Origin: an uncultured Bacteroidota bacterium
Lineage (GTDB): Bacteria > Bacteroidota > Bacteroidia > Bacteroidales > VadinHA17
Direction of reading: 5' to 3'
Assembly: GCA_903824785.1 (NCBI GenBank)
Contig: CAIJYD010000030.1
Coordinates: 1 to 64,000 of the forward strand
DNA length: 64,000 nt
Part shown: in pieces, positions 1-64,000 of the stretch
How positions within the stretch are numbered: position 1 is the stretch's first letter
How the letters are laid out: each line of letters opens with the position of its first letter
Notes under the pieces: model-generated
Told to the model about the DNA's origin: nothing
Seen by the model: the letters and a program-made list of their open reading frames with translations, nothing else
Databases searched by the model: none
Position numbers and translations under genes: made by a program

Positions 1-141
1 AGTACCTGATATTTAATTAAATAAAAATTAGGGGGGGGGTAAAATTAGGTTTTTAGAAACCTAAACATTATATTTGTTTTAAACAACGGCATCGAAAAAA
101 TAGTATTTAGAGGTGCCCTTAAAAGAGTATTAAATAAATTA

Positions 142-149
142 TAACTTTG
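142..149 (+). promoter_or_regulatory. Bacteroidota -7 promoter element upstream of the lacI-type gene
   Basis: TAACTTTG matches the Bacteroidota -7 consensus TAnnTTTG. A second match, TATATTTG, lies at 69-76. No convincing -33 TTTG is seen at the right distance from either. An inverted repeat ATAAGC/GCTTAT with a 7-base spacer at 181-199 lies between this element and the gene and could be an operator. That role is inference. Confidence 0.4.
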
Positions 150-297
150 CCGTGACTTCTTGTGAGACAGCGGGGTCAAAATAAGCTGAACCTGCTTATA
201 CAGTTCTTAGTGCAAAATTCATTCGTCAAAAAAAACAAAAAATTACACTTTGTTTAAAAAAAATCATCTAATTTTATTTCTTCCAATTAACAGGGGA

Positions 298-1332
298 ATG
301 GAGAAGAAATTTAAAAACAAAGATTTAGCTGTAAGGCTGGGTGTATCAGGTACTTTAGTATCGTTAGTGCTCAATAATAAAGCCGATCAGCAGGGTATCC
401 GGAAAGATACACAGGAAAAAGTTCTGATGCTTGCAAGGCAGATGGGCTATTATGACTCTGTATCGGTGAAAGATGAAGTTTCGCCAACAGAAGAAAAACC
501 CGGGGTTCTGGCGATGGTTGTACCATCTCTTGATGATCCTTTTGTTAATCAGATAACACCTTTTCTGCAGAAAGCTTTTGCAACAATTGGTGTTGGATTT
601 TCAATTGTGACAAAAGATCCCGATGATCAAAGATACGACCGGCTGATCGGATCATTCAAGAAGTTCTTCAGTGGTCTTATCCTGCTCGGCGATACTGCCG
701 ATGATAATACCATTCGGGCGCTGAAGGCAACAGATTATCCTTTTATCCTGCTTGAAAAATCGGTAAAGTCATTGCGATTCAATACAATCAGCACCGATTC
801 ATTTGCCGGGGCTAATCTTGTTATTAACCATATCAGTAAGCTTGGATATAAAAATATCCTGATTGTTGGTGATAAGAAAACAATCCTGGCAGATACAACA
901 GCAATTAATGATATTATTAATGCTATTGTTCAGAAGCCCGGAATAAACCGCCCCGTGGTGGTTGACCTTGAGAAACCTGAAGCTGGTTGTGAAATAGACT
1001 CTGTATTTCTTGAAAAATTCCTTCGGCCTCCTTACCGGGCAGAGGTAATGATTATTATGAATGCAGGTCTGGTTTATCCTTTAATGACCTTGCTCAGGAA
1101 TAAGAAACTCCGTGTACCTCAGGATATTGCCGTTATTTCAATGGAAGAGGGTGCCGGTTTTGACCTGATGTTTTCTCCAGTTACCAGTTTGCGGAAACCT
1201 TTTTCAGGAATGTCTGTTAAAGTGGCAAACATGATATGGTCGGAAGTCAAAAATTCAGGAAAGGGCAAATTTAAAAGGCAGGTGAATATCGCCCCTGAGC
1301 TTGTAGTAAGAAATTCGTGCGGTACAATTTAA
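298..1332 (+). CDS. LacI-family transcriptional regulator
   Basis: Predicted DNA-binding regulator of 344 residues. The N-terminus (MEKKFKNKDLAVRLGVSG, then TLVSLVLNNK) is a LacI helix-turn-helix, followed by a hinge and a periplasmic-binding-protein-like sensor domain from about residue 75 to the end, with segments such as GLILLGD and VISMEEG typical of the fold. I chose the ATG at 298 because the helix-turn-helix begins directly there; an upstream in-frame TTG at 250 would add 16 unrelated residues. The gene slightly overlaps the reading frame of the next gene, so the two may be cotranscribed. The effector is unknown: no sugar genes lie beside it here, although upstream sequence is cut off. 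Confidence 0.85.
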   Translation: MEKKFKNKDLAVRLGVSGTLVSLVLNNKADQQGIRKDTQEKVLMLARQMGYYDSVSVKDEVSPTEEKPGVLAMVVPSLDDPFVNQITPFLQKAFATIGVGFSIVTKDPDDQRYDRLIGSFKKFFSGLILLGDTADDNTIRALKATDYPFILLEKSVKSLRFNTISTDSFAGANLVINHISKLGYKNILIVGDKKTILADTTAINDIINAIVQKPGINRPVVVDLEKPEAGCEIDSVFLEKFLRPPYRAEVMIIMNAGLVYPLMTLLRNKKLRVPQDIAVISMEEGAGFDLMFSPVTSLRKPFSGMSVKVANMIWSEVKNSGKGKFKRQVNIAPELVVRNSCGTI

Positions 1333-1340
1333 ATACCTCT

Positions 1341-3977
1341 ATGATAAAAGTATCATCTGCATTAATGCTCTCCCTGATAATTGCACTAAACTTCGGGTGT
1401 TCTGGGAAACATCTGACTGATGATAAAACTTATCTGGCGACAGTCGAAAAATCATTTAATGAAAGGAAACAACTTGCAGGAAACAGGAAAAGCGAATTGT
1501 TTTCCGTATTTGATAACCACCTTACTGCCAGGCAGACAGAAGCCCTGAAGTATTTATATGCATTTATGCCTTTAAGCGATCTGGCTGACTATAATGGCGA
1601 ATTTTTCCTGGCAAACATAGATATTTCATTCCGTGCAAAAGATGAGTATCCTTGGGGAAAGACTATTCCTGATGACATTTTTCTTCATTATGTTCTCCCA
1701 TTGAGGGTGAATAATGAGAATCTCGACTCTTTCCGTATTGTATACTATAATGAATTAAAGGAACGCATCGGAGATAAAGATCTCATAAATGCGGCTCTTG
1801 AAATAAATCACTGGTGCCACGAAAAAGTATCTTACCAGGCTGCCGATTCCAGAACATCAGCACCAATGAGTACAATACTGTCGGCGAGAGGCCGCTGTGG
1901 AGAAGAATCTACATTCACAGTAGCGGCTCTCAGAACAGCCGGAATACCTGCCCGGCAGGTTTACACCCCCCGATGGGCTCATAGTGATGATAACCATGCC
2001 TGGGTCGAGATCTGGGTGGATGGGAAATGGTTTTATATGGGTGCCTGCGAACCGGAACCTGTTATTGACCGTGGCTGGTTTACCGAACCTGCAAGAAGAG
2101 CAATGCTTATTCATACAAAATCATTTGGCGCTTATCTCGGAAATGAAAATTCGATAAACAGTACCAAATATTTTACAAACGTCAATAACCTGGCAAAATA
2201 TGCTGTTACAAAAAAGATTTTTATAAAAGTCATTGGCAGCGATGGTCTGCCGGTAAATAATGCAGTTGTAGAATACCAGCTATACAATTATGCTGAATTT
2301 TATCCTCTGGCAATTGTTCCAACAGGGGTTAATGGAATCAGTCAATTCGAAACCGGTCTGGGCGACCTTCTTATATGGGCAGGAAAAGGAGATGATTTCG
2401 GGTATAAGAAAATTTCAGTAGAAGATACCGATACCCTTACTCTTACAATTGACAGAAAAGCCGAAGAGATCTATAATATTGACCTGGATCTTGATGTTCC
2501 GATTGTACGTTCACCGCTTCCCGGTCCATCGCCTGAATTGATTAAGGAAAATGCAGACAGGATAAATGGTGAAAATATTATACGTCAGAAATATATCGAT
2601 TCATGGGTTCAGACAGATAGTGTCATCTCATTTGCCCTTCAGAAAAATATTGACACTTCAGCATTGGTGCCTGTTATAACCCGGTCTATGGGTAATTATA
2701 AGGAGATATTACTCTTCCTGTCCCAAACTCCCGATTCGCTGATAAGCCTTGCAGTAGATTTGCTTGAATCACTTGCTGACAAAGACCTCCGGGATATTAA
2801 GGGTTTTATACTTTCTGACCATCTGCAAAACAGTCATATTCCTGCAGCTCTCAAGGAGGAGCAAGGGAGAAAAATGTACCTTGATTATATTCTTAACCCC
2901 AGAATTGCCAATGAAATGGTTGTCGCCTGGCGCAGCTATTTCAATGCGAAACTGCCTTCTCAGTTACTGGAAACCTGCAAAACCGACCCTGGTCTCATTA
3001 TTAACTACCTTAACAACAATATAAAAATAGCGGAAGGTGAAAATTATTATAAAACTCCTTTAACACCACGTGGAGTTAATGAACTCAAAGTTTCAGATCC
3101 GTTTTCGCGATCAATATGCTTTGTTGCGATATGTCGCAGTCTTGAAATCCCTGCACGACTGGAACCGGGAAGTAATGTTCCTCAGTATTTTTTCAACGAA
3201 GTCTGGAATGATGTCTATTTTGCCGGTCAGAAACAGCCATCCCAAAAGAAAGGCTTTATTAAATTTGTTTCTGCTGAAACAAAACCTGTTCCTGAGTATT
3301 ATATTCATTTCACTTTGGCAAGGTTTGAAGGTGGACGGTATAACACTCTTGATTATGATTATAATAAAAAGGTTACGGATTTCATGGATGAACTTATGCT
3401 TCTTCCCGGAAATTATATGCTTGTAACTGGTAACAGATTAAATGACAGTAAAATTCTTTCAAATATCTCTTTTTTCAACCTTTCTGAAAATGAGCATAAG
3501 ACCATTGAAATTAAACTCAGAAAAGATAATACTGAAAGAAAATCGCTGGGAATGATTGATCTGAATAATATTATCACTCTCTTCCCTGAAAACAGGGTGA
3601 CATTGGAAAAGAGTATTGAAAAGGGAGTTGTAATTATCTGGATTGATCCTGATAAAGAACCAACAAAACATATTTTTAATGACCTTCCTCTTCTCAGGAA
3701 TGAACTAAACGCATGGGGAGGGTATTTTCTTTTTCTAACCACCTCAGTGCAGGGAGAGAATGTATTCAGACCGGAAAAACTACAAGGTCTTCCTGCCAGC
3801 TCTCTGTTTGGAACTGATAAAATGCAGGAGGTATTAAAAAAATCACTTAAGCTGACACTCCCTTCAGATATTGTTTTTCCGTATGTTGTTGTAGCTGGTA
3901 AAAACGGCGAAATACTCTTCACATCAGCAGGATACAAAATTGGAATAGGCGAGCAGATCCTGAAAAATTTGCAATAG
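1341..3977 (+). CDS. Transglutaminase-like domain lipoprotein
   Basis: Predicted secreted lipoprotein of 878 residues. A lipoprotein signal peptide ends in a lipobox NFGC, with the Cys at about residue 20. A transglutaminase core follows: the segment SARGRCGEEST carries the nucleophile Cys (about 186), followed by GIPARQVYTPRW and the His of NHAWVEIW (about 219), then GACEPEP where the third triad residue normally falls. At about residues 585-610 a second stretch (ICFVAICRSLEIPARLEPG) resembles the same core without the catalytic Cys context, suggesting a degenerate repeat. The C-terminal ~130 residues look thioredoxin-like. An in-frame GTG at 1317 exists, but the ATG at 1341 directly precedes the signal peptide. 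Substrate unknown; family members are usually annotated only as transglutaminase-domain proteins. Confidence 0.8.
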   Translation: MIKVSSALMLSLIIALNFGCSGKHLTDDKTYLATVEKSFNERKQLAGNRKSELFSVFDNHLTARQTEALKYLYAFMPLSDLADYNGEFFLANIDISFRAKDEYPWGKTIPDDIFLHYVLPLRVNNENLDSFRIVYYNELKERIGDKDLINAALEINHWCHEKVSYQAADSRTSAPMSTILSARGRCGEESTFTVAALRTAGIPARQVYTPRWAHSDDNHAWVEIWVDGKWFYMGACEPEPVIDRGWFTEPARRAMLIHTKSFGAYLGNENSINSTKYFTNVNNLAKYAVTKKIFIKVIGSDGLPVNNAVVEYQLYNYAEFYPLAIVPTGVNGISQFETGLGDLLIWAGKGDDFGYKKISVEDTDTLTLTIDRKAEEIYNIDLDLDVPIVRSPLPGPSPELIKENADRINGENIIRQKYIDSWVQTDSVISFALQKNIDTSALVPVITRSMGNYKEILLFLSQTPDSLISLAVDLLESLADKDLRDIKGFILSDHLQNSHIPAALKEEQGRKMYLDYILNPRIANEMVVAWRSYFNAKLPSQLLETCKTDPGLIINYLNNNIKIAEGENYYKTPLTPRGVNELKVSDPFSRSICFVAICRSLEIPARLEPGSNVPQYFFNEVWNDVYFAGQKQPSQKKGFIKFVSAETKPVPEYYIHFTLARFEGGRYNTLDYDYNKKVTDFMDELMLLPGNYMLVTGNRLNDSKILSNISFFNLSENEHKTIEIKLRKDNTERKSLGMIDLNNIITLFPENRVTLEKSIEKGVVIIWIDPDKEPTKHIFNDLPLLRNELNAWGGYFLFLTTSVQGENVFRPEKLQGLPASSLFGTDKMQEVLKKSLKLTLPSDIVFPYVVVAGKNGEILFTSAGYKIGIGEQILKNLQ

Positions 3978-4059
3978 TTGTAATATCTGACCAGACGTTT
4001 CGTCTGTTTTAGGCAGGAATAAATTGTTAACAACTGTTTATATCTGCCAAAAAACAATC

Positions 4060-4090
4060 TTGTGCCTGTATAAAAAAACTTATATATTTG
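4060..4090 (+). promoter_or_regulatory. Promoter of the corrinoid uptake operon
   Basis: TTG at 4060-4062 and TATATTTG at 4083-4090 are separated by 20 bases. This fits the Bacteroidota -33/-7 promoter well. The start point would fall at about 4096-4098, immediately before the cobalamin riboswitch. Confidence 0.65.
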
Positions 4091-4095
4091 TAGCG

Positions 4096-4285
4096 TGATG
4101 GTGTTGCAATGAAAAATATTCATTGCGATGAAAAGGGAATGCGGTTTGAATCCGCAACAGTACCCGCTGCTGTGATGCCCGATCGTTTTAACGATGAGTG
4201 TTTTCTGAAATACCTGCCACTGTGACTCTTCGGAGTTATGGGAAGGCTTCAGAAAACCGGGATAAGTCAGAAGACCTGCCATACA
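4096..4285 (+). promoter_or_regulatory. Cobalamin riboswitch
   Basis: The aptamer is recognised from its ordered conserved blocks: GATGGTG near 4098, AAAAGGGAA at 4131-4139, GAATCCGCAACAGTACCCGC and CTGCTGTGA at 4148-4178, GCCACTGTGA near 4216, GGGAAGGC near 4240, and the closing AAGTCAGAAGACCTGCC ending near 4280 (B12 box). The downstream 140 bases before the receptor start should hold the expression platform. A GGATCAA/TTGATTCC hairpin at 4322-4339 followed by a pyrimidine-rich run could be a terminator, but I cannot decide between transcriptional and translational control. High adenosylcobalamin is expected to shut off the operon below. Confidence 0.95.
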
Positions 4286-4426
4286 AGGCTGATATTTAAT
4301 GCTTTCGGGAAAAAAAGCGCCGGATCAAATATTGATTCCCCCTTTTCATTTTCCTGTTTACATAAAATATCAGGTGTTAACCGATGTTTTTGATAGTTAT
4401 GTGTATGAAAATTTGAAAATCAACCC

Positions 4427-6349
4427 TTGAGAAATACCTTATTATATATAGCAATTCTTTTCTCTTTTCCTTTGCAGGGTCAGATCACTTTTCTTAGTGA
4501 CACAATCAATATTAAAGAGGTAATTATCTCCCGGAAGAAAACCAGTCAGGATCAGTCCGGTTATAAGAAAATAATTATCGACTCTTCAATTCTTAAGAAT
4601 TACAGCCATGGAACTCTTGCCGAACTGATTTCCGAGAACTCACCCATCTTCATTAAAAGCTATGGAATGGGAGGAGCAGCATCACCATCTTTTCGGGGAA
4701 CAGGGGCAACGCATACACAAATAGCCTGGAACAGTATCAATATAAACCACCCGATGCTTGGACAGGCTGATCTTTCACTTATTCCGGCCGGACTTATCGA
4801 TGAAATCCAGATCTATTACGGAGGAGCTTCAATGGCGTTGACCAGCGGAGGTATTGGTGGCATAATTAATATTAAATCAATACCTCTCTGGAAAGACCAG
4901 ACTGCTGTATCTGTGAATCCCGGTATTGGAAGTTTCGGTCAATACAGTGGTCTGGTTAATGTGAAAAGCGGAAACATTAACTTTCAATCAGTTACAAAAG
5001 CTTATTTTCATTCTTCCGAGAATAATTTCAGGTATCTGAACAACGAGATTAGCGCTATCCCTGTCGAAGAAACAAGAAAGAATAATCAGGTAAAACAGCA
5101 GGGGTTCATCCAGGAGCTATATTACAGAAAAGCAAAAGATGTTGCATCAGCCAGGATCTGGTACCAGTCGGCAAACAGAAATCTTCCCGGATCAATGCTT
5201 ACTCAACAGGTTAATGCCGGTGAGCAGCAATATGACGAATCGTTACGAACAATGCTGAACTACGATTTCGACAGAAACAGAACCGATTATTTCATTACCG
5301 GTGCCTATATGATGTCGAGACTGAATTACAGTAACCGGCTTGCCGCAATTGATTCCAGAAACCTTTCAGAAACATTGATTCTGAAAACAGGTATGCAAAG
5401 CAAGCCGGATGAACATACGAAGCTGAATATTGTATTGAATGAGGAATTAAGTGTTGTCATTTCAAATAATTATGCAAAGAATGCAACACGCAATACAACA
5501 TCTTTAACTCTATCCGCTGAACGTGACATCCATAACAGATTCGGGACAACCCTGCTTGTCAGGGAAACAATTGACAAAGATGTTTTTCTTATTCCCGATT
5601 TTTCTGCCGGCCTTCAGTTCAGAATAATGGATCAGAAAGAACATTTTATTAAGGCCAGTATTTCAAGAAATTCAAAGATCCCGGCAATAAACGACCTTTT
5701 TTGGATACCCGGAGGCAACCCTGATCTGAAAAACGAATATGCTTTCATGTACGAGGTAACATATGAGATGAATAAGCAGATTTCAGCACCGCTGACTTTC
5801 AGATATGATATGTCTGTATTCAGGAATAATATAATGGATATGATACAATGGCATCCGGGTGAAAATTCTTACTGGACTGCAGATAATATAAAAAATGTAA
5901 CCACAACCGGACTCGAATCATCACTCACCGCAGTTTATAACGCAGGCGATCTGACCGCCACCTTTAATGCAGGTTATTCTTTTACCAGAGCCTCCACCGG
6001 CAGATCAGCAGGTAATAATGATTCTTCATACGGCAAACAACTTATTTACACTCCAGAACATCAGGCAAATGGTTCTTTGAGGGTTTCATACCGTAACTTT
6101 TACACATCCTGGCTTACAAACGTGACAGGCAAGAGATATACAACAGTAGATAACTCAAGATACCTTCAGGGATATATCCTTAATAATTTATCAACAGGTA
6201 TTAAGATTAACCTGAAAGGTAATTCAATTGATGTGAATTTTAAAGTTGATAATCTGTTTAATCAAGATTATCAAACAATTGCATACTACCCGTTACCAAG
6301 CCGATTTTATTCAATAAAACTTCTTTTCCAAAAATTAATTACCCGATGA
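4427..6349 (+). CDS. btuB: TonB-dependent outer-membrane corrinoid receptor (BtuB-like)
   Basis: A 640-residue TonB-dependent receptor expected to import cobalamin or other corrinoids across the outer membrane. It has a signal peptide (MRNTLLYIAILFSFPLQGQ), a plug domain at about residues 35-150 (LAELISENSPIFIKSYG, SFRGTGATHTQ, GGIGGIINIKS) and a barrel ending in the usual aromatic C-terminal strand. The start is TTG at 4427: an in-frame TGA at 4406 excludes a longer product and the signal peptide begins there. It is the first gene after the cobalamin riboswitch, and its stop overlaps the next start by 4 bases. It lacks the N-terminal carboxypeptidase-like extension of SusC proteins. Specificity among corrinoids cannot be read from sequence. 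Confidence 0.9.
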   Translation: MRNTLLYIAILFSFPLQGQITFLSDTINIKEVIISRKKTSQDQSGYKKIIIDSSILKNYSHGTLAELISENSPIFIKSYGMGGAASPSFRGTGATHTQIAWNSININHPMLGQADLSLIPAGLIDEIQIYYGGASMALTSGGIGGIINIKSIPLWKDQTAVSVNPGIGSFGQYSGLVNVKSGNINFQSVTKAYFHSSENNFRYLNNEISAIPVEETRKNNQVKQQGFIQELYYRKAKDVASARIWYQSANRNLPGSMLTQQVNAGEQQYDESLRTMLNYDFDRNRTDYFITGAYMMSRLNYSNRLAAIDSRNLSETLILKTGMQSKPDEHTKLNIVLNEELSVVISNNYAKNATRNTTSLTLSAERDIHNRFGTTLLVRETIDKDVFLIPDFSAGLQFRIMDQKEHFIKASISRNSKIPAINDLFWIPGGNPDLKNEYAFMYEVTYEMNKQISAPLTFRYDMSVFRNNIMDMIQWHPGENSYWTADNIKNVTTTGLESSLTAVYNAGDLTATFNAGYSFTRASTGRSAGNNDSSYGKQLIYTPEHQANGSLRVSYRNFYTSWLTNVTGKRYTTVDNSRYLQGYILNNLSTGIKINLKGNSIDVNFKVDNLFNQDYQTIAYYPLPSRFYSIKLLFQKLITR

Positions 6350-7401
6350 ACTTTAAACTTGCCCTTGTCTCAATCTGTATTGTTGCTTTTTCCTGTACAA
6401 AAAATCCTGATCCGCAACCCGGAACATTTCTCACGGGAAGCGGAGTTTTTATTTTGAATGAAGGAAATTTTATGGGAGGTAACGGGTCGGTCTCATTCTA
6501 TTCATACGATTCTTCAAAAATTTATAACGACCTTTTTGCGAGTGTCAACGGGCGTCCATTGGGTGATGTACCAAATTCAATGACGATAAACGGAGAAATT
6601 GCCTGTATCGTAGTGAACAACTCAGGGAAGATAGAGATTATTAATAAAAATACTCTCGAATCAATTGCAACAGTTTCAGGATTGAATTCCCCTCGAAATA
6701 TCTCGTTTATTAACAGCAAAAAGGCTTATGTAACAAGTATGTATTCCGACTCTGTTGCAGTTTTAAATCTCACCACCAGTTCAGTTTCGGGTTATATTAA
6801 CCTAAGGCGGCATTCCGAATCTATAGTCATAACAGGAAACAAAGCATTCATTTCAGACTGGATTGGAGGAACAGAGGTAATGGTGGTGAATACCGTTACT
6901 GATAAAGTGACTGACTCTATTAAAGTTGGTATGGAACCTGAAAGCATGGTAATTGACAAAAACAATACACTTTGGGTATTGTGCAACGGAGGGTGGATGA
7001 GAAGTTATTTTGCTGAATTAATAGGAATAAACACCTCTACAAATACTATTGATAAAAAATTCACCTTTCCTTCCAAACAGGATTCACCATCCTGTATTCA
7101 GATTAACGGCAGCGGTGAAACATTATACTATCTGGAAAGCGGGAGCGGCGTCAGACAAATGAATATCACTTCACCTGCATTGCCTTCATCAGCTTTTATT
7201 GCTGAAACTGGTCATTACTTCTACAAATTTGGAGTAAACCCTGTGAACGGCGATATACTTATCACAGATGCCATTGATTATCAGCAAAAAGGGTTGGTAC
7301 TGCATTATAAAAAAGATGGAACTCTGGGTTCTACGCTTACTGCAGATATCATTCCCGGTTTGATGTGCTTTAAACTGAATGATAATTTTAAGGCTAAATG
7401 A
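6346..7401 (+). CDS. btuG: Surface beta-propeller lipoprotein, BtuG-like corrinoid-binding protein
   Basis: A 351-residue lipoprotein (Cys 17 in the lipobox AFSC) built from YncE/DUF5074-type propeller repeats such as GVFILNEGNF, SMTINGEIACIVVNNSGKIEIINKN split over successive blades, and ESMVIDKNNTLWVL. In Bacteroides, the surface propeller lipoprotein BtuG binds cobalamin very tightly, sits on top of BtuB and is encoded next to it; this gene has the same fold, lipidation and neighbour. It overlaps the receptor stop (ATGA) and the next start in the same way, so it is translationally coupled. The assignment rests on fold and context, not on conserved ligand residues. Confidence 0.75.
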   Translation: MNFKLALVSICIVAFSCTKNPDPQPGTFLTGSGVFILNEGNFMGGNGSVSFYSYDSSKIYNDLFASVNGRPLGDVPNSMTINGEIACIVVNNSGKIEIINKNTLESIATVSGLNSPRNISFINSKKAYVTSMYSDSVAVLNLTTSSVSGYINLRRHSESIVITGNKAFISDWIGGTEVMVVNTVTDKVTDSIKVGMEPESMVIDKNNTLWVLCNGGWMRSYFAELIGINTSTNTIDKKFTFPSKQDSPSCIQINGSGETLYYLESGSGVRQMNITSPALPSSAFIAETGHYFYKFGVNPVNGDILITDAIDYQQKGLVLHYKKDGTLGSTLTADIIPGLMCFKLNDNFKAK

Positions 7402-8579
7402 GATATTTTTCAGAGAGGCCTGGAACAGTTTCCTGCAGTTTATGGTCAGCATTTTGCCTGATTGTATTTCTCCTTTTTGCATGTTCAGGAAATAGAGGCA
7501 GCTCATCTGAAAATAAAGTCTCTTTTGCTGATACTGTTATTTTCAAAGCAGAACGATTAGTTATAGAGAGAGAACCGGGTCAGACAATTGTAACTATTGT
7601 CAATCCATGGCAGGGAGCCAGTGATATCAGCAATAAATATCATCTTGTACCCAGAGGATCATCGCTGCCTGACGGAGTGGATTCTTCTTCAGCCATTTTT
7701 GTGCCTGTGAGAAAAATAATATGTATGTCAACTACACATATTGCAATGATATCGGCATTGGGTGAGGATAATTCCATTGCAGGTGTTTCGGGAGCAGGTT
7801 TTATTTTTTCGGAAACTCTTAACAGAAATATTGAAAACAGAAATATTAAAGATGTCGGATATGAAGGCAGTCTTAACAAAGAAATGATCCTAAATATTTC
7901 TCCCGACCTGATAATGATGTACGGAATAGGCAGTGAGTCGGCCGGATATGTAGGTAAAATTAAGGAGCTTGGGATGAAGGTTCTTTTTAATGCCGATTAC
8001 CTTGAAACTGACCCTTTGAACAAAGCTGAATGGATTAAACTGTTTGGGGCACTCTATTGTAAAGAGAAAGAGGCTGACAGTATTTTCCGATCAGAAGTTG
8101 AAAAATACAATGAGGTAAAATCATTTGTCAGCCGGAATATAAAATACAGGCCGAAAATTCTTCTGGGACTTCCCTACAAGGATACCTGGTATGTTTCGCC
8201 GGGCAATTCATTTATAAGCAAGCTGACAGGAGACGCAGGAGGAGACTATATCTGGAAAAATACTGAATCATCCGTTTCTATGCCTTATGGAATTGAAAAC
8301 GTTTATCTTGGTGCTTTAAATGCAGATTACTGGCTTAATATTGGAACAGTTAAGGATAAAAAAGAGATATCGGCGGTTGATGAGCGGCTGACTGAACTTC
8401 CATGTTTTAAAAAGGGGTTTCTGTACAATAATAACAAGAGGGTTACCGCGAAAGGAGGAAATGATTACTGGGAAAGCGGGAGTCTTTATCCCCATCTCAT
8501 TCTGAAAGATATAGCCTCAATTTTACATCCTGATCTGTTTGTGGGTTATGAACTGTTCTATTACCGTAAAATAAATTAA
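7398..8579 (+). CDS. btuF: Corrinoid ABC transporter substrate-binding protein (BtuF-like)
   Basis: A 393-residue periplasmic-binding-protein class III (Peripla_BP_2) lipoprotein. The signal peptide ends in a lipobox LFAC at about residue 29. The domain runs from about 90 (RKIICMSTTHIAMISALGED) through KEMILNISPDLIMMYG to the C-terminal lobe. Such proteins deliver corrinoid or haem/siderophore ligands to a BtuC/FecC-type permease; the riboswitch and the permease and ATPase genes downstream argue for corrinoids. It overlaps the preceding gene by 4 bases and is followed 11 bases later by the permease. Confidence 0.85.
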   Translation: MRYFSERPGTVSCSLWSAFCLIVFLLFACSGNRGSSSENKVSFADTVIFKAERLVIEREPGQTIVTIVNPWQGASDISNKYHLVPRGSSLPDGVDSSSAIFVPVRKIICMSTTHIAMISALGEDNSIAGVSGAGFIFSETLNRNIENRNIKDVGYEGSLNKEMILNISPDLIMMYGIGSESAGYVGKIKELGMKVLFNADYLETDPLNKAEWIKLFGALYCKEKEADSIFRSEVEKYNEVKSFVSRNIKYRPKILLGLPYKDTWYVSPGNSFISKLTGDAGGDYIWKNTESSVSMPYGIENVYLGALNADYWLNIGTVKDKKEISAVDERLTELPCFKKGFLYNNNKRVTAKGGNDYWESGSLYPHLILKDIASILHPDLFVGYELFYYRKIN

Positions 8580-8590
8580 AAAAAGTCTGC

Positions 8591-9658
8591 TTGAAAACTG
8601 AGGAACATAAAGAGAGAGCCGGAACTTTTTCATCGGGAAATCAGAATTGGATAATTTTTCTGATACTTTTCCTTTTATTGATTACATTCCTGATAATGGA
8701 TCTCTTTTTTGGATCTGTTAGCATAAAGGCTTCGGAAGTAATTAAAGCTTTTTTTTCAGACAATGAGAGCAACTTTGGTACTATTATTCTGAAATTCAGA
8801 CTTCCAAAAGCAATAACAGCACTTTTAGTCGGTATAGCATTGTCGCTAAGCGGATTACAGATGCAGACCATTTTCAGGAATCCGATGGCAGGCCCCGATG
8901 TTCTTGGCCTCAGTTCAGGAGCAAGCCTTGGTGTGGCATTTGTAATTCTGGGCTTTTCAGGTAATCTTTCGCCTGACAGTTTAAGAGGTCTGGGAAACTG
9001 GATTCTGGTTGTGGCCTCCTGGGCAGGTGCAGGTGCTGTAATGTTATTGATAATGTTCATATCGACCAGGGTAAAAGATATCATGACAATACTTATACTT
9101 GGCATAATGCTCTCAAGCGGGATCTCGGCAATTGTTACGATAATGCAGTATTTCAGCAATGAGACAATGTTGAAAGCTTATGTTATATGGACAATGGGAA
9201 GCCTGGGAAACCTTACTGCCGGACAACTTAATGTACTTCTGATTTGCGTCTCGGTAGGAGTATTGCTTAGTCTTCTCTCTTCCAAAATGCTGAATGCATT
9301 GCTTCTTGGCGAGAACTACGCAGGAAGTATAGGACTTAATGTGAGATTTGCCAGAATCGTGATCTTTTCCTGCACCAGTATTCTTGCCGGCAGCGTTACT
9401 GCTTTTTGCGGACCAATAGGTTTTATTGGTATTGCAGTACCTCATATTGTAAGGATATTATTTAAAACTTCTGATCACAAAGTTTTAATACCAGGAACAA
9501 TTCTTGCAGGCGGAACAGTAATGCTTGCGAGCGATATTATTTCCCAGCTTCCCGGCTCTGAAAGTGTTCTTCCTGTAAATGCAGTTACCTCATTGATAGG
9601 AATCCCTGTTGTTATCTGGGTTATAATCCGAAACCGAAAATATTCAGGTCTCTTTTAA
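8591..9658 (+). CDS. btuC: Corrinoid ABC transporter permease (BtuC/FecCD family)
   Basis: A 355-residue inner-membrane permease with about ten membrane segments. FecCD-family signatures are present: FRLPKAITALLVGIALSLSG, QTIFRNPMAGPDVLGLSSGA, and the cytoplasmic coupling region FCGPIGFIGIAVPHIVR near residues 275-295. The start is TTG at 8591, giving a hydrophilic N-terminal tail of about 25 residues before the first helix. The stop codon overlaps the ATG of the ATPase gene by one base. Expected to form a BtuC2D2 complex with the neighbouring gene product. Confidence 0.9.
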   Translation: MKTEEHKERAGTFSSGNQNWIIFLILFLLLITFLIMDLFFGSVSIKASEVIKAFFSDNESNFGTIILKFRLPKAITALLVGIALSLSGLQMQTIFRNPMAGPDVLGLSSGASLGVAFVILGFSGNLSPDSLRGLGNWILVVASWAGAGAVMLLIMFISTRVKDIMTILILGIMLSSGISAIVTIMQYFSNETMLKAYVIWTMGSLGNLTAGQLNVLLICVSVGVLLSLLSSKMLNALLLGENYAGSIGLNVRFARIVIFSCTSILAGSVTAFCGPIGFIGIAVPHIVRILFKTSDHKVLIPGTILAGGTVMLASDIISQLPGSESVLPVNAVTSLIGIPVVIWVIIRNRKYSGLF

Positions 9659-10680
9659 TGATGCAGAACTTACAGAAAATATTAACTTTTGATTCCCTGA
9701 AAATAGGGTATGCCTCAGGCCGGCAGAAAAATATTCTTCTGCCTCCCCTCAGTGCAAGTGCCGGCAGAGGTGAGCTAATTGCCTTAATCGGAAAAAACGG
9801 TATCGGTAAAAGCACTCTCTTACGAACAATTACCGGATTACAGGAACCTCTCGGAGGTGAAATCTCATATAACGGCAGAAATATTCTGGAATATTCGAGA
9901 ATGGAGCTTGCCCGGGAAGTTGGCTATATCTCTACCGAATCGATAAAGGTCAGTAATATGAGCGTTTATGATCTGGTAGCTCTTGGCCGTTTTCCGCATA
10001 CAAACTGGACAGGCATTATTGACAGTGGAAATCACAATTCAATAATGGATGCTATTGAAAAAACCGGAATGTCGGCACTGAAAAACAGGCTGGTTTCTGA
10101 ACTTTCAGATGGTGAGCGTCAAAGAGCTATGATCGCAAGGATACTCGCACAGGACACAGATATTATGATAATGGACGAGCCTACTGCTTTCCTTGATATT
10201 GGCAGTAAATATGAAATTCTCCACCTGATGCACCTGCTTGCCAGGGAAAGCGAAAAAACAATAATTTTTTCAACTCACGATCTTAATATTGCTATGAGCC
10301 AGTCAGATAAAATATGGCTCATTCTAGATAATAAGCTTATTGAGGGTGCTCCGGAGGACCTCATGATAGATGGAGCTTTTGATCACCTTTTCGACTCCTC
10401 CCCGGTGCAGTTCAACACAGATGATGGTACTTTTTCCTTTCGTACCGATGACAGAGGAACAATTTTCGTAGAGGGAGATGGTAAGCTCAGAAACTGGACT
10501 ATTAAAGCCATCAACAGGGCAGGGTTCTCCGTTTCAGAAAATAAAACAATTCCGTTTATAACAATTCCCTCAGCCGCCAACAGCAATTGGCAACTTACTA
10601 CGGAGAGTAACTCTGCCGCATTCCAGTCAATATATGAACTGGTAAACAGGCTTCGCCGGGATGAGAAACGGCCTATTTGA
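9658..10680 (+). CDS. btuD: Corrinoid ABC transporter ATP-binding protein (BtuD-like)
   Basis: A 340-residue ABC ATPase with Walker A GKNGIGKST (45-53), signature LSDGERQ (149-155), Walker B IMIMDEP (169-175) and H-loop His 207. It powers the BtuC permease. Beyond the canonical domain (about residue 250) there is a C-terminal extension of about 90 residues, starting around SFRTDDRGTIFVEGDG, which family members outside this phylum usually lack. It is the last gene of the riboswitch-controlled operon. Its 3' end overlaps the convergent thioredoxin-like gene by 8 bases. Confidence 0.9.
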   Translation: MMQNLQKILTFDSLKIGYASGRQKNILLPPLSASAGRGELIALIGKNGIGKSTLLRTITGLQEPLGGEISYNGRNILEYSRMELAREVGYISTESIKVSNMSVYDLVALGRFPHTNWTGIIDSGNHNSIMDAIEKTGMSALKNRLVSELSDGERQRAMIARILAQDTDIMIMDEPTAFLDIGSKYEILHLMHLLARESEKTIIFSTHDLNIAMSQSDKIWLILDNKLIEGAPEDLMIDGAFDHLFDSSPVQFNTDDGTFSFRTDDRGTIFVEGDGKLRNWTIKAINRAGFSVSENKTIPFITIPSAANSNWQLTTESNSAAFQSIYELVNRLRRDEKRPI

Positions 10681-12091
10681 AATACTTCCTGTAATTACTG
10701 ATAAACGATCCTATATCAGTAACATTAATTTTCTTTGCAATTATCTTTTTATTCTTATCAAGGATATAGACCATAGGTGTTGACTGTACATTATAAAAGG
10801 CATCAAACCGTGAGCGTCTTTCCGGATCCCAGCCGTTGATCCAGGTCAGTTTATTATCCTCAATATATTTTGTCCACTTTGCCTTATCAGCAGTTGTGCA
10901 TATTGCAAAAATCTCAATGCTTTCATCTTTGGCCCCATCGTAATAGGCTCTCAGCTTTGGTGTTGCCTCTTTGCAGTGTCCGCAGTCAGGCTCCCAGAAA
11001 TAAAGAATTGTGAAATCTTTTTCGACATCATATAGCGAAACAAATATTCCTTTATATGAATCCATAATAAGGTTTTCTGCTTTTTTACCTATCAGGTTCG
11101 GCCGTATAAGATTAACCTGTTTCCTGAGATCATCTTTAAATTCTTTGGAAACCCAGTCGGCCTTACCAGTTAGATAAATATCATCAGCCAGCTTTACAAC
11201 CACAGCATCGTGACCCATAATATCACTCTCCCTGAAATGGTTAAAGAGATAGACTGCAACGAATTGAAAAATTTTATAATTGCCCTGACACTTTTTAATT
11301 ATTCTGTCAATTTCCTTGATTATTGAATCAGGCGACTGGATTACGACATTTGTGAAGAAAGCATTTAGTCGAGCGTGCAGAATAGGAGTAAGGAGCAGTC
11401 GTTCATCAGTAAGGTCAATATTATCAAAGAAATGATCCTTATTATAATTATAATTTTTCACCCATCTCACCGAATCGGGATTATGAACTACTGAAGGAAT
11501 TGAAAACTCAGGTATCTCAAGCGGAATCAATGATCTGACAAGAGTTGCAAGAAGATTTCCGTTATTTGCACTTACCACACTTTTGAGATAAGTTTTCATA
11601 GCAGCTTCTTCAGCCCGCTGGATTGGATTGAGTATTTTAAGAGAATCGCTGTTTTGCTTGTTGGCCTGAATCCTGTCTGTAACAGCTGTAGCTTTCTTCT
11701 GCATTGACAGCCAGTTCTTCTGATACTCCAGAAAAGCGGTATTTTCATCCGACCCTGAAAATTTAAGTGTATTGAAATAGTCCTCAAAAGAGCAGCTCAG
11801 TGCAAAAAACTGATCCGTGGAAATCAAAATTTCAAAATATTTATTCCCCGGAATTACAATCATATATATCCCCTGGGAAAGAGGTTCCTTTCCTGAAATT
11901 ATCTTGTGCCCGGCTTTGTCAAGCTTAATAGTATCGCGTATGTATTGTTTATCACCAAGATGATAAGCTAAAAAAACAGTGGAATCCTGAAGACCCCGGA
12001 TAGTGATATCAATTTCATATCCGTTTTTTAACTGGCTGTACGAAAATAGTGAAACCATTGACAGCACAATAGCAATAAAAACTTTTCTCAT
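10673..12091 (-). CDS. TlpA/ResA-like thioredoxin-fold protein with DUF4369 domain
   Basis: A 472-residue exported protein (signal peptide MRKVFIAIVLSMVSLFSYSQ). The first ~130 residues match the DUF4369 pattern (YEIDITIRGLQDSTVFLAYH), the middle is helical (DUF5106-like), and the C-terminus is a thioredoxin domain with the redox motif CGHC at 370-373 after LYFWEPD and a cis-proline in STPMVYIL at 439. Proteins of this architecture reduce disulfides in the periplasm or act in envelope stress; the client is unknown. It stands alone on the minus strand, converging on btuD. Confidence 0.85.
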   Translation of the reverse strand: MRKVFIAIVLSMVSLFSYSQLKNGYEIDITIRGLQDSTVFLAYHLGDKQYIRDTIKLDKAGHKIISGKEPLSQGIYMIVIPGNKYFEILISTDQFFALSCSFEDYFNTLKFSGSDENTAFLEYQKNWLSMQKKATAVTDRIQANKQNSDSLKILNPIQRAEEAAMKTYLKSVVSANNGNLLATLVRSLIPLEIPEFSIPSVVHNPDSVRWVKNYNYNKDHFFDNIDLTDERLLLTPILHARLNAFFTNVVIQSPDSIIKEIDRIIKKCQGNYKIFQFVAVYLFNHFRESDIMGHDAVVVKLADDIYLTGKADWVSKEFKDDLRKQVNLIRPNLIGKKAENLIMDSYKGIFVSLYDVEKDFTILYFWEPDCGHCKEATPKLRAYYDGAKDESIEIFAICTTADKAKWTKYIEDNKLTWINGWDPERRSRFDAFYNVQSTPMVYILDKNKKIIAKKINVTDIGSFISNYRKYFK

Positions 12092-12181
12092 TGGTAAGTC
12101 AGATTATTAAAGATGGTTGCAAAATTAGCTATTGCAAATTCTTTGCCAAAGTTTGTTAAGTAATTATTAAGAAAAAAAATG

Positions 12182-12189
12182 TACTTTTG
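12182..12189 (+). promoter_or_regulatory. -7 promoter element before the glycosyltransferase gene
   Basis: TACTTTTG fits TAnnTTTG. The transcript would start near 12196, which supports the ATG at 12211 over the TTG at 12187 as the start of the next gene. No -33 match lies at the standard distance. Confidence 0.4.
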
Positions 12190-12210
12190 GTGATAAACCT
12201 GAAAGGAAAA

Positions 12211-13146
12211 ATGAAAATTTCATTACTGATTCCGGTATTTGACTACGATATCGTTGCACTTGTTCACAGTATGAAAAGTGCTCTTGGAAAAGTACCCGAA
12301 TTCTGTGAAATAATTATTGGTGATGACGGTTCGTCTGCTGAATACCGTGAGAAATACAAGTCTCTTGAGGAAGAAAGTGTAAGAGTTATCTGTTCAGAAA
12401 AAAATATTGGCCGGGCAGCAATAAGGAACAGGCTCGCCCTTGAAGCCAAAGGTGATTATTTGCTTTTTATCGATGCCGATGCAACACTTCGCGGTACTGC
12501 TGAAGCCTATATTCTGAAATGGCTTCCTGCCCTGAAAAAATCGAGGGTTTTAAGTGGTGGAACAAAATATCACGACAGTCCTCCCGGAGATCCGGATAAA
12601 CTCCTGAGATGGAAATATGGAAGGATGAAGGAACAAAAGAGAGCAAGCGAAAGGAACAAACACCCTCACGCAGGTTTCTCTACCTTTAATGTCCTGATCG
12701 AAAAATCTGTCTTCTCCAAAATAAGGTTTAATGAAGAGCTGAAACAATATGGCCATGAAGACACCCTTTTGGGTTACCAGTTGAAAAAAGCCGGCATCGG
12801 GATACTTCATATCGATAACAGCCTTATTCACGACGGACTTGAATCAAATAAGGATTTCCTGAATAAAACAAAACTTGGTATTGAAAATCTGAGTAAGCTT
12901 TATGATAATGTTACAGATAAAAAAGCTTTTTGTGCGACTGTCAGAATTTTAAGGTTCTATAATAAACTTCGGTTTTTCAGGGTAACAAGAATCCTGGCGG
13001 CGATATTCATACGGTTCAGGGAGAGGATGGAAATCAGCCTCGACTCGAGCGATATTTCCCTTAAACTGTTCGGTTTGTACAAGATTTCAATGTTCTGTAC
13101 TTATCGTGAGATCCATAAGCGAAAAAACATTCTTCCTATATTCTAA
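12211..13146 (+). CDS. Family 2 glycosyltransferase
   Basis: A 311-residue GT-A fold enzyme. The nucleotide-sugar region begins MKISLLIPVFDY, followed by IIIGDDGSS and the metal-binding DxD-type segment FIDADAT at about residues 88-94. A His-rich/acidic stretch GHEDTLLGYQLKKAG near 185-200 corresponds to the acceptor side and catalytic ED motif. It is probably cytoplasmic, transferring a sugar to a cell-surface glycan precursor; donor and acceptor cannot be inferred. I use the ATG at 12211 because a -7 promoter element ends at 12189 and family members start at MKISLL. No other glycan genes flank it. Confidence 0.8.
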   Translation: MKISLLIPVFDYDIVALVHSMKSALGKVPEFCEIIIGDDGSSAEYREKYKSLEEESVRVICSEKNIGRAAIRNRLALEAKGDYLLFIDADATLRGTAEAYILKWLPALKKSRVLSGGTKYHDSPPGDPDKLLRWKYGRMKEQKRASERNKHPHAGFSTFNVLIEKSVFSKIRFNEELKQYGHEDTLLGYQLKKAGIGILHIDNSLIHDGLESNKDFLNKTKLGIENLSKLYDNVTDKKAFCATVRILRFYNKLRFFRVTRILAAIFIRFRERMEISLDSSDISLKLFGLYKISMFCTYREIHKRKNILPIF

Positions 13147-13260
13147 ATAACAGAAATACAGTTTATTATCATTAACACGAAGGTGACTCTTTTTGCTATT
13201 CGTAACAGTTGTTCGCATACCTCTTTTTGCTCTGCAGATAATGGTTTCCTTTTATTTGCC

Positions 13261-13947
13261 TTAACTCATTAGCAGATCAACATTACCATCTTTCCGGGTT
13301 GCACCTTTCAGAACAAAATTGAATCTGTCCGTCATTGTACAGAGAAAAAAATCGGTGGGAGGTGAATAATCAATGTTCTGCGGATTAAAGAAACGAGCTC
13401 CTGAACTGTTCCTTAGAAGTGCAATTCTTTTTTCAAAACCCACACTTTTATTATTAAGTCGGGCTGCAATAAGTTCGGCGCATAAAAGATCCTCTTCAGC
13501 TGAAATGGTTGCTCTGTAACCCATGGCTACAAGTGATACATGTTCCGGGTTAAGTGCCTTGATATATTTTACAACTGCACCTGCATTAACAAGACTGCCG
13601 GTAATTACAACATCTGCATTGACGGCATTTATCAGCCCCTGTGTGCCGGCAGTGGTAGTATGGATTACTGTTTTTCCACGGAAATCTGTTTTATGAACCT
13701 CAGTAGGACTATTTCCCAGATCGAATCCCTCTATTTTTTTTTCATCTCTTTCACCAACAAGAATAGAATTATCGTATTGCTTTTTCAGATTAAAAGCATC
13801 CTCAACTCCGGCTGTAGCAATCACTCTGACCGCCCCTGCATCGAAAAGATAACACCCAACCGAAAATGCCCTGAAGACATCAATAATTACTGTAATACCT
13901 TTTGCTTTTCGGGCTCCTTCAACAAATTCGAGAATTTCAATCTTCAT
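13261..13947 (-). CDS. comB: 2-phosphosulfolactate phosphatase-like protein (ComB family)
   Basis: A 228-residue protein of the ComB family, which hydrolyses 2-phosphosulfolactate to sulfolactate in methanogen coenzyme M synthesis. Family-typical stretches are GITVIIDVFRAFSVG, ILVGERDEKKIEGFDLGNSP, KTVIHTTTAGTQGL and GYRATISAEEDLLCAELI. The ATG at 13947 begins MKIEILEF as in relatives; a longer in-frame start at 14049 adds residues unlike the family. Bacteria of this phylum do not make coenzyme M, so the true substrate may be another phosphorylated hydroxy-sulfonate or a different phosphoester. No sulfonate genes are adjacent. Confidence 0.75.
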   Translation of the reverse strand: MKIEILEFVEGARKAKGITVIIDVFRAFSVGCYLFDAGAVRVIATAGVEDAFNLKKQYDNSILVGERDEKKIEGFDLGNSPTEVHKTDFRGKTVIHTTTAGTQGLINAVNADVVITGSLVNAGAVVKYIKALNPEHVSLVAMGYRATISAEEDLLCAELIAARLNNKSVGFEKRIALLRNSSGARFFNPQNIDYSPPTDFFLCTMTDRFNFVLKGATRKDGNVDLLMS

Positions 13948-14080
13948 GTATTGTTTTTTAATGAAGTGAAAATAACAAATTTTCAGCTCTGTTTTATCAC
14001 ACACCCTGCGGATTTCGTATATTTGATGCAAAGAGTTGATTTTTCTCATACTACATTGATAATAAAATAAATATATTAAA

Positions 14081-15418
14081 ATGACAAATCCTGTTTCGTG
14101 GGTTCTTTTTCAGATAAAGCGTTTAAATAATGCAATCTGGCATACTCCTTTGTCGGACATTCCGCGAAGAAAAACTTTTATACTGCGGCAACTGAGAATT
14201 ATTGCGCTGGCTGTAAGGGGCTTTTCAAAAGACAAAGTTCAGCTTCGTGCATCGGCTCTTACTTTTTATTCACTCCTCTCAGTTATTCCGGTAGCAGCTA
14301 TTGCTTTTGCGATCGCAAAAGGTTTTGGACTTGATCAGAATCTTGAGCAACTAATAACTGAAAAGTTCCAGACACATCAGGAGGTACTTAATTTTTTGCT
14401 GCTAAATGCCAGAAGCGCTATTGAAGAGACAAGAGGCGGGTATATTGCAGGTGTAGGTGTGATTATTCTTTTCTGGTCAGTAATGTCATTGCTCGGACAT
14501 ATCGAAAGCTCATTCAACTTTATATGGCAGATAAGGTCTTCCCGGCCTTGGTATAGGAAATTTACTGATTATCTTACTATTATGCTTATTGCACCTGTAT
14601 TAATTATCCTTTCAAGCAGTATTACTGTGTATATTAGCATTGAGCTTTCCAACTATATGGCGCAGGCGCCAATCCTGAATTTCTTTAAACCTGTAATCAG
14701 TTTTTTTATCCATTTTGCGCCCTATTTCCTGAGCTGGTTTACGATGACAGCATTATTCATTATAATGCCGAATGCGAAGGTGAAATTTGCCCCGGCTCTT
14801 ATTTCAGGTATAATTGCAGGAACAATATTACAGGGTTTACAATGGATATATATTGATCTTCAGTTCGGTATTTCAAAACTCAGTGCTATTTACGGAAGTT
14901 TTGCGGCGGTACCTTTATTCATAATATTCTTACAGAGTAGCTGGACAGTTGTTTTGCTTGGAGCTGAGCTTTCGTTTGCAAACCAGAATGTATCCCGATA
15001 TGAATTTGAGTCCGAATCTTTAAATATCAGCAATTATCATAAACGCGCACTTATTGTAATGATAATGCACATGATTATCCGCAATTTTTCACTGGGAGAG
15101 AAACCTGTCAGTGCAGAATTTATAGCAGGAACTCTTAAAATTCCTGTGCGACTTTCCCGCGATATTCTGCAGGATCTTAGTCTTGTGAACCTTGTTTCAG
15201 TTACTCATGAGAATGGCAATAAGGAGCGGCTTTATCAGCCAGCAATGGATATAAACAGGTTGACTGTCAGTTTCGTCTTTTCAAAACTTGATAAGAAAGG
15301 AATTGAGCAGATTATGGTTAATAAAAATGCAGATTATGAGAAAGTTATACTGATGCTTGAAAAATTTGACAGGCTCATAGCCAAATCAGATTCAAATATC
15401 TTAATTAAAAATCTTTAG
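14081..15418 (+). CDS. YihY/BrkB-family inner-membrane protein
   Basis: A 445-residue protein with about six membrane helices between residues 45 and 310. The family signature is visible in LRASALTFYSLLSVIPVAAIA and in the segment ISKLSAIYGSFAAVPLFIIFLQ. The last ~120 residues form a soluble domain that resembles a winged helix (SAEFIAGTLKIPVRLSRDILQDL). Often misnamed ribonuclease BN; the function is unsettled (transport or envelope role). It starts 31 bases before the window's divergent neighbour region ends and its 3' end overlaps the convergent BioG-like gene by 14 bases. Confidence 0.85.
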   Translation: MTNPVSWVLFQIKRLNNAIWHTPLSDIPRRKTFILRQLRIIALAVRGFSKDKVQLRASALTFYSLLSVIPVAAIAFAIAKGFGLDQNLEQLITEKFQTHQEVLNFLLLNARSAIEETRGGYIAGVGVIILFWSVMSLLGHIESSFNFIWQIRSSRPWYRKFTDYLTIMLIAPVLIILSSSITVYISIELSNYMAQAPILNFFKPVISFFIHFAPYFLSWFTMTALFIIMPNAKVKFAPALISGIIAGTILQGLQWIYIDLQFGISKLSAIYGSFAAVPLFIIFLQSSWTVVLLGAELSFANQNVSRYEFESESLNISNYHKRALIVMIMHMIIRNFSLGEKPVSAEFIAGTLKIPVRLSRDILQDLSLVNLVSVTHENGNKERLYQPAMDINRLTVSFVFSKLDKKGIEQIMVNKNADYEKVILMLEKFDRLIAKSDSNILIKNL

Positions 15419-16136
15419 CTATTTTCAAAGACGCCTTTTTTTGTTTAGGACTCATTGACTTGTAATTTTCGACAAAACTTATAAAATCGGCAAACGACTT
15501 CCACTTATGAAAAAAGTAATGCGGAAGGGGGAGTATTATATGTTTTGTATTCTTCTCATTTTCCCAGTAACCGTCAAGATTTTTTGAAGGAAATACCCTG
15601 TCTATCTCACTTGTAACGGCATAATCCCATCTGAACCCGGGTTCTTTCTGCTCCATAATGCGATTATACATCCACCTGAGCTCATCATGAAGCGATTTTA
15701 TACTCCTGTGAGGGACCCTTTCTATATTGGTCTGGTAGGTTTTTTTGTCTCCAAACATCCGAAGGTAGAATTTGTCAATGTTTTCCTCAGTTATATTATT
15801 TAAGGTCCCTTCAAATATATTCAGCGGAATACCATATTGATCGTCTGCGGGAATAGGAGTTCCGTTTACGGCAATGGTTACATCAGGCTTGATGCCTGTT
15901 TTGTGAGAAAGGTATTCTGCCGCCCATACACCCAGAGACCATCCGATAAGAGTTATTTTTTCGTATGTCTTCATTTCCGGAAGAACCAATGCTTCGTCAG
16001 CAGAGTAATTATAAAAAAGAATGAAGTCAAACTCATCATTGCAAAGAGGAGTGAAGACGTTTTCATCGGTCCCCCAGCCTCCGTAAAATACGACAAGATG
16101 ATTATTTTTTTCCCTCCTTCTGATATAAGTCTTCAT
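15405..16136 (-). CDS. bioG: BioG-like pimeloyl-ACP methyl ester esterase (DUF452)
   Basis: A 243-residue alpha/beta hydrolase of the DUF452 family, whose characterised member BioG frees pimeloyl-ACP from its methyl ester in biotin synthesis. It opens with FYGGWGTDENVF, the nucleophile elbow is GWSLGVW (Ser 67), and Asp 179 (EIDRVFP) and His 206 (PLPHYFFHKW) complete the triad. In many genomes bioG is next to bioC; here it stands alone, so biotin synthesis is inferred from family only. A promoter with a minus-strand TATCTTTG lies about 60 bases upstream. Confidence 0.75.
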   Translation of the reverse strand: MKTYIRRREKNNHLVVFYGGWGTDENVFTPLCNDEFDFILFYNYSADEALVLPEMKTYEKITLIGWSLGVWAAEYLSHKTGIKPDVTIAVNGTPIPADDQYGIPLNIFEGTLNNITEENIDKFYLRMFGDKKTYQTNIERVPHRSIKSLHDELRWMYNRIMEQKEPGFRWDYAVTSEIDRVFPSKNLDGYWENEKNTKHIILPLPHYFFHKWKSFADFISFVENYKSMSPKQKKASLKIAKDF

Positions 16137-16193
16137 AATAATCTCTGGCGCTTAATAATAAAAAGTCAGTTACCCCCGACATCTGATTTAATT

Positions 16194-16201
16194 CAAAGAT
16201 A
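16194..16201 (-). promoter_or_regulatory. -7 promoter element of the bioG-like gene
   Basis: Read on the minus strand this is TATCTTTG, matching TAnnTTTG. A TTGACA-like hexamer lies 16 bases upstream on the same strand (16215-16220). It would start transcription about 50 bases before the ATG at 16136. Confidence 0.45.
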
Positions 16202-16684
16202 GGATAATTTTTATTGTCAACCGGAAATCAGAGATCAAAATGAATTTACACCTGTAAATCAAGCACTTGTAAGGATAGTGATGTTTACTGCTTTTCAAGT
16301 TACACTCTCATATATTCTGCACTGCTTTGATGTACAAATTAAATGTTACTTCAGAATATTAGGATTACTTAAATAAGAAACTTGAAAAAAGAGGAGAAAG
16401 GGTTCTTGTGAAAATCCGACGGGTTTTATTGTCTAGGATAATTCCCGTATTTACTGTCTGATAAAAGGAGGGACCTGTTGTTAGCTGGCGCTATACAAGG
16501 TCCCAAATGTGAAAGTCAATGTCTGCAATACTGTTAAAATAATTTTCACTTTTGCCCCTTGCTCAACTCCTCTTAAAACTGTATTTATGAGCCTTAAAAC
16601 AAAAATAAGAAAGAAAATAACACAAACAAATAATATCTTGCACTTAATTGATAAATAGTTGTAATTAATAGGTTAAATATTTCT

Positions 16685-16692
16685 TATATTTG
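16685..16692 (+). promoter_or_regulatory. -7 promoter element of the araC-type gene
   Basis: TATATTTG matches TAnnTTTG, 32 bases before the ATG at 16724. A TTG at 16659-16661 sits 23 bases upstream, slightly farther than the usual 19-21. Confidence 0.5.
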
Positions 16693-16723
16693 AATATGAC
16701 TGAATTGTTTTTCAATTATTTAT

Positions 16724-17572
16724 ATGATAGCCGAACTTGAGAAAATATTATACGATGATTCTGGTGGATTCAGAGCTTCATATATCAATGATTCTCGAGG
16801 CTTCTGGCATTTTCATCCGGAGTATGAACTTGTTCTGAATATCAAGAGCAATGGCACAAGAATCATAGGCGACAGCGTTGAGTTGTTTGATCAGTACGAC
16901 ATGGTTTTCATTGCTGGAAATATTCCTCACAGCTGGAATTATTACAGAAGTGAAAATTCCCTTCCCGACAAACATGGAATTGTTGTTCAGTTCAAACTTT
17001 CTTCTCTGGGCGATGCATTGCTTTCTCAGCATGAATTACATGCACTGAAGGAATTACTGAATGATGCTGAAAAATGCATTGTGTTTTCAGTTGAAGATGC
17101 TAAAAAAGCTGAAAAACATCTCGCACTGATGGTTAACAGTAAAGGAATTGAAAAGATGATTGAGTTTTTCAATGTCATTAAAATATTGTGTTCATCTGAA
17201 AAAAGAGGTTACCTCTGTTCCGAAAATTATAAGCTTGCTTTTGATGAAAGAGGAAATAAAAAAATGACAACTGTTTATTCTTATATCAGTGAGAATTATT
17301 TCAATCCTGTCTCTCTTCAGAAAGCAGCAAAAATTGTAAAGATGAATCCCATTGCTTTCAGCAGGTATTTCAAGCAAAACTGCGGAGCCGGATTTGTTGA
17401 ATACCTTACAAAAGTGAGAACAAACAAAGCATGCTACCTTCTGAGGGAGACTGAATATCAGGTACACGATATTGCCAGGGAGTGCGGCTTCGGAAGCATC
17501 TCCAACTTTAATAAACAATTCAGAAAAACAGAAGGTACCTCACCAAGTGATTTCAGGGCACAATTCAAATAG
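16724..17572 (+). CDS. AraC-family transcriptional regulator
   Basis: A 282-residue regulator. The N-terminal half is a cupin-like sensor (FWHFHPEYELVLNIKSNGTR, then DMVFIAGNIPHSW at about residues 60-72), and the C-terminal ~100 residues hold two helix-turn-helices with the AraC signature (NPVSLQKAAKIVKMNPIAFSRYFK, DIARECGFGSISNFNKQFRK, TSPSDFR). It lies 53 bases upstream of two aconitase-type genes on the same strand and probably controls them. The His-rich cupin (HFHPEYE) resembles sugar- or acid-sensing members, but the ligand is not evident. Confidence 0.85.
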   Translation: MIAELEKILYDDSGGFRASYINDSRGFWHFHPEYELVLNIKSNGTRIIGDSVELFDQYDMVFIAGNIPHSWNYYRSENSLPDKHGIVVQFKLSSLGDALLSQHELHALKELLNDAEKCIVFSVEDAKKAEKHLALMVNSKGIEKMIEFFNVIKILCSSEKRGYLCSENYKLAFDERGNKKMTTVYSYISENYFNPVSLQKAAKIVKMNPIAFSRYFKQNCGAGFVEYLTKVRTNKACYLLRETEYQVHDIARECGFGSISNFNKQFRKTEGTSPSDFRAQFK

Positions 17573-17625
17573 TCTGTTCTTACATTATTTAATGCGAAAT
17601 TCTGTCAAACTAAAATTATTATCAT

Positions 17626-19440
17626 ATGGCAATGACTTTGGTTGAAAAGATACTTGCGGCTCATTCGGAATGTAATGAAGTCCGCCCTGGTGAAATTGTT
17701 GATATTGAAATAGACTCCAGAGCTGCACGGGATTTTGGCGGAGCAAATGTTGTAAAAAATATCAGAGACTTTAATCTGACTCTTGAAGACCCTGCTAAAA
17801 CTTTATTTACATTCGACTGCAATCCAACCGGCTCTGATCAGAAATATGCTGTTAATCAGCATATTTGTCGTCTTTTTGCCCGTGAACAGGGTATTGGAAT
17901 TTACGATATCGATGCCGGGATCGGTACACATATACTGATGGATGAGGGACATGTCTATCCTGGTGCCACAGCTGTGTCAACCGATTCTCATGCAAATATT
18001 CTTGGTGCCATTGGAGCTTTTGGTCAGGGAATGGGCGATATGGATATAGCAGCTGCCTGGAACAAAGGGAGAGTTTGGTTTAAGATTCCACCTTCAGCTA
18101 AAATAAATCTCATCGGGAAGATACCGTATGATGTGAGTTCAAAAGATATCGTACTCAACCTGCTGAAACTATTCGGGGCAAGTTCACTTCTCGGTTATTC
18201 TATAGAAATATATGGAAAGGCAGTTGACAGTCTCAGCCTTGATGACAGGATCACAATCTCATCAATGGCAACTGAAATGGGGGCAATAATAATTCTGTTT
18301 CCTCCTTCAAAAGACATAATCGATTATTGTTCAATACACTCCGGAAAAATATTCGAAGCCCTCTATGCTGACCCAGATGCATTCTATGAAAAAAATATCG
18401 ACATTGACGTAACAGTATTCCAACCAATGGTTTCACGCCCGGGTGAGCCCCACGATACAGTAAATGTAACTGAGGCTTATGGTCGAAAAATAGATTCTGC
18501 ATTCATAGGCAGCTGTACAAACGGCAGGATGAGTGATATGGTTCAGGCTGCTGCCATTCTGAAAAACCGGAAGGTGGCCCCGGGAGTAGTGCTTAAAATA
18601 GTTCCCGCAACTGATGCAATATGGAAACAATGTCTTAAAGACGGACTTATAGAGATCTTCAAAAATGCTGGTGCGCTTGTATCAAATGCCGGGTGTGCAG
18701 GCTGCGCCGCCGGACAGGTCGGGCAAAATGGAACGGGCGAAATAACTATTAGCACAGGCAACCGAAATTTTCCCGGAAAACAGGGAAAAGGAAGTGTTTA
18801 CCTTGCCTCTCCTGCAATCGTTGCGGCATCTTCAATAGCTGGCTATATTACAACCCCCGACCGCATTCCTGCTGCTCCAACTGTTTTTACGAAGCCGGAG
18901 TCCTCACTCCAAGCCGGAAAGAGGGTTACGGAACCGACAAAAATTACTAAAAAAGATTCAGTAATAGAAGGACGAATACGGATTATTCAGAAAGACAATA
19001 TTGATACTGATATGATATTTCACAACAGATATCTTGCTATTACCGATATAAAGGAGATGGGGCAATATACTTTCGATAACCTGAAAGGATTTGAAGACTT
19101 TGCAAAAAGATCAGAGCCGGGTGACATAGTGATAACAGGGAAGAATTTTGGATGCGGAAGTTCAAGACAACAGGCTGTTGACTGCTTTGTATCACTTGGT
19201 ATTCAGGCAATTATTGCTGAATCGTTTGGCGCTATTTACGAGAGAAACGCCATCAATGCTGCTTTCCCTGTAATAACCTGCAAATCTTCCGGCATGATTG
19301 GTCTCAATGAAGGTGATCAAATTAGAATTAATCTCAAAACAGGGGTTATAGAGAACCTCAGTACTAAAAATACTTACGCCGCAGAACCATTTTCAGATGT
19401 TCAGTTTGAAGTGTACCAGAAGGGTGGCTTGCTGATGTAA
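17626..19440 (+). CDS. Fused aconitase/IPM-isomerase-family hydro-lyase, DH-to-DC variant
   Basis: A 604-residue fusion of a LeuC-type large subunit (about 1-410) and a LeuD-type small subunit (about 449-604), predicted to carry a [4Fe-4S] cluster and dehydrate/hydrate a hydroxy-di- or tricarboxylate. Cluster Cys are C297 (GSCTNGR) and C357/C360 (NAGCAGCA). The DSH motif is at 120-122 and the swivel-domain substrate loop GCGSSRQQA near 510. Oddly, the otherwise conserved Asp-His-Asn near the N-terminus is Asp-Cys-Asn (D64-C65-N66), so the active-site His is absent. Lacking leuA/leuB neighbours, it is not an obvious leucine enzyme. It pairs with the paralogue 80 bases downstream. Confidence 0.8.
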   Translation: MAMTLVEKILAAHSECNEVRPGEIVDIEIDSRAARDFGGANVVKNIRDFNLTLEDPAKTLFTFDCNPTGSDQKYAVNQHICRLFAREQGIGIYDIDAGIGTHILMDEGHVYPGATAVSTDSHANILGAIGAFGQGMGDMDIAAAWNKGRVWFKIPPSAKINLIGKIPYDVSSKDIVLNLLKLFGASSLLGYSIEIYGKAVDSLSLDDRITISSMATEMGAIIILFPPSKDIIDYCSIHSGKIFEALYADPDAFYEKNIDIDVTVFQPMVSRPGEPHDTVNVTEAYGRKIDSAFIGSCTNGRMSDMVQAAAILKNRKVAPGVVLKIVPATDAIWKQCLKDGLIEIFKNAGALVSNAGCAGCAAGQVGQNGTGEITISTGNRNFPGKQGKGSVYLASPAIVAASSIAGYITTPDRIPAAPTVFTKPESSLQAGKRVTEPTKITKKDSVIEGRIRIIQKDNIDTDMIFHNRYLAITDIKEMGQYTFDNLKGFEDFAKRSEPGDIVITGKNFGCGSSRQQAVDCFVSLGIQAIIAESFGAIYERNAINAAFPVITCKSSGMIGLNEGDQIRINLKTGVIENLSTKNTYAAEPFSDVQFEVYQKGGLLM

Positions 19441-19520
19441 AAGGTTAATGCGATAATGTTGTTTTGTTTACAGTGAATTATAAATGAAATGAAATGAAGT
19501 AATTGTAAAACATTTTAGCT

Positions 19521-21296
19521 ATGAAACCACAAACATTTGCTGAGAAAATATTTAAAGCTCATGCCGGTGCAATAGTTTTTGCCCGGCCTGATTTAATCCT
19601 CACCCACGATAATACCTCCAGTATTTTCAAGACATTTCAAAAAATGGGAGGAAAGAGGGTTGCCGATCCGCGACAGATGCTGGTGGTTCTCGACCACAAT
19701 GCACCTCCTGCCGATGCGAAACTGGCAACACAGTATCAGGAGATCAGAGATATTGTTTCTGACCAGAATATAAATAAATTCTATGATGCAGGTAAAGGAA
19801 TTTGTCATCAGATCATTTCGTATCATGCGCAGCCGGGGATGCTTATTGTCGGCAGTGACAGCCATACTTCAACTGCCGGAGCATTTAACTCTCTGGCTGC
19901 CGGAATTGACCGTACCGAATCGGCCGGAATATGGAAAAGAGGAGAGACCTGGTTCAGAGTACCGGAATCTATAAAAATTACTCTTCGTGGAGAGCTGAGT
20001 GAATATGTTTCGGCAAAAGACCTCGCCCTTTGGATTATAGGAATGATCGGCTCTGACGGAGCAAACTATATGTCGGTCGAATATCATGGCGATGGAGTTA
20101 AAACGCTTAATATCTCCGACAGGATGACAATAGCAAACCTGGCCTCAGAAATGGGAGCTAAAAATGCTGTTTTCCCGCCGGATGAGATTCTCATGGATTT
20201 TTACAAAGAGGAAATTTCCGGAGTATGGGCCGATGAAGGAGCAACCTATTTCAGCGAAAAAGTCATCGATATGAATGAGATTTTCCCTGTTGTGGCAGCT
20301 CCGCATAATGTTGATAATGTCAGATCAGCAGCCGGAGCTGAAGGAATTGCAGTGCAGGAAGGGCTGATAGGCACTTGCACAAATGGAAGGATAGAAGACC
20401 TCAGAATAGCAGCAGGAATTCTTAAAGGAAGGATTGTAAAGGAGGGTTTTCAGCTTAACATTATTCCGGCTTCCGCTAAAATATATCTTCAGGCAATAGA
20501 AGAGGGGCTTATTACCACTTTCATAAATGCCGGAGCTAATGTGCTCACACCTTCATGTGGCCCGTGTCTGGGGACAGGACAGGGTATTCCTGCAAATGGT
20601 CATTCTGTAATTTCTACTGCTAACCGGAATTTTCCGGGCCGCATGGGTAACAAAGAAGCACAAATCTTCCTCGCGTCTCCCGCAACTGTTGCTTGTTCTG
20701 CATTAACAGGAGTGATAACTGATCCAAGAAAGGATCATGGTAATGACATATTTCCATTTTCAATAGCCCAGAGTAAAACCTTTGAGATTAAGCCTGATGA
20801 AAACAGAAAGTCAGGTTCTGTATGGAATTATTCTGATGTTGACAACCTGAATACCGATCAGATGTTTGCAGGAAAGCATACCTATAATGTTCAAAGTACT
20901 GACCCGGCAGCAATAATGCCCCTGCTTTTTCAGGACTTTGACCCTGGATTCAGTATCAATGTTAAAAAAAATGATATCATCATTGCAGGAGATAATTTTG
21001 GTTGCGGCAGCTCAAGGGAACATCCTTCTGTTGGTCTCTCTTATGCAGGAATAAAAGCTATAATTGTTAAGTCTGTTAACAGGATTTTTTACCGTTCCTC
21101 TATTAATCAGGGTCTGATTCTTATTGTTCACAGAGAGGCTGTTGAGTCTTATATACCAGGTATTCCGGTTGAAATAAACTTCGATGCAGGCAAGATTCTT
21201 GTAGGGTCGGCAACGTTTTCATTTGAGCCGCTTCCCGAAAAGCTGAAGCAGATCATAGACATGAAAGGACTTGTCAACTATATGAAAACGGTATAA
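19521..21296 (+). CDS. Fused aconitase/IPM-isomerase-family hydro-lyase
   Basis: A 591-residue fusion like its upstream neighbour: LeuC-type part (about 1-400) with D58-H59-N60 intact, DSH at 113-115, and cluster cysteines C286 (GTCTNGR) and C346/C349 (PSCGPC); LeuD-type part from about 435 (NLNTDQMF) with the substrate loop GCGSSREH. All catalytic motifs of an aconitase/isopropylmalate isomerase are present. The residues after NTD (QMFAGKHTY) differ from those of standard LeuD (YLxx loop), so the substrate is probably not isopropylmalate. It is likely cotranscribed with the DC-variant paralogue under the AraC-type regulator. Confidence 0.8.
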   Translation: MKPQTFAEKIFKAHAGAIVFARPDLILTHDNTSSIFKTFQKMGGKRVADPRQMLVVLDHNAPPADAKLATQYQEIRDIVSDQNINKFYDAGKGICHQIISYHAQPGMLIVGSDSHTSTAGAFNSLAAGIDRTESAGIWKRGETWFRVPESIKITLRGELSEYVSAKDLALWIIGMIGSDGANYMSVEYHGDGVKTLNISDRMTIANLASEMGAKNAVFPPDEILMDFYKEEISGVWADEGATYFSEKVIDMNEIFPVVAAPHNVDNVRSAAGAEGIAVQEGLIGTCTNGRIEDLRIAAGILKGRIVKEGFQLNIIPASAKIYLQAIEEGLITTFINAGANVLTPSCGPCLGTGQGIPANGHSVISTANRNFPGRMGNKEAQIFLASPATVACSALTGVITDPRKDHGNDIFPFSIAQSKTFEIKPDENRKSGSVWNYSDVDNLNTDQMFAGKHTYNVQSTDPAAIMPLLFQDFDPGFSINVKKNDIIIAGDNFGCGSSREHPSVGLSYAGIKAIIVKSVNRIFYRSSINQGLILIVHREAVESYIPGIPVEINFDAGKILVGSATFSFEPLPEKLKQIIDMKGLVNYMKTV

Positions 21297-21384
21297 AAAA
21301 CCTTTTCATTTTGTAAAACTTGATCTCCTTTTAGGATTAAGGTTGCAAAAACTGAAAAAAAATGTATTTTTGCAGCCGGAAACA

Positions 21385-21458
21385 GGTTCCGTAGCTCAGT
21401 TGGATAGAGCAACAGCCTTCTAAGCTGTGGGTCGAGCGTTCGAGTCGCTCCGGAATCA
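21385..21458 (+). tRNA. tRNA-Arg (anticodon TCT)
   Basis: A full cloverleaf can be drawn: acceptor GGTTCCG/CGGAATC with one G-T pair, D arm GCTC/GAGC, anticodon stem ACAGC/GCTGT around the loop CTTCTAA (anticodon TCT), five-base variable region, and T arm GAGCG/CGCTC around TTCGAGT. CCA is not encoded. The gene is 74 bases long. Confidence 0.95.
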
Positions 21459-21470
21459 CAGAAGAGAATC

Positions 21471-21503
21471 AAGGAGTTAGAGAAATTTAACTCCTTTTTC
21501 TTT
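21471..21503 (+). terminator. Rho-independent terminator after tRNA-Arg
   Basis: A 9-bp stem AAGGAGTTA/TAACTCCTT (21471-21479 with 21488-21496) with an 8-base loop is followed directly by TTTCTTTT. It ends the tRNA transcript. Confidence 0.85.
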
Positions 21504-21527
21504 TACCCATTTGCATACCGTTTGCAA

Positions 21528-21541
21528 ACGGCTCTATTAGC
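21528..21541. repeat. 14-bp perfect palindrome sharing an 11-mer with position 28071
   Basis: CCGTTTGCAAACGG is its own reverse complement. Its 11-base part TTTGCAAACGG recurs in the same orientation at 28071-28081. It could be an operator, or the pair could be a short direct repeat bounding the accessory stretch next to the tRNA. Confidence 0.35.
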
Positions 21542-21669
21542 AAAGAGCAAGGGTGTCCATCGTGAGGTGGAATCTGAAGGAAGCTGGAGGCAAAGTTTCG
21601 ACCCGAGGAACACGAACACTATCAGGCATAGACGTAAATTAAGGAACCGCAGTGCACTTGTCCCGTCTT

Positions 21670-22941
21670 TCACCCTCCCTCAGTTACCTGCCGAATCACG
21701 CGGAGCCAGTTTAAACCTAGTATCTTTTTTATTCTCTGATCGTTATAACCCAGCTTCTGCATAGCAATGGTCATCTGTGGAAAATCGCTGATATCTTTTA
21801 TTTCGTGTGGCAGTTCAGGGCCGCCATCAAAATCGGAACCCAGAGCCATGTGGTCTTCGCCAACTAAATTTACGCCATAGTCGATCACTTTAGCCAGCTG
21901 GTCTATATGCATCCAATACTCGTCTGGGATGGTACCTTTGAAATTTAGTGGAACCTCTAGCGCCAGTATCCTGTCTACGTCTTCAATTGTCTCCATGGTA
22001 GCAATCGGCACAATGGAGGCCGGTGTGGTTCCTTTTGGTACTGTCGTTTTAGTAGTGGCATGGGGGTTCTTCCATGCCCAGTATTTTGGATTATTAAAGA
22101 GGCTTCCGAATTGAACGCCAATTACACCCCCTTTTGATGCGACAGCTTTTGCAGCTTCGTCGGTAATACAGCGGGGATGTTGAACGATGTTATAAAACCC
22201 TCCATGACTGTAGATTACAGGATGTTTACTTGCCTCGGCAGTTTGCAGGATAGCGTCATTAGATGCATGGGCAATGTTAATGACCATTCCAAGGCTATTC
22301 ATTTCGGTGATGATTTTTTTTCCGAGATCGTTAACGCCACCACAATAGCTAATATCACTGCAGGCGTCAATAAAAGCAGTAGACGTATTATGTGCAGGAA
22401 GCTGCAACGATCTTACTCCTAATCGATAAAGCGCCCGGAGCAAGTTTATATCTCCGTTAAGGTCAAAACCGCCTTCCAGATCAAGAAAAGCAGCAATTTT
22501 TCCTTTCTTATTGATGCGTTCTATATCAGATGCTGTGAGAGCCAGCTCGATCATCGAATTGTTCTTATTGATCTGGTCCAATGCAAGATTAACAACACGA
22601 AATGTGTTTTTGGTCTCGAACCTTCCCGGATAATAGTTTTCAGGAGTGTAAACCGAGAAGAACATCGCGTCCACACCTCCTTCTTTAGCCCTTGGCAGAT
22701 CAACAGTCCCATCCGGATAACGCTGTCCGATATCGGTTTTCAGCAACAGCTCGCGGGTCATAACATGTATATGTCCGTCCATTACAAATGAATTGCGATG
22801 CAGATCAGGCATCGGTTTATTCTGAGGAGAGAAAGGAAGATTGTTTCCATCGACAGGAGTGGGAAACAGTGATTGTATAGGAAGAACACTTCCGGCTATT
22901 GGCAATAGTGATAAGCTCTTAATAACGTCTCTTCGTTTCAT
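21670..22941 (-). CDS. Membrane dipeptidase-like M19 family peptidase
   Basis: A 423-residue renal-dipeptidase-family metallohydrolase. It has an export signal starting MKRRDVIKSLSLLPIAG, the metal site DGHIH (about 54-58) in place of the usual D-x-H-x-D, the bridging Glu in FLDLEGGFD, and the His-containing segments VINIAHAS and VIYSHGG plus the late GSDFDG. It probably cleaves dipeptides or D-residue-containing amides in the periplasm. Base composition is richer in G+C than the core genes on either side and codon choice looks different, suggesting acquisition together with the next upstream gene. A gap of 126 bases separates them. Confidence 0.85.
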   Translation of the reverse strand: MKRRDVIKSLSLLPIAGSVLPIQSLFPTPVDGNNLPFSPQNKPMPDLHRNSFVMDGHIHVMTRELLLKTDIGQRYPDGTVDLPRAKEGGVDAMFFSVYTPENYYPGRFETKNTFRVVNLALDQINKNNSMIELALTASDIERINKKGKIAAFLDLEGGFDLNGDINLLRALYRLGVRSLQLPAHNTSTAFIDACSDISYCGGVNDLGKKIITEMNSLGMVINIAHASNDAILQTAEASKHPVIYSHGGFYNIVQHPRCITDEAAKAVASKGGVIGVQFGSLFNNPKYWAWKNPHATTKTTVPKGTTPASIVPIATMETIEDVDRILALEVPLNFKGTIPDEYWMHIDQLAKVIDYGVNLVGEDHMALGSDFDGGPELPHEIKDISDFPQMTIAMQKLGYNDQRIKKILGLNWLRVIRQVTEGG

Positions 22942-23067
22942 AGGTTTATTAGTTCATTCGTTCACTGGAATCCCCGGTCGAATCATGGTTCTCTGCACTC
23001 AGTGCCTCTCCGTACTGACCTGATAATCAATTTAAAATGTGTCCTTTGCCGTACTCCGGCGCAGGGG

Positions 23068-24435
23068 CTATGTGTCAAAACCCCGTATGTAGGGGACATT
23101 CGGCGGTCGAATTCCCTTGCTAAATTGCGCTCCCCGTGTCGTACGGTAGGTCATGTTCATGAACGGAGTTTCGATGCGGCGTCCGATGGGTGAGTAAATT
23201 CCGTTCTCCCAGTTCGATTCCATGTTGTGGTAAACAATCCCGGTAGAAAGAAGCAGCCGTTCAGCATTGAATGGTTCCTTTTTGGTCACCATCATTTCGG
23301 TAATCCAATGTGGCTGGGCATTAGAGGCGTGGTACTGAGAGAAGGGTCCGGGCCAGTCAAGCATAGAGATGATGGTTGGCTCTTTTTTCCCTTCGATTTC
23401 GCCGGCATAGGTCCACCCCACACTACGGCCCGAAAATATCGCCGCTTTCGTCCCGTCACGATACTCCACTATACAGACGTTTGGTGCCTTGGCCTCCTGA
23501 AATATTCCAGGCTTTAAGTCAAAACTTTTCCGCACTGATTCAAGAAGATTGCCGGCCCAGGGGTTGCTTTCGGTCCATTTCCATGTTTCAGGACCCCTGA
23601 TGCACTGGACCGCCTTGATTCCTGTCTCACCACCTTTGCGGAGTTCTACAAAGGCCTGGAGAACGTCGACACAATGGAAAAAGGCTCCCTCATCTGCAGT
23701 GCCTCCAACCACGATTGATGCTTTAATAGGCGTATCGATATCGAGTTCTATCTCGGGCTTGCGGAAGTAGATAGGTATGGAGGAACCTCCGGTCAAGGGA
23801 AAGTTCAGCTCACGGGATTTGTCAAACATCCACTTAGCTTCGTCCCAGCTTGTGGAGAGATGCTTGTCGTTAAAGACTGGCACCGACCGCTTGCTCTGCT
23901 CGAAAACCCGGATAACCTGCTGGTAGATCAACCAGCGCGGCAAGAGCCACTGCCCTTTGAGATTGACTGGATATTCCCCGTGTTCTGCGACTATGACAAC
24001 ACCATCCACAGCAAGTTCTTTTCCCCCAAGCGTGACCGCTTCACCTACTGTCTTAAAAATCGGAATGTTTTTCAATTTGCATATTTTCTGACCCAGTTCA
24101 CTTTCTTGAAACTGATGGATGTAAACGGATACAACCTCCACTCGTGAAGCAGTGTGAGCGCCATCCCACCAATAACCGTCCAAAAGCTTGGTTATGATCC
24201 AATCCGCATGTGATCGCGGAAAAGCCCAATAAGAGACGAGACAGGCGATACGAATCCGTTTTTGCTCTGTCTGCGGAACAGCACCGGCTGCGATGCCGGT
24301 CAAAGCTGCAAAACCAGCAATACCGGTTATTCCGATCATTTCACGCCGGGTCAGGAGTGAGTTCGACTCGATAGATTCAGCGATTGGTAATGTATCTGCA
24401 TCCCTGATTGCAATTTCGTCATGTTTCTTTGCCAT
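23068..24435 (-). CDS. Tat-signal protein of unknown function
   Basis: A 455-residue protein whose N-terminus carries a twin-arginine motif TRREMIG (R30-R31) before a hydrophobic Gly/Ala-rich stretch, after an unusually long 29-residue n-region. The mature part starts KRIRIACLVSYWAF and contains VDGVVIVAEHGEYP, WDEAKWMFDKSREL and a C-terminal RGIRPPNVPY-like tail region. I recall similar conserved proteins in Planctomycetes and Acidobacteria but no function. Some features look like an oxidoreductase-type fold with a receptor-like domain, which is only an impression. The gene is distinctly G+C-richer than neighbours (39 of 60 bases are G/C in 23401-23460) and is likely a transferred gene. Confidence 0.65.
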   Translation of the reverse strand: MAKKHDEIAIRDADTLPIAESIESNSLLTRREMIGITGIAGFAALTGIAAGAVPQTEQKRIRIACLVSYWAFPRSHADWIITKLLDGYWWDGAHTASRVEVVSVYIHQFQESELGQKICKLKNIPIFKTVGEAVTLGGKELAVDGVVIVAEHGEYPVNLKGQWLLPRWLIYQQVIRVFEQSKRSVPVFNDKHLSTSWDEAKWMFDKSRELNFPLTGGSSIPIYFRKPEIELDIDTPIKASIVVGGTADEGAFFHCVDVLQAFVELRKGGETGIKAVQCIRGPETWKWTESNPWAGNLLESVRKSFDLKPGIFQEAKAPNVCIVEYRDGTKAAIFSGRSVGWTYAGEIEGKKEPTIISMLDWPGPFSQYHASNAQPHWITEMMVTKKEPFNAERLLLSTGIVYHNMESNWENGIYSPIGRRIETPFMNMTYRTTRGAQFSKGIRPPNVPYIRGFDT

Positions 24436-24521
24436 ATAGTTTAATGTTTCAGTGATTAGAATTGAATATGACCTATCTTTTAATACAAATCTACATAATT
24501 AATTAACACTAGTTTCCTATA

Positions 24522-24529
24522 CAAAGGTA
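24522..24529 (-). promoter_or_regulatory. -7 promoter element of the Tat-signal gene
   Basis: Read on the minus strand this is TACCTTTG, matching TAnnTTTG, about 87 bases upstream of the ATG at 24435. No -33 at standard spacing was found. The gene-rich-in-G+C unit is thus preceded by a host-type promoter. Confidence 0.4.
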
Positions 24530-24600
24530 GAATTTCATAATAAGTTTTTCTATTTGCAACTTGTGAAAAATTAAGATCTATAGCTCTTAAAATTATACAA

Positions 24601-27015
24601 TCATTTAGTTTTATAGCTGAATTTATTTGATCCGATAAGATTTGAAAAAGAAACCCCGTTCACAAATATCATTACAGTACCTTTTACAAGGTTGTTAGGG
24701 TACTTGAATTTAACCGGACCGGAACCGTCAAGATAAACATCACTCTTCCAGAGCAATGTTGGTCTTCTTTTGTATTCCGGGATAATTTCAATTTCCTCTT
24801 TTGTTGGTATGTAAAACTCAACTTCAGACCTGAAAAGTCTGGTTAATTTTACTAAATCACCAGATGAAGGGGTCTCTTCATTTGGTTCAATGATACCATT
24901 GATCTTGTTCCCTGCTTTTGTTGTTACAAAAATAACACCACCATATGCTGCATCTCCATATCTTGCGAATCCTCCATACCCATTCAGAACAGTTACTGAA
25001 GAAATTACAGATGCAGCCATATCAGCAATAGGAATATATGTTTTGTCATAGATTGGACTGTTGTCAACAACGAACAAAGCAGGAATGATAGTTGTTCCGC
25101 GCAACCATCTGGGACTTATCCCCACCTGTTTAGTCCTTAAAAAGATTTTGTACAGGTGGAGCTTATAAAGTAAATCTTCAAAGGTTTGTGCGAAGCCAAA
25201 GTCCTTGCTATACAATGTAATAGTGTTCCCATACCTGAATTCTTCAACATTTTTGTCAACATATTTTTCAGCCACTTTTCTTTTACCTTTTATTTCAACC
25301 GGATCAATCATAATTGCACTATCCGGATTATAAACAGGTTGTTCGTTTTCAAAAGAAACAAATTCGGGTTTTGAAATAGTTGAATCCGTTTCTATCAACT
25401 TTGCCTTATTGGTGTAAGTTCTGTTTTCCGGGAAATCAATATTCACAGGATTGGAGTATTTCGAAGCAATCTCATCTGGTAATATCATGATCTGCCTTAC
25501 AAAAGTTTCGAGGGAGTCGAACGGTAATACTGCTTCCCTGTTGTTACCAATACCGATAGTAATAACTCTTCCTCCTTCAGGGGATATCAGGGAAATTGCT
25601 GATCTTCTTTTTTTTGCAGCTCCTTGATTTGTGATCCTGATATGATCAAAATTATCAGTTCTCACCACTGTATTGGAATTTGAGATCTCTTTCAGAGTGT
25701 ATTTCCTCCAACCGAATGTCATCATCAAAAGATCTATTGACCGGTTGTCAATGTTCCGTAATCCCAGACATTTGATATTGTAGGGCAGATTATTGTAGAA
25801 ATGCCTGTCATAAAGAAAAACAGATTCTATGTCATGGTAGGGGAAGTTCTTATCGTATCCAGAAGCTGAATCTATTACCGAAACAGAAATTAGGGAGCTG
25901 ACATTCTCCCCATTTTCGTTTGTAGCATTAATTGAAAGTTCTGTCTCTTGTCCCGGTCGTGCAGTTGCAGGAGAAGTTGAATAAATTAGGTTCAACCTCT
26001 TTTGATGATTCAGGAAAACAAGCCTTTCTGCAACAGGATTTAATTCATTGTCATAAAGAGTTACAAATGCTGTTCCTGAAGGTGCCTCAGCTGTCCTGAT
26101 TCTGGTGCTGAACAAAGTATCAAGTGTAATATCTTTGGAAAATATCAAAACATTATTCAATATAACAGACAGAAAATATTTTTTCCCGGAGGATTCTCTT
26201 CCTTTAACAATTATTTTAATCATCCCGGAATCTGCATTATCCACCCTTAGTGAGACACCGGAGTTTTCAGAAGCTGGTAATGGCCAGCTCATATTTCTGA
26301 ATTCTGCTTCCACTGGCTTTGCATAGTAAGACTCTCCCTGAGCGGGGGTGAATTCTACCACTCCTGGTCCATAGGGGCAGGATTGGAATTCAGTTATCCT
26401 TTCACCTTTCCGATTAACAATTACTCCTGAAGCTTTTAAACTAATTCCGTCTGATGTAACTGCATTGAATGCAAGTCGCTGTTTTATACCAGTTATAAAA
26501 GTACCTCCTTCCGGCAGAAACTTAAGATCGGCATCCTTTGAAAGTAGAAGGGAATCATGCCTGCTATGAAGCTGCTTCCATTGTAGTTTGTCAACTCTGA
26601 AAGGTATGCTTGAAACATATTCAGGGTCATAGTTCATCATTCCGCTTGTAAAGGCGAGCAATGAATATTCGCCAGGTGGTGCATTCTCAGGCACTTTCAA
26701 CCATCCTGATGCTGTTGAGTAGCATATTCTGAACCTTGCACTATCGATTGTAACATGCCCTGAATTAAGCAACATAGCGTGTAAGGATAAGCTTCCAGTT
26801 TCAAATACCCCCGTTTTATAGTCTCTTATAAATGCCTGGAATCTTATGGTATCTCCTGTATTATAAAGGTTTCTGTCAAGGTGCAAAAACAACTGGTCGG
26901 GCGGAATGCTTTTTTCAATCTCAGATTGAATATCAATTATTTTTTCTGCTGAACTTTGAGAAAAAGTGTCAACCGATATCATATAGATAAATAGTAAATA
27001 GAAAATCTTTTTCAT
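24601..27015 (-). CDS. MG2-domain and TonB-plug-domain envelope protein without barrel
   Basis: An 804-residue exported protein (signal MKKIFYLLFIYMISVDTFSQ). The first half has macroglobulin-type domains (DQLFLHLDRNLYNTGDTIRF, then PENAPPGEYSLLAFTSGMM), and the C-terminal part at about 600-730 resembles a TonB-receptor plug (FEDLLYKLHLYKIF, ALFVVDNSPIYD, SSVTVLNGYGGFARYGDAAYGGVIFVTTK). There is no beta-barrel afterwards. Such proteins are common in Bacteroidota and are usually hypothetical; an envelope-assembly or binding role is inference. Base composition is like the core genome, unlike the next two minus-strand genes downstream. Confidence 0.75.
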   Translation of the reverse strand: MKKIFYLLFIYMISVDTFSQSSAEKIIDIQSEIEKSIPPDQLFLHLDRNLYNTGDTIRFQAFIRDYKTGVFETGSLSLHAMLLNSGHVTIDSARFRICYSTASGWLKVPENAPPGEYSLLAFTSGMMNYDPEYVSSIPFRVDKLQWKQLHSRHDSLLLSKDADLKFLPEGGTFITGIKQRLAFNAVTSDGISLKASGVIVNRKGERITEFQSCPYGPGVVEFTPAQGESYYAKPVEAEFRNMSWPLPASENSGVSLRVDNADSGMIKIIVKGRESSGKKYFLSVILNNVLIFSKDITLDTLFSTRIRTAEAPSGTAFVTLYDNELNPVAERLVFLNHQKRLNLIYSTSPATARPGQETELSINATNENGENVSSLISVSVIDSASGYDKNFPYHDIESVFLYDRHFYNNLPYNIKCLGLRNIDNRSIDLLMMTFGWRKYTLKEISNSNTVVRTDNFDHIRITNQGAAKKRRSAISLISPEGGRVITIGIGNNREAVLPFDSLETFVRQIMILPDEIASKYSNPVNIDFPENRTYTNKAKLIETDSTISKPEFVSFENEQPVYNPDSAIMIDPVEIKGKRKVAEKYVDKNVEEFRYGNTITLYSKDFGFAQTFEDLLYKLHLYKIFLRTKQVGISPRWLRGTTIIPALFVVDNSPIYDKTYIPIADMAASVISSVTVLNGYGGFARYGDAAYGGVIFVTTKAGNKINGIIEPNEETPSSGDLVKLTRLFRSEVEFYIPTKEEIEIIPEYKRRPTLLWKSDVYLDGSGPVKFKYPNNLVKGTVMIFVNGVSFSNLIGSNKFSYKTK

Positions 27016-27205
27016 CAGAGATTAGCTAAACATTATATATGCCATTATCAGGCGTAAAATGTTGTCCCATAAAACAAATTTACAATTTTAAATTCTACGT
27101 TGCCAATTTTTGTTACTATTAGAAACCTTTTAATAAATAGATTCTCTGCAAATGAATCGGCATTAAAATAATTTCATACAAGGCTATGTTAAATATCGAT
27201 ATGGA

Positions 27206-27817
27206 TTATTGTAGATGATTATTGAATTTATCTTTCAGCCAATTAGCCGGATTGTTAACAATATATTCCCTTATCCGATCCAATTCAGCATCGGTGCGGA
27301 TGATACGATCATGAAAACGTGTTTGCCATCCGAATTCATAACCATTTTCATTGCACCATCTGGTCGTTGCCGATTTAAATGAACCCACAATCGCCGAAAC
27401 CGTATTTTTACCCTGATTCCGAAAACGATAATGGGGTAGAGACAGGGCATGCCCTGTCTCTACGGTATTTACGGTATTAACCGAATTATCAATATGGATA
27501 TCATCCGGTTTATTAATTATAATAATTCCATGCACATGATTAGGCATGATAACGAATTGGTCCAATCCAACAAATGGAAAATGCGATGGAATTTCCAACC
27601 AGAATTTATGGGCCATTTTACCGGTTTCGGATAATGAAAGAGACAGGGCATGCCCTGCCTCTTTCAAATTTTCCGTCGATTCCGTTGTTGTCTCACCAAA
27701 ATATTTAACCCTGTGCGCTGTACAAATGGTTACAAAATAGGCGCCATTTTTATTGTAATCCCACCATGATGCACGAGCAGACGGGATTCGGTATTTATTC
27801 TGGAATTTATCGGACAA
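27206..27817 (-). CDS. REP-associated tyrosine transposase (RAYT, Y1/HUH family)
   Basis: A 203-residue single-strand DNA transposase. The HUH motif is MPNHVHGI (H94, H96) and the catalytic Tyr is probably Y185 (DRIREYIVNNP). The start region RASWWDYNKNGAYFVTICT is typical of the family. RAYTs mobilise or process REP palindromes. Two insert-like segments, both reading GHALSL (55-60 and 122-127), correspond exactly to two REP-like palindromes in the DNA and lengthen the protein relative to relatives. The frame stays open, and HUH and Tyr are intact, so the enzyme may still work. Confidence 0.85.
   Translation of the reverse strand: MSDKFQNKYRIPSARASWWDYNKNGAYFVTICTAHRVKYFGETTTESTENLKEAGHALSLSLSETGKMAHKFWLEIPSHFPFVGLDQFVIMPNHVHGIIIINKPDDIHIDNSVNTVNTVETGHALSLPHYRFRNQGKNTVSAIVGSFKSATTRWCNENGYEFGWQTRFHDRIIRTDAELDRIREYIVNNPANWLKDKFNNHLQ
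27436..27463. repeat. REP-like perfect palindrome inside the RAYT gene (copy 1)
   Basis: A 28-bp perfect palindrome with arms GTAGAGACAGGGCA and its complement, centred on GCATGC. Read in the gene frame it encodes the ETGHALSLP segment. Confidence 0.85.
27635..27666. repeat. REP-like palindrome inside the RAYT gene (copy 2)
   Basis: A 32-bp inverted repeat with one mismatch (27643/27658), sharing the core GAGACAGGGCATGCCCTG with copy 1. It encodes EAGHALSLS in the same reading frame. Confidence 0.85.
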
Positions 27818-28199
27818 TTTATTTGTGTTTTGAATGAATTGAATGTTTATTCCGGTACAATAAATGCAGATACAAATGCTGTCGAAAACAAATCAAATTC
27901 TCTTATAGAACCAGTTTTATGGCAAAATAAATTTAAAAATCCTCAAATGTTATTCTTAAAGATATTATTCCCCAATCGGTAATAAAACTTACTACGAAAA
28001 ATAAAAAAACAAATTCAAATTCACAATAGAATATATATCATTTCGTTTTTAATGGTCCCATAGCATCTGTTTTGCAAACGGAAAAAGGAGGTAATCATCT
28101 GCTGCAGGGTGCCAGATTGTTTCTTGGATGGGGGATTTAATATATATTTCCAGGAACAGTAATTTGTCAATTCAGCTAATTCAATATTAAAATTTCACG
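27818..28199. other. Intergenic region upstream of the RAYT and transglutaminase-like genes
   Basis: AT-rich, with no supported gene on either strand. It contains the second copy of the 11-mer TTTGCAAACGG (28071-28081). No clear promoter for the RAYT gene was found. Confidence 0.5.
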
Positions 28200-28232
28200 T
28201 TTGGTATTTGATAAAAAATTTTGGTAATTTTG
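28200..28232 (+). promoter_or_regulatory. Promoter of the transglutaminase-like/propeller gene
   Basis: TTTG at 28200-28203 and TAATTTTG at 28225-28232 are 21 bases apart, a good Bacteroidota promoter. It gives a leader of about 110 bases before the ATG at 28352, longer than usual, with short complementary segments GTGG/CCAC (28246-28276 region). Confidence 0.55.
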
Positions 28233-28351
28233 TAAATATGCAGTAAGTGGAAACTCTCCTTTCAGGAAAACCACGACAACCTTCTGAGTCAATTGTAATA
28301 TCTGACGAGTTGTAAGCTGTTCCGGAAATTGAAAAATTAATTCAGAATATT

Positions 28352-31012
28352 ATGAAACAATTTATTAAGTTAGTTTTAATCAGTCTGGCCACTCTTATCT
28401 TTAGTGGTACCAAAACCCTCTATGCGCAAACCTTTGAGGAGTATAAGAAACAGGAGGCCGAGAATTTCAGCAAATTCAAACAGGAGCAGTCAGATTACCT
28501 GAATAAAATGCGGAATGAGTATAAGGATTATGTAAATAAGCGGGATCAGGAATTCTCCGAATTTCTGAAAAAGGAATGGCGCGACTACAAGGTTTTTCAA
28601 GGTGAAGAGGTTCCTGAAAAACCAAAACCACTTACAATCCCTGAATTCAAGCCGAAGCCCGGAGTAGTTGTACCTGACAGTAAACTCATTCCTTCCAAAC
28701 CGATGCCTGCTGTGCCACCGGTAATAGTTCCAATACTTCTGCCCCAGCCACCTGTTCGAAAACCTGAAACGCCGGTGCAGAACGGGATCCCTGTAACACT
28801 GAACTTCTACGGAGTGCCTGTTTATTTCGAATGCGATCCTGCTTTTCAGACAGATGTTTCAGAACAGTCGGGAAGTGCAGAGATAGCACGCTACTGGGAA
28901 AAGGCCAGCTCATCGAATTATTCGAACCTCGTTGATAGACTGCTGAAACAAAAAGAACAAATGAATCTCAACGATTACAGCTATTATCTGCTCGTAAAAA
29001 AGTTTGCTGAATCGCTTTATACCGGCAATGAAACAGGCCAGACCCTGGCTGCGTGGTTTCTGATGGTAAGATCGGGTTATGGAGTACGACTGGCAACAGA
29101 GAATAAAACGATAGTTCTGTTGCTTCCATCCCGAAATACAATTTACGGTAAAAGCTTCCTTTCTGAAGAAGGCATGAAATATTATATCATGACAAAAACT
29201 GAGGGAAATCAGTTAACTACTTATGATAAAGACTACGCCGGTTCAAATCGCCCGATAGATTTCAATATCTCTTCGCCAATGGATCTGGGACGTAAAACTG
29301 CTACCAGAAACCTGAAATTCGAACATCTGGGAAAAACATACGATATAATAGTTACTTACGATCAGGGGCTGGTGAACCTTTACAAGGATTACCCGCAACT
29401 CGATATGGCTGTATATTTCAATGCTGTTGTTTCGCTTGAGGCAAAAGAATCAATAGCTGCCTCACTAAAACCAATCCTTACCGGAATGACTGATCAGCAA
29501 GCTGTAAATTTCCTTCTTGGTTTTGTGCAGCACTCCTTTGCATATAAAACAGACCCGGAACAGTTTGGCCGCGAGAAATTCTTTTTTGCTGAAGAGGTGT
29601 TCTTTTATCCCTATAGCGACTGCGAGGACAGGTCAGTACTGTTTTCCTATCTGGTTCGGGAGTTACTCGGGCTGAATGTTGTAGGACTGGAGTATCCTGA
29701 TCATATTGCTGCAGCAGTACAGTTCCCCGATTTAGTACCGGGAGATTATATTACTTTCCACGATGCCCGGTTTGTTGTTTCTGATCCTACATATATAGGA
29801 GCAAGTGCAGGAACCACAATGCCAAATTACATTGGAGTTTCACCCTCCATAATTACGATGGAGAATATCCGTGGTGCGGCAAACAACAGTTTTGTACAGT
29901 GGAATATTGCTGAAAAGGGAGGATGTTACCAGGGTAGTAACCTCACTAACCTTGTTAAACTAGGCGATGGATCGTCTGTTTTGACAGGCTATTACAGCGG
30001 AGAATCTAATTTTGCCGGAACGATATTACCCGGTTCAGCCAATGTGAATACCTGTTTTATTGGCAGGCTGACATCTGACGGTAAACCAAAATGGGTAAAA
30101 TCGCTTGCAGCCACCGGTAATTCTGTTGGCGTTTCTGCTGTTACAGGCAAGGATGGGAATATTTTTATTGCCGGCTCTTTCCGAGGAAAACTGACTGCCG
30201 GTGATGTTACCCTTACAACCCAGGGAGAAAAGGCCGATGCTTTTCTGGCTTCATATAATACTGAAGGAAACCTCAGATGGCTTAAAAAACTCAGTCTCGA
30301 CAGTATTCCTTCAGATGCCCCGATAGCTTTTTCTGCAACTTATACTGCCGATGGAAAACGGATGGGTGTGACACGCGCTGAATCTTTTGACGATTTCAGG
30401 GATTATGGTCTTTTTGCTGATGCAACAGGGAAATTAGTCTATAACGGAATCATGAACCGTGTGTTTGCCGGAACACCTTCATCGAAAACAGCAGGATTTG
30501 CCAGCATGGCTGCTGAAGCTTCTCCTGAACTTCTTAAAAAAGAGAATGATGTACTGCTTGCTAACGGAGTTGACAAAGGCATTGCCGGTCTCATTGCCGC
30601 AATTAATCTTATCGGGGTGGAAGGAGTGATACTTTCGGGTAAAAATACACAGTCGGCCCTCGATAAATATAACCCTGCCTTTAAGAAGAATAGCCCCAAC
30701 ATATATGCGAATCTTGGAAAAATCAACTTTGTTAAGAAGGCCAATGGAATCATTACCATTATGACTGAGAACGGAGATGATATTCAGATCGATAAAATAA
30801 AAGTTAAGAACAAAGCAAATATCAGCATAAGCACAATGCCTGCCGGAAATCTTCAATTCGATGTTTTATCGGGTATTAAAGTGGGAAAAATGGTTGTCTG
30901 GTACGATCTTAACTTTATTCGTTTATTCAGTGCAGACGGTAATCTTTTGTTTGATTACGACAAAGACCATTCACAGCAAAAGGTGAATGTTAATAAGGAT
31001 ATTCTGAATTAA
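28352..31012 (+). CDS. Exported coiled-coil / transglutaminase-like / beta-propeller protein
   Basis: An 886-residue exported protein (signal ending TLYAQ at 26). Residues 27-82 form a charged coiled coil of short repeats (FEEYKKQEAENF, FKQEQSDYL, MRNEYKDYV), then a Pro-rich linker to about 145. A transglutaminase/cysteine-peptidase-like core spans about 370-490 with Cys 424 (YSDCEDRS), His 451 (PDHIAAAV) and Asp 478 (SDPTYIGA) as a plausible triad. From about 520 there are propeller-type repeats (FIGRLTSDGKPKWVKSL, FLASYNTEGNLRWLKKL). Possibly a periplasmic or surface peptidoglycan- or protein-processing enzyme; substrate unknown. Monocistronic by spacing. Confidence 0.75.
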   Translation: MKQFIKLVLISLATLIFSGTKTLYAQTFEEYKKQEAENFSKFKQEQSDYLNKMRNEYKDYVNKRDQEFSEFLKKEWRDYKVFQGEEVPEKPKPLTIPEFKPKPGVVVPDSKLIPSKPMPAVPPVIVPILLPQPPVRKPETPVQNGIPVTLNFYGVPVYFECDPAFQTDVSEQSGSAEIARYWEKASSSNYSNLVDRLLKQKEQMNLNDYSYYLLVKKFAESLYTGNETGQTLAAWFLMVRSGYGVRLATENKTIVLLLPSRNTIYGKSFLSEEGMKYYIMTKTEGNQLTTYDKDYAGSNRPIDFNISSPMDLGRKTATRNLKFEHLGKTYDIIVTYDQGLVNLYKDYPQLDMAVYFNAVVSLEAKESIAASLKPILTGMTDQQAVNFLLGFVQHSFAYKTDPEQFGREKFFFAEEVFFYPYSDCEDRSVLFSYLVRELLGLNVVGLEYPDHIAAAVQFPDLVPGDYITFHDARFVVSDPTYIGASAGTTMPNYIGVSPSIITMENIRGAANNSFVQWNIAEKGGCYQGSNLTNLVKLGDGSSVLTGYYSGESNFAGTILPGSANVNTCFIGRLTSDGKPKWVKSLAATGNSVGVSAVTGKDGNIFIAGSFRGKLTAGDVTLTTQGEKADAFLASYNTEGNLRWLKKLSLDSIPSDAPIAFSATYTADGKRMGVTRAESFDDFRDYGLFADATGKLVYNGIMNRVFAGTPSSKTAGFASMAAEASPELLKKENDVLLANGVDKGIAGLIAAINLIGVEGVILSGKNTQSALDKYNPAFKKNSPNIYANLGKINFVKKANGIITIMTENGDDIQIDKIKVKNKANISISTMPAGNLQFDVLSGIKVGKMVVWYDLNFIRLFSADGNLLFDYDKDHSQQKVNVNKDILN

Positions 31013-31107
31013 ACTGTTAATCTGATACCATAAGATTGCAGGCAATTGAAGTTGGAATACTATCGCGTTTTACATTAAAGTTATAGGATGAATTTGCAAT
31101 AATGTAT

Positions 31108-31424
31108 TTATCTTAATTTTAATTCTATACCGGTACGTATAATTTCAACTGCAAATGGATTATTTGAAATTAAATCCTGTTTTGAAATCGGATGGGGTTC
31201 AATCCGGGTATCAATTTTAGATGCCAGCACCATTAATCTGACTTGTGTGTCAAACTTATCAACATCTAACAAATTGTCTATCACCAAAGTAACATCTATA
31301 TCACTATCTGATCGTTGTCTGTTTGATGCATAAGAACCAAATAGATATCAGAGATTAATCCTGGTTCCTGTTCAGATACATAATCAAGATACTTTTTTAT
31401 CGTTCGACTAAGCTCTTTATCCAT
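31108..31424 (-). pseudogene. MNT-type nucleotidyltransferase (antitoxin-like), frameshifted
   Basis: The minus strand from the ATG at 31424 reads MDKELSRTIKKYLDYVSEQ and on to LISDIY, then shifts frame near 31346-31350. The second frame reads LFGSYASNRQRSDSDID, the GS-x10-DxD motif of a minimal nucleotidyltransferase, and ends at a TAA at 31108. Restoring one copy of a CTAT tandem (a 4-base deletion) rejoins the two parts into about 106 residues, the normal family length. The start overlaps the end of the HEPN remnant by 28 bases, the usual HEPN-MNT arrangement. MNT proteins AMPylate and silence the HEPN RNase toxin. Confidence 0.75.
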
Positions 31425-31672
31425 AATCTATTCGTTTTAAGCTTTTCAATCCAGACAGAAGAGAATTCATGGGTATAGGTTTTTTGAAAACTCATTTTAT
31501 AGTCATCGTATCTTACGTTAATATTAAAAGCAGTTACAGTTGCAAAAAACAATTTTTGATCCTCGTTCAAAGCCAGATTACACCTCTCAGCTAATCTGAG
31601 TAAATTATGAATATATGGAGGAAAATCGCTATTTATCCTGACAAATAAAGGTTGCCGGAATTGAAATCGCAA
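31397..31672 (-). pseudogene. HEPN-domain protein remnant (toxin-like), 5' truncated
   Basis: About 91 codons match the C-terminal two thirds of a HEPN-domain protein: FPPYIHNLLRLAERCNL, then FNINVRYDDYKMSF and FSSVWIEKLKTNRLWIKSL. The first ~40 residues expected in the family are missing, and no ATG precedes the matching part; the only start is TTG at 31672. The sequence just upstream (31673-31723) shows no HEPN coding in any frame. With the frameshifted partner this is a dead HEPN-MNT toxin-antitoxin pair. Confidence 0.7.
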
Positions 31673-31723
31673 TTAGCCATAACCAGCAAAACGCTAACCT
31701 GAAATGCAATAAAGTTTCATTGA

Positions 31724-32368
31724 TCACCTGTACCCCACAATGGAAAGAAATCCTTCTCCAAGAAACTGAATAGCCGGCCAGATTGGAAGGAAGTTGATTT
31801 TTGTAACAGAAGTGGCTATTATAAGTCCGAATAGCAGAAATGACCCGTATTTATATAGTGCGTCGTACACAGCTGGAAACCTCCTTAATTGATAGAATAA
31901 CAGGTGCGAACCGTCAAGAGGAGGGAGGGGAATCAGGTTAAAAATAAAGAGCCCCCAGTTTATATAAATGGCATAATGCAGAATTTCAAAAGTCAACCTC
32001 ATAGGCGAACTCTGATCAGCTGAATAAGATGAGGCGAGGAGTGAAAAAACAGCCGAAAGTACCATTGCTATTACTGCATTCGACAATGGACCTGCCAATG
32101 CAATTTTTATTACATCTGCTTTCGGATTACGCAGATTGCGTTCATTGAACTGAACCGGCTTTGCCCAGCCGAATCCCGCTATGATAAGCATAATAAACCC
32201 AAGAGGATCGATATGTTTCAAAGGATTCAGAGTAACCCTTCCCTGGTCTTTACTTGTTGAATCACCGCACAAATGAGCAACCCAGGCATGACAGAATTCA
32301 TGTACCGTTAATCCCAGAATAATACCCGGAAGAAATATCAGGATTCGGGTCAGGTTAAAGTTTTCCAT
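31724..32368 (-). CDS. Site-2 protease-family metalloprotease (M50)
   Basis: A 214-residue polytopic membrane zinc protease. The HExxH motif is HEFCH (H23, E24, H27) in the first helix and the third metal ligand is D152 in NLIPLPPLDGSH. A conserved LAGPLSNAV segment near 91-99 lies between them. This is the short, PDZ-less class resembling YwhC/Rip-type proteins, which cleave membrane-embedded substrates; the substrate is unknown. Its start overlaps the end of the upstream lipoprotein gene by 14 bases, so the two are cotranscribed. Confidence 0.85.
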   Translation of the reverse strand: MENFNLTRILIFLPGIILGLTVHEFCHAWVAHLCGDSTSKDQGRVTLNPLKHIDPLGFIMLIIAGFGWAKPVQFNERNLRNPKADVIKIALAGPLSNAVIAMVLSAVFSLLASSYSADQSSPMRLTFEILHYAIYINWGLFIFNLIPLPPLDGSHLLFYQLRRFPAVYDALYKYGSFLLFGLIIATSVTKINFLPIWPAIQFLGEGFLSIVGYR

Positions 32369-33155
32369 CCTGCCTCTTGTTAACAGGTTTGTAAAAGTCG
32401 TTTTCTGTCAGATTGCATTTTTTTATTACATCCAAAGCATATTCCGCTCCAGAAAAATCTTTATTCATATTATTGGTTCCGACAGTAAACTTCACTCCTG
32501 CTTTCTTTGCACGGGCAATAAACGCAACTGATGGAATCCTATACCTGTTGTTTATCTCTATGGCAATATTGTTGTCCTTGGCGGCTTTTATTACTTTGTC
32601 CATCCTCTCTTCAGTCCAGAAAGAATCGTACCTGGCTGACATCTGTTCAGGAAGAAAAGTGGGATTGACATAGATATTTATCGGTTCGCTACTCAGGATT
32701 TTTACAATGGTATTCACAAGATAATCCATAAATTCTTCCTCATTTTCAATCCATGTCTCCTCCTTAATCCATATACGGTTTCTTCTTCCTTTAGCGTCGG
32801 TAAAAGTCATGCCGTCGGTAAAAACATAGTCAAACTTACTCATCGATTCCTTTGAGAAAATATTCAGCCATTCTCTCCCTTCAGCCTGCATTCCAATGTA
32901 GAACTGCGGATAAGGTTTAAGAGTTAGTAATACAGAATCGATCTGGCTGTCGTTATGAACAGGAAATCCCAATCCGCAGTTTACCACAACCCCATATCTT
33001 ATATTTTCCTTTTCAGATTTCAGAACGGCATCTTCAATGGTGAAGCCGCCTTTAATATGTATATGAAGGTCTGTAACCTGAAAATCTTTGCTTCTATTGC
33101 AACTTAACAGGAGTGATGCCAGCAGTACTACGGTTATAATTGAGCTCTTATTCAT
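32355..33155 (-). CDS. PHP/amidohydrolase-like lipoprotein
   Basis: A 266-residue lipoprotein (lipobox LLSC, Cys 19). The mature domain begins VTDLHIHIKGGFT, a metal-binding DLHIH as in PHP or metal-dependent hydrolase folds, and later shows YVFTDGMTF, AIEINNRYRIPS and KFTVGTNNM, consistent with a TIM-barrel phosphoesterase/amidohydrolase. Substrate unknown. It lies directly upstream of, and overlaps, the M50 protease gene. Confidence 0.75.
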   Translation of the reverse strand: MNKSSIITVVLLASLLLSCNRSKDFQVTDLHIHIKGGFTIEDAVLKSEKENIRYGVVVNCGLGFPVHNDSQIDSVLLTLKPYPQFYIGMQAEGREWLNIFSKESMSKFDYVFTDGMTFTDAKGRRNRIWIKEETWIENEEEFMDYLVNTIVKILSSEPINIYVNPTFLPEQMSARYDSFWTEERMDKVIKAAKDNNIAIEINNRYRIPSVAFIARAKKAGVKFTVGTNNMNKDFSGAEYALDVIKKCNLTENDFYKPVNKRQDGKL

Positions 33156-33294
33156 CTTTTATATTAATATTTTTTTGAAAATTCATCTTTACACAGTGAG
33201 GAATCACGACCCTGTGTAATGGCCGCAAATCTAACAAATAAGCTCTTCAGTAACAATATTCCTGAACTAATAATTTGCCTTGATAAAGTTGCAA

Positions 33295-34383
33295 TTATCT
33301 GATCCCTGTCTTTCGCCCCGTGAATCCAAGTTCTTTGTCAAGAAATAAATATGCAGCCTCGCGCACCTCTGACGGAAAATCGTGAGGTGCATCCGGATTA
33401 TTCATCACAATATTACCTGATGCATTCAGTAAACTGTAAACTGTTTTTGCGGCATTTACACAATCATACACTCCTGATATTTCAAAGTTTGCGTCTTTCA
33501 AAGGAGCATTTATGAATAGCGGCCTTGGTGCTATTGCTTCTAAAATATCAGGAAAATCGAAAGGCATTTTTGCCGGGCTCTTTTCATAAACAGTTGCTAT
33601 CCTTGGCATATATCCTTTATGGCTCCACCCTGTCAGATCGCCGCCACAGTATTTATAAAATGAATTGAATCCGCAGCTGGTTACGACAGCTTTGATCCGT
33701 TTATCAAAAACTGCAAGGAAAAGAGAATTGTGCCCGCCCAGAGAATGACCAATGCAGCCAATACGCTCCGGATCAACTTCAGGCAATGACTGTAAAAGAT
33801 CAACAGCAGCCATGTGATTCCAGATTCCTTTCATGGTAGCGCTCAGATAGCCATTGGCATAGGGATCAAAACTATACTCTCCAAAGTTCAGATAATCAGG
33901 AGCGAGTGTAACATAACCTCGTTTTGCAAGCTCCAGGGCATAATTTAAATTTGGACTGCCGCCTGTTCCTGCCGGCTCGCCCTTGCCGATGGAAGTTGTC
34001 TGGTGGAGGCAAAGTATTGCAGGAACGGCTCCTTTAAGATCGGCAGGTATCAGTAAAAAGGCCGGCAAACGATCGTTTTTTTCAGTTAAAAAGGAAATTT
34101 TAATACGTCGGACACCGTCAATCAGAGTCTCGTCAATAATCTTCATTTCGGGCGCGACTTTCTTTGAAGCATCAGGGAAAGGCCCCATTACCAGTTGAAG
34201 ATTAACAAGGATCTGGCTTCTGCGATTTTCCCACTCTCCTGGCGTTTTGATAGTTTTCGCATTTCCGGATGCATCTTTGTAATAAAGAGGATTTAGCTTT
34301 GCACCGGTTGGCTGGCAATAAGCTGATTCTGACAAGGAAAGAATCAGAATAAAAACAATGAAAAAATTAAAGTTCCTGCGCAT
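33295..34383 (-). CDS. Exported alpha/beta hydrolase (acetyl-xylan-esterase-like)
   Basis: A 362-residue secreted hydrolase (signal to about SAYCQ). The nucleophile elbow is IGHSLGGH (Ser 214), the acid probably lies in INAPLKDANFE near 291, and the His in NPDAPHDFP near 338. LCLHQTT at about 124 forms the oxyanion side, and APDYLNFGEYSFDPY resembles the AXE1/dienelactone-hydrolase group. Probably removes acyl groups from carbohydrates or similar esters in the periplasm. It stands alone between two minus-strand genes. Confidence 0.8.
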   Translation of the reverse strand: MRRNFNFFIVFILILSLSESAYCQPTGAKLNPLYYKDASGNAKTIKTPGEWENRRSQILVNLQLVMGPFPDASKKVAPEMKIIDETLIDGVRRIKISFLTEKNDRLPAFLLIPADLKGAVPAILCLHQTTSIGKGEPAGTGGSPNLNYALELAKRGYVTLAPDYLNFGEYSFDPYANGYLSATMKGIWNHMAAVDLLQSLPEVDPERIGCIGHSLGGHNSLFLAVFDKRIKAVVTSCGFNSFYKYCGGDLTGWSHKGYMPRIATVYEKSPAKMPFDFPDILEAIAPRPLFINAPLKDANFEISGVYDCVNAAKTVYSLLNASGNIVMNNPDAPHDFPSEVREAAYLFLDKELGFTGRKTGIR

Positions 34384-34439
34384 AATTATTCTTATAACTT
34401 TTTTTTAAATAAATCTTAACGGGACCGGCAGAAACTACA

Positions 34440-35234
34440 TCAGGATTTTTTCAAAACAACTTTTGTAAGCTCACCGATTATTTGTTCCGACCCGGCCATA
34501 ACTGCAAAATTCCTCTCAGTAACACCATCATTCAGTAAAAACTGAAGATCACTGCCATTAATATCTTTGATAACACCTCCTGCCTCTGAAATAATAAGTC
34601 CAAGACCAGAAATATCCCAGATTTTTGTAAACAGATTAACAACTCCGCCAAACTTCCCTTCTGCAACGTAAAGGAAATCAACAAGGGAATTTGTGCAACG
34701 TATGTTCCTCGAGGCTTTTACAAGATTCTTGTAAATACCGATACTCTCATTCAGAACAGGTTCATTATCAGTAAAATCGACCGAGAAAGAGATAAGTGAA
34801 TTCTTTAATTCAATGTTTCCTTTCATCTTTATTTGTACTCCGTTTTTAAAAACACCTTTTCCCTTCTCAGCAAAGTATAGCTGATTCTGAACCGGCAGAT
34901 AGGCACCTCCCATAATTGGCACACTGTTTTGTAATAGCGTTATCAAAACTCCAAACCATGGAACAGCCGATGCAAAATTAGATGTTCCGTCAAGCGGATC
35001 AATAACCCAGGTGTATTCTGAATTTTTATTGGTGAATCCACTCTCTTCCGAGATAATGTTGTGGGAAGGAAACTTATCAGAAATTAACCGGGATATGAGA
35101 GAATCACTTTTAAGGTCGGCTTTGGTAACGATATTGCTTTGCGACTCTTTAATACTGAAATCAAGAGGCTGTCCAAAGTATTTCAACAACTCGTCTCCTG
35201 CGGTTTTTAGTGCTGTATGTATTGTTTGTTTCAT
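34440..35234 (-). CDS. suhB: Inositol monophosphatase-family phosphatase
   Basis: A 264-residue Mg-dependent phosphatase. Metal-binding motifs are the EESG at 63-66, WVIDPLDGTSNF at 76-87 and the third-site WDISG segment near 212-216 followed by EAGG. This family includes SuhB (inositol-1-phosphatase, also a ribosome/transcription factor in E. coli) and CysQ (3'-phosphoadenosine 5'-phosphate phosphatase). The WVIDPLDGTSNF form fits inositol-phosphatase-like members better, but CysQ cannot be ruled out. Confidence 0.8.
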   Translation of the reverse strand: MKQTIHTALKTAGDELLKYFGQPLDFSIKESQSNIVTKADLKSDSLISRLISDKFPSHNIISEESGFTNKNSEYTWVIDPLDGTSNFASAVPWFGVLITLLQNSVPIMGGAYLPVQNQLYFAEKGKGVFKNGVQIKMKGNIELKNSLISFSVDFTDNEPVLNESIGIYKNLVKASRNIRCTNSLVDFLYVAEGKFGGVVNLFTKIWDISGLGLIISEAGGVIKDINGSDLQFLLNDGVTERNFAVMAGSEQIIGELTKVVLKKS

Positions 35235-35409
35235 AGTGAGGTGCTTAAATCAGACCTGTAAATATAAGGAATGGTTATTATTGTTTTTGACAAAGGTTCC
35301 TTTGAATAGTATTGCAATATAATTAAATTTCAGATAAGGAATCTTTGAATCACCATTTCCATCTTTCATTTCTCCTAAAAATCGCTTACGTTTACAAAAA
35401 GAAAAAAAT

Positions 35410-36585
35410 ATGCAAAAGATCCTGCTTTCCATCACATTTTTTTCAATGATTAACCTTGCTGCCTTATTCTCTCAATCAGCGGCCGATACAACGTTTTACC
35501 TTCTTACGTGTGGTCCCGGTACCGAAACTTATTCAATATACGGACACAGTGCCATAAGGGTGGTTATTCCCGGAAATAAAACTGATATTGTTTATAACTG
35601 GGGTGTATTCGATTTCAATACTCCCAACTTTGCATGGAAATTTGCCAAAGGCCGGTTGGATTATCTTCTGGTGGATGAAAAAGCCACGAGATTTCTTCAG
35701 GCATATTTTTATGAAAAGAGGGTAGTTCAGTCTCAGAAAATAAATCTTGACACTCAGGAAACGAAAAAACTTATTGATCTGATTAACCAGAACCTCCTGC
35801 CTGAAAATGTCAATTACAGGTACGATTTTTTCTATGATGACTGTTCTACCAGAATACGTGACTTACTTGAAAAGGCAGTTGGAAAAAAGCTGCTTTACCC
35901 ACCGGTTGAAACAGGCAATATCCCTACTTTCAGAAAAATGGTGGCAAAATGCCAGAAACCATTTCCATGGTTAACCTTCGGTATAGATCTGATTATGGGA
36001 TCGCCCGGAGATAAAAAAGCCATGTTCAGAGACAGGATGTTTCTTCCGGCTGATCTGCAAACCGGCCTTTCCGAGGCGGTTATTAACAGGGAAGGCAAAA
36101 TGGTGCCACTTGTTCAGAATCCGGAGGTTATTCTTGATTTCGATCCACCGGTTGTGAGTCAATGGATTGTTACTTTCCCCTCAGTTGTATTCAGTCTGTT
36201 GATGATTATCATCCTGGTATTGTCAGGAACCGTTAAGAGCAGAAAGTATAATAGAATCATTGACCTCATCCTCTTTTCAGTATATGGCATACTCGCCCTG
36301 CTGATGATCTTTTTCAATTTTTTTACCGACCACATGCAGATGAAATGGAACCTGAATATTATCTGGCTTAACCCGTTTATTCTTTTCTGCCTTGTATCCT
36401 TAATCCTGAATAAAGCCGGAACTGTCTGGTTCAGAACACTTTTTTACATTTCAGCCATTTTTCTTGTCATCCATCTTTTATTACCACAGGAATTTAATAT
36501 TGCATTTATTCCTTTGATTGTTATACTGTTGGCAAGGAGTTCTGTAAGATCAGGCTTTGAATGGAATCCTCTTTCAATTAACTGA
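35410..36585 (+). CDS. DUF4105 (Lnb-type) membrane protein
   Basis: A 391-residue protein with a signal or anchor segment, a periplasmic DUF4105 domain, and about five membrane helices from residue 250 onward. The periplasmic part contains the conserved YGHSAIRV (His 46) and YDDCSTRIRDLL (Cys 145), the pattern of a Cys/His catalytic pair as in NlpC/P60-like folds. I recall this domain being catalogued as the periplasmic domain of Lnb, a proposed lipoprotein N-acyltransferase of Bacteroides, which would fit an organism rich in lipoproteins; treat that as recall. It is monocistronic and upstream of the MoxR-Bat operon. Confidence 0.75.
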   Translation: MQKILLSITFFSMINLAALFSQSAADTTFYLLTCGPGTETYSIYGHSAIRVVIPGNKTDIVYNWGVFDFNTPNFAWKFAKGRLDYLLVDEKATRFLQAYFYEKRVVQSQKINLDTQETKKLIDLINQNLLPENVNYRYDFFYDDCSTRIRDLLEKAVGKKLLYPPVETGNIPTFRKMVAKCQKPFPWLTFGIDLIMGSPGDKKAMFRDRMFLPADLQTGLSEAVINREGKMVPLVQNPEVILDFDPPVVSQWIVTFPSVVFSLLMIIILVLSGTVKSRKYNRIIDLILFSVYGILALLMIFFNFFTDHMQMKWNLNIIWLNPFILFCLVSLILNKAGTVWFRTLFYISAIFLVIHLLLPQEFNIAFIPLIVILLARSSVRSGFEWNPLSIN

Positions 36586-36752
36586 GTTACAAATTCTGTT
36601 TAACCGTCAGCTTAAATCTTTAACAAAACTTTAACACTCGTTAACACCACTTTAGCGATTCTCAACCTTCTTTTGTGAACAGAATTTCTGATAAAGGTCA
36701 GAAATGAATTATGGGACTCATTTTATATACTTGCTGATTAAAAATTTTAGTT

Positions 36753-37748
36753 ATGGAGCAAACTGTTGACATTCGTTTGTTAAATGAAAAAATTGAAAAG
36801 GAGAGTGCCTTCGTCGACATTATAAGAATGGAGATGAACAAGGTTATTATTGGACAAGGTCACCTTACAGACAGTCTTATGATAGGTCTTCTTGCCAATG
36901 GCCACATCCTGCTTGAAGGCGTTCCTGGCCTGGCAAAAACACTGGCAATAAAATCGCTTGCGTCAATAATAGATGCAAAATTCAGCCGGATCCAATTTAC
37001 TCCCGACCTTCTTCCTGCTGACCTTATCGGTACAATGATCTACAGCCAGAAGAAAGAGGAGTTCATCGTTAAAAAAGGACCGGTATTCGCAAACTTCATT
37101 CTGGCCGATGAAATAAACAGGTCACCTGCCAAAGTACAGAGCGCCCTGCTTGAAGCAATGCAGGAAAGACAGATAACGATAGGCGAGTCAACATTTAAAC
37201 TTGATGAACCGTTCCTTGTTCTTGCAACACAAAACCCGATTGAACAGGAAGGAACCTATCCGCTTCCCGAAGCTCAGATCGACCGGTTTATGATGAAAGT
37301 GATTATCGAATATCCTACAATGGATGAAGAAAAGCTTATTATCAGGGAAAATCTTGCAAAAGATTTCCCCCATGCAAATACTGTTCTCAGAATTGATGAT
37401 ATTATCAGAGCCCGCAATGTTGTAAGGGAGGTATATATGGATGAAAAGATTGAGAACTACATCCTGAACATAGTATTTGCAAGCCGTAATCCGGAAAAGT
37501 ACGGCCTTCCTGCATTTAAAAGCATGATTGCTTACGGAGCTTCTCCAAGGGCTTCCATAAATCTTTCACTGGCGGCAAAAGCATTTGCCTTTATTAAACG
37601 AAGAGGATATGTAATCCCCGAAGATGTACGGACAATCTGCCCCGACGTTATGCGCCACAGGATCGGACTGACTTATGAAGCCGAGGCTGAAAGCATAACC
37701 CAGGATCATATTATCTCTGAGATCATGAATGTTGTTGAAGTTCCATAG
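36753..37748 (+). CDS. moxR: MoxR-family AAA+ ATPase
   Basis: A 331-residue chaperone-type ATPase. Walker A is GVPGLAKT (56-63), Walker B FILADEIN (115-122) followed by RSPAKVQSALLEAMQE, and sensor 1 is LATQNPIEQEGTYPLPEAQIDRF, a sequence diagnostic of MoxR. It opens the MoxR-DUF58-Bat operon and probably remodels the VWA proteins encoded downstream. Its last 11 bases are followed by a small signal-peptide gene before DUF58. Confidence 0.95.
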   Translation: MEQTVDIRLLNEKIEKESAFVDIIRMEMNKVIIGQGHLTDSLMIGLLANGHILLEGVPGLAKTLAIKSLASIIDAKFSRIQFTPDLLPADLIGTMIYSQKKEEFIVKKGPVFANFILADEINRSPAKVQSALLEAMQERQITIGESTFKLDEPFLVLATQNPIEQEGTYPLPEAQIDRFMMKVIIEYPTMDEEKLIIRENLAKDFPHANTVLRIDDIIRARNVVREVYMDEKIENYILNIVFASRNPEKYGLPAFKSMIAYGASPRASINLSLAAKAFAFIKRRGYVIPEDVRTICPDVMRHRIGLTYEAEAESITQDHIISEIMNVVEVP

Positions 37749-37758
37749 CTGGCCGCTT

Positions 37759-38163
37759 ATGAGATTTATTACATTATTTTCAATTATGTTTCTGACTGTG
37801 TTTTATTCTTATGGTCAGAACCTGATTGGATATAGAGGCAGGGAAATTCAGAAATATATGGTGGAAAACAGAAGTGACATGAATTCCGAAATTGTAACAA
37901 ATACCAGATTCAGATACCTGAAATACTCCGATAGTTCAGACAATCAGACATTACTCTTTTTTATTACCAGCGATTCGATCTGTAAAAGTGTAAGACTGAT
38001 ATGCAACCAGAATGCAAAGGCAGAAAAGGTAAAGGAATTCAATTCCATTTATAAACCGAACGGTGAAAACAAATGGAGTGACAAACGTGACGGAAAAGAG
38101 TACCGAATTGAGATAAAGGACGACAAATGGTCGTGCACAATTACTATTGAACCTGATAAATAA
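37759..38163 (+). CDS. Small exported protein between moxR and DUF58
   Basis: A 134-residue protein with a clear signal peptide (MRFITLFSIMFLTVFYSYGQ). The mature part is short and charged (REIQKYMVENRSDMNSEI, then DGKEYRIEIKDDKWSC) with no domain I recognise. An ATG at 37759 is preferred over an upstream TTG at 37729 because the signal peptide starts there. Its place inside the operon, 12 bases before DUF58, suggests a periplasmic accessory role in the Bat system; that is inference. Confidence 0.7.
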   Translation: MRFITLFSIMFLTVFYSYGQNLIGYRGREIQKYMVENRSDMNSEIVTNTRFRYLKYSDSSDNQTLLFFITSDSICKSVRLICNQNAKAEKVKEFNSIYKPNGENKWSDKRDGKEYRIEIKDDKWSCTITIEPDK

Positions 38164-38174
38164 TTTAGTGTAAA

Positions 38175-39038
38175 GTGGAAGCAACTGAATTATTAAAAAA
38201 AGTCCGGAAAATTGAGATCAAGACCCGTGGGTTAAGCAGGCACATTTTTGCCGGCGAATATCATAGTGCCTTTAAAGGACGGGGTATCTCATTCAGCGAG
38301 GTAAGAGAATATCAGTACGGAGATGATATCAGGAGTATCGACTGGAACGTTACGGCACGTTTCAACCACCCTTATGTTAAAGTGTTCGAAGAGGAGAGAG
38401 AGCTTACGGTAATGCTTCTCATAGATGTAAGCGGATCGGGCAATTTTGGGACAACTGTAAGTTTTAAAAAGGATATCATGACCGAAGTTGCTGCAGTCCT
38501 TTCATTCTCGGCTATTTTTAATAATGACAAGATCGGGGTGATATTCTTTTCCGACAAAGTGGAAAAATTCATTCCTCCTCAAAAAGGGCGAAAGCATATA
38601 CTCAGAATCATAAGGGAACTACTTGATTTTAAACCGCAAAGCAGTAAAACAAACCTTGATGAGCCTTTGCGCTTCCTTACAAATGCCATAAAGAAAAGAT
38701 GCACTGCCTTTATTATTTCCGATTTTATCGTTCCTGATTTTGAAGAGGCGCTCCGGATTGCATCAAACAAGCATGATATTGCTGCATTAAAAGTCTTTGA
38801 CCCGGCTGAAATGGCAATTCCTGACCTTGGTATGATAAAAGTTTCAGACCCGGAGACCGGTATTGAAAAATGGATCGATACCTCTTCGGCTGCAACAAGG
38901 GACGCTTACGCAAAATGGTGGAAAAACCATATCACGACAGTTAAAAACATTTTTAAAAGATGCGGAGTTGACTCAACCGAACTGAGAACAGACACTGATT
39001 ATGTAAAACCACTAATTAAATTGTTTAAGAAAAGATGA
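38175..39038 (+). CDS. DUF58-domain protein of the Bat operon
   Basis: A 287-residue VWA-like DUF58 protein. Recognisable segments are RHIFAGEYHSAFKGRGISFSE, QYGDDIRSIDWNVTARFN and the MIDAS-like MLLIDVSGSGNFGT at about 74-87. It sits between MoxR and the Bat VWA proteins as in most Bacteroidota, consistent with a cytoplasmic partner of MoxR. The start is GTG at 38175, following the small exported protein by 11 bases. Confidence 0.9.
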   Translation: MEATELLKKVRKIEIKTRGLSRHIFAGEYHSAFKGRGISFSEVREYQYGDDIRSIDWNVTARFNHPYVKVFEEERELTVMLLIDVSGSGNFGTTVSFKKDIMTEVAAVLSFSAIFNNDKIGVIFFSDKVEKFIPPQKGRKHILRIIRELLDFKPQSSKTNLDEPLRFLTNAIKKRCTAFIISDFIVPDFEEALRIASNKHDIAALKVFDPAEMAIPDLGMIKVSDPETGIEKWIDTSSAATRDAYAKWWKNHITTVKNIFKRCGVDSTELRTDTDYVKPLIKLFKKR

Positions 39039-40030
39039 TTTTTATGAAGAAATTGACCATTTCCATATTTCTTTTTATTTCAGTTATTTCTTCTTTATCA
39101 GGACAGAATGTAAATGTTACGTCAGCATTTGATACCTCTGCAATATATATCGGCGATCAGATTTATTTCACGATTTCGGTTGATCAGCCTTCTGATGTTA
39201 TCCTCACCTTACCTGCATTAAAGGATACACTGTGCAAAAATATCGAGATCATTTCAGCTCCTTCAATTGACAGTTCCCGTCAGGACGGAAGAGTAAAAAT
39301 CATTCAAAAATATCTTATTACATCTTTTGATTCCGGTACATATAAGTTTCCTCCGTTTTTTGCCGAACTGAAGAATGAAGAAGGAATCAAACGGTTCTAT
39401 TCTGAATATTCCCAGCTTGAAGTGATGAGAATAAAGATAACTCCTGCCGACACCGCAACCAAAATATTTGACATTATCAAACCTTACAAGGCGCCTGTTA
39501 CCGTCGGAGAGATCCTCCCCTGGGTACTTATAGCTGCACTTTTAGCTGCTCTTGTTTTTTTCGCAATCAGATTTATCAGAAAGATGAAAAAATCTGGCAA
39601 AGCCCCGGAACCTGTTATCAATCCGGACCCTGCCCATATAATTGCTTTCAGGGAACTTGAAAAACTGCGAGATCTGGAACTCTGGCAAAAGGGTGAGATT
39701 AAAAACTATTACACATTGCTTACTGAAATACTTCGCAGGTATCTGGAAAACCGGTACTCTGTTTTCTCTCTGGAGCTGACAACCCATGAGACACTTCAGG
39801 CCCTTGTAAAAACAGGTTTCAAAAGAGACAATAATTACAATCAGCTCAAGACAATTCTGACAGGAGCCGATCTGGTTAAGTTTGCAAAGTATAGCCCGGA
39901 AGCTTCAGAACATGAATCTCACTTTCAGAATTCCTGGGATTTTATTCTGGCAACAAAAGAAGTTGAAACTCCTGTAGGTGAAGTGGATGTGAAGAATGCA
40001 AAAAATGAGAAGATGGAGGGAGGAAAATGA
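39035..40030 (+). CDS. Bat-operon membrane protein of unknown function (DUF4381-like)
   Basis: A 331-residue protein with a signal peptide, a beta-rich periplasmic domain up to about 155, one membrane helix at about 160-182 (LPWVLIAALLAALVFFAIRF), and a cytoplasmic C-terminus of about 145 residues. It overlaps the DUF58 stop by 4 bases. The layout (periplasmic domain, one helix, cytoplasmic tail with LELTTHETLQALVKTG) is shared by the DUF4381-type proteins of MoxR/Bat clusters. A second ATG at 39044 is possible. Confidence 0.75.
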   Translation: MIFMKKLTISIFLFISVISSLSGQNVNVTSAFDTSAIYIGDQIYFTISVDQPSDVILTLPALKDTLCKNIEIISAPSIDSSRQDGRVKIIQKYLITSFDSGTYKFPPFFAELKNEEGIKRFYSEYSQLEVMRIKITPADTATKIFDIIKPYKAPVTVGEILPWVLIAALLAALVFFAIRFIRKMKKSGKAPEPVINPDPAHIIAFRELEKLRDLELWQKGEIKNYYTLLTEILRRYLENRYSVFSLELTTHETLQALVKTGFKRDNNYNQLKTILTGADLVKFAKYSPEASEHESHFQNSWDFILATKEVETPVGEVDVKNAKNEKMEGGK

Positions 40031-41019
40031 ATGGAATAGTATTCGCTGAGCCGCTGTTTCTGTATCTCCTTGCAGTTATTCCTGCAATGGTTCTGTTTTA
40101 TGTGCTGAAGCAGCACAGAGCTACTGCATCTTTGAGAATGCCCGGATTGGAGCCTTTTGCTGAAGCAGCAGTTACATTCCGCCACTATCTGCGCCATGTT
40201 CTTTTCGCTTTTAGGGCAATTGCTGTCACACTTCTTATTATTGTTCTTGCCCGTCCGCAGGCAACAGACAAATTTCAGAATATCTCTACCGAAGGAATCG
40301 ATATTGTATTAACTCTCGATATCTCGGGAAGTATGCTGGCACGCGATTTTAAACCCGACAGACTTGAAGCCTCAAAGAATGTGGCAGTGGAGTTTATCTC
40401 CGGAAGACCATATGACCGGATGGGCCTCGTCGTTTTCAGCGGTGAGAGCTTTACTCAATGTCCGGTTACAACAGACCATGCAGTTCTGATTAATCTGTTA
40501 CGCGAAATACAAAGCGGAATGATTGAAGATGGCACCGCAATAGGCATGGGTCTGGCGACAGCTGTTAACAGAATCAAGGACTCTGAAGCCAAAAGCAAAG
40601 TTATTATCCTTCTTACCGACGGGGTCAACAATAAGGGTGAAATTGCACCTGCTACTGCCGCAGGCATTGCAAAAACCTATGGCATAAGGGTTTATACCAT
40701 CGGTGTGGGTACACAGGGAATGGCTCCATATCCTGTTCAGACACCTTTCGGGATGCAATATCAGGATATGCCTGTTGAGATAGATGAAGGAATACTTCAG
40801 GAAATTGCTGCAGCAACCGGAGGTAAATATTTCCGGGCTACAGATAATGACAAACTTGTTCAGGTCTACGCTGAAATTGACAAACTCGAAAAATCGAAAA
40901 TTGATGTCAGACAGTTCAGCAGAAAAGAGGAGAAGTATCTGTTTCCGGCACTTATTGCTTTTTTCCTGCTTACGCTTGAAATACTTATCAGAAACACAAT
41001 ATTCAGAACTTTAACTTAA
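40027..41019 (+). CDS. batA: Aerotolerance VWA protein BatA
   Basis: A 330-residue von Willebrand factor A protein anchored by two N-terminal helices and one at the C-terminus. MIDAS residues are D98, S100 and S102 (LDISGSM), with the Thr of CPVTTD and the Asp of IILLTDG completing the metal site. The Bat proteins were named for Bacteroides aerotolerance and act as a membrane complex with MoxR. It overlaps the previous gene by 4 bases; BatB follows 14 bases later. Confidence 0.9.
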   Translation: MNGIVFAEPLFLYLLAVIPAMVLFYVLKQHRATASLRMPGLEPFAEAAVTFRHYLRHVLFAFRAIAVTLLIIVLARPQATDKFQNISTEGIDIVLTLDISGSMLARDFKPDRLEASKNVAVEFISGRPYDRMGLVVFSGESFTQCPVTTDHAVLINLLREIQSGMIEDGTAIGMGLATAVNRIKDSEAKSKVIILLTDGVNNKGEIAPATAAGIAKTYGIRVYTIGVGTQGMAPYPVQTPFGMQYQDMPVEIDEGILQEIAAATGGKYFRATDNDKLVQVYAEIDKLEKSKIDVRQFSRKEEKYLFPALIAFFLLTLEILIRNTIFRTLT

Positions 41020-41033
41020 ACGCAGAAGATAAT

Positions 41034-42074
41034 ATGCAATTGTTCAGATTTGCAAATCCCGATTACTTATACCTGTTGCTTCTGCTGCCTGTATTAATAT
41101 TGCTATATGTATTAAATGAGGTAAGGAAGAGAAGGGCTCTTCGCCGTTTTGGTGATATCAGACTTGTCGGAAACCTTATTCCTGAATTATCGGGAATCCG
41201 TCCGGGAATAAAGTTTATACTTCTGATCATGGCATTTTCGTCAGGTATAATAATGCTTTCCAGACCTCAGTTCGGTTCAAAACTTGAAGATGTAAAAAAG
41301 CAGGGTGTGGAGGTTATTATTGCACTCGATGTAAGCAACTCCATGCTTGCAGAAGATATTCAGCCCGACAGACTCACAAGGGCAAAACAGGCAATATCCC
41401 GCCTCGTAGATAATCTCGACAATGACAAGATAGGATTAATTGTATTTGCCGGCGACGCATATACCCAGATTCCGGTAACAACAGATTATGTCTCGGCTAA
41501 AATGTTTCTTTCAACAATCAGTCCCGACATGGTGCCAAAACAAGGTACTGCCATAGGTGCTGCAATCAGTCTTGGAATTAAATCTTTCAGCCCCGGCGAG
41601 GGAAGGAGCAAGGCAATGATCATAATCACAGATGGAGAAAACCACGAAGATAACCCTCTTACTAATGCTGAAGAAGCTTCAAAAGCAGGGATAGTAATTC
41701 ATACAATCGGAATAGGTTCAACAGAAGGTGTTCCTGTTGCTGTAAATATTAATGGTAAAAAAGATTATCTCAAAGATGTCGATGGCAATACGGTTATAAC
41801 CAAACTTGATGAAGATATTCTTAAGAAAATAGCGATAAGCTCAAATGGTTCTTACGTCAGGGCAAGCAATTCCAATATCGGTCTGGATGAAATTTTCAGC
41901 GAGATAAAAAAAATGAAAAAACAGGAACTGGAAAGCACAATGTACACTGAGTATAACGACCAGTTTCAGATATTTGCGGCTATAGCCATTTTCATGCTAT
42001 TGGTTGACTTTATTGTTATGGAAAGAAAAAACAGAAAACTTGCCGATATCAGATTGTTTAAATTTAAAGTTTAA
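41034..42074 (+). CDS. batB: Aerotolerance VWA protein BatB
   Basis: A 346-residue paralogue of BatA with the same membrane arrangement. MIDAS is D99, S101 and S103 (LDVSNSM), with IPVTTDYVSAK and MIIITDGENHEDN as the other two elements. It probably pairs with BatA. The short conserved C-terminal helix at about 310-330 is followed by RKNRKLADI. Confidence 0.9.
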   Translation: MQLFRFANPDYLYLLLLLPVLILLYVLNEVRKRRALRRFGDIRLVGNLIPELSGIRPGIKFILLIMAFSSGIIMLSRPQFGSKLEDVKKQGVEVIIALDVSNSMLAEDIQPDRLTRAKQAISRLVDNLDNDKIGLIVFAGDAYTQIPVTTDYVSAKMFLSTISPDMVPKQGTAIGAAISLGIKSFSPGEGRSKAMIIITDGENHEDNPLTNAEEASKAGIVIHTIGIGSTEGVPVAVNINGKKDYLKDVDGNTVITKLDEDILKKIAISSNGSYVRASNSNIGLDEIFSEIKKMKKQELESTMYTEYNDQFQIFAAIAIFMLLVDFIVMERKNRKLADIRLFKFKV

Positions 42075-42092
42075 TCAACTATTGAATCAGAG

Positions 42093-42845
42093 ATGTTCAG
42101 AAAAATTAACATAATAAAGTGGCAATTGCTAAGCAGCATTTCATTCATTGCTTTTCTGAGTTATTCTGTTTCTGTCAGCGCACAGACAGATAAAAAATAT
42201 TTACGACAGGGCAACAGGGAATATAATAAAGATAAATTTGCTGAGTCTGAAATTTTATACCGGAAGGCTACCGACAAGAACAAACAATCTCCTGATGCCG
42301 TTTTCAATACAGGAGACGCACTGTATAAACAAAAAAAATACGAAGAGGCTGGAAAACAATTTTCAGAAAATATTGACCTGAATGAAGACAAAAACAAAAG
42401 GTCTGCAGCTTATTATAACCTTGGGAACTCCCTTCTGAAGGCAAATAAACTTGAGGAGAGCATTGAAGCATATAAGGGATCTCTTAAGTTGAAACCTGAT
42501 AACAGCGAAGCCAAATATAATCTTGCATACGCACAGGACCTTCTGAAACTGCAGGAACAACAGAAAAAACAGCAGCAGGATAAAAATAAGCAGGACCAGA
42601 ATAAAGACAATAAGAAAGAAGATCAGAAAGATCAGAAGGATAAACAAAATAAAGAACAGGATCAGCAGAAGGATCAGAAGAGTAATAACGATCAGAAGAA
42701 GCAGGAACAACAGCAGGAAGGCATTTCGAAGGACGACGCCCAGCGTTTGTTAAATGCATTGGCTAATGATGAAAAAAAAGTCCAGGAAAAGGTTAAACTT
42801 GCAAAAGCTTCCAAAGAGAAAGTCAGGACAGTAAAAAACTGGTAA
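42093..42845 (+). CDS. batC: Aerotolerance TPR protein BatC
   Basis: A 250-residue exported TPR protein (signal ending SVSAQ). Three TPR-like units span about 35-150 (KYLRQGNREYNKDKFAESE, AVFNTGDALYKQKKYEEA, AAYYNLGNSLLKANKLEES). The following ~60 residues are an extreme Lys/Gln/Asp/Asn-rich low-complexity tail (short runs such as KNKQDQNKDNKKEDQ), then a short C-terminal helix. It lies between BatB and BatD as usual. The tail is probably disordered or mediates charge-based contacts. Confidence 0.9.
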   Translation: MFRKINIIKWQLLSSISFIAFLSYSVSVSAQTDKKYLRQGNREYNKDKFAESEILYRKATDKNKQSPDAVFNTGDALYKQKKYEEAGKQFSENIDLNEDKNKRSAAYYNLGNSLLKANKLEESIEAYKGSLKLKPDNSEAKYNLAYAQDLLKLQEQQKKQQQDKNKQDQNKDNKKEDQKDQKDKQNKEQDQQKDQKSNNDQKKQEQQQEGISKDDAQRLLNALANDEKKVQEKVKLAKASKEKVRTVKNW

Positions 42846-42861
42846 TCTGAATGAAATTGAT

Positions 42862-44676
42862 ATGAAAAAGGTATTATTATATCAGGTATTAATCTTTATA
42901 TCATTCGCCCTTACCGGCCAGGATGTTACAATAAAGGTGGAATATCCTTCTGTCGTTACAACAGGTCAGCAGTTTAATCTGAGCTGGACGGTTAATTCCG
43001 GAGGCGGGGAGTTTTCAGCTCCATCGTTTAACGGATTCTATAAGCTGATGGGCCCTCAGACATCATACAGCTCAAGCACTCAGATTATAAATGGTAAAAT
43101 GTCACACGAGACAACTTATACATATGTTTACTTTCTGCAGGCTGTAAAAGCGGGAAAATATGTAATTGCACCTGCAGTTTTTACACTGAAAAACAAAACC
43201 TATGCATCAGATTCATTGTACATAGAGGTTGTCGGAAACCAGGCACAAAACCAGAATAGCGGATCAGCCGGCAGAAGCGCTGCCGAAAATTCAGGTGTAG
43301 AGTCATCGGGAAATGACATTTTCGTTAATCTTTCACTTGACCGGAAAGAAGTTTATCTGGGTGAGCATATAGTTGCTACGGTGAAAATATTTACCCGTGT
43401 CAATCTTTCGGGTATCAATGAGATTAAATTTCCTTCCTTTGAAGGTTTCCTCAAATCGGAAATTGCCACACCGCCACTGACATCGCTAAAACAGGAAAAT
43501 GTCAACGGAACAGTATACGGAACCGGAGTAGTTCAGTATTTTCTGCTCTATCCCCAGATTACCGGTGAGATAACCATAGATCCTGTTCAGATATCCGTTC
43601 TTATTCAGCAGAAAGCAGCTCAGTCAGATCCCTTCTTTGGTGACTTTTTTACATCATATCAGACAATTCCCCGGGCAGTTGCAAGTAAGACAATTAAGGT
43701 GAAGGTAAAGGCTTTGCCCGGAACTCAACCTGCTGATTTTTCAGGGATGGTTGGTAAGCTTGATCTGAAGGCTCTCCTCAATAAAGATACTGTTGATGTA
43801 AACGATGCCGTAAATTTCAAAATAACCCTCTCAGGAAGCGGCAATCTTAAAGTAGCTTCTGCACCTTCACTTAAGCTGTCACCTGATATTGAAGTCTACG
43901 ATCCTAAAATTGCTGACGACATCAAAAACAGCCTTACCGGAACATCAGGTCAGAAAACTTTTGAATACCTTCTTATACCTAGGCATTACGGCGATTATAC
44001 TATACCTCCTATAACTTATTCCTATTTCAATAGTTCCAGCGGCACATACGAAAAACTGACAACAAAAGAGTACCGGTTTTATGCCCGAAAAGGCGGAAGT
44101 GAACAGAATACCGGTCTCACAGTCTATGGAGGCGTTTCAAAAGAAGATGTTAAATATCTTGGGAAAGATATTCGTTTTATCAAATCAGACCCCGGTAAAC
44201 TTACTAAGACAGGTAATATAATTATAGCAAAACGCTCATTTTACACTGCTTATGCATTTTCTCTGTTTGTATTTCTCCTGATTTTATTTTTACGGCGTGA
44301 ACATATAAGGCGCAATTCCGATCTTTCACTTGTCAGAAACAGGAAAGCAGGAAAAGTGGCTGCAAAAAGGTTGCATAACGCTTCTGTATGCCTTAAAAAT
44401 GAGCAGACAGATAAGTTCTATGAGGAGATTCTCAAAGCCATCTGGGGCTATCTGAGCGATAAACTGAATATTCCCGTTTCGGACCTGACAAGGAATAATG
44501 CAGTTTCAACATTAGCTGAAAAAGGAATAGATGAAGAGCGGCTTAACAGCCTGAACCATATTCTTGATACCTGCGAATTTGCACGATTCTCTCCATCAGC
44601 TTCAGGAACAGAGGCTGCGACTATTTATGAAGGAACATCACAATTTATCAAGTCAGTTGAAAACTCAATAGGCTAA
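42862..44676 (+). CDS. batD: Aerotolerance protein BatD
   Basis: A 604-residue exported protein with repeated beta-sandwich domains (DUF7507-like/BatD repeats: YPSVVTTGQQFNLSWTV, LDRKEVYLGEHIVATVKIF, LNKDTVDVNDAVNFKITLSGSG split across blocks) ending in a membrane helix at about 458-478 and a cytoplasmic tail. A Pro/Thr-rich PPITYSYF region is in the third domain. BatD is the large periplasmic partner of the VWA proteins. BatE follows 2 bases after. Confidence 0.9.
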   Translation: MKKVLLYQVLIFISFALTGQDVTIKVEYPSVVTTGQQFNLSWTVNSGGGEFSAPSFNGFYKLMGPQTSYSSSTQIINGKMSHETTYTYVYFLQAVKAGKYVIAPAVFTLKNKTYASDSLYIEVVGNQAQNQNSGSAGRSAAENSGVESSGNDIFVNLSLDRKEVYLGEHIVATVKIFTRVNLSGINEIKFPSFEGFLKSEIATPPLTSLKQENVNGTVYGTGVVQYFLLYPQITGEITIDPVQISVLIQQKAAQSDPFFGDFFTSYQTIPRAVASKTIKVKVKALPGTQPADFSGMVGKLDLKALLNKDTVDVNDAVNFKITLSGSGNLKVASAPSLKLSPDIEVYDPKIADDIKNSLTGTSGQKTFEYLLIPRHYGDYTIPPITYSYFNSSSGTYEKLTTKEYRFYARKGGSEQNTGLTVYGGVSKEDVKYLGKDIRFIKSDPGKLTKTGNIIIAKRSFYTAYAFSLFVFLLILFLRREHIRRNSDLSLVRNRKAGKVAAKRLHNASVCLKNEQTDKFYEEILKAIWGYLSDKLNIPVSDLTRNNAVSTLAEKGIDEERLNSLNHILDTCEFARFSPSASGTEAATIYEGTSQFIKSVENSIG

Positions 44677-44678
44677 AA

Positions 44679-45449
44679 ATGAACTCAATTATAAAATATC
44701 TCCTTTCGCTTCTTCTTTTATCATTATTTATATCAGAAGCTGTTGCTCAGGAAAGCAGTTCAGAAAAATTCACGAAAGGGGTAACCTTTTTTACTGCGGG
44801 AAGCTATAATGAGGCATTGCAGCAATGGACTGATATCTACAACACCGGTTATCGTTCAGCAAGCCTCAATTATAATATAGGTAATGCATACTTTAAACTT
44901 AACCGGATACCGGATGCAATTCTATATTACGAAAGAGCCTGTCTTATTAACCCCGGTGATGAAAATATTAATTACAACCTTCAGATTGCCCGAACACTTA
45001 TTGTAGACAGGTTTCAGGAGATCCCCGAACTCTTTTTTGTCAGATGGTATAACTTCATGGCATTATTCCTGAAAACAAACACCTGGGCCCAAATAAGTAT
45101 CAGCTCATTTATTCTCTGTCTGTTGCTGTTATCCCTTTACATTTATTCATCAAAATACACTCATAAGCTAACAGGATTCTGGCTGGCCCTAATCTTTTTT
45201 ACTATTTCAATTTCCTCATTTGCTTTCACGGTAAGAAACAAAACTCTCGTTTACGATAGCCATAAGGCAATTATATCAAGCCCTGTTGTAAGCGGAAAAA
45301 GTTCACCGGATAACAGCGGCACAGACCTGTTCGTGCTGCACGAAGGCACTAAAGTGTCAATCGAAGATGAAGTGGGAGAGTGGTATGAAATAAGGCTCTC
45401 CGATGGAAACAAGGGATGGGTTCTGGTGACTTGCCTGAATATAATCTGA
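44679..45449 (+). CDS. batE: Aerotolerance protein BatE (TPR and SH3)
   Basis: A 256-residue protein: signal peptide, two TPRs at about 25-110 (KGVTFFTAGSYNEALQQW, ASLNYNIGNAYFKL), two membrane helices at about 145-185, and a C-terminal SH3-like domain at about 195-256 (LFVLHEGTKVSIEDEVGEW, LSDGNKGWV). This is the typical BatE layout and closes the operon. Confidence 0.9.
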   Translation: MNSIIKYLLSLLLLSLFISEAVAQESSSEKFTKGVTFFTAGSYNEALQQWTDIYNTGYRSASLNYNIGNAYFKLNRIPDAILYYERACLINPGDENINYNLQIARTLIVDRFQEIPELFFVRWYNFMALFLKTNTWAQISISSFILCLLLLSLYIYSSKYTHKLTGFWLALIFFTISISSFAFTVRNKTLVYDSHKAIISSPVVSGKSSPDNSGTDLFVLHEGTKVSIEDEVGEWYEIRLSDGNKGWVLVTCLNII

Positions 45450-45515
45450 CCCCTCTGCAACTTTTTACAACAATTTCTTGTTATAGTTAAAAGGTGTTAC
45501 TAATTCCACCATACT

Positions 45516-45920
45516 ATGAAAAAATTTGTCTGTTTTTCATTAATCATACTGACTTTTACAGCCTGCAAAAAACAGGAATTTTCACCTGTCGGACCTACTG
45601 ATGTAAGAGTAAAGAATATTTCTGATGTTCCTTTTAATGAGGTTATAGTAAACACTTCAGGTGGCATAGATACTCTGGGCAATATAATCCCCGGAGGAGT
45701 TTCCGAATATTCCCGCTTCGAAAAGGCATTTCCCAAAGCCGAGATAACTGCAAAAATTGCAGGTACCGGCGGGCAGGTGCTTTTATTCTCGACAGGAGCA
45801 GTAAATTATAATGGAATGACATGGGTTGGTCAGGCAAAGATTACCTATAGTGTATGGATTTCTGATTATGCAAACCGGACATTACAGGTCAGCCTGACGC
45901 TTGATGCCCCTTTGGATTAA
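45516..45920 (+). CDS. Small lipoprotein of unknown function
   Basis: A 134-residue predicted lipoprotein (lipobox FTAC, Cys 17). The mature part is short and beta-rich (VGPTDVRVKNISDVPFNE, AKITYSVWISDYANRTLQ), resembling a small Ig-like or DUF-type sandwich. No family recognised. It lies 66 bases after batE on the same strand but may be independent. Confidence 0.7.
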   Translation: MKKFVCFSLIILTFTACKKQEFSPVGPTDVRVKNISDVPFNEVIVNTSGGIDTLGNIIPGGVSEYSRFEKAFPKAEITAKIAGTGGQVLLFSTGAVNYNGMTWVGQAKITYSVWISDYANRTLQVSLTLDAPLD

Positions 45921-45969
45921 AAAGTTACGAATACTGCCTGACAGGATAGTTTACCAAAGTAAGTATAAA

Positions 45970-46632
45970 CTACCATTTTATTGGCTCAATCCCTTTTTCT
46001 GTAAGATAATTATTACATCTGCTGAAGTGTTTGTTTCCGAAGAATCCACGCGAAGCAGAAAGCGGAGAGGGGTGAACCGATTCCAGAATGAGGTTTTTTG
46101 ATCTGTCAATTGATTCACATTTATTCCGGGCGAAAGAGCCCCATAAAAAATAGACGAGATTCTGTTTCTCGTTATTCAGAATGTTGATTACACTATCGGT
46201 AAATTGTTCCCATCCCTTTTTCTGATGCGATCCGGGTACTCCGTCTTTAACAGTTAATGTAGCATTCAAAAGCAGAACCCCCTGGGAAGCCCATCGTTCC
46301 AGATTACCGTTAACCGGTTTTTTTAGTCCCAGATCCATCTCAATTTCTTTAAAAATATTAAGTAGACTGGGAGGAGAGGCTACCCCTTCACGTACTGAAA
46401 AACATAATCCATGTGCCTGTCCCGGACCATGATACGGATCCTGTCCGATAATAACCGCTTTTACATTATTGAAGGAGCACAGATCAAATGCATTGAATAT
46501 CAGGCTTCCCGGAGGATAAACGGTATGGGCTTTATATTCTTCCCGGATATAATCCGAAAGTTTTACGAAATACTCCTTTTCAAATTCAGCCTGAAGTTTT
46601 GACTTCCAGCCCGGCTCAATCCTGACATTCAT
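45970..46632 (-). CDS. ung: Uracil-DNA glycosylase
   Basis: A 220-residue family 1 enzyme that removes uracil from DNA. Water-activating Asp is D65 (GQDPYHGPGQAHGLCFSV), the uracil-binding region includes LLLNATLTV, and the minor-groove loop is HPSPLSASRGFFG (His 187). Length and motifs match canonical Ung. It is single on the minus strand, converging on the lipoprotein gene. Confidence 0.95.
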   Translation of the reverse strand: MNVRIEPGWKSKLQAEFEKEYFVKLSDYIREEYKAHTVYPPGSLIFNAFDLCSFNNVKAVIIGQDPYHGPGQAHGLCFSVREGVASPPSLLNIFKEIEMDLGLKKPVNGNLERWASQGVLLLNATLTVKDGVPGSHQKKGWEQFTDSVINILNNEKQNLVYFLWGSFARNKCESIDRSKNLILESVHPSPLSASRGFFGNKHFSRCNNYLTEKGIEPIKW

Positions 46633-46711
46633 TATTTGATTATTATAACTTCGGTTAGTCTGAAAATATCAGCTAAAATAGATAAAAATACAATAGGTGA
46701 TCCGGAGAACT

Positions 46712-46744
46712 AAAGTCCAAAAATTCGGAAAGTCCTTAAAGTCC
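46712..46744. repeat. Three degenerate AAAGTCC direct repeats
   Basis: AAAGTCC occurs at 46712-46718, 46729-46735 and 46738-46744 in an AT-rich intergenic stretch. It resembles simple tandem repeats seen between genes in this phylum. No function suggested. Confidence 0.5.
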
Positions 46745-46824
46745 TAAAAGCAGGAAAATCAAGACAATCCCTGAATAAGGGTGCCTTTAGGGTATAGCCA
46801 CATTAGTAATTAGTTACAAAATAT

Positions 46825-46832
46825 TAACTTTG
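46825..46832 (+). promoter_or_regulatory. -7 promoter element of the CYTH gene
   Basis: TAACTTTG matches TAnnTTTG and ends only 8 bases before the ATG at 46841. The transcript is predicted to be leaderless or nearly so. Confidence 0.5.
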
Positions 46833-46840
46833 TAATAAAA

Positions 46841-47290
46841 ATGGGAATTGAAACCGAACGCAAGTTTTTAGTAAAGGGTGAATTTAAACATCTGGCTATT
46901 AAAGCGATAAATATCGTTCAATTATATCTTCTGAAAGATCCTGAAAGAACCATACGGATAAGGATTGCAGATGATAAGGCATTTCTCACAATAAAAAGCA
47001 GCAAGGGAAGAAACTCTATCTCCAGAAGTGAATGGGAGTTCCCCATAACCATTTCTGAAGCAGAGGAGATGATGAAAATCTGTATTCCGGGAAAGATAAT
47101 TAAGACCAGGTATCTGATACCGTCCGGCAATCATACTTTTGAAGTTGATGTTTTCCGAGACAGGAATGAGGGTCTGGTAATTGCTGAAATTGAACTTACG
47201 GCAGAAGATGAACAATTTGATAAGCCTGAATGGCTTGGAGAGGAAGTTACCGGTATCCCAAAGTACTTTAATTCAAACCTTATAAAATAA
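46841..47290 (+). CDS. CYTH-domain (triphosphate tunnel) protein
   Basis: A 149-residue protein beginning MGIETERKFLVKGEF, the EXEXK motif (E4-x-E6-x-K8) of triphosphate tunnel metalloenzymes. Further tunnel residues appear in RTIRIRIADDKAFLTIKSSKG, TRYLI and FEVDVFRDRNEGLVIAEIEL. Bacterial members hydrolyse inorganic tripolyphosphate; adenylate cyclase class IV is an alternative but is usually longer. Single gene. Confidence 0.85.
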   Translation: MGIETERKFLVKGEFKHLAIKAINIVQLYLLKDPERTIRIRIADDKAFLTIKSSKGRNSISRSEWEFPITISEAEEMMKICIPGKIIKTRYLIPSGNHTFEVDVFRDRNEGLVIAEIELTAEDEQFDKPEWLGEEVTGIPKYFNSNLIK

Positions 47291-47293
47291 GAG

Positions 47294-47662
47294 CTATTTT
47301 TTAAATATAAAATAAACAGCCAGTATCAGGAAAAAGAATCCGATAATATGGTTAAACCGGAATTGTTCATTTTTGAAGACAATCAGTGTAAAAGCAGTAA
47401 ACACGAGAATTGAGATAACTTCCTGAATCACTTTCAATTCAATAAGTGAAAAAGGACCTCCGTTTTCACGGAAACCTATGCGGTTGGCAGGTACCTGAAG
47501 TGAGTATTCAAAAAATGCTATTCCCCAGCTTATCAGTATAACAGCAATGAGGGTAATGTTTTCAAAACGACTCATTGTCTTAAGCTTCAGATGTCCGTAC
47601 CAGGCAACTGTCATAAATGTATTTGACATCACCAGAAGTATTACTGTATAGAAACCTTTCAT
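47294..47662 (-). CDS. DUF486 small membrane protein
   Basis: A 122-residue protein with four membrane helices. DUF486 features are LLVMSNTFMTVAWYGHLK near the N-terminus and the segment FFEYSLQVPANRIGF at about 55-69. Distantly related to DMT-type small transporters; function unknown. It lies downstream of the ATP-grasp genes on the same strand with a 75-base gap. Confidence 0.85.
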   Translation of the reverse strand: MKGFYTVILLVMSNTFMTVAWYGHLKLKTMSRFENITLIAVILISWGIAFFEYSLQVPANRIGFRENGGPFSLIELKVIQEVISILVFTAFTLIVFKNEQFRFNHIIGFFFLILAVYFIFKK

Positions 47663-47737
47663 TATGTGTCAGGTGTGTTAAGAAATACTGGTAGAAGCTC
47701 TGTTTTGAACAGGTGAAAATTTCCTGATTTCACCAGG

Positions 47738-48703
47738 TCATCTGTTAAGATCATTAATAATCCGCTGAATAACCTGAATAAAAGGATACCCCGCCTCTTT
47801 CGTAGCAGCTACAAAGCCGCCATCAGGTGATATGCACGGATTGGCATTTATCTCAATAACAAAAACATTATTGTCTTTATCAGTTCTGGAATCTACCCTG
47901 GCATATCCTTTTAATCCAAAAAGATTCCAGCAGGCAATAGCTGTTTCCCGAAGGTTACTCTCCAGTTCAGGGTTGAGGCTTTTGCCGGGAAACTCCCTTA
48001 CAGTATTAATATATTCGAAGCTATCCATTTCCCATTTAGCTTTGAAATCGACTATTCTTGGTTTATCATCACCATAATTAACAAAGACAATTTCAGCAGG
48101 CGGCATCACTTCCGGACCATTTTCGCCTGCCAGGATACTGATATTAAACTCTCTTCCATCAATAAAATCTTCAATAAACCAGTGAGAATCATCAAGTCCT
48201 TTTAATCTATCTTCAAACCCCGGCTTGCACTCAAAAACCGATTCCTCCGTAATTCCAAGTGACCCATCCTCCCATATGGGCTTAACAATATATTTTCTTC
48301 CGGGCGTAAGAAGGTTCATCTGAGAAGGCAGAAATGATGCGGGATTATTTATTCCCGCATTCCTCATTGAACTGCTGGCCAGTGTTTTATTGCTGGTGAT
48401 AAACATGGCTTCAAGCGGGTTGCCTGAATAGGGAATTGAATAGAGGTTCAATAGTGCCGGAATGAAATAATTAAGCTCACCTTTATTATTGATCGATTCG
48501 ACCAGATTAATAACAAAGTCAGGTTTCTCTGAAGCAAGAACTGCTATTTCATTCATAAAAGCGGCGGAGATCCCTTTACGGTAGACTTCAATTCCCAGCT
48601 TGCTGAGATGGTCTCCGATATAATCAGCCTGATCTAGAACATCAAGCTCATCGGCTAAAGCACCTTCACCCGGTTCATTATAAATAATACAGCATCTCTT
48701 CAT
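47738..48703 (-). CDS. D-Ala-D-Ala-ligase-like ATP-grasp enzyme B
   Basis: A 321-residue ATP-grasp ligase. It has a ligand-binding N-terminal domain (MKRCCIIYNEPGEGAL), nucleotide-binding KYIVKPIWEDGSLGI near 135, IEDFIDGREFNISIL near 176-190, and the metal-binding C-terminus VIEINANPCISPDGGF. Such enzymes join a carboxylate to an amine with ATP, often making dipeptides. I use the ATG at 48703; an ATG at 48751 overlapping the upstream stop would add 16 residues. It is the third gene of the kamA operon. Its position suggests it extends or modifies the product of enzyme A. Confidence 0.8.
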   Translation of the reverse strand: MKRCCIIYNEPGEGALADELDVLDQADYIGDHLSKLGIEVYRKGISAAFMNEIAVLASEKPDFVINLVESINNKGELNYFIPALLNLYSIPYSGNPLEAMFITSNKTLASSSMRNAGINNPASFLPSQMNLLTPGRKYIVKPIWEDGSLGITEESVFECKPGFEDRLKGLDDSHWFIEDFIDGREFNISILAGENGPEVMPPAEIVFVNYGDDKPRIVDFKAKWEMDSFEYINTVREFPGKSLNPELESNLRETAIACWNLFGLKGYARVDSRTDKDNNVFVIEINANPCISPDGGFVAATKEAGYPFIQVIQRIINDLNR

Positions 48704-48747
48704 AATAGATATATAAGCAAATTCCTCTGAGGCTCTACTGTGGGTCA

Positions 48748-49722
48748 TCACCTGCCACCATTCACCCTCTTAATAGCCGCCTTCATAATCATCTCCATCA
48801 ATGTCTGATATTCAATGCCATACATTCTTGACAGGATCGGCAAGTCAGAATGAACAGGGTTTAATCCCGCAAGAGGATTTGCTTCAATGAAACATATTCT
48901 GCCGTTACGGTCGGCTTTCAGATCCACTCGTCCGGCATCGACTGCATCGAGTGCTTTCCATGCAGATATTGCCACAGATTTGCATTCGTTTGAAATGTCA
49001 GCATCAAGAGGTGAATATTTGCAGTATTCCAGATAGTTTTCCTTAACCTCTACTGAATAGGGCAGGTTATTTGCACAAATTACCTCCATTCCGCCAATTG
49101 CTATGGCTTCATCACCATACCCGACGATACCTACAGTGAATTCTCTTCCCGGTAAATACTCTTCAACCAAAGCCGGCTGATGAAACTCAGAGAGGATCCA
49201 TTCAACCATCTTTTTAAGATCTTCGAAAGAATGAACGAGGCTTTTTTCGGTTATCCCTTTTCCGGTGCCTTCAGAAACAGGCTTGACAAAAAGCGGGAAT
49301 TCAAGATGGCAAGCCGACAAATCATCAACCTTAGTTATCAGGCAACCGGGACTGACAGGAACTCCGGCAGCAGCAACCACAAGCTTTGCTATATGTTTGT
49401 TCAACGACAATCCCATTATTACGGGACCACTGAAAACATAAGGTATTTTGTACTGATCAAGAATAGCAGGGACCACAGATTCCCTTCCGTCTCCATACAA
49501 CCCTTCAGCAATATTAAAGATCATATCCCACCGTTTTCCGTCAGCAAGAGCTTCAATGAGCTGGAATGCATTCCCGACAGGTTCAGTTTCATGCCCCATC
49601 AGTTTTAAGGAATTTTCCAGAGCATCTACTGTTTCCTGTTTGTCGAATTCGGCAGTTTCATCCATGGAATATCCACGGTCAATATACCATGACCGCAGAT
49701 CAAAAGTTAGACCAATTTTCAT
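48748..49722 (-). CDS. D-Ala-D-Ala-ligase-like ATP-grasp enzyme A
   Basis: A 324-residue ATP-grasp ligase. Motifs are FNIAEGLYGDGRESVVPAI (substrate-binding loop region at about 68-86), LFVKPVSEGTGKGI near 144-157, VEEYLPGREFTVGIVG near 185-200 and FIEANPLAGLNP near 278-289. It differs from true Ddl in its N-terminal region and pairs with a second ligase downstream. It starts 9 bases after kamA ends, so the two are translated together. Substrates could include a beta-amino acid made by KamA; that is inference. Confidence 0.8.
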   Translation of the reverse strand: MKIGLTFDLRSWYIDRGYSMDETAEFDKQETVDALENSLKLMGHETEPVGNAFQLIEALADGKRWDMIFNIAEGLYGDGRESVVPAILDQYKIPYVFSGPVIMGLSLNKHIAKLVVAAAGVPVSPGCLITKVDDLSACHLEFPLFVKPVSEGTGKGITEKSLVHSFEDLKKMVEWILSEFHQPALVEEYLPGREFTVGIVGYGDEAIAIGGMEVICANNLPYSVEVKENYLEYCKYSPLDADISNECKSVAISAWKALDAVDAGRVDLKADRNGRICFIEANPLAGLNPVHSDLPILSRMYGIEYQTLMEMIMKAAIKRVNGGR

Positions 49723-49731
49723 CTGTAATTC

Positions 49732-50973
49732 CTATTTTTCAGGATATTCGCACAATACACCTTTATAATTACGCATAACAATATGTTCGCTGTTATGTTC
49801 CACAACATAATTTGGAAGCAAAGGAATTTTTCCTCCTCCTCCGGGTGCATCAATAACAAAAGTTGGAACTGCATATCCGCTTGTAAAACCTCTGAGCCCT
49901 TTAATTATTTCAAGACCTTTTTTAACTGTAGTCCTGAAATGAGCTGACCCCGGTATTAAATCGCACTGATAAAGATAATAAGGACGTACCCTTATTTTGA
50001 GCAACTTATGCATAAGTTCCTTCATAACAGGGACATTATCATTAATACCTTTAAGCAGAACAGTCTGGCTGCCGAGAGGAAAACCATTATCGGCCAGTTT
50101 TATACAGGCTTTTGCGCATTCATCGGTAATTTCAGCAGGATGCGAGAAGTGCAGGCTGATAAACAGCGGGTGATATTTTTTAAGTATACTTATTAAACCG
50201 TCTGTAATCCTCTGAGGTAAAACCACAGGGATCCTTGTTCCGATTCGAATAATCTCAACATGTTCAATTTTACGGATGTTTGAAAGGATATAATCGAGAA
50301 GCTCATCACTTAATGTAAGCGGATCTCCGCCACTGATAAGAACATCTCTTACCTCTTTATGACTTGCAATATAGCTGAAAGCCTTATCAAAATCCTGCCT
50401 TCCGAGCCTGTCCAGTCTTCCGACAGAATGCGAACGGGTACAATATCTGCAATAGTTTGAGCAAACCTGAGTAACAGTAAATAATACCCTGTCGGGGTAT
50501 CTGTGAACGATCCCTTTTACAGGAGAATAGGACTTCTCGTGCAATGGATCTGACTGCTCAGTATTATGCTGCAACAACTCTTCAACTACCGGAATGACAT
50601 TTCGTCTCAGTGGATCTGAGAATTTGCTGTTATAGATCAGTGAGGCGAAATAGGGAGTTATCCTCAGGGGAAGACGGCCTTTAAGATTACTAATAGCCAT
50701 AATCTCCTTATCGGACAATTTCATGATTTTCTTTAGGTCTTCGATGCTTGAGAAAGCATTCCGAAGTTGCCATTTCCAATCATTCCAGGAATCGATGTTT
50801 GTTAGGGGGAAGTAGCGGTGCAGGAACTCCGAACTTCGGGTGGATACTAACTGATTTGGGATTTCAATTTGCGAAAATAACGTGGTTTTCGCGCCAGGTT
50901 CTTCATCAGAAGAACAACCCACGAGGCGACTCTCTCCATGGAGGGTCGTAGCCTCATTATTGTTAGTGTTCAT
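49732..50973 (-). CDS. kamA: KamA-family radical SAM lysine 2,3-aminomutase
   Basis: A 413-residue radical-SAM, PLP-dependent aminomutase predicted to convert L-lysine to beta-lysine. The [4Fe-4S] motif is C171, C175, C178 (QVCSNYCRYCTR), the SAM-binding GGDPL is at 215-219, and the PLP Lys is K382 in DAPGGGGK. D338 (YLYQCD) and D375 (VIDAPGGGGK) match the two Asp residues that bind the lysine epsilon-amino group in clostridial KAM; glutamate 2,3-aminomutase has Lys and Asn there, so lysine is the favoured substrate. The first ~35 residues are polar and unlike family members. First gene of an operon with two ATP-grasp enzymes. Confidence 0.85.
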   Translation of the reverse strand: MNTNNNEATTLHGESRLVGCSSDEEPGAKTTLFSQIEIPNQLVSTRSSEFLHRYFPLTNIDSWNDWKWQLRNAFSSIEDLKKIMKLSDKEIMAISNLKGRLPLRITPYFASLIYNSKFSDPLRRNVIPVVEELLQHNTEQSDPLHEKSYSPVKGIVHRYPDRVLFTVTQVCSNYCRYCTRSHSVGRLDRLGRQDFDKAFSYIASHKEVRDVLISGGDPLTLSDELLDYILSNIRKIEHVEIIRIGTRIPVVLPQRITDGLISILKKYHPLFISLHFSHPAEITDECAKACIKLADNGFPLGSQTVLLKGINDNVPVMKELMHKLLKIRVRPYYLYQCDLIPGSAHFRTTVKKGLEIIKGLRGFTSGYAVPTFVIDAPGGGGKIPLLPNYVVEHNSEHIVMRNYKGVLCEYPEK

Positions 50974-52173
50974 AGCAGATGATGAGAATTTTCATCTTTT
51001 CTTTTTAAGTTTAATTGTTTTTATTAATTTATGTTTATCTAAAATATTTAGGACGAAAATATATAATCTCTAAAGATAATTCACTATTCAACCACAAGAA
51101 ATATTAACACTCCAATCATTTTATTAACAATCACCATTCGGAAACAACTATTTAACATCCTATATAACTGTTTAACAAGATGTTATGTCTAAATTAAATT
51201 CAGGGATAATTTACCCTGAATCCATTGTTTTTCACATCATTTCTCCTCAAATAAACTGTTATTATTTTCACAATAATTCCGGCAGACCTGATTTTCTTCC
51301 TGAATCTTATTCTCACGGTTATTCACAAAAATAATGCCAGTTTTTTTCAAATTATTATCCGGTCTGAATCATTATCAGGCAGCAACGGATACTGCCTGAA
51401 AAAATTGTATTTTGAATTTTAATTCTGAGATAATCCGTAAAAAAATTAGCTGACAAATCAGAGATTAAAGTTTGGAGTGTAAAGAGTTCAACTTTACAGA
51501 TCAGATTCTATTTTAGATTTTAGCTGACTTTAGTAATTACTTCCATATAAATAATGTTTAATAGCAATATTACTAATGCATTTCACTTGATAAAAAACTC
51601 ACCCCTGCTTTTGAAGGAGAGAAAACTTCTATTTAACTCTGTTTTAAGATTTTACAGATTAAGGTTTGAAAATACGGCCATTGGGGGGTCAACATCACTG
51701 AAATATCCAGCATGCAGGATAATGATACCCTCAAAAGTGAAAAATTATGCTTAATTTAAACTTTAGGAATTAATCAGGTTTAATAAAATTAGGATATTTT
51801 TGCATGCATTTCTGTAAAAATGAAATTATTGTTAAGTGAAGAATCCAAAACAATATTTTTAGTTGGAATCATGATAATTAAAACACACCAATATTGAAAA
51901 GATAAAATAATATGACTACCGGGTATCAGGCATAAATCAGGTATTTATTTTTGTTGACAAGATACAGTTCTTAATTCCAGGAGATTACCTTCGGTGAGCT
52001 CGTCCCTAAAAACTGGGACTCGGTTCCTCACTTCTCCGCTTTATGGCGGATTCGTTTAAAATAATTGTTAATTGGAGGTTGGTTTTTTTACATTTTTTCG
52101 TATAATATTAATATTTTTAAAGAAATTTAAACAACAGTGGAATAATCTTGTTTAATAAAATTGATTTAAAACT
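50974..52173. other. 1.2-kb gene-free AT-rich region
   Basis: No credible gene. Most of it is AT-rich, with short open frames that lack any family character. The exception is a GC-richer, structured patch at 51991-52050 (separate entry). The 3' part should hold the promoter of the MFS gene; no clear TAnnTTTG element was found. Confidence 0.6.
51994..52050. repeat. Structured patch with nested hairpins
   Basis: Two nested inverted repeats, GTGAG (51994-51998)/CTCAC (52027-52031) and GTCCC (52002-52006)/GGGAC (52015-52019), are followed by a separate TCCGC (52035-52039)/GCGGA (52046-52050) hairpin. The block stands out from surrounding AT-rich sequence. It could be a small RNA, a leader element of the exporter gene 180 bases downstream, or a repeat remnant; no known RNA family is recognised. 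Confidence 0.4.
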
Positions 52174-52226
52174 ATGACAAAAAAACAAATAACCGGATAC
52201 TAGCGCTTCTATTTGTTGGTGTTCTG

Positions 52227-53552
52227 ATGGGAGCCCTTGATATTTCGATAGTAGGACCAGCCATACCAGCTATTGAGAAATCGATAAATGTTGATAAGCA
52301 ACTAATGTCATGGATCTTCTCAATCTATGTACTTGCAAATCTTGTAGGCATATCCCTTATGGCCAAACTATCTGATTTATACGGCAGGAGAAAGATTTAT
52401 ATTATTTCACTTTCAATATTTGCAATTGGTTCATTAATAGTGGCATTATCTCATAATTTCAATCTTCTTCTTGTCGGAAGAGTAGTTCAGGGGTTTGGTG
52501 CATCCGGAATCTTTCCGGTAGCTTCAGCAGTTGTAGGTGATATATTTCCTCCCGAAAAAAGGGGCAGAGCTCTGGGATTGATTGGTGCTGTATTTGGACT
52601 GGCGTTTATTATGGGACCTGTTATAGCCGGATTGGTATTAAAGTTTTTTGTTTGGAATGACCTTTTCTTCATTAACCTGCCAATTGCTGCTCTTCTTATT
52701 TATTTCAGCAATAAATTATTACCATCGATTCCTATAGCAAAAGAATCTGAGATTGACTGGAAAGGAATAGGTATTTTAGGCCTGCTGCTATCAACATTCG
52801 CTTACGGAATAAACAGGATAAATGCGGACTCATTCATTGACAGTATTCTTTCATATAAAGTTCTGCCTTTTCTGATAATTGCTTTAATATCAGCAATTAC
52901 ATTGATATTCATTGAATTGAAGGCAATAACCCCGGTGGTGAATCCAAGGCTTTTTCTGGTCCGCCAGATTCGTATAACAGGATTAATCGCATTTGGCACA
53001 GGCGTTTTCCAGGCTTCATTTGTATTTCTTCCGTCAATGGCTATTGCTTCATTTGGAGTAGCTGCATCTACAGCCAGTTTTATGCTGCTTCCTGTTGTAA
53101 TTGCCACTGCAATAGGTTCTCCTGTTTCAGGAACTCTTTTAGATAAATTTGGTTCAAGGATGCTGATAATTGCAGGTTTAATTCTTGCTGCACTTGGCTT
53201 TATAATATTAAGTAATGTTCAAAGCGACAAACTTGTTTTCTATTGTGGCGGAGTATTTCTTGGCCTTGGATTCTCAATTCTTTCTGGTTCAGCATTACGC
53301 TATGTGATGCTGAATGAAGTATCTGCTTCTGAAAGAGCTTCTACACAGGGACTAATAACTATATTTATAAGCGTAGGTCAGATGACAGGAGCTGCTATTA
53401 TTGGTACGCTGGTTGCATCGAGCAAGGTTGCTCTTGAAGGATATAAACAAGTTGCCTTTTTTATTGCAATATTCGCCGGGATCCTAGCGATCACTGGAAT
53501 TTTTCTTAAAAGCCGTGCTTCAGAGCTTAAGATGTCATCAGGATCAGATTAG
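52227..53552 (+). CDS. MFS multidrug exporter (DHA2-type), 5' frameshift
   Basis: A transporter of the 14-helix DHA2 (EmrB-like) class: motif A LSDLYGRRK near residue 47, VVQGFGASGIFPVASAVVGD, and motif C-like IMGPVIAG. As read from the ATG at 52227 the product (441 residues) lacks most of helix 1. The missing start lies one frame away: an ATG at 52174 followed by a 7-A run (52179-52185) leads to a TAG at 52201, while the alternate frame continues ILALLFVGVLMGALD into this gene. One extra base would join them. Either a real indel, a slippage-prone tract, or an assembly error. A MATE exporter gene follows 14 bases downstream. Confidence 0.8.
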   Translation: MGALDISIVGPAIPAIEKSINVDKQLMSWIFSIYVLANLVGISLMAKLSDLYGRRKIYIISLSIFAIGSLIVALSHNFNLLLVGRVVQGFGASGIFPVASAVVGDIFPPEKRGRALGLIGAVFGLAFIMGPVIAGLVLKFFVWNDLFFINLPIAALLIYFSNKLLPSIPIAKESEIDWKGIGILGLLLSTFAYGINRINADSFIDSILSYKVLPFLIIALISAITLIFIELKAITPVVNPRLFLVRQIRITGLIAFGTGVFQASFVFLPSMAIASFGVAASTASFMLLPVVIATAIGSPVSGTLLDKFGSRMLIIAGLILAALGFIILSNVQSDKLVFYCGGVFLGLGFSILSGSALRYVMLNEVSASERASTQGLITIFISVGQMTGAAIIGTLVASSKVALEGYKQVAFFIAIFAGILAITGIFLKSRASELKMSSGSD

Positions 53553-53566
53553 TAATATTATTAAGG

Positions 53567-54991
53567 ATGAATGCTGATAAAAGCCTGATTAGAATAAAAA
53601 AAAGAATTACAGAATTATTTGATAATATCAGAGAAGCTGTATCTGGAACTGAACAGGATTTTACAGAAGGCAAATTAAGCAGAGCCATAATATTATTGTC
53701 AATTCCGGCCATTCTTGAAATGGTTATGGAATCTGTATTTGTTATTGCAGATATCTTTTTTGTTTCGAAACTTGGTGCTGATGCTGTTGCAACAGTAGGT
53801 CTTACCGAGTCGATGATAACCATTATTTATGCAATTTCAATTGGATTGGGAACCGCTACAACTTCAATAGTTTCAAGAAGAATTGGCGAGAAAAATCCGG
53901 ACTCAGCCTCAATAGCTGCTGTTCAGGCTATCCTTACAGGTTTGATTATATCGCTTCTGATTGCAATACCTGGTGCCATATTTGCCGAAAGGCTTCTTGG
54001 AATGATGGGTTCATCAAAAAACATTATTGATAATATGTCAGGATATACCCGTATTATGCTTGGAGGTAATATTGTAATCATGATGCTTTTTATTAATAAT
54101 GCAATCTTCAGAAGTGCAGGAGATGCAGCTGTAGCAATGAAGGTTTTATGGATTGGAAATATTATAAATGTAATCCTGGATCCGTGCCTCATTTTTGGAC
54201 TGGGCCCTTTTCCTCAATTGGGTGTAACAGGTGCGGCAGTAGCCACTACTATCGGAAGGGGGACTGCTGTTTTGGTACAATTTTACCTGCTGTTTTTTGG
54301 TAAGAAACGAATCAGACTTACACTCAGCCATTTAAAAGTTGACTTTAGAATAATGTTTAAATTGTTGAAATTATCTATTGGGAGTATTGGTCAAAACTTA
54401 ATCAGCACTTCCAGTTGGATAGCTCTTGTCAGAATTATTTCAATATTTGGAAGTGAAGTTGTTGCAGGTTATACAATTGCAATAAGGATAATCGGATTCA
54501 CCATCCTGCCATCATGGGGTCTTAGCAATGCTTCTTCAACACTTGTTGGACAAAATCTTGGTGCTAAAAAACCTGAACGGGCTGAAAAAGCCGTATGGAT
54601 TACAAGTTGGGCAAATATGATTTTACTCGGTTTTATAGGTTTAATCCTTGTTCTTTTTCCAGAACCATTCATTCGGCTCTTCATCGATAATGAGAATGTT
54701 ATTAAACCTGGAGTAACCGGGCTAAGAATTATTAGTATTGGTTTTATAGCTTATGGTCTGGGAATGGTTCTGGTAAATTCATTTAACGGTGCCGGTGATA
54801 CGTCAACTCCTTTGAAAATTAACATTTTTGCCTTTTGGCTTATCGAAATTCCACTGGCATGGCTGCTTGCTTTAAAGTTGGGATTTGAAGAAGAGGGCGT
54901 TTTTATTGCAATTGTCATTGCCGAATCAATTATGACTTTAACTGCATGGCTAGTTTTCAGACGGGGAAAGTGGAAGTTAATGGCAGTTTAA
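53567..54991 (+). CDS. MATE-family multidrug/sodium efflux transporter
   Basis: A 474-residue transporter with about 12 helices after an unusually long hydrophilic N-terminus of ~40 residues (MNADKSLIRIKKRITELFDN). Family features are LSIPAILEMVMESVFVIADIFFVSKLG, TVGLTESMITI and, in the second half, GQNLGAKKPERAEKA. MATE proteins export cationic compounds using H+ or Na+. It is probably cotranscribed with the MFS gene. Confidence 0.9.
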   Translation: MNADKSLIRIKKRITELFDNIREAVSGTEQDFTEGKLSRAIILLSIPAILEMVMESVFVIADIFFVSKLGADAVATVGLTESMITIIYAISIGLGTATTSIVSRRIGEKNPDSASIAAVQAILTGLIISLLIAIPGAIFAERLLGMMGSSKNIIDNMSGYTRIMLGGNIVIMMLFINNAIFRSAGDAAVAMKVLWIGNIINVILDPCLIFGLGPFPQLGVTGAAVATTIGRGTAVLVQFYLLFFGKKRIRLTLSHLKVDFRIMFKLLKLSIGSIGQNLISTSSWIALVRIISIFGSEVVAGYTIAIRIIGFTILPSWGLSNASSTLVGQNLGAKKPERAEKAVWITSWANMILLGFIGLILVLFPEPFIRLFIDNENVIKPGVTGLRIISIGFIAYGLGMVLVNSFNGAGDTSTPLKINIFAFWLIEIPLAWLLALKLGFEEEGVFIAIVIAESIMTLTAWLVFRRGKWKLMAV

Positions 54992-55040
54992 TAAACTTAA
55001 CTAAATGAAGGATTGATGCTTCAAAAGTTAAAATGGGAAT

Positions 55041-55463
55041 TTATTCCGTTTCTCTTGTGAATTTTCGAAGTTTTTTCATTGTGCTGTGGATCTTCTTACC
55101 CTCAAGTCGTTTAATTCGTGACGAGAGAGTTGGTCTTGTTGATTTCCGTTTTATTGGCAATGTAAGTGCTTTGGAAACAAGATCATAAAACTTCTCCACA
55201 ACAACTGTTTTGTTCATCAGCTGGGTCCGTTCTGACTGTGAAACAAGAATCAGTTCTCCCTCTTTGTTGATCTTATTTTTCAGCTTTCTCTGAATTAACT
55301 CCTTTTCATCTTCGGATAATAGCAGAGTTGTCAGAAGGTTAAATCTCAATTCAACCTTAGAGCTGACTTTATTCACATTTTGCCCACCCGGACCACTGCT
55401 TCTCGAAGTGGAAAAAATGAATTCAGATTCAAAATTGCGGTTTTTTAATTCTGTTGCTTCCAT
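55041..55463 (-). CDS. arfB: Alternative ribosome-rescue factor ArfB (peptidyl-tRNA hydrolase)
   Basis: A 140-residue protein with the release-factor GGQ motif at 26-28 (SSGPGGQNVNKVSSKVELRF) and a basic C-terminal tail rich in Lys/Arg (PIKRKSTRP, SSRIKRLEGKKIH) that enters the mRNA channel of stalled ribosomes. Length and order match ArfB/YaeJ. It follows the EamA transporter gene by 18 bases. Confidence 0.9.
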   Translation of the reverse strand: MEATELKNRNFESEFIFSTSRSSGPGGQNVNKVSSKVELRFNLLTTLLLSEDEKELIQRKLKNKINKEGELILVSQSERTQLMNKTVVVEKFYDLVSKALTLPIKRKSTRPTLSSRIKRLEGKKIHSTMKKLRKFTRETE

Positions 55464-55481
55464 TTCAGGTTGTTATCTGAA

Positions 55482-56384
55482 TTAAAGAAAAAACAATGCA
55501 ACACCTGCAACACTGACAACAGCTCCCAGAAGCTCCTGAAGAGTAACCTTCTGCTTAAACAGTATTACAGCAGGCAAAATTATGAAAACAGGAACAAGTG
55601 CCATAATCGTCGAGGCTATGCCGGCTTCAGTATATTTAACTGCTATCAATGAAAAGGAGACACCAAGGAAGGGGCCGAAAAATGCGCCAAGGCTCGTTAA
55701 CATCATTCCTTCCTTATTGCCGGTTGCTTTAAAAACACTCTTCCATCGGAAAAGCACAGTTACCAGCACTGTGTAACCGAAGATCCCGGAAATTATTCTG
55801 ATCTGGGTTGCGGCAAAAGGATCATAATCCCTTAATCCAAATTTACTTAACACCAGTCCCAATGCCTGACCTACAGCTCCGCCAAAAGCAAATAATATGC
55901 CCTTTGGAGCAAGTTTAAGGGAGAGCTTTTCACCTTTTCCGGCCCTGCTGAAAATGGCCATTGCAATTCCCGAAAAAGTTAAGGTCATCCCAAGATAATG
56001 AAACAGGGTGAGTCGCTCACCCAGAATAATAAAACTAAAAAAAGCTGTAATCGGAGGTACCAGCGTCATTATGAGCATCGAAAACCTGGAGCCGATCATG
56101 GTATATGATTTAAACAGGAAAAGGTCGCCGAAAACAAATCCTACCAGGCCCGACAATGAAAGCCATACCCAGTTTTCATGGCTCGCATCAATAGGCAGAA
56201 TCATTCCCCGCCTTATAAGAGTAAAGACACTCAGAAATATCAATCCAATGATCAACCTGAGGATATTAACAGCAACTGAACCGATTCTATGGCTTGCCGA
56301 TTCAAATGACAAGGAGGTGACTGTCCAGAAGAATGCTGTCAGCAATGCCGCAAATTCGCCAAGATGATTATCAATAAAACTCAT
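55482..56384 (-). CDS. EamA/DMT-family transporter
   Basis: A 300-residue inner-membrane protein with two EamA repeats of five helices each (repeat 1 about 5-140, repeat 2 about 155-298). Signatures include VNILRLIIGLIFL, SLSGLVGFVFGDLFLF and the second-repeat EAGIASTIMALVPVFII. Likely exports metabolites or amino acids; substrate unknown. A strong terminator at 56402-56432 separates it from the rhamnosidase gene upstream. Confidence 0.85.
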   Translation of the reverse strand: MSFIDNHLGEFAALLTAFFWTVTSLSFESASHRIGSVAVNILRLIIGLIFLSVFTLIRRGMILPIDASHENWVWLSLSGLVGFVFGDLFLFKSYTMIGSRFSMLIMTLVPPITAFFSFIILGERLTLFHYLGMTLTFSGIAMAIFSRAGKGEKLSLKLAPKGILFAFGGAVGQALGLVLSKFGLRDYDPFAATQIRIISGIFGYTVLVTVLFRWKSVFKATGNKEGMMLTSLGAFFGPFLGVSFSLIAVKYTEAGIASTIMALVPVFIILPAVILFKQKVTLQELLGAVVSVAGVALFFL

Positions 56385-56401
56385 ACGTCTGATACCTGAA
56401 A

Positions 56402-56432
56402 TTAAAAATGGCCCGGAGAAAATTCCGGGCCA
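56402..56432 (-). terminator. Rho-independent terminator of the rhamnosidase gene
   Basis: A 9-bp stem TGGCCCGGA/TCCGGGCCA (56409-56417 with 56424-56432) with a 6-base loop is followed on the minus strand by TTTTTAAT. It lies 30 bases past the rhamnosidase stop. Confidence 0.85.
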
Positions 56433-56461
56433 GTAAAAGTATGCTTTATTATGTTTGGTTT

Positions 56462-59197
56462 TTACTCTTCAGGATATTCAATTGTATAATCACCCGATCC
56501 GGCCTTAAGCAATAATTTATTTCCCTCAATTCTGATGTCGGAAAAATTCTTGTTTTCAGATAAACTTTTACCATTTTCAGTTGCCTTGGTGATTATACTT
56601 ACCGGAAGCGTAATTACCGCATCAGTATTTGCAGGAATCCTGATATTAACAGCTATTTTATCTCCTTTTCTTTCCCATCCTGAAGCAATAGTGCCGTAAG
56701 AGCTTTCAAATGAAGCCTTTGAGTACTGAAGTCTTTTTGTTGGATGAGGCTGAATAGCAATATGCTTATAGCCCGGGCTCAGTATCTCAATCCCTGCTGA
56801 AACCCTGTACATCCAATCGCCGATTGCACCGTAGGCATAATGGTTAAAAGAGTTCATCCCCGGATCCTGAAAGGTACTGTCAGTTTTTTGTCCGTCCCAA
56901 CGCTCCCAGATGGTGGTGGCGCCCATTTTCACAGGGTAGAGCCATGATGGGTACGATTCCTGCAGCAGCAGATCATACGCAACGTCTGTATACCCGTTAT
57001 CTGACAATACATGGCAAAGGTAAGGTGTTCCGAGAAAACCTGTAGAAAGCCTGTTTCCGCGGCTTTTGATATCGTCAACAAGAAAACGGGCAGATTTTGC
57101 ACGAAGGTTTTCAGGAAGCAGGTCGAACATTAAAGCAAGAACATACGATGTCTGTGAATTTGTTCCTACTCTTCCTGCTTTGGTAACGTATTCATCAATA
57201 AAAACATCTTTGATCTTATTATGAACAGCATTGTAAATCCCGGCATCTTCCGAATTTCCGAATAGTTTTGCAGCATCAGTAAATATTTTGGTCGAATAGG
57301 CATAAAAAGCTGTTGCAATAAAATCGTGTTCGGTAAAACCATCCGGTTCCGGATGATTATTCACAGGGGGATGATAAAAAAGCCAGTCACCGTAAATACT
57401 TCCGCCATTCCAGATATAATCATCACCCGCTTTTTTCTTAATGTATTCCACCCATGCCAGCATACTTGGATATTGTGTTCGAAGCAATTTCTTATCACCA
57501 TAAACCTGATACATTGTCCATGGGGCAATAACAGCAACATCTCCCCATCCAGCTGAAGTCTCTGCAGTAGCTGATCCCTGCTTATTCAGGATATCGGGAA
57601 TGACAACAGGGATTTCACCTCCGGGCTTCTGATCGGTTGCAACATCTTTCAGCCATTTTGTAAAAAACGAAGAGACATCCATATTATAAGCTGCTGTTCT
57701 GCAGAAAGCCTGAGCATCGCCGGTCCAGCCAAGGCGCTCATCTCTCTGAGGGCAGTCAGTAGGAACATCAACAAAATTACCTTTCTGACCCCACTGAATG
57801 TTATGCTGCAACTGATTTATCATAGGGTTGGAACACTCATAACTGCCTGTTACAGCCATATCTGAATGGACAACAATACCGGTCAGGTTTTCAGGTGTCA
57901 GTTCGCCCGGAAAGCCGGTAACCTCAACAAACCGGAATCCCATGAATGTGAACCTTGGTTCGTAAACCTCTTCACCTGTACCTGCAAGGGTATAGTTAAG
58001 CTGACATTTTGCAGCACGCAGGTTTGTTGTGTAAAACTCTCCAAATTTGTCCAGTACCTCGGCATGACGCAAGGTTACAACAGCTCCTTTTTGTCCGGTT
58101 ACTTTCAGTCTCAGCCAGCCAACCATATTCTGGCCCATATCCACAATCAGTTTTCCTTTTGGAGTTCGGAATATTTTTACAGGTTTTATCTCCTGAATTT
58201 TTCTCACAGGAGCTCCCTCGGATGCAATCAGGTTATCTAAACTGTAAACACCTGTACTTACACTTGTCCAGTTTTTATCATCATAACCGGATAAACTCCA
58301 GCCTTTAAGATTCCTGGAAGCATCGAAAGTCTCTCCGTTGTAAATGTCACTCATTCGTATTGCACCGTCATTTGAAGCTTTCCATGTCTCGTCGCTTATG
58401 ATCAACGCTTCCGTTCCATCTGTGTATGTTATCTTTAATTGAAGAAGAAGTCCGAGTTTTTTACCATATACGGCCCAGTTGTTTCCCCATGCAAGTGTTC
58501 CCCTGTACCATCCGTCGCCCAGAATAGCTCCTATTGCATTATTCCCTTTAACCAGCATATTTGTTACATCATATACCTGATATTGAAGTCTTTTTCCATA
58601 GGAGGTCCATCCGGGAGTCAGTACCTGATCTCCAACTTTATTTCCATTCAGCTGAAGTTCATAATAGCCATGAGAAGTAACATAAACCTTTGCAGCTGCA
58701 ATACTCTTGCCCACAGGAAACTCTTTTCTGAAGTAGGGGGAAGGTGAATACCGCACTGTATCGCTGTCGAGTTCAATCCATTTTGCTTTCCAGTCAGATT
58801 TTGCAAGAAATCCCATTTCCCAGAATGCAGTTTCGCTCCATTTTGAAGCCCTGCCTTTATTATCCCAGATCTTTACCTGCCAGAAATATCTCTGACCCGA
58901 TTTCAGATCGGGACCTTTATAATCCTGAAGGATTGATTCTCCCGATTCAATCTTTTCTGATTGCCATACCATCTTATCGGATGAGAATCTGGCATCTGTA
59001 GCAACTCTTATTGAAAATGCAGTCTGCAAGATGCTGTTTCCTGTGGCATTAACCTTCCAGGAGAATCTTGGCCGGGCAATATCTGTTCCAATCGGGTTTT
59101 TCTTATGGTCCAGAGTCAGATCTTTTACGAACAGATCCTGGGCATTAATTGCTGCAGCCAGACAAAGTAAAACAAGTGTCAGTTTTAATGATTTCAT
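56462..59197 (-). CDS. Alpha-L-rhamnosidase (GH78)
   Basis: A 911-residue exported enzyme (signal MKSLKLTLVLLCLAAAINAQ) that releases terminal rhamnose from plant or bacterial glycans. The N-terminal ~330 residues contain beta-sandwich domains, and the (alpha/alpha)6 catalytic barrel follows. The GH78 hallmark DCPQRDERLGWTGDAQ is at 481-496 (candidate general acid E487), with TIWERWDG near 800 probably providing the second acidic residue, and the C-terminal beta domain ends the protein. It is divergent from rhaT, 129 bases away. Confidence 0.9.
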   Translation of the reverse strand: MKSLKLTLVLLCLAAAINAQDLFVKDLTLDHKKNPIGTDIARPRFSWKVNATGNSILQTAFSIRVATDARFSSDKMVWQSEKIESGESILQDYKGPDLKSGQRYFWQVKIWDNKGRASKWSETAFWEMGFLAKSDWKAKWIELDSDTVRYSPSPYFRKEFPVGKSIAAAKVYVTSHGYYELQLNGNKVGDQVLTPGWTSYGKRLQYQVYDVTNMLVKGNNAIGAILGDGWYRGTLAWGNNWAVYGKKLGLLLQLKITYTDGTEALIISDETWKASNDGAIRMSDIYNGETFDASRNLKGWSLSGYDDKNWTSVSTGVYSLDNLIASEGAPVRKIQEIKPVKIFRTPKGKLIVDMGQNMVGWLRLKVTGQKGAVVTLRHAEVLDKFGEFYTTNLRAAKCQLNYTLAGTGEEVYEPRFTFMGFRFVEVTGFPGELTPENLTGIVVHSDMAVTGSYECSNPMINQLQHNIQWGQKGNFVDVPTDCPQRDERLGWTGDAQAFCRTAAYNMDVSSFFTKWLKDVATDQKPGGEIPVVIPDILNKQGSATAETSAGWGDVAVIAPWTMYQVYGDKKLLRTQYPSMLAWVEYIKKKAGDDYIWNGGSIYGDWLFYHPPVNNHPEPDGFTEHDFIATAFYAYSTKIFTDAAKLFGNSEDAGIYNAVHNKIKDVFIDEYVTKAGRVGTNSQTSYVLALMFDLLPENLRAKSARFLVDDIKSRGNRLSTGFLGTPYLCHVLSDNGYTDVAYDLLLQESYPSWLYPVKMGATTIWERWDGQKTDSTFQDPGMNSFNHYAYGAIGDWMYRVSAGIEILSPGYKHIAIQPHPTKRLQYSKASFESSYGTIASGWERKGDKIAVNIRIPANTDAVITLPVSIITKATENGKSLSENKNFSDIRIEGNKLLLKAGSGDYTIEYPEE

Positions 59198-59273
59198 AGT
59201 TAAAAGGTATTTTAGAAAATGTATATCAAGATTATAAAAAATTGTCTGAATAAAAAAATATCCTAAAAGTCAA

Positions 59274-59287
59274 TTTCATTCATGAAA
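59274..59287. promoter_or_regulatory. Inverted repeat in the divergent rhamnosidase/rhaT promoter region
   Basis: TTTCAT-TC-ATGAAA, a 6+2+6 inverted repeat, lies 40 bases before rhaT and 77 bases before the rhamnosidase start on the other strand. It could be the operator of a rhamnose regulator encoded elsewhere. Inference only. Confidence 0.3.
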
Positions 59288-59326
59288 GTTTATAAATTGC
59301 GGTTCAGTCAAAATTAAAAAAATAAG

Positions 59327-60355
59327 ATGAATCCATTAGCAGGAATTTTATTAATCGCACTTGGCAGCATGGGAGCCGCAAGTTTCTATGTTCCATTCAA
59401 AAAAGTCAAATTATGGGCATGGGAATCATACTGGCTTAGTCAGGGTGTGGCAGCATGGCTTATTGCACCTGTTTTATTCGCATTTATCTTTGTACCGCAG
59501 GGGGAGTTACTTCCGATAATAAAGGAAGCACCGGCATCAGCCAAATTAATGGCAATATTTTTTGGAGCGTTATGGGGCTTTGGCGGACTGACATTCGGGC
59601 TTAGCATCCGTTATCTTGGAGTAGCACTTGGCCAGAGTGTTGCACTTGGACTTTGTGCAGCTTTTGGTACTCTTATACCTCCAATAATTGCTGGTGATAA
59701 TCTTTTTTCATCAACCACAGGTATATTGACAATTCTCGGAGTGTCGGTCACAGTTGCCGGTATTGCAATCATTGGTTATGCCGGAGCACTCAAAAGCACG
59801 GAGATGACAGAGGAGGAGAAGAGAGCTGCCGTAAAGGAATTTGCACTTAAAAAAGGAATCTTTATTGCCATCTTTGCAGGGGTTATGAGTGGTTGTTTTA
59901 ATTTTGGATTTGAAGCTGCTAAACCAATAGAGAAAATCGCTTTTGATCACGGAACAGATGCGTTATTCCTGAAAAATCCATCACTTATTTTCATCCTTTT
60001 TGGCGGTTTCATTACAAACCTTATCTATTGCGGCTACCTGAATATTAAAAACAAAACATACAGGGATTATATTACAGTATCAAAAAGCGTCCTCTTTAAT
60101 AATCTGTTTTATACAACCTTGGCAGGGTTTCTGTGGTTTCTCCAGTTTCACTTCTTTGGAATGGGTTCCAGTAAGCTTCCCGAAGGGATGGCTGTGTTTG
60201 GATGGAGTATCCTGATGGCTCTGAATATTGCCATCAGCAACATCTGGGGAATATTCCTGAACGAGTGGAAAGGTGTGAAAAAGAAAACAATTATTGTATT
60301 GATAGCAGGCATTATAATACTCATTCTATCTACGTTTGTAGTTAAATTAGGCTAA
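59327..60355 (+). CDS. rhaT: L-rhamnose/H+ symporter RhaT
   Basis: A 342-residue permease with about ten helices. RhaT family segments are MGAASFYVPFKKVKLWAWESYWL, ALWGFGGLTFGLSIRYLG and VALGQSVALGLCAAFGTLIPPI, and GVMSGCFNFGFEAAKPI in the middle. Imports L-rhamnose with protons. It opens the rhaT-rhaM-rhaA-kinase run, with rhaM 5 bases downstream. Confidence 0.9.
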   Translation: MNPLAGILLIALGSMGAASFYVPFKKVKLWAWESYWLSQGVAAWLIAPVLFAFIFVPQGELLPIIKEAPASAKLMAIFFGALWGFGGLTFGLSIRYLGVALGQSVALGLCAAFGTLIPPIIAGDNLFSSTTGILTILGVSVTVAGIAIIGYAGALKSTEMTEEEKRAAVKEFALKKGIFIAIFAGVMSGCFNFGFEAAKPIEKIAFDHGTDALFLKNPSLIFILFGGFITNLIYCGYLNIKNKTYRDYITVSKSVLFNNLFYTTLAGFLWFLQFHFFGMGSSKLPEGMAVFGWSILMALNIAISNIWGIFLNEWKGVKKKTIIVLIAGIIILILSTFVVKLG

Positions 60356-60360
60356 ATATT

Positions 60361-60681
60361 ATGGAGACAAAAAGATTTGCTTTTAAGATGAAACTGTTCC
60401 CCGGTTTTAAGGAGGAATACAAAAAGCGCCATTCTGAAATATGGCCCGAGCTGGTAACATTGCTGAAAAATGAAAGTATTGGAAACTACTCTATTTTTCT
60501 GGATGAAGAGACTGACACACTATTTGCCTATCAGGAACAATCAGGAGAAAGTTCATCGCAAGACCTTGGTCAGACAGAGATTGTAAAGAAATGGTGGAAA
60601 TATATGGCCGACATTATGCAGACCAATCCCGATAACTCACCAATAACCATACCTCTGGAGCAGGTTTTTTTTATGGAATGA
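60361..60681 (+). CDS. rhaM: L-rhamnose mutarotase RhaM
   Basis: A 106-residue protein of the RhaM/DUF718 family that interconverts rhamnose anomers. Diagnostic parts are RFAFKMKLFPGFKEEYKKRHSEIWPEL with the catalytic His at about residue 22, NYSIFLDEETDTLFAYQE and KKWWKYMADIM. It follows rhaT directly. Confidence 0.9.
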   Translation: METKRFAFKMKLFPGFKEEYKKRHSEIWPELVTLLKNESIGNYSIFLDEETDTLFAYQEQSGESSSQDLGQTEIVKKWWKYMADIMQTNPDNSPITIPLEQVFFME

Positions 60682-60701
60682 AACAGTCCGGAAGATTTCC
60701 T

Positions 60702-60709
60702 TAACTTTG
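60702..60709 (+). promoter_or_regulatory. Possible internal promoter before rhaA
   Basis: TAACTTTG matches TAnnTTTG in the 79-base gap between rhaM and rhaA. It suggests rhaA and the kinase gene can also be transcribed separately. Confidence 0.4.
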
Positions 60710-60760
60710 AAAGCAAACAGACTAATGGAAAGATATTTACAATATAAATAATTACTGTAT

Positions 60761-62026
60761 ATGAAAAAGAAACTTATTGAAAAGGCATATGAGCTTGCAA
60801 AAGAACAATATGCAGAATTTGGAGTTGATACCGACAAGGTGCTTTCTGAAATGGAGAATATTAATATCAGTCTCCATTGCTGGCAAACTGATGATGTGGG
60901 TGGCTTTGAGAAAGCAGGAGCAGTGCTTGGCGGCGGCGGGATTCAGGCAACCGGAAATTTTCCCGGCAAAGCAAAGACCATTGAACAGATGAGAGCCGAT
61001 CTCGATAAAGTAATGTCACTCCTTCCCGGAAAACAAAGACTTAACCTTCATGCTATTTATGGCGAGTTTGAAGGCAAACCGGTTGATCGCGACCAGATTG
61101 AGGCAAAACATTTCCAGGGATGGATTAACTGGGCCAAAAAAAGAGGAATAGGACTGGACTTTAACTGCACCTGTTTCTCACATCCGCTCGCCGATGACGG
61201 GTACACCCTTTCTAGCAAGGACGAAAAGATCAGAAGTTTCTGGGTTGAACATACAAAAAGGTGCAGGGCAATTGGCGCTGAAATGGGCAAGCAGCTTGGC
61301 ACTCCAACAGTGCATAATATCTGGATCCCTGACGGTTCCAAGGATACTCCGGTTGACAGAAATACTCTGCGAAAACAGTTAAAGAAATCTCTCGATGAGA
61401 TATTCGCTGTCAGTTATCCGAAAAAGCACCTTAAAGATTCTGTTGAAAGTAAACTATTTGGAATTGGTTCCGAATCGATGGTAGTCGGATCGCACGATTT
61501 CTACGTTGGTTATGCGATAAAAAATAATACTCTGATAACCCTCGATAATGGCCATTTCCACCCGACAGAACAGGTTGGTGACAAAATCTCGTCAATCCTT
61601 CAGTTTGTTGATGAGATCCTGTTGCACCTCACACGGGGTATCAGATGGGACAGCGACCATGTAGTTACATTTAATGATGAGTTATTGCTCATTACTCAGG
61701 AAATTGTAAGGTGCAAGGCACTGAGCAGGGTAAATGTAGGTCTCGATTTTTTTGATGCCAGCCTTAACCGCATCGGCGCTTATGTTATCGGTACCAGATC
61801 GGCACAACTTGCCTTTATGTATGCTTTGCTTGAACCTACCGCCACTCTTGTAAAATATGAGAACAAAGGCAGAAACTTTGAGCGTCTTGCATTGCTCGAA
61901 TTACTCAGAACCATGCCATTTGGCGCCGTCTATGACTATTACTGCATGAAAAGCAAGGTTCCAACAGGTCAGGAATATATTGATGAGATTATGAAATACG
62001 AAAAAGAGGTGCTTTTAAAGAGATAG
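60761..62026 (+). CDS. rhaA: L-rhamnose isomerase RhaA
   Basis: A 421-residue metal-dependent isomerase converting L-rhamnose to L-rhamnulose. Conserved parts include ISLHCWQTDDVGGFE at about 32-46, LDFNCTCFSHP, HNIWIPDGSKDTP and VGSHDFYVGYA, all with residues that bind Mn and sugar in RhaA. Length is as in E. coli RhaA (419). Confidence 0.95.
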   Translation: MKKKLIEKAYELAKEQYAEFGVDTDKVLSEMENINISLHCWQTDDVGGFEKAGAVLGGGGIQATGNFPGKAKTIEQMRADLDKVMSLLPGKQRLNLHAIYGEFEGKPVDRDQIEAKHFQGWINWAKKRGIGLDFNCTCFSHPLADDGYTLSSKDEKIRSFWVEHTKRCRAIGAEMGKQLGTPTVHNIWIPDGSKDTPVDRNTLRKQLKKSLDEIFAVSYPKKHLKDSVESKLFGIGSESMVVGSHDFYVGYAIKNNTLITLDNGHFHPTEQVGDKISSILQFVDEILLHLTRGIRWDSDHVVTFNDELLLITQEIVRCKALSRVNVGLDFFDASLNRIGAYVIGTRSAQLAFMYALLEPTATLVKYENKGRNFERLALLELLRTMPFGAVYDYYCMKSKVPTGQEYIDEIMKYEKEVLLKR

Positions 62027-62121
62027 AAAACCCTGTATATTCTGAATTACATGCCTCACTCTATTGCCGGATCAACAGGAAATATGGTTGAAAATTGAAT
62101 TTTAATGAAATCAGACAGATA

Positions 62122-63480
62122 ATGAGAGAGAGAGTTACTGCCATTTTTGATATCGGAAAGACAAACAAGAAAATTATTCTCTTCAACAGCGATTTTAAAG
62201 TTGTTTCAGAAACCGAGCAGAAATTTGCTGAATCTGAGGACGATGATGGATTCGGATGCGATGATATTGAACTTATTGAACAATGGATAAAGGAGACAAT
62301 CGTAACTCTGGTGCATTCTGAGAAATTTGATCTTCAGGCAGTTAATTTTACCACATATGGAGCAACCATAGTCTGTCTTGACGAAAATGGGAAAAGAGTT
62401 ACACCGGTTTATAATTATCTGAAACCTATTGACGAAAAAATTCCTGAAAACCTGTATAAAAGGTATGGCGGAAGGGATGAATTTTGCAGAAGGACAGCAT
62501 CTCCGGCTTTAGGCATGCTGAATTCAGGCCTTCAGCCACTCTGGCTCAAGACGGTTAAACCTGAAGTTTTTGCCAGAGTAAAACAGATCCTTCACTTTCC
62601 GCAATACCTCTCTTATGTTTTAACAGGAAAGATCTATTCTGAGCATACCTCAATCGGATGTCATACTGCTCTGTGGGATTTCGATAATATGAGTTACCAT
62701 CCATGGGTAAAAGCACTTGAACTTAATTTACCTGATCCCGTTTCGGTAGCTACTCTGAATGAAGTTGTTATTGAGGGAAAAAAACTTCAGATAGGGATTG
62801 GTATTCACGACAGTTCCTCTTCTCTTGCTCCCTATTTCTCAGGAAGCAATGATCAGTTCCTGCTTCTGTCAACCGGAACATGGTGCATCAATATGAACCC
62901 GTTCAATTCGGAAAAGCTTACAGCTGAACAGCTCGACAAAGACTGTCTTTGCTATATGAGTATAACCAGACAACCGGTTAAATCATCAAGGCTGTTTCTT
63001 GGGCATCTTCATGAAACAGCAGTAAACCTTTTGGCCGACCACTTCAAAGTACCCGGAGATCAGTTTAAGAACATCAGGGCGGATAATCAATTGACTGATC
63101 AGTTAAAAACTAAATTCAAAGAAAAACAGGTTTTCTTTAAGCCTGCACCCGATTCACGGGAACTGAAGGAATATATTGATCTGTATGAATTTCATTCCTA
63201 TAATGAAGCATATCATCAGCTAATGAATGAATTGTGTGAACTTACCATTGAAGCAGTAAACCTGGTTCTTCCGGCAGGAAATGATATTTCAAATATTTAC
63301 ATCACAGGAGGATTTTCAAAAAATGACCTGTTCCTGAACCTGATCTCCGAAGCTTATCCCTCAAAGCTGGTATATACTTCTGAAATTGTCAACGGTTCGG
63401 CTCTTGGGGCAGCTCTGGTTATTTCAGGCAGCAGCCCATTACTAAATCTCGGACTTACCGAATGTAAAAGAAAAAGTTAA
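62122..63480 (+). CDS. rhaB: FGGY-family carbohydrate kinase, probable rhamnulokinase
   Basis: A 452-residue FGGY-type kinase. The phosphate loop is FDIGKTNKKI near the N-terminus, the catalytic Asp lies in GIHDSSSSLAPY at about 225-236, and LLSTGTWC is the second phosphate segment. From its place after rhaA it should phosphorylate L-rhamnulose, but it is divergent from E. coli RhaB and fuculokinase activity is possible. I use the ATG at 62122; a TTG at 62095 would add nine residues. The aldolase that would finish the path is not in the window. Confidence 0.75.
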   Translation: MRERVTAIFDIGKTNKKIILFNSDFKVVSETEQKFAESEDDDGFGCDDIELIEQWIKETIVTLVHSEKFDLQAVNFTTYGATIVCLDENGKRVTPVYNYLKPIDEKIPENLYKRYGGRDEFCRRTASPALGMLNSGLQPLWLKTVKPEVFARVKQILHFPQYLSYVLTGKIYSEHTSIGCHTALWDFDNMSYHPWVKALELNLPDPVSVATLNEVVIEGKKLQIGIGIHDSSSSLAPYFSGSNDQFLLLSTGTWCINMNPFNSEKLTAEQLDKDCLCYMSITRQPVKSSRLFLGHLHETAVNLLADHFKVPGDQFKNIRADNQLTDQLKTKFKEKQVFFKPAPDSRELKEYIDLYEFHSYNEAYHQLMNELCELTIEAVNLVLPAGNDISNIYITGGFSKNDLFLNLISEAYPSKLVYTSEIVNGSALGAALVISGSSPLLNLGLTECKRKS

Positions 63481-63485
63481 CCAGC

Positions 63486-64000
63486 TTATTTTCCTGATTT
63501 AGTCAGGCTACTCTCTTCATATAATCTTTCACCAAGGGCAGCTTTAAGTTTGAAAATACTGGCTGCATAGTCAATTCTCGATTTCAGAAGCATTAACCTG
63601 CTTTCGGAGACTGAGGTATTGGCATCCAGAAGATCAAGATTAGTTATTGTACCTGAATTAAAGCTTGTTTCTGCAAGCGAAAAGGCCTTTAATGCCTGTG
63701 TAAGCTGAAGATCAAACCGGCTTATTTTCTGACCAGCTGCAACCATATATGCCTCAGCCTCATATAATTCATTTGAGATGACCCTTTTTGTCAGTTCCGA
63801 TTCAAAGGATATTGACGATACTGCCGATTGTGCCTGGGAAAGATTGTATTTGTTTTTCATTCCGTCGAATAACGGAACCTTCAACCCTAGTCCGATGATA
63901 TAATTTGGTCTTATTTTATTCAGCTCCGGAACATATCCGTTCTTTGCTCCGCCCGAAGCAATAAGGCTCAGTAGAGGTTTGTTCTGAAGCTGAACCATCC
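63486..64000 (-). CDS. TolC-family outer-membrane efflux protein, C-terminal part
   Basis: The 3' 170 codons of a TolC-type outer-membrane channel gene, running off the window end. The visible part has the TolC alternation of a beta segment (YIIGLGLKVPLFDGMKNKYN) and a long helix (SALTKR-type stretches, then KAFSLAETSFNSGTITNLDLLDANTSV), the LDAN segment being typical. Presumably followed upstream, outside the window, by an RND or ABC efflux system. Its stop is 5 bases from that of the kinase, convergent. Confidence 0.85.
   Translation of the reverse strand, partial: MVQLQNKPLLSLIASGGAKNGYVPELNKIRPNYIIGLGLKVPLFDGMKNKYNLSQAQSAVSSISFESELTKRVISNELYEAEAYMVAAGQKISRFDLQLTQALKAFSLAETSFNSGTITNLDLLDANTSVSESRLMLLKSRIDYAASIFKLKAALGERLYEESSLTKSGK

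Follow-up and report, generated by a model that had tools for sequence, protein, structure and literature searches.

The window, by which we mean the whole 64,000-nucleotide stretch of DNA analysed here, contains three packed minus-strand reading frames at the positions that an earlier note on this DNA had given for KamA, LigA and LigB. The operon as that note drew it holds for these three genes but is incomplete, since it missed a downstream membrane protein gene and an acetyltransferase that belongs to the family of loci. The features considered below are as follows.

50974..51132, minus strand: conserved kamA leader, 74-82% identical to the corresponding stretch of 14 among 35 related loci
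50981..50996, minus strand: hairpin GAUGA...UCAUC just 5' of the kamA ATG, in which relatives show compensatory changes
50802..50961, minus strand: candidate structured RNA (model R1) within kamA codons 5-58, from covariation and synonymous constraint
49732..50973, minus strand: kamA, encoding a 413-aa radical SAM enzyme of the lysine 2,3-aminomutase family, from family profiles and conserved residues
48748..49722, minus strand: ligA, encoding a 324-aa ATP-grasp ligase with the Ddl fold, from profiles, tree, residues and structure model
47738..48703, minus strand: ligB, encoding a second such ligase, of 321 aa when read from ATG 48703, from profiles, residues and structure model
47294..47662, minus strand: DMT_6 (DUF486) small membrane protein gene, 75 bases 3' of ligB, from a profile match

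A 9-base gap separates kamA from ligA. The ligB frame is open from a GTG at 48751, which would give 337 aa and a 4-base overlap with ligA, and from the ATG at 48703 the gap to ligA is 44 bases. The ATG is the better start, because most of the aligned relatives start no more than a few residues away and because residues 1-15 of the LigB structure model have pLDDT below 50. The DMT_6 gene is the probable last gene of the operon and specific to this lineage; a homologue lies downstream in 18 of the 35 related loci, and in L039 it overlaps a GNAT acetyltransferase gene by 4 bases. In the window itself no GNAT gene adjoins the operon. An MFS transporter gene at 52227 is transcribed divergently.

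KamA clears the general family model TIGR00238 (364.7 bits against a cut-off of 199.2) and scores best against the lysine 2,3-aminomutase model TIGR03820 (AblA), where its 500.8 bits fall below the cut-off of 525.4; it aligns with only 56 of the 127 positions of LAM_C. D338 and D375, which we take to be the Asp pair that binds the lysine side chain, align with Asp residues of the clostridial enzyme 2a5h, and they are invariant in 17 of 17 aligned KamA sequences, as are C171, C175 and C178 of the CxxxCxxC cluster motif, which likewise align with 2a5h. Both Asp residues are therefore kept, as the earlier note had read them, and its suggestion that beta-lysine is the likely product of KamA is upheld at that strength by the sequence.

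A profile search places both ligases in the Dala_Dala_lig_C family, and their structure models (pLDDT 88.4 for LigA and 84.9 for LigB) share the Ddl fold: among the 50 PDB matches listed for each, all are Ddl or Van-type ligases for LigA and Ddl or related ligases for LigB, with TM scores by query length of 0.68-0.78 and 0.66-0.74, respectively. The ATP and Mg residues are common to Ddl, LigA and LigB, with K97, K144, E187, K215, R255, D257, E270 and N272 kept in LigA and LigB except in three cells of the alignment; K215 is not kept in six of nine members of a subgroup of LigA relatives, LigA3. The ligases differ from Ddl at His63 and Tyr216, which we assume to be its substrate residues. His63 is replaced by Glu in all 105 ligase rows (52 LigA, 9 LigA3, 44 LigB; six long-branch ligase rows were left out), and Tyr216, which all 8 Ddl rows have (7 of them distinct), gives way to Trp, Glu or others. 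Against the Ddl model TIGR01205, with a cut-off of 245.65, LigA reaches 101.3 bits and LigB 81.1. In a tree that left out rows shorter than 250 aa as well as many Bacteroidales loci that are nearly identical, and whose Ddl sample was small (8 rows, 7 distinct), one branch (96) sets LigB apart and another (99) sets Ddl apart. The window's genome carries a Ddl of its own on another contig (C51), which groups with E. coli DdlB. From the low TIGR01205 scores, the tree and the His63 to Glu change we rejected the view that LigA and LigB are true Ddl enzymes, and the placement apart from Ddl that the earlier note had proposed to check by phylogeny is borne out by separate branches as well as by scores and residues.

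The association of these genes extends far beyond this genome. With a LigA profile at E <= 1e-50, matches were found in 86 of 395 sampled Bacteroidota genomes and in 84 of 247 from the phylum of a Desulfobacteraceae relative. KamA was present in 34 and LigB in 33 of the 35 related loci fetched by LigA, which argues against a chance association; the loci lacking one or the other (L043, L046 and L054) lie at contig ends. Of 68 Bacteroidota LigA matches above 194 bits, 55 have KamA no more than 6 kb away, 11 have it elsewhere and 2 lack it, a count that excluded eight KamA rows below 300 bits. Conservation across two phyla is thus what came of the neighbourhood search that the earlier note had suggested. 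Across the loci examined, some of which were hand-picked from match lists to span scores and families, the core that recurs is KamA, LigA, LigB and a GNAT acetyltransferase. Eighteen other Bacteroidota loci hold LigA in 18 and LigB, GNAT and KamA in 17 each, and 20 loci from the phylum of the Desulfobacteraceae relative hold LigA and LigB in 20 and KamA and GNAT in 16 each. The latter counts rest on our reading of tblastn positions, as our picking of reading frames misreads high-GC loci. Gene order varies, with KamA first or last, and content is constant, with LigB several kb from LigA in three loci (L128, L129, L139). Variants exist: L134, L135 and L137 have LigA-LigB-GNAT with KamA absent from the stretch fetched, and in the LigA3 subgroup (L140-L147) a relative of LigA accompanies KamA, with no LigB or GNAT in the stretch fetched. 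A RecG gene in 10 of the 18 other Bacteroidota loci was set aside as a chromosomal neighbour only. The four-gene set, common to two bacterial groups, is apparently unstudied; we found no paper on it, judging from titles and the starts of abstracts and, for some searches, from part of the matching papers. A 2009 amidoligase survey in Mol. BioSyst. by Iyer and colleagues may mention such a neighbourhood, so that priority is unsettled.

Most relatives examined carry the GNAT, of about 155-165 aa, inside the cassette, and in L052 it is fused to LigB, with the ATP-grasp part preceding it; the far end of that locus holds a peptidoglycan amidase resembling LdtF/DpaA. The window's genome encodes a GNAT of the cassette family on another contig, which scores 80-145 bits against 47 cassette GNATs and 24 bits against E. 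coli RimI. Among 58 congeners, 55 of which have LigA, the cassette type is present in 29 and the remote type in 24; none has both, and 5 have neither. This exclusion follows clades and so does not represent many independent events. In the GNAT tree with outside sequences added, the remote type groups with L091 and with the cassette GNATs of Bacteroidales (97/93). The tree was first built without outside GNATs and repeated with four, three from E. coli and the N-terminus of a histone-deacetylase fusion in L091, most of which had very long branches; the repeat left out two duplicate rows and L133. One genome, G735, has the remote GNAT and no LigA match, and the remote enzyme could serve another function than the cassette. 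The earlier note had counted AblB among the partner genes that are not here. This stands, as the window's genome gave no AblB match in a search whose controls were detected in 5 of 14, but an acetyltransferase, the GNAT, does belong to the system. From the recurrence of GNAT in most cassettes and in congeners we rejected a GNAT-free dipeptide system, and an acetylated beta-lysine peptide is likelier than a plain dipeptide.

The start of kamA holds a feature that the earlier note did not foresee. R1 consists of a stem-loop followed by a GGG/CCC-closed multibranch with three hairpins, and it overlaps the stretch of codons 1-58 in which synonymous differences are about 4- to 6-fold fewer (a count that left out truncated KamA sequences and two of a second type, L047 and L054). 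The leader ahead of it is diverged or missing in the remaining related loci. Searches with Rfam 15 gave no matches at E <= 1 over window positions 46500-53000 and none at gathering score in seven loci, and we rejected a known RNA family on that ground. The R1 model, run against 61 sources, returned four matches from the Bacteroidales lineage and then four at E 2.5-6.9, with no credible match outside that lineage. The exact pattern occurs in 50 of 205 loci and in none of the viral contigs; two lineage loci without it (L019, L008) are found by the model. Hammerhead-like letters seen by eye in the leader were dropped as a candidate, since the covarying hairpin accounts for them. Riboswitches, including the lysine riboswitch, are known in leaders or coding regions. 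The kamA element resembles them in being conserved and structured and in running from the leader into a gene of lysine metabolism but differs in lacking an Rfam 15 match and lying mostly inside the reading frame. This candidate structure at the beginning of kamA probably controls how the operon is expressed.

On balance, and by a narrow judgement, we favour a four-enzyme pathway to a small N-acetylated beta-lysine peptide, perhaps a compatible solute. KamA would turn L-lysine into beta-lysine, and LigA and LigB would form two amide bonds through acyl-phosphates, with beta-lysine as the obvious donor or acceptor. The GNAT would then acetylate one amine, most simply a lysine-like one, leaving a di- or tripeptide that is either neutral or a zwitterion. 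In the window's genus this step would fall to a GNAT in the operon or to a relative of it encoded at another place. A few genomes have, next to the cassette, a protein of histone-deacetylase fold that is joined to a GNAT and could take the acetyl group off again. The product would most likely be intracellular, as a compatible solute or general stress metabolite akin to N-epsilon-acetyl-beta-lysine or N-acetylglutaminylglutamine amide (NAGGN). For several carriers in the window's genus the record titles name places that we take to be fens and freshwater lakes, which disfavours a purely salt-driven osmolyte. We count against the pathway that enzyme roles are predicted from sequence, that KamA scores below its lysine-specific cut-off, that 13 of the 68 LigA matches have no KamA inside 6 kb, and that KamA-less and LigB/GNAT-less variants exist.

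NAGGN synthesis offers one point of reference, in which an ATP-grasp domain and a GNAT, fused in Ngg, make an acetylated dipeptide. The L052 fusion recalls this, as does the hydrolase that sometimes accompanies the genes, but the cassette has KamA, two separate Ddl-type ligases and no amidotransferase among identified neighbours, and the L052 fusion places the ATP-grasp part before the GNAT. TIGR03103 and TIGR03104, which we take to be the NAGGN GNAT-ligase and amidotransferase models, were not among the best 25 matches listed for the ligases, the GNATs or the L052 fusion. KamA with a GNAT also corresponds to the AblA/AblB pair of methanogens and some bacteria, and it is conceivable, if unlikely, that the product is just N-acetyl-beta-lysine, with the ligases acting on other substrates or in carrier charging. 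The Abl pair has been proposed for salt tolerance in Pelobacter (PMC3543383). The L036 and L037 GNATs do match the AblB model TIGR03827, but weakly, at 21-23 bits against a cut-off of 205.1, and the others were not among the matches listed; with KamA also below the AblA cut-off and covering LAM_C only in part, we rejected Abl membership. In two phyla, moreover, both ligases are found repeatedly alongside KamA and the GNAT, and the LigB-GNAT fusion ties a ligase to the acetyltransferase.

A secreted antibiotic, siderophore or signal built from beta-lysine seems improbable. Beta-lysine is found in streptothricin and other peptide antibiotics, and in this lineage a DMT_6 membrane protein follows the operon and the MFS transporter is divergent to it; yet identified neighbours include no NRPS and no exporter recurring across both phyla (several recurrent clusters lack identification), and an antibiotic cluster of sporadic occurrence would not be expected in as many as a fifth to a third of the genomes sampled, where LigA is present. 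Quite improbable is that the ligases attach a peptide with beta-lysine to precursors of peptidoglycan or to a protein, as their Ddl type and the known beta-lysylation of EF-P might suggest: they fall outside Ddl in the tree and no mur or fts gene is among identified neighbours. EF-P modification was rejected, with both models below cut-off, EpmA at best 230.5 against 286.9 in this genome, in a 603-aa frame that is probably LysRS, and EpmB at 256.8 against 369.3. Nothing in the neighbourhoods, where not every recurrent neighbour is identified, points to the cell-wall cross-link or natural product that the earlier note had listed among possible roles. Lysine catabolism through beta-lysine is highly improbable; KamA starts clostridial lysine fermentation, but two ATP-consuming ligases are ill-suited to it. 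A lysine 5,6-aminomutase search of the genome gave no match, and no control was detected either.

Returning to the acetylated peptide, we tentatively consider it possible that the cassette makes an undescribed class of N-acetylated beta-lysine di- or tripeptides and that in one Bacteroidales lineage the cassette is controlled by a new riboswitch-like RNA overlapping the first 58 kamA codons. If a pathway as common as this one has no known product, metabolomics would be overlooking a major small molecule in two environmental phyla. The cassette also supplies testable enzymes for the joining of beta-amino acids by ATP-grasp ligases, and the ligand of the candidate RNA may reveal the product of the pathway.

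The earlier note described a packed operon for a lysine 2,3-aminomutase (KamA) and two ATP-grasp ligases (LigA and LigB), and the positions it gave for the three genes match the listed ORFs. Together with a membrane protein gene downstream, these are as follows.

49732-50973, minus strand, KamA
48748-49722, minus strand, LigA
47738-48703, minus strand, LigB
47294-47662, minus strand (same strand as the operon, downstream), DMT_6 membrane protein

LigB most likely starts at the ATG at 48703, leaving a 44-base gap to LigA, and 18 of 35 related loci have a DMT_6 homologue after these genes. An AT-rich stretch of ~1.1 kb (51133-52226) lies between kamA and an MFS transporter gene transcribed divergently; it has no listed ORF of 100 aa and no blastn match in those 35 loci, matching being limited to the 159 bases adjoining kamA on its 5' side, which are conserved in 14 of them.

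KamA, the single such match in the window's genome, is a TIGR00238 member whose closest model is lysine 2,3-aminomutase, against which it scores 500.8, below the cut-off of 525.4. All 17 KamA sequences in an alignment spanning several cassette arrangements share D338, D375 and the three cluster cysteines, which agree with the clostridial enzyme. This conservation supports lysine as the substrate, and a different basic substrate is also possible; beta-lysine, which had been put forward on the strength of the two aspartates, thus stands as the likely product.

Both ligases are D-Ala-D-Ala-ligase (Ddl)-like in family profile searches, and their separation from Ddl itself held up. With a quick tree method, all 48 LigB rows lay on one side of a branch (support 96) and all eight Ddl rows, seven of them distinct, on one side of a separate branch (99); one long-branch row, L167, groups doubtfully with Ddl. 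LigA formed two supported clades, of 25 rows (97) and of 28 rows including nine from the LigA-related subgroup LigA3 (98), and the tree leaves their joining unsettled. Ddl His63, present in every Ddl row, is Glu in 52/52 LigA, 9/9 LigA3 and 44/44 LigB, and Tyr216 is also replaced. E15 (Ddl numbering) is kept in 52/52 LigA and 32/44 LigB, as are the ATP and Mg residues in both ligases save for three odd cells, and K215 is missing in six of nine LigA3; the residue roles are those of Ddl. The predicted structures (pLDDT 88.4 for LigA and 84.9 for LigB) are nearest to Ddl among the structure matches listed. Given nucleotide-binding residues that are kept, altered positions 63 and 216 and Ddl-like models, LigA and LigB appear to be functional ligases of amino acids whose pockets differ from that of Ddl.

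A LigA scan of named genomes returned 35 loci, 33 in Bacteroidota bins and two in Desulfobacteraceae, with KamA at 34 and LigB at 33; the missing cases fall at contig ends. In the window's family, 26 of 59 genomes have LigA above 300 bits and one further genome has fragments. Among 395 sampled Bacteroidota genomes, own genome counted, 86 match the LigA profile at E <= 1e-50 and 128 the KamA profile at E <= 1e-70, and LigA matches occur in 84 of 247 genomes from the phylum of the Desulfobacteraceae genome G453 (here termed Desulfobacterota), counting G453 itself. Leaving aside eight KamA rows below 300 bits, KamA lies within 6 kb of 55 of the 68 LigA matches above 194 bits, elsewhere for 11 and was not found for two; the corresponding counts among 19 weaker rows, which include one LigB, are 16, three and zero. 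The neighbourhood is thus conserved beyond this genome and in two phyla, as the candidate system of the earlier note would lead one to expect. Solitary LigA genes, with KamA at another genomic place, were seen at L096 and L154-L157 (Bacteroidota family f30 and genome G338). At L140-L147 and L101 a LigA relative directly adjoins KamA, with neither LigB nor GNAT seen within the 11-15 kb fetched; in a tree built without L101, L140-L147 and L158 make up a separate clade, and this arrangement would be a related and perhaps shorter pathway.

Most relatives examined also carry a GNAT acetyltransferase of ~160 aa adjoining LigB, fused to it in L052, the closest solved structure being 2r7h, labelled a putative D-alanine N-acetyltransferase. 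In Bacteroidales, as in the majority of Desulfobacterota loci, the genes run KamA-LigA-LigB-GNAT; in most loci of other Bacteroidota KamA instead comes last, after LigA-LigB-GNAT. ORF clustering of 18 loci from these other Bacteroidota gave a recurrent core of LigA (18), LigB, GNAT and KamA (17 each), and several further clusters recurred as well. RecG, a rarer partner, lay in 10 of the 18, and tblastn of 20 Desulfobacterota loci found LigA and LigB in all, and KamA and GNAT in 16 each. L128 and L052 have genes for a histidine kinase and a sigma-54 response regulator beside or between those of the cassette, as does L129 by clustering alone. Pfam places a histone-deacetylase-fold domain joined to a GNAT beside the cassette in L091 (7555-9294, GNAT first) and L123 (9282-11543, deacetylase first), and tblastn with the L091 protein finds it in L122 and L136; it is possibly a deacetylase of the cassette product. 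L134, L135 and L137 share LigA-LigB-GNAT and a neighbour set (a methyltransferase and a weakly RimK-like ATP-grasp protein in the case of L134), with no KamA in the stretch fetched, and perhaps act on another substrate.

The window's operon lacks the GNAT, and its genome has one GNAT match, on contig C111. Each of 58 congeners has at most one: 29 have the cassette type (>=50% identity), 27 of these on the LigA contig within ~2 kb and two on another contig; 24 have a remote type, never on the LigA contig, at 39-46% identity except for G722, which is counted on a 48-residue fragment of unsure type; five have neither, and none has both. The split follows clades in the genus. LigA is present in 55 of the 58, and G735 has a remote GNAT with no LigA match. 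Eleven remote GNATs, L091 and the Bacteroidales cassette GNATs cluster together (97/93 with four outside GNATs in the tree, 98/94 without), and the window genome's GNAT scores 80-145 bits against 47 cassette GNATs (best L136) vs 24 against RimI. These sequence data suit a displaced gene whose function is kept, a functional link that we infer.

The minus strand at 50802-50996, comprising kamA codons 1-58 and a hairpin ahead of the ATG, carries a candidate new structured RNA, most likely cis-regulatory. Synonymous differences per comparable codon pair are 0.118 in codons 1-58 vs 0.44 in the rest for the window's genus type (16 sequences), and 0.075 vs 0.478 for a second type (12 sequences), with no reduction in amino-acid differences (0.113 vs 0.089 and 0.138 vs 0.118, respectively). 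An alignment of 30 sequences gives eight helices and 35 pairs with 98.9% of cells paired, falling to 47-68% when columns are slid by 1-3. Nine pairs changed on both sides vs 5.2 in shuffles, and covariation was 0.218 vs 0.132 (0/500 shuffles equal or higher). Three points count against the structure: further pair types numbered 17, under the shuffles' 18.9, a large share of the changes distinguishes no more than two clades, and the fold comes from the very sequences on which it was tested. Taken by itself, the window strand also has a better fold than 200 shuffles of it (z -3.04). The model matches L019, L008 and L021 at E <1e-35, all of the same family and none used in building it, and has no credible match in loci of Desulfobacterota or of other Bacteroidota; among loci searched the element is limited to the Bacteroidales lineage. 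The reading frame is open across it, and therefore the KamA N-terminal extension seems to be translated too.

We propose that KamA would form beta-lysine, which would then undergo two ligations by LigA and LigB and one acetylation by the GNAT. No publication on this cassette was among the papers listed by a title- and abstract-level literature search. The proposed pathway has two parallels, NAGGN and the N-acetyl-beta-lysine system, the latter likewise combining KamA with an acetyltransferase. The N-acetyl-beta-lysine route has been proposed for salt tolerance in Pelobacter (PMC3543383). Some cassette carriers come from fens and lakes, judging by record titles, which is evidence against a purely salt-driven response. 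Since the cassette is widespread and its identified neighbours include no exporter shared by both phyla, its product would fit an intracellular solute or stress metabolite.
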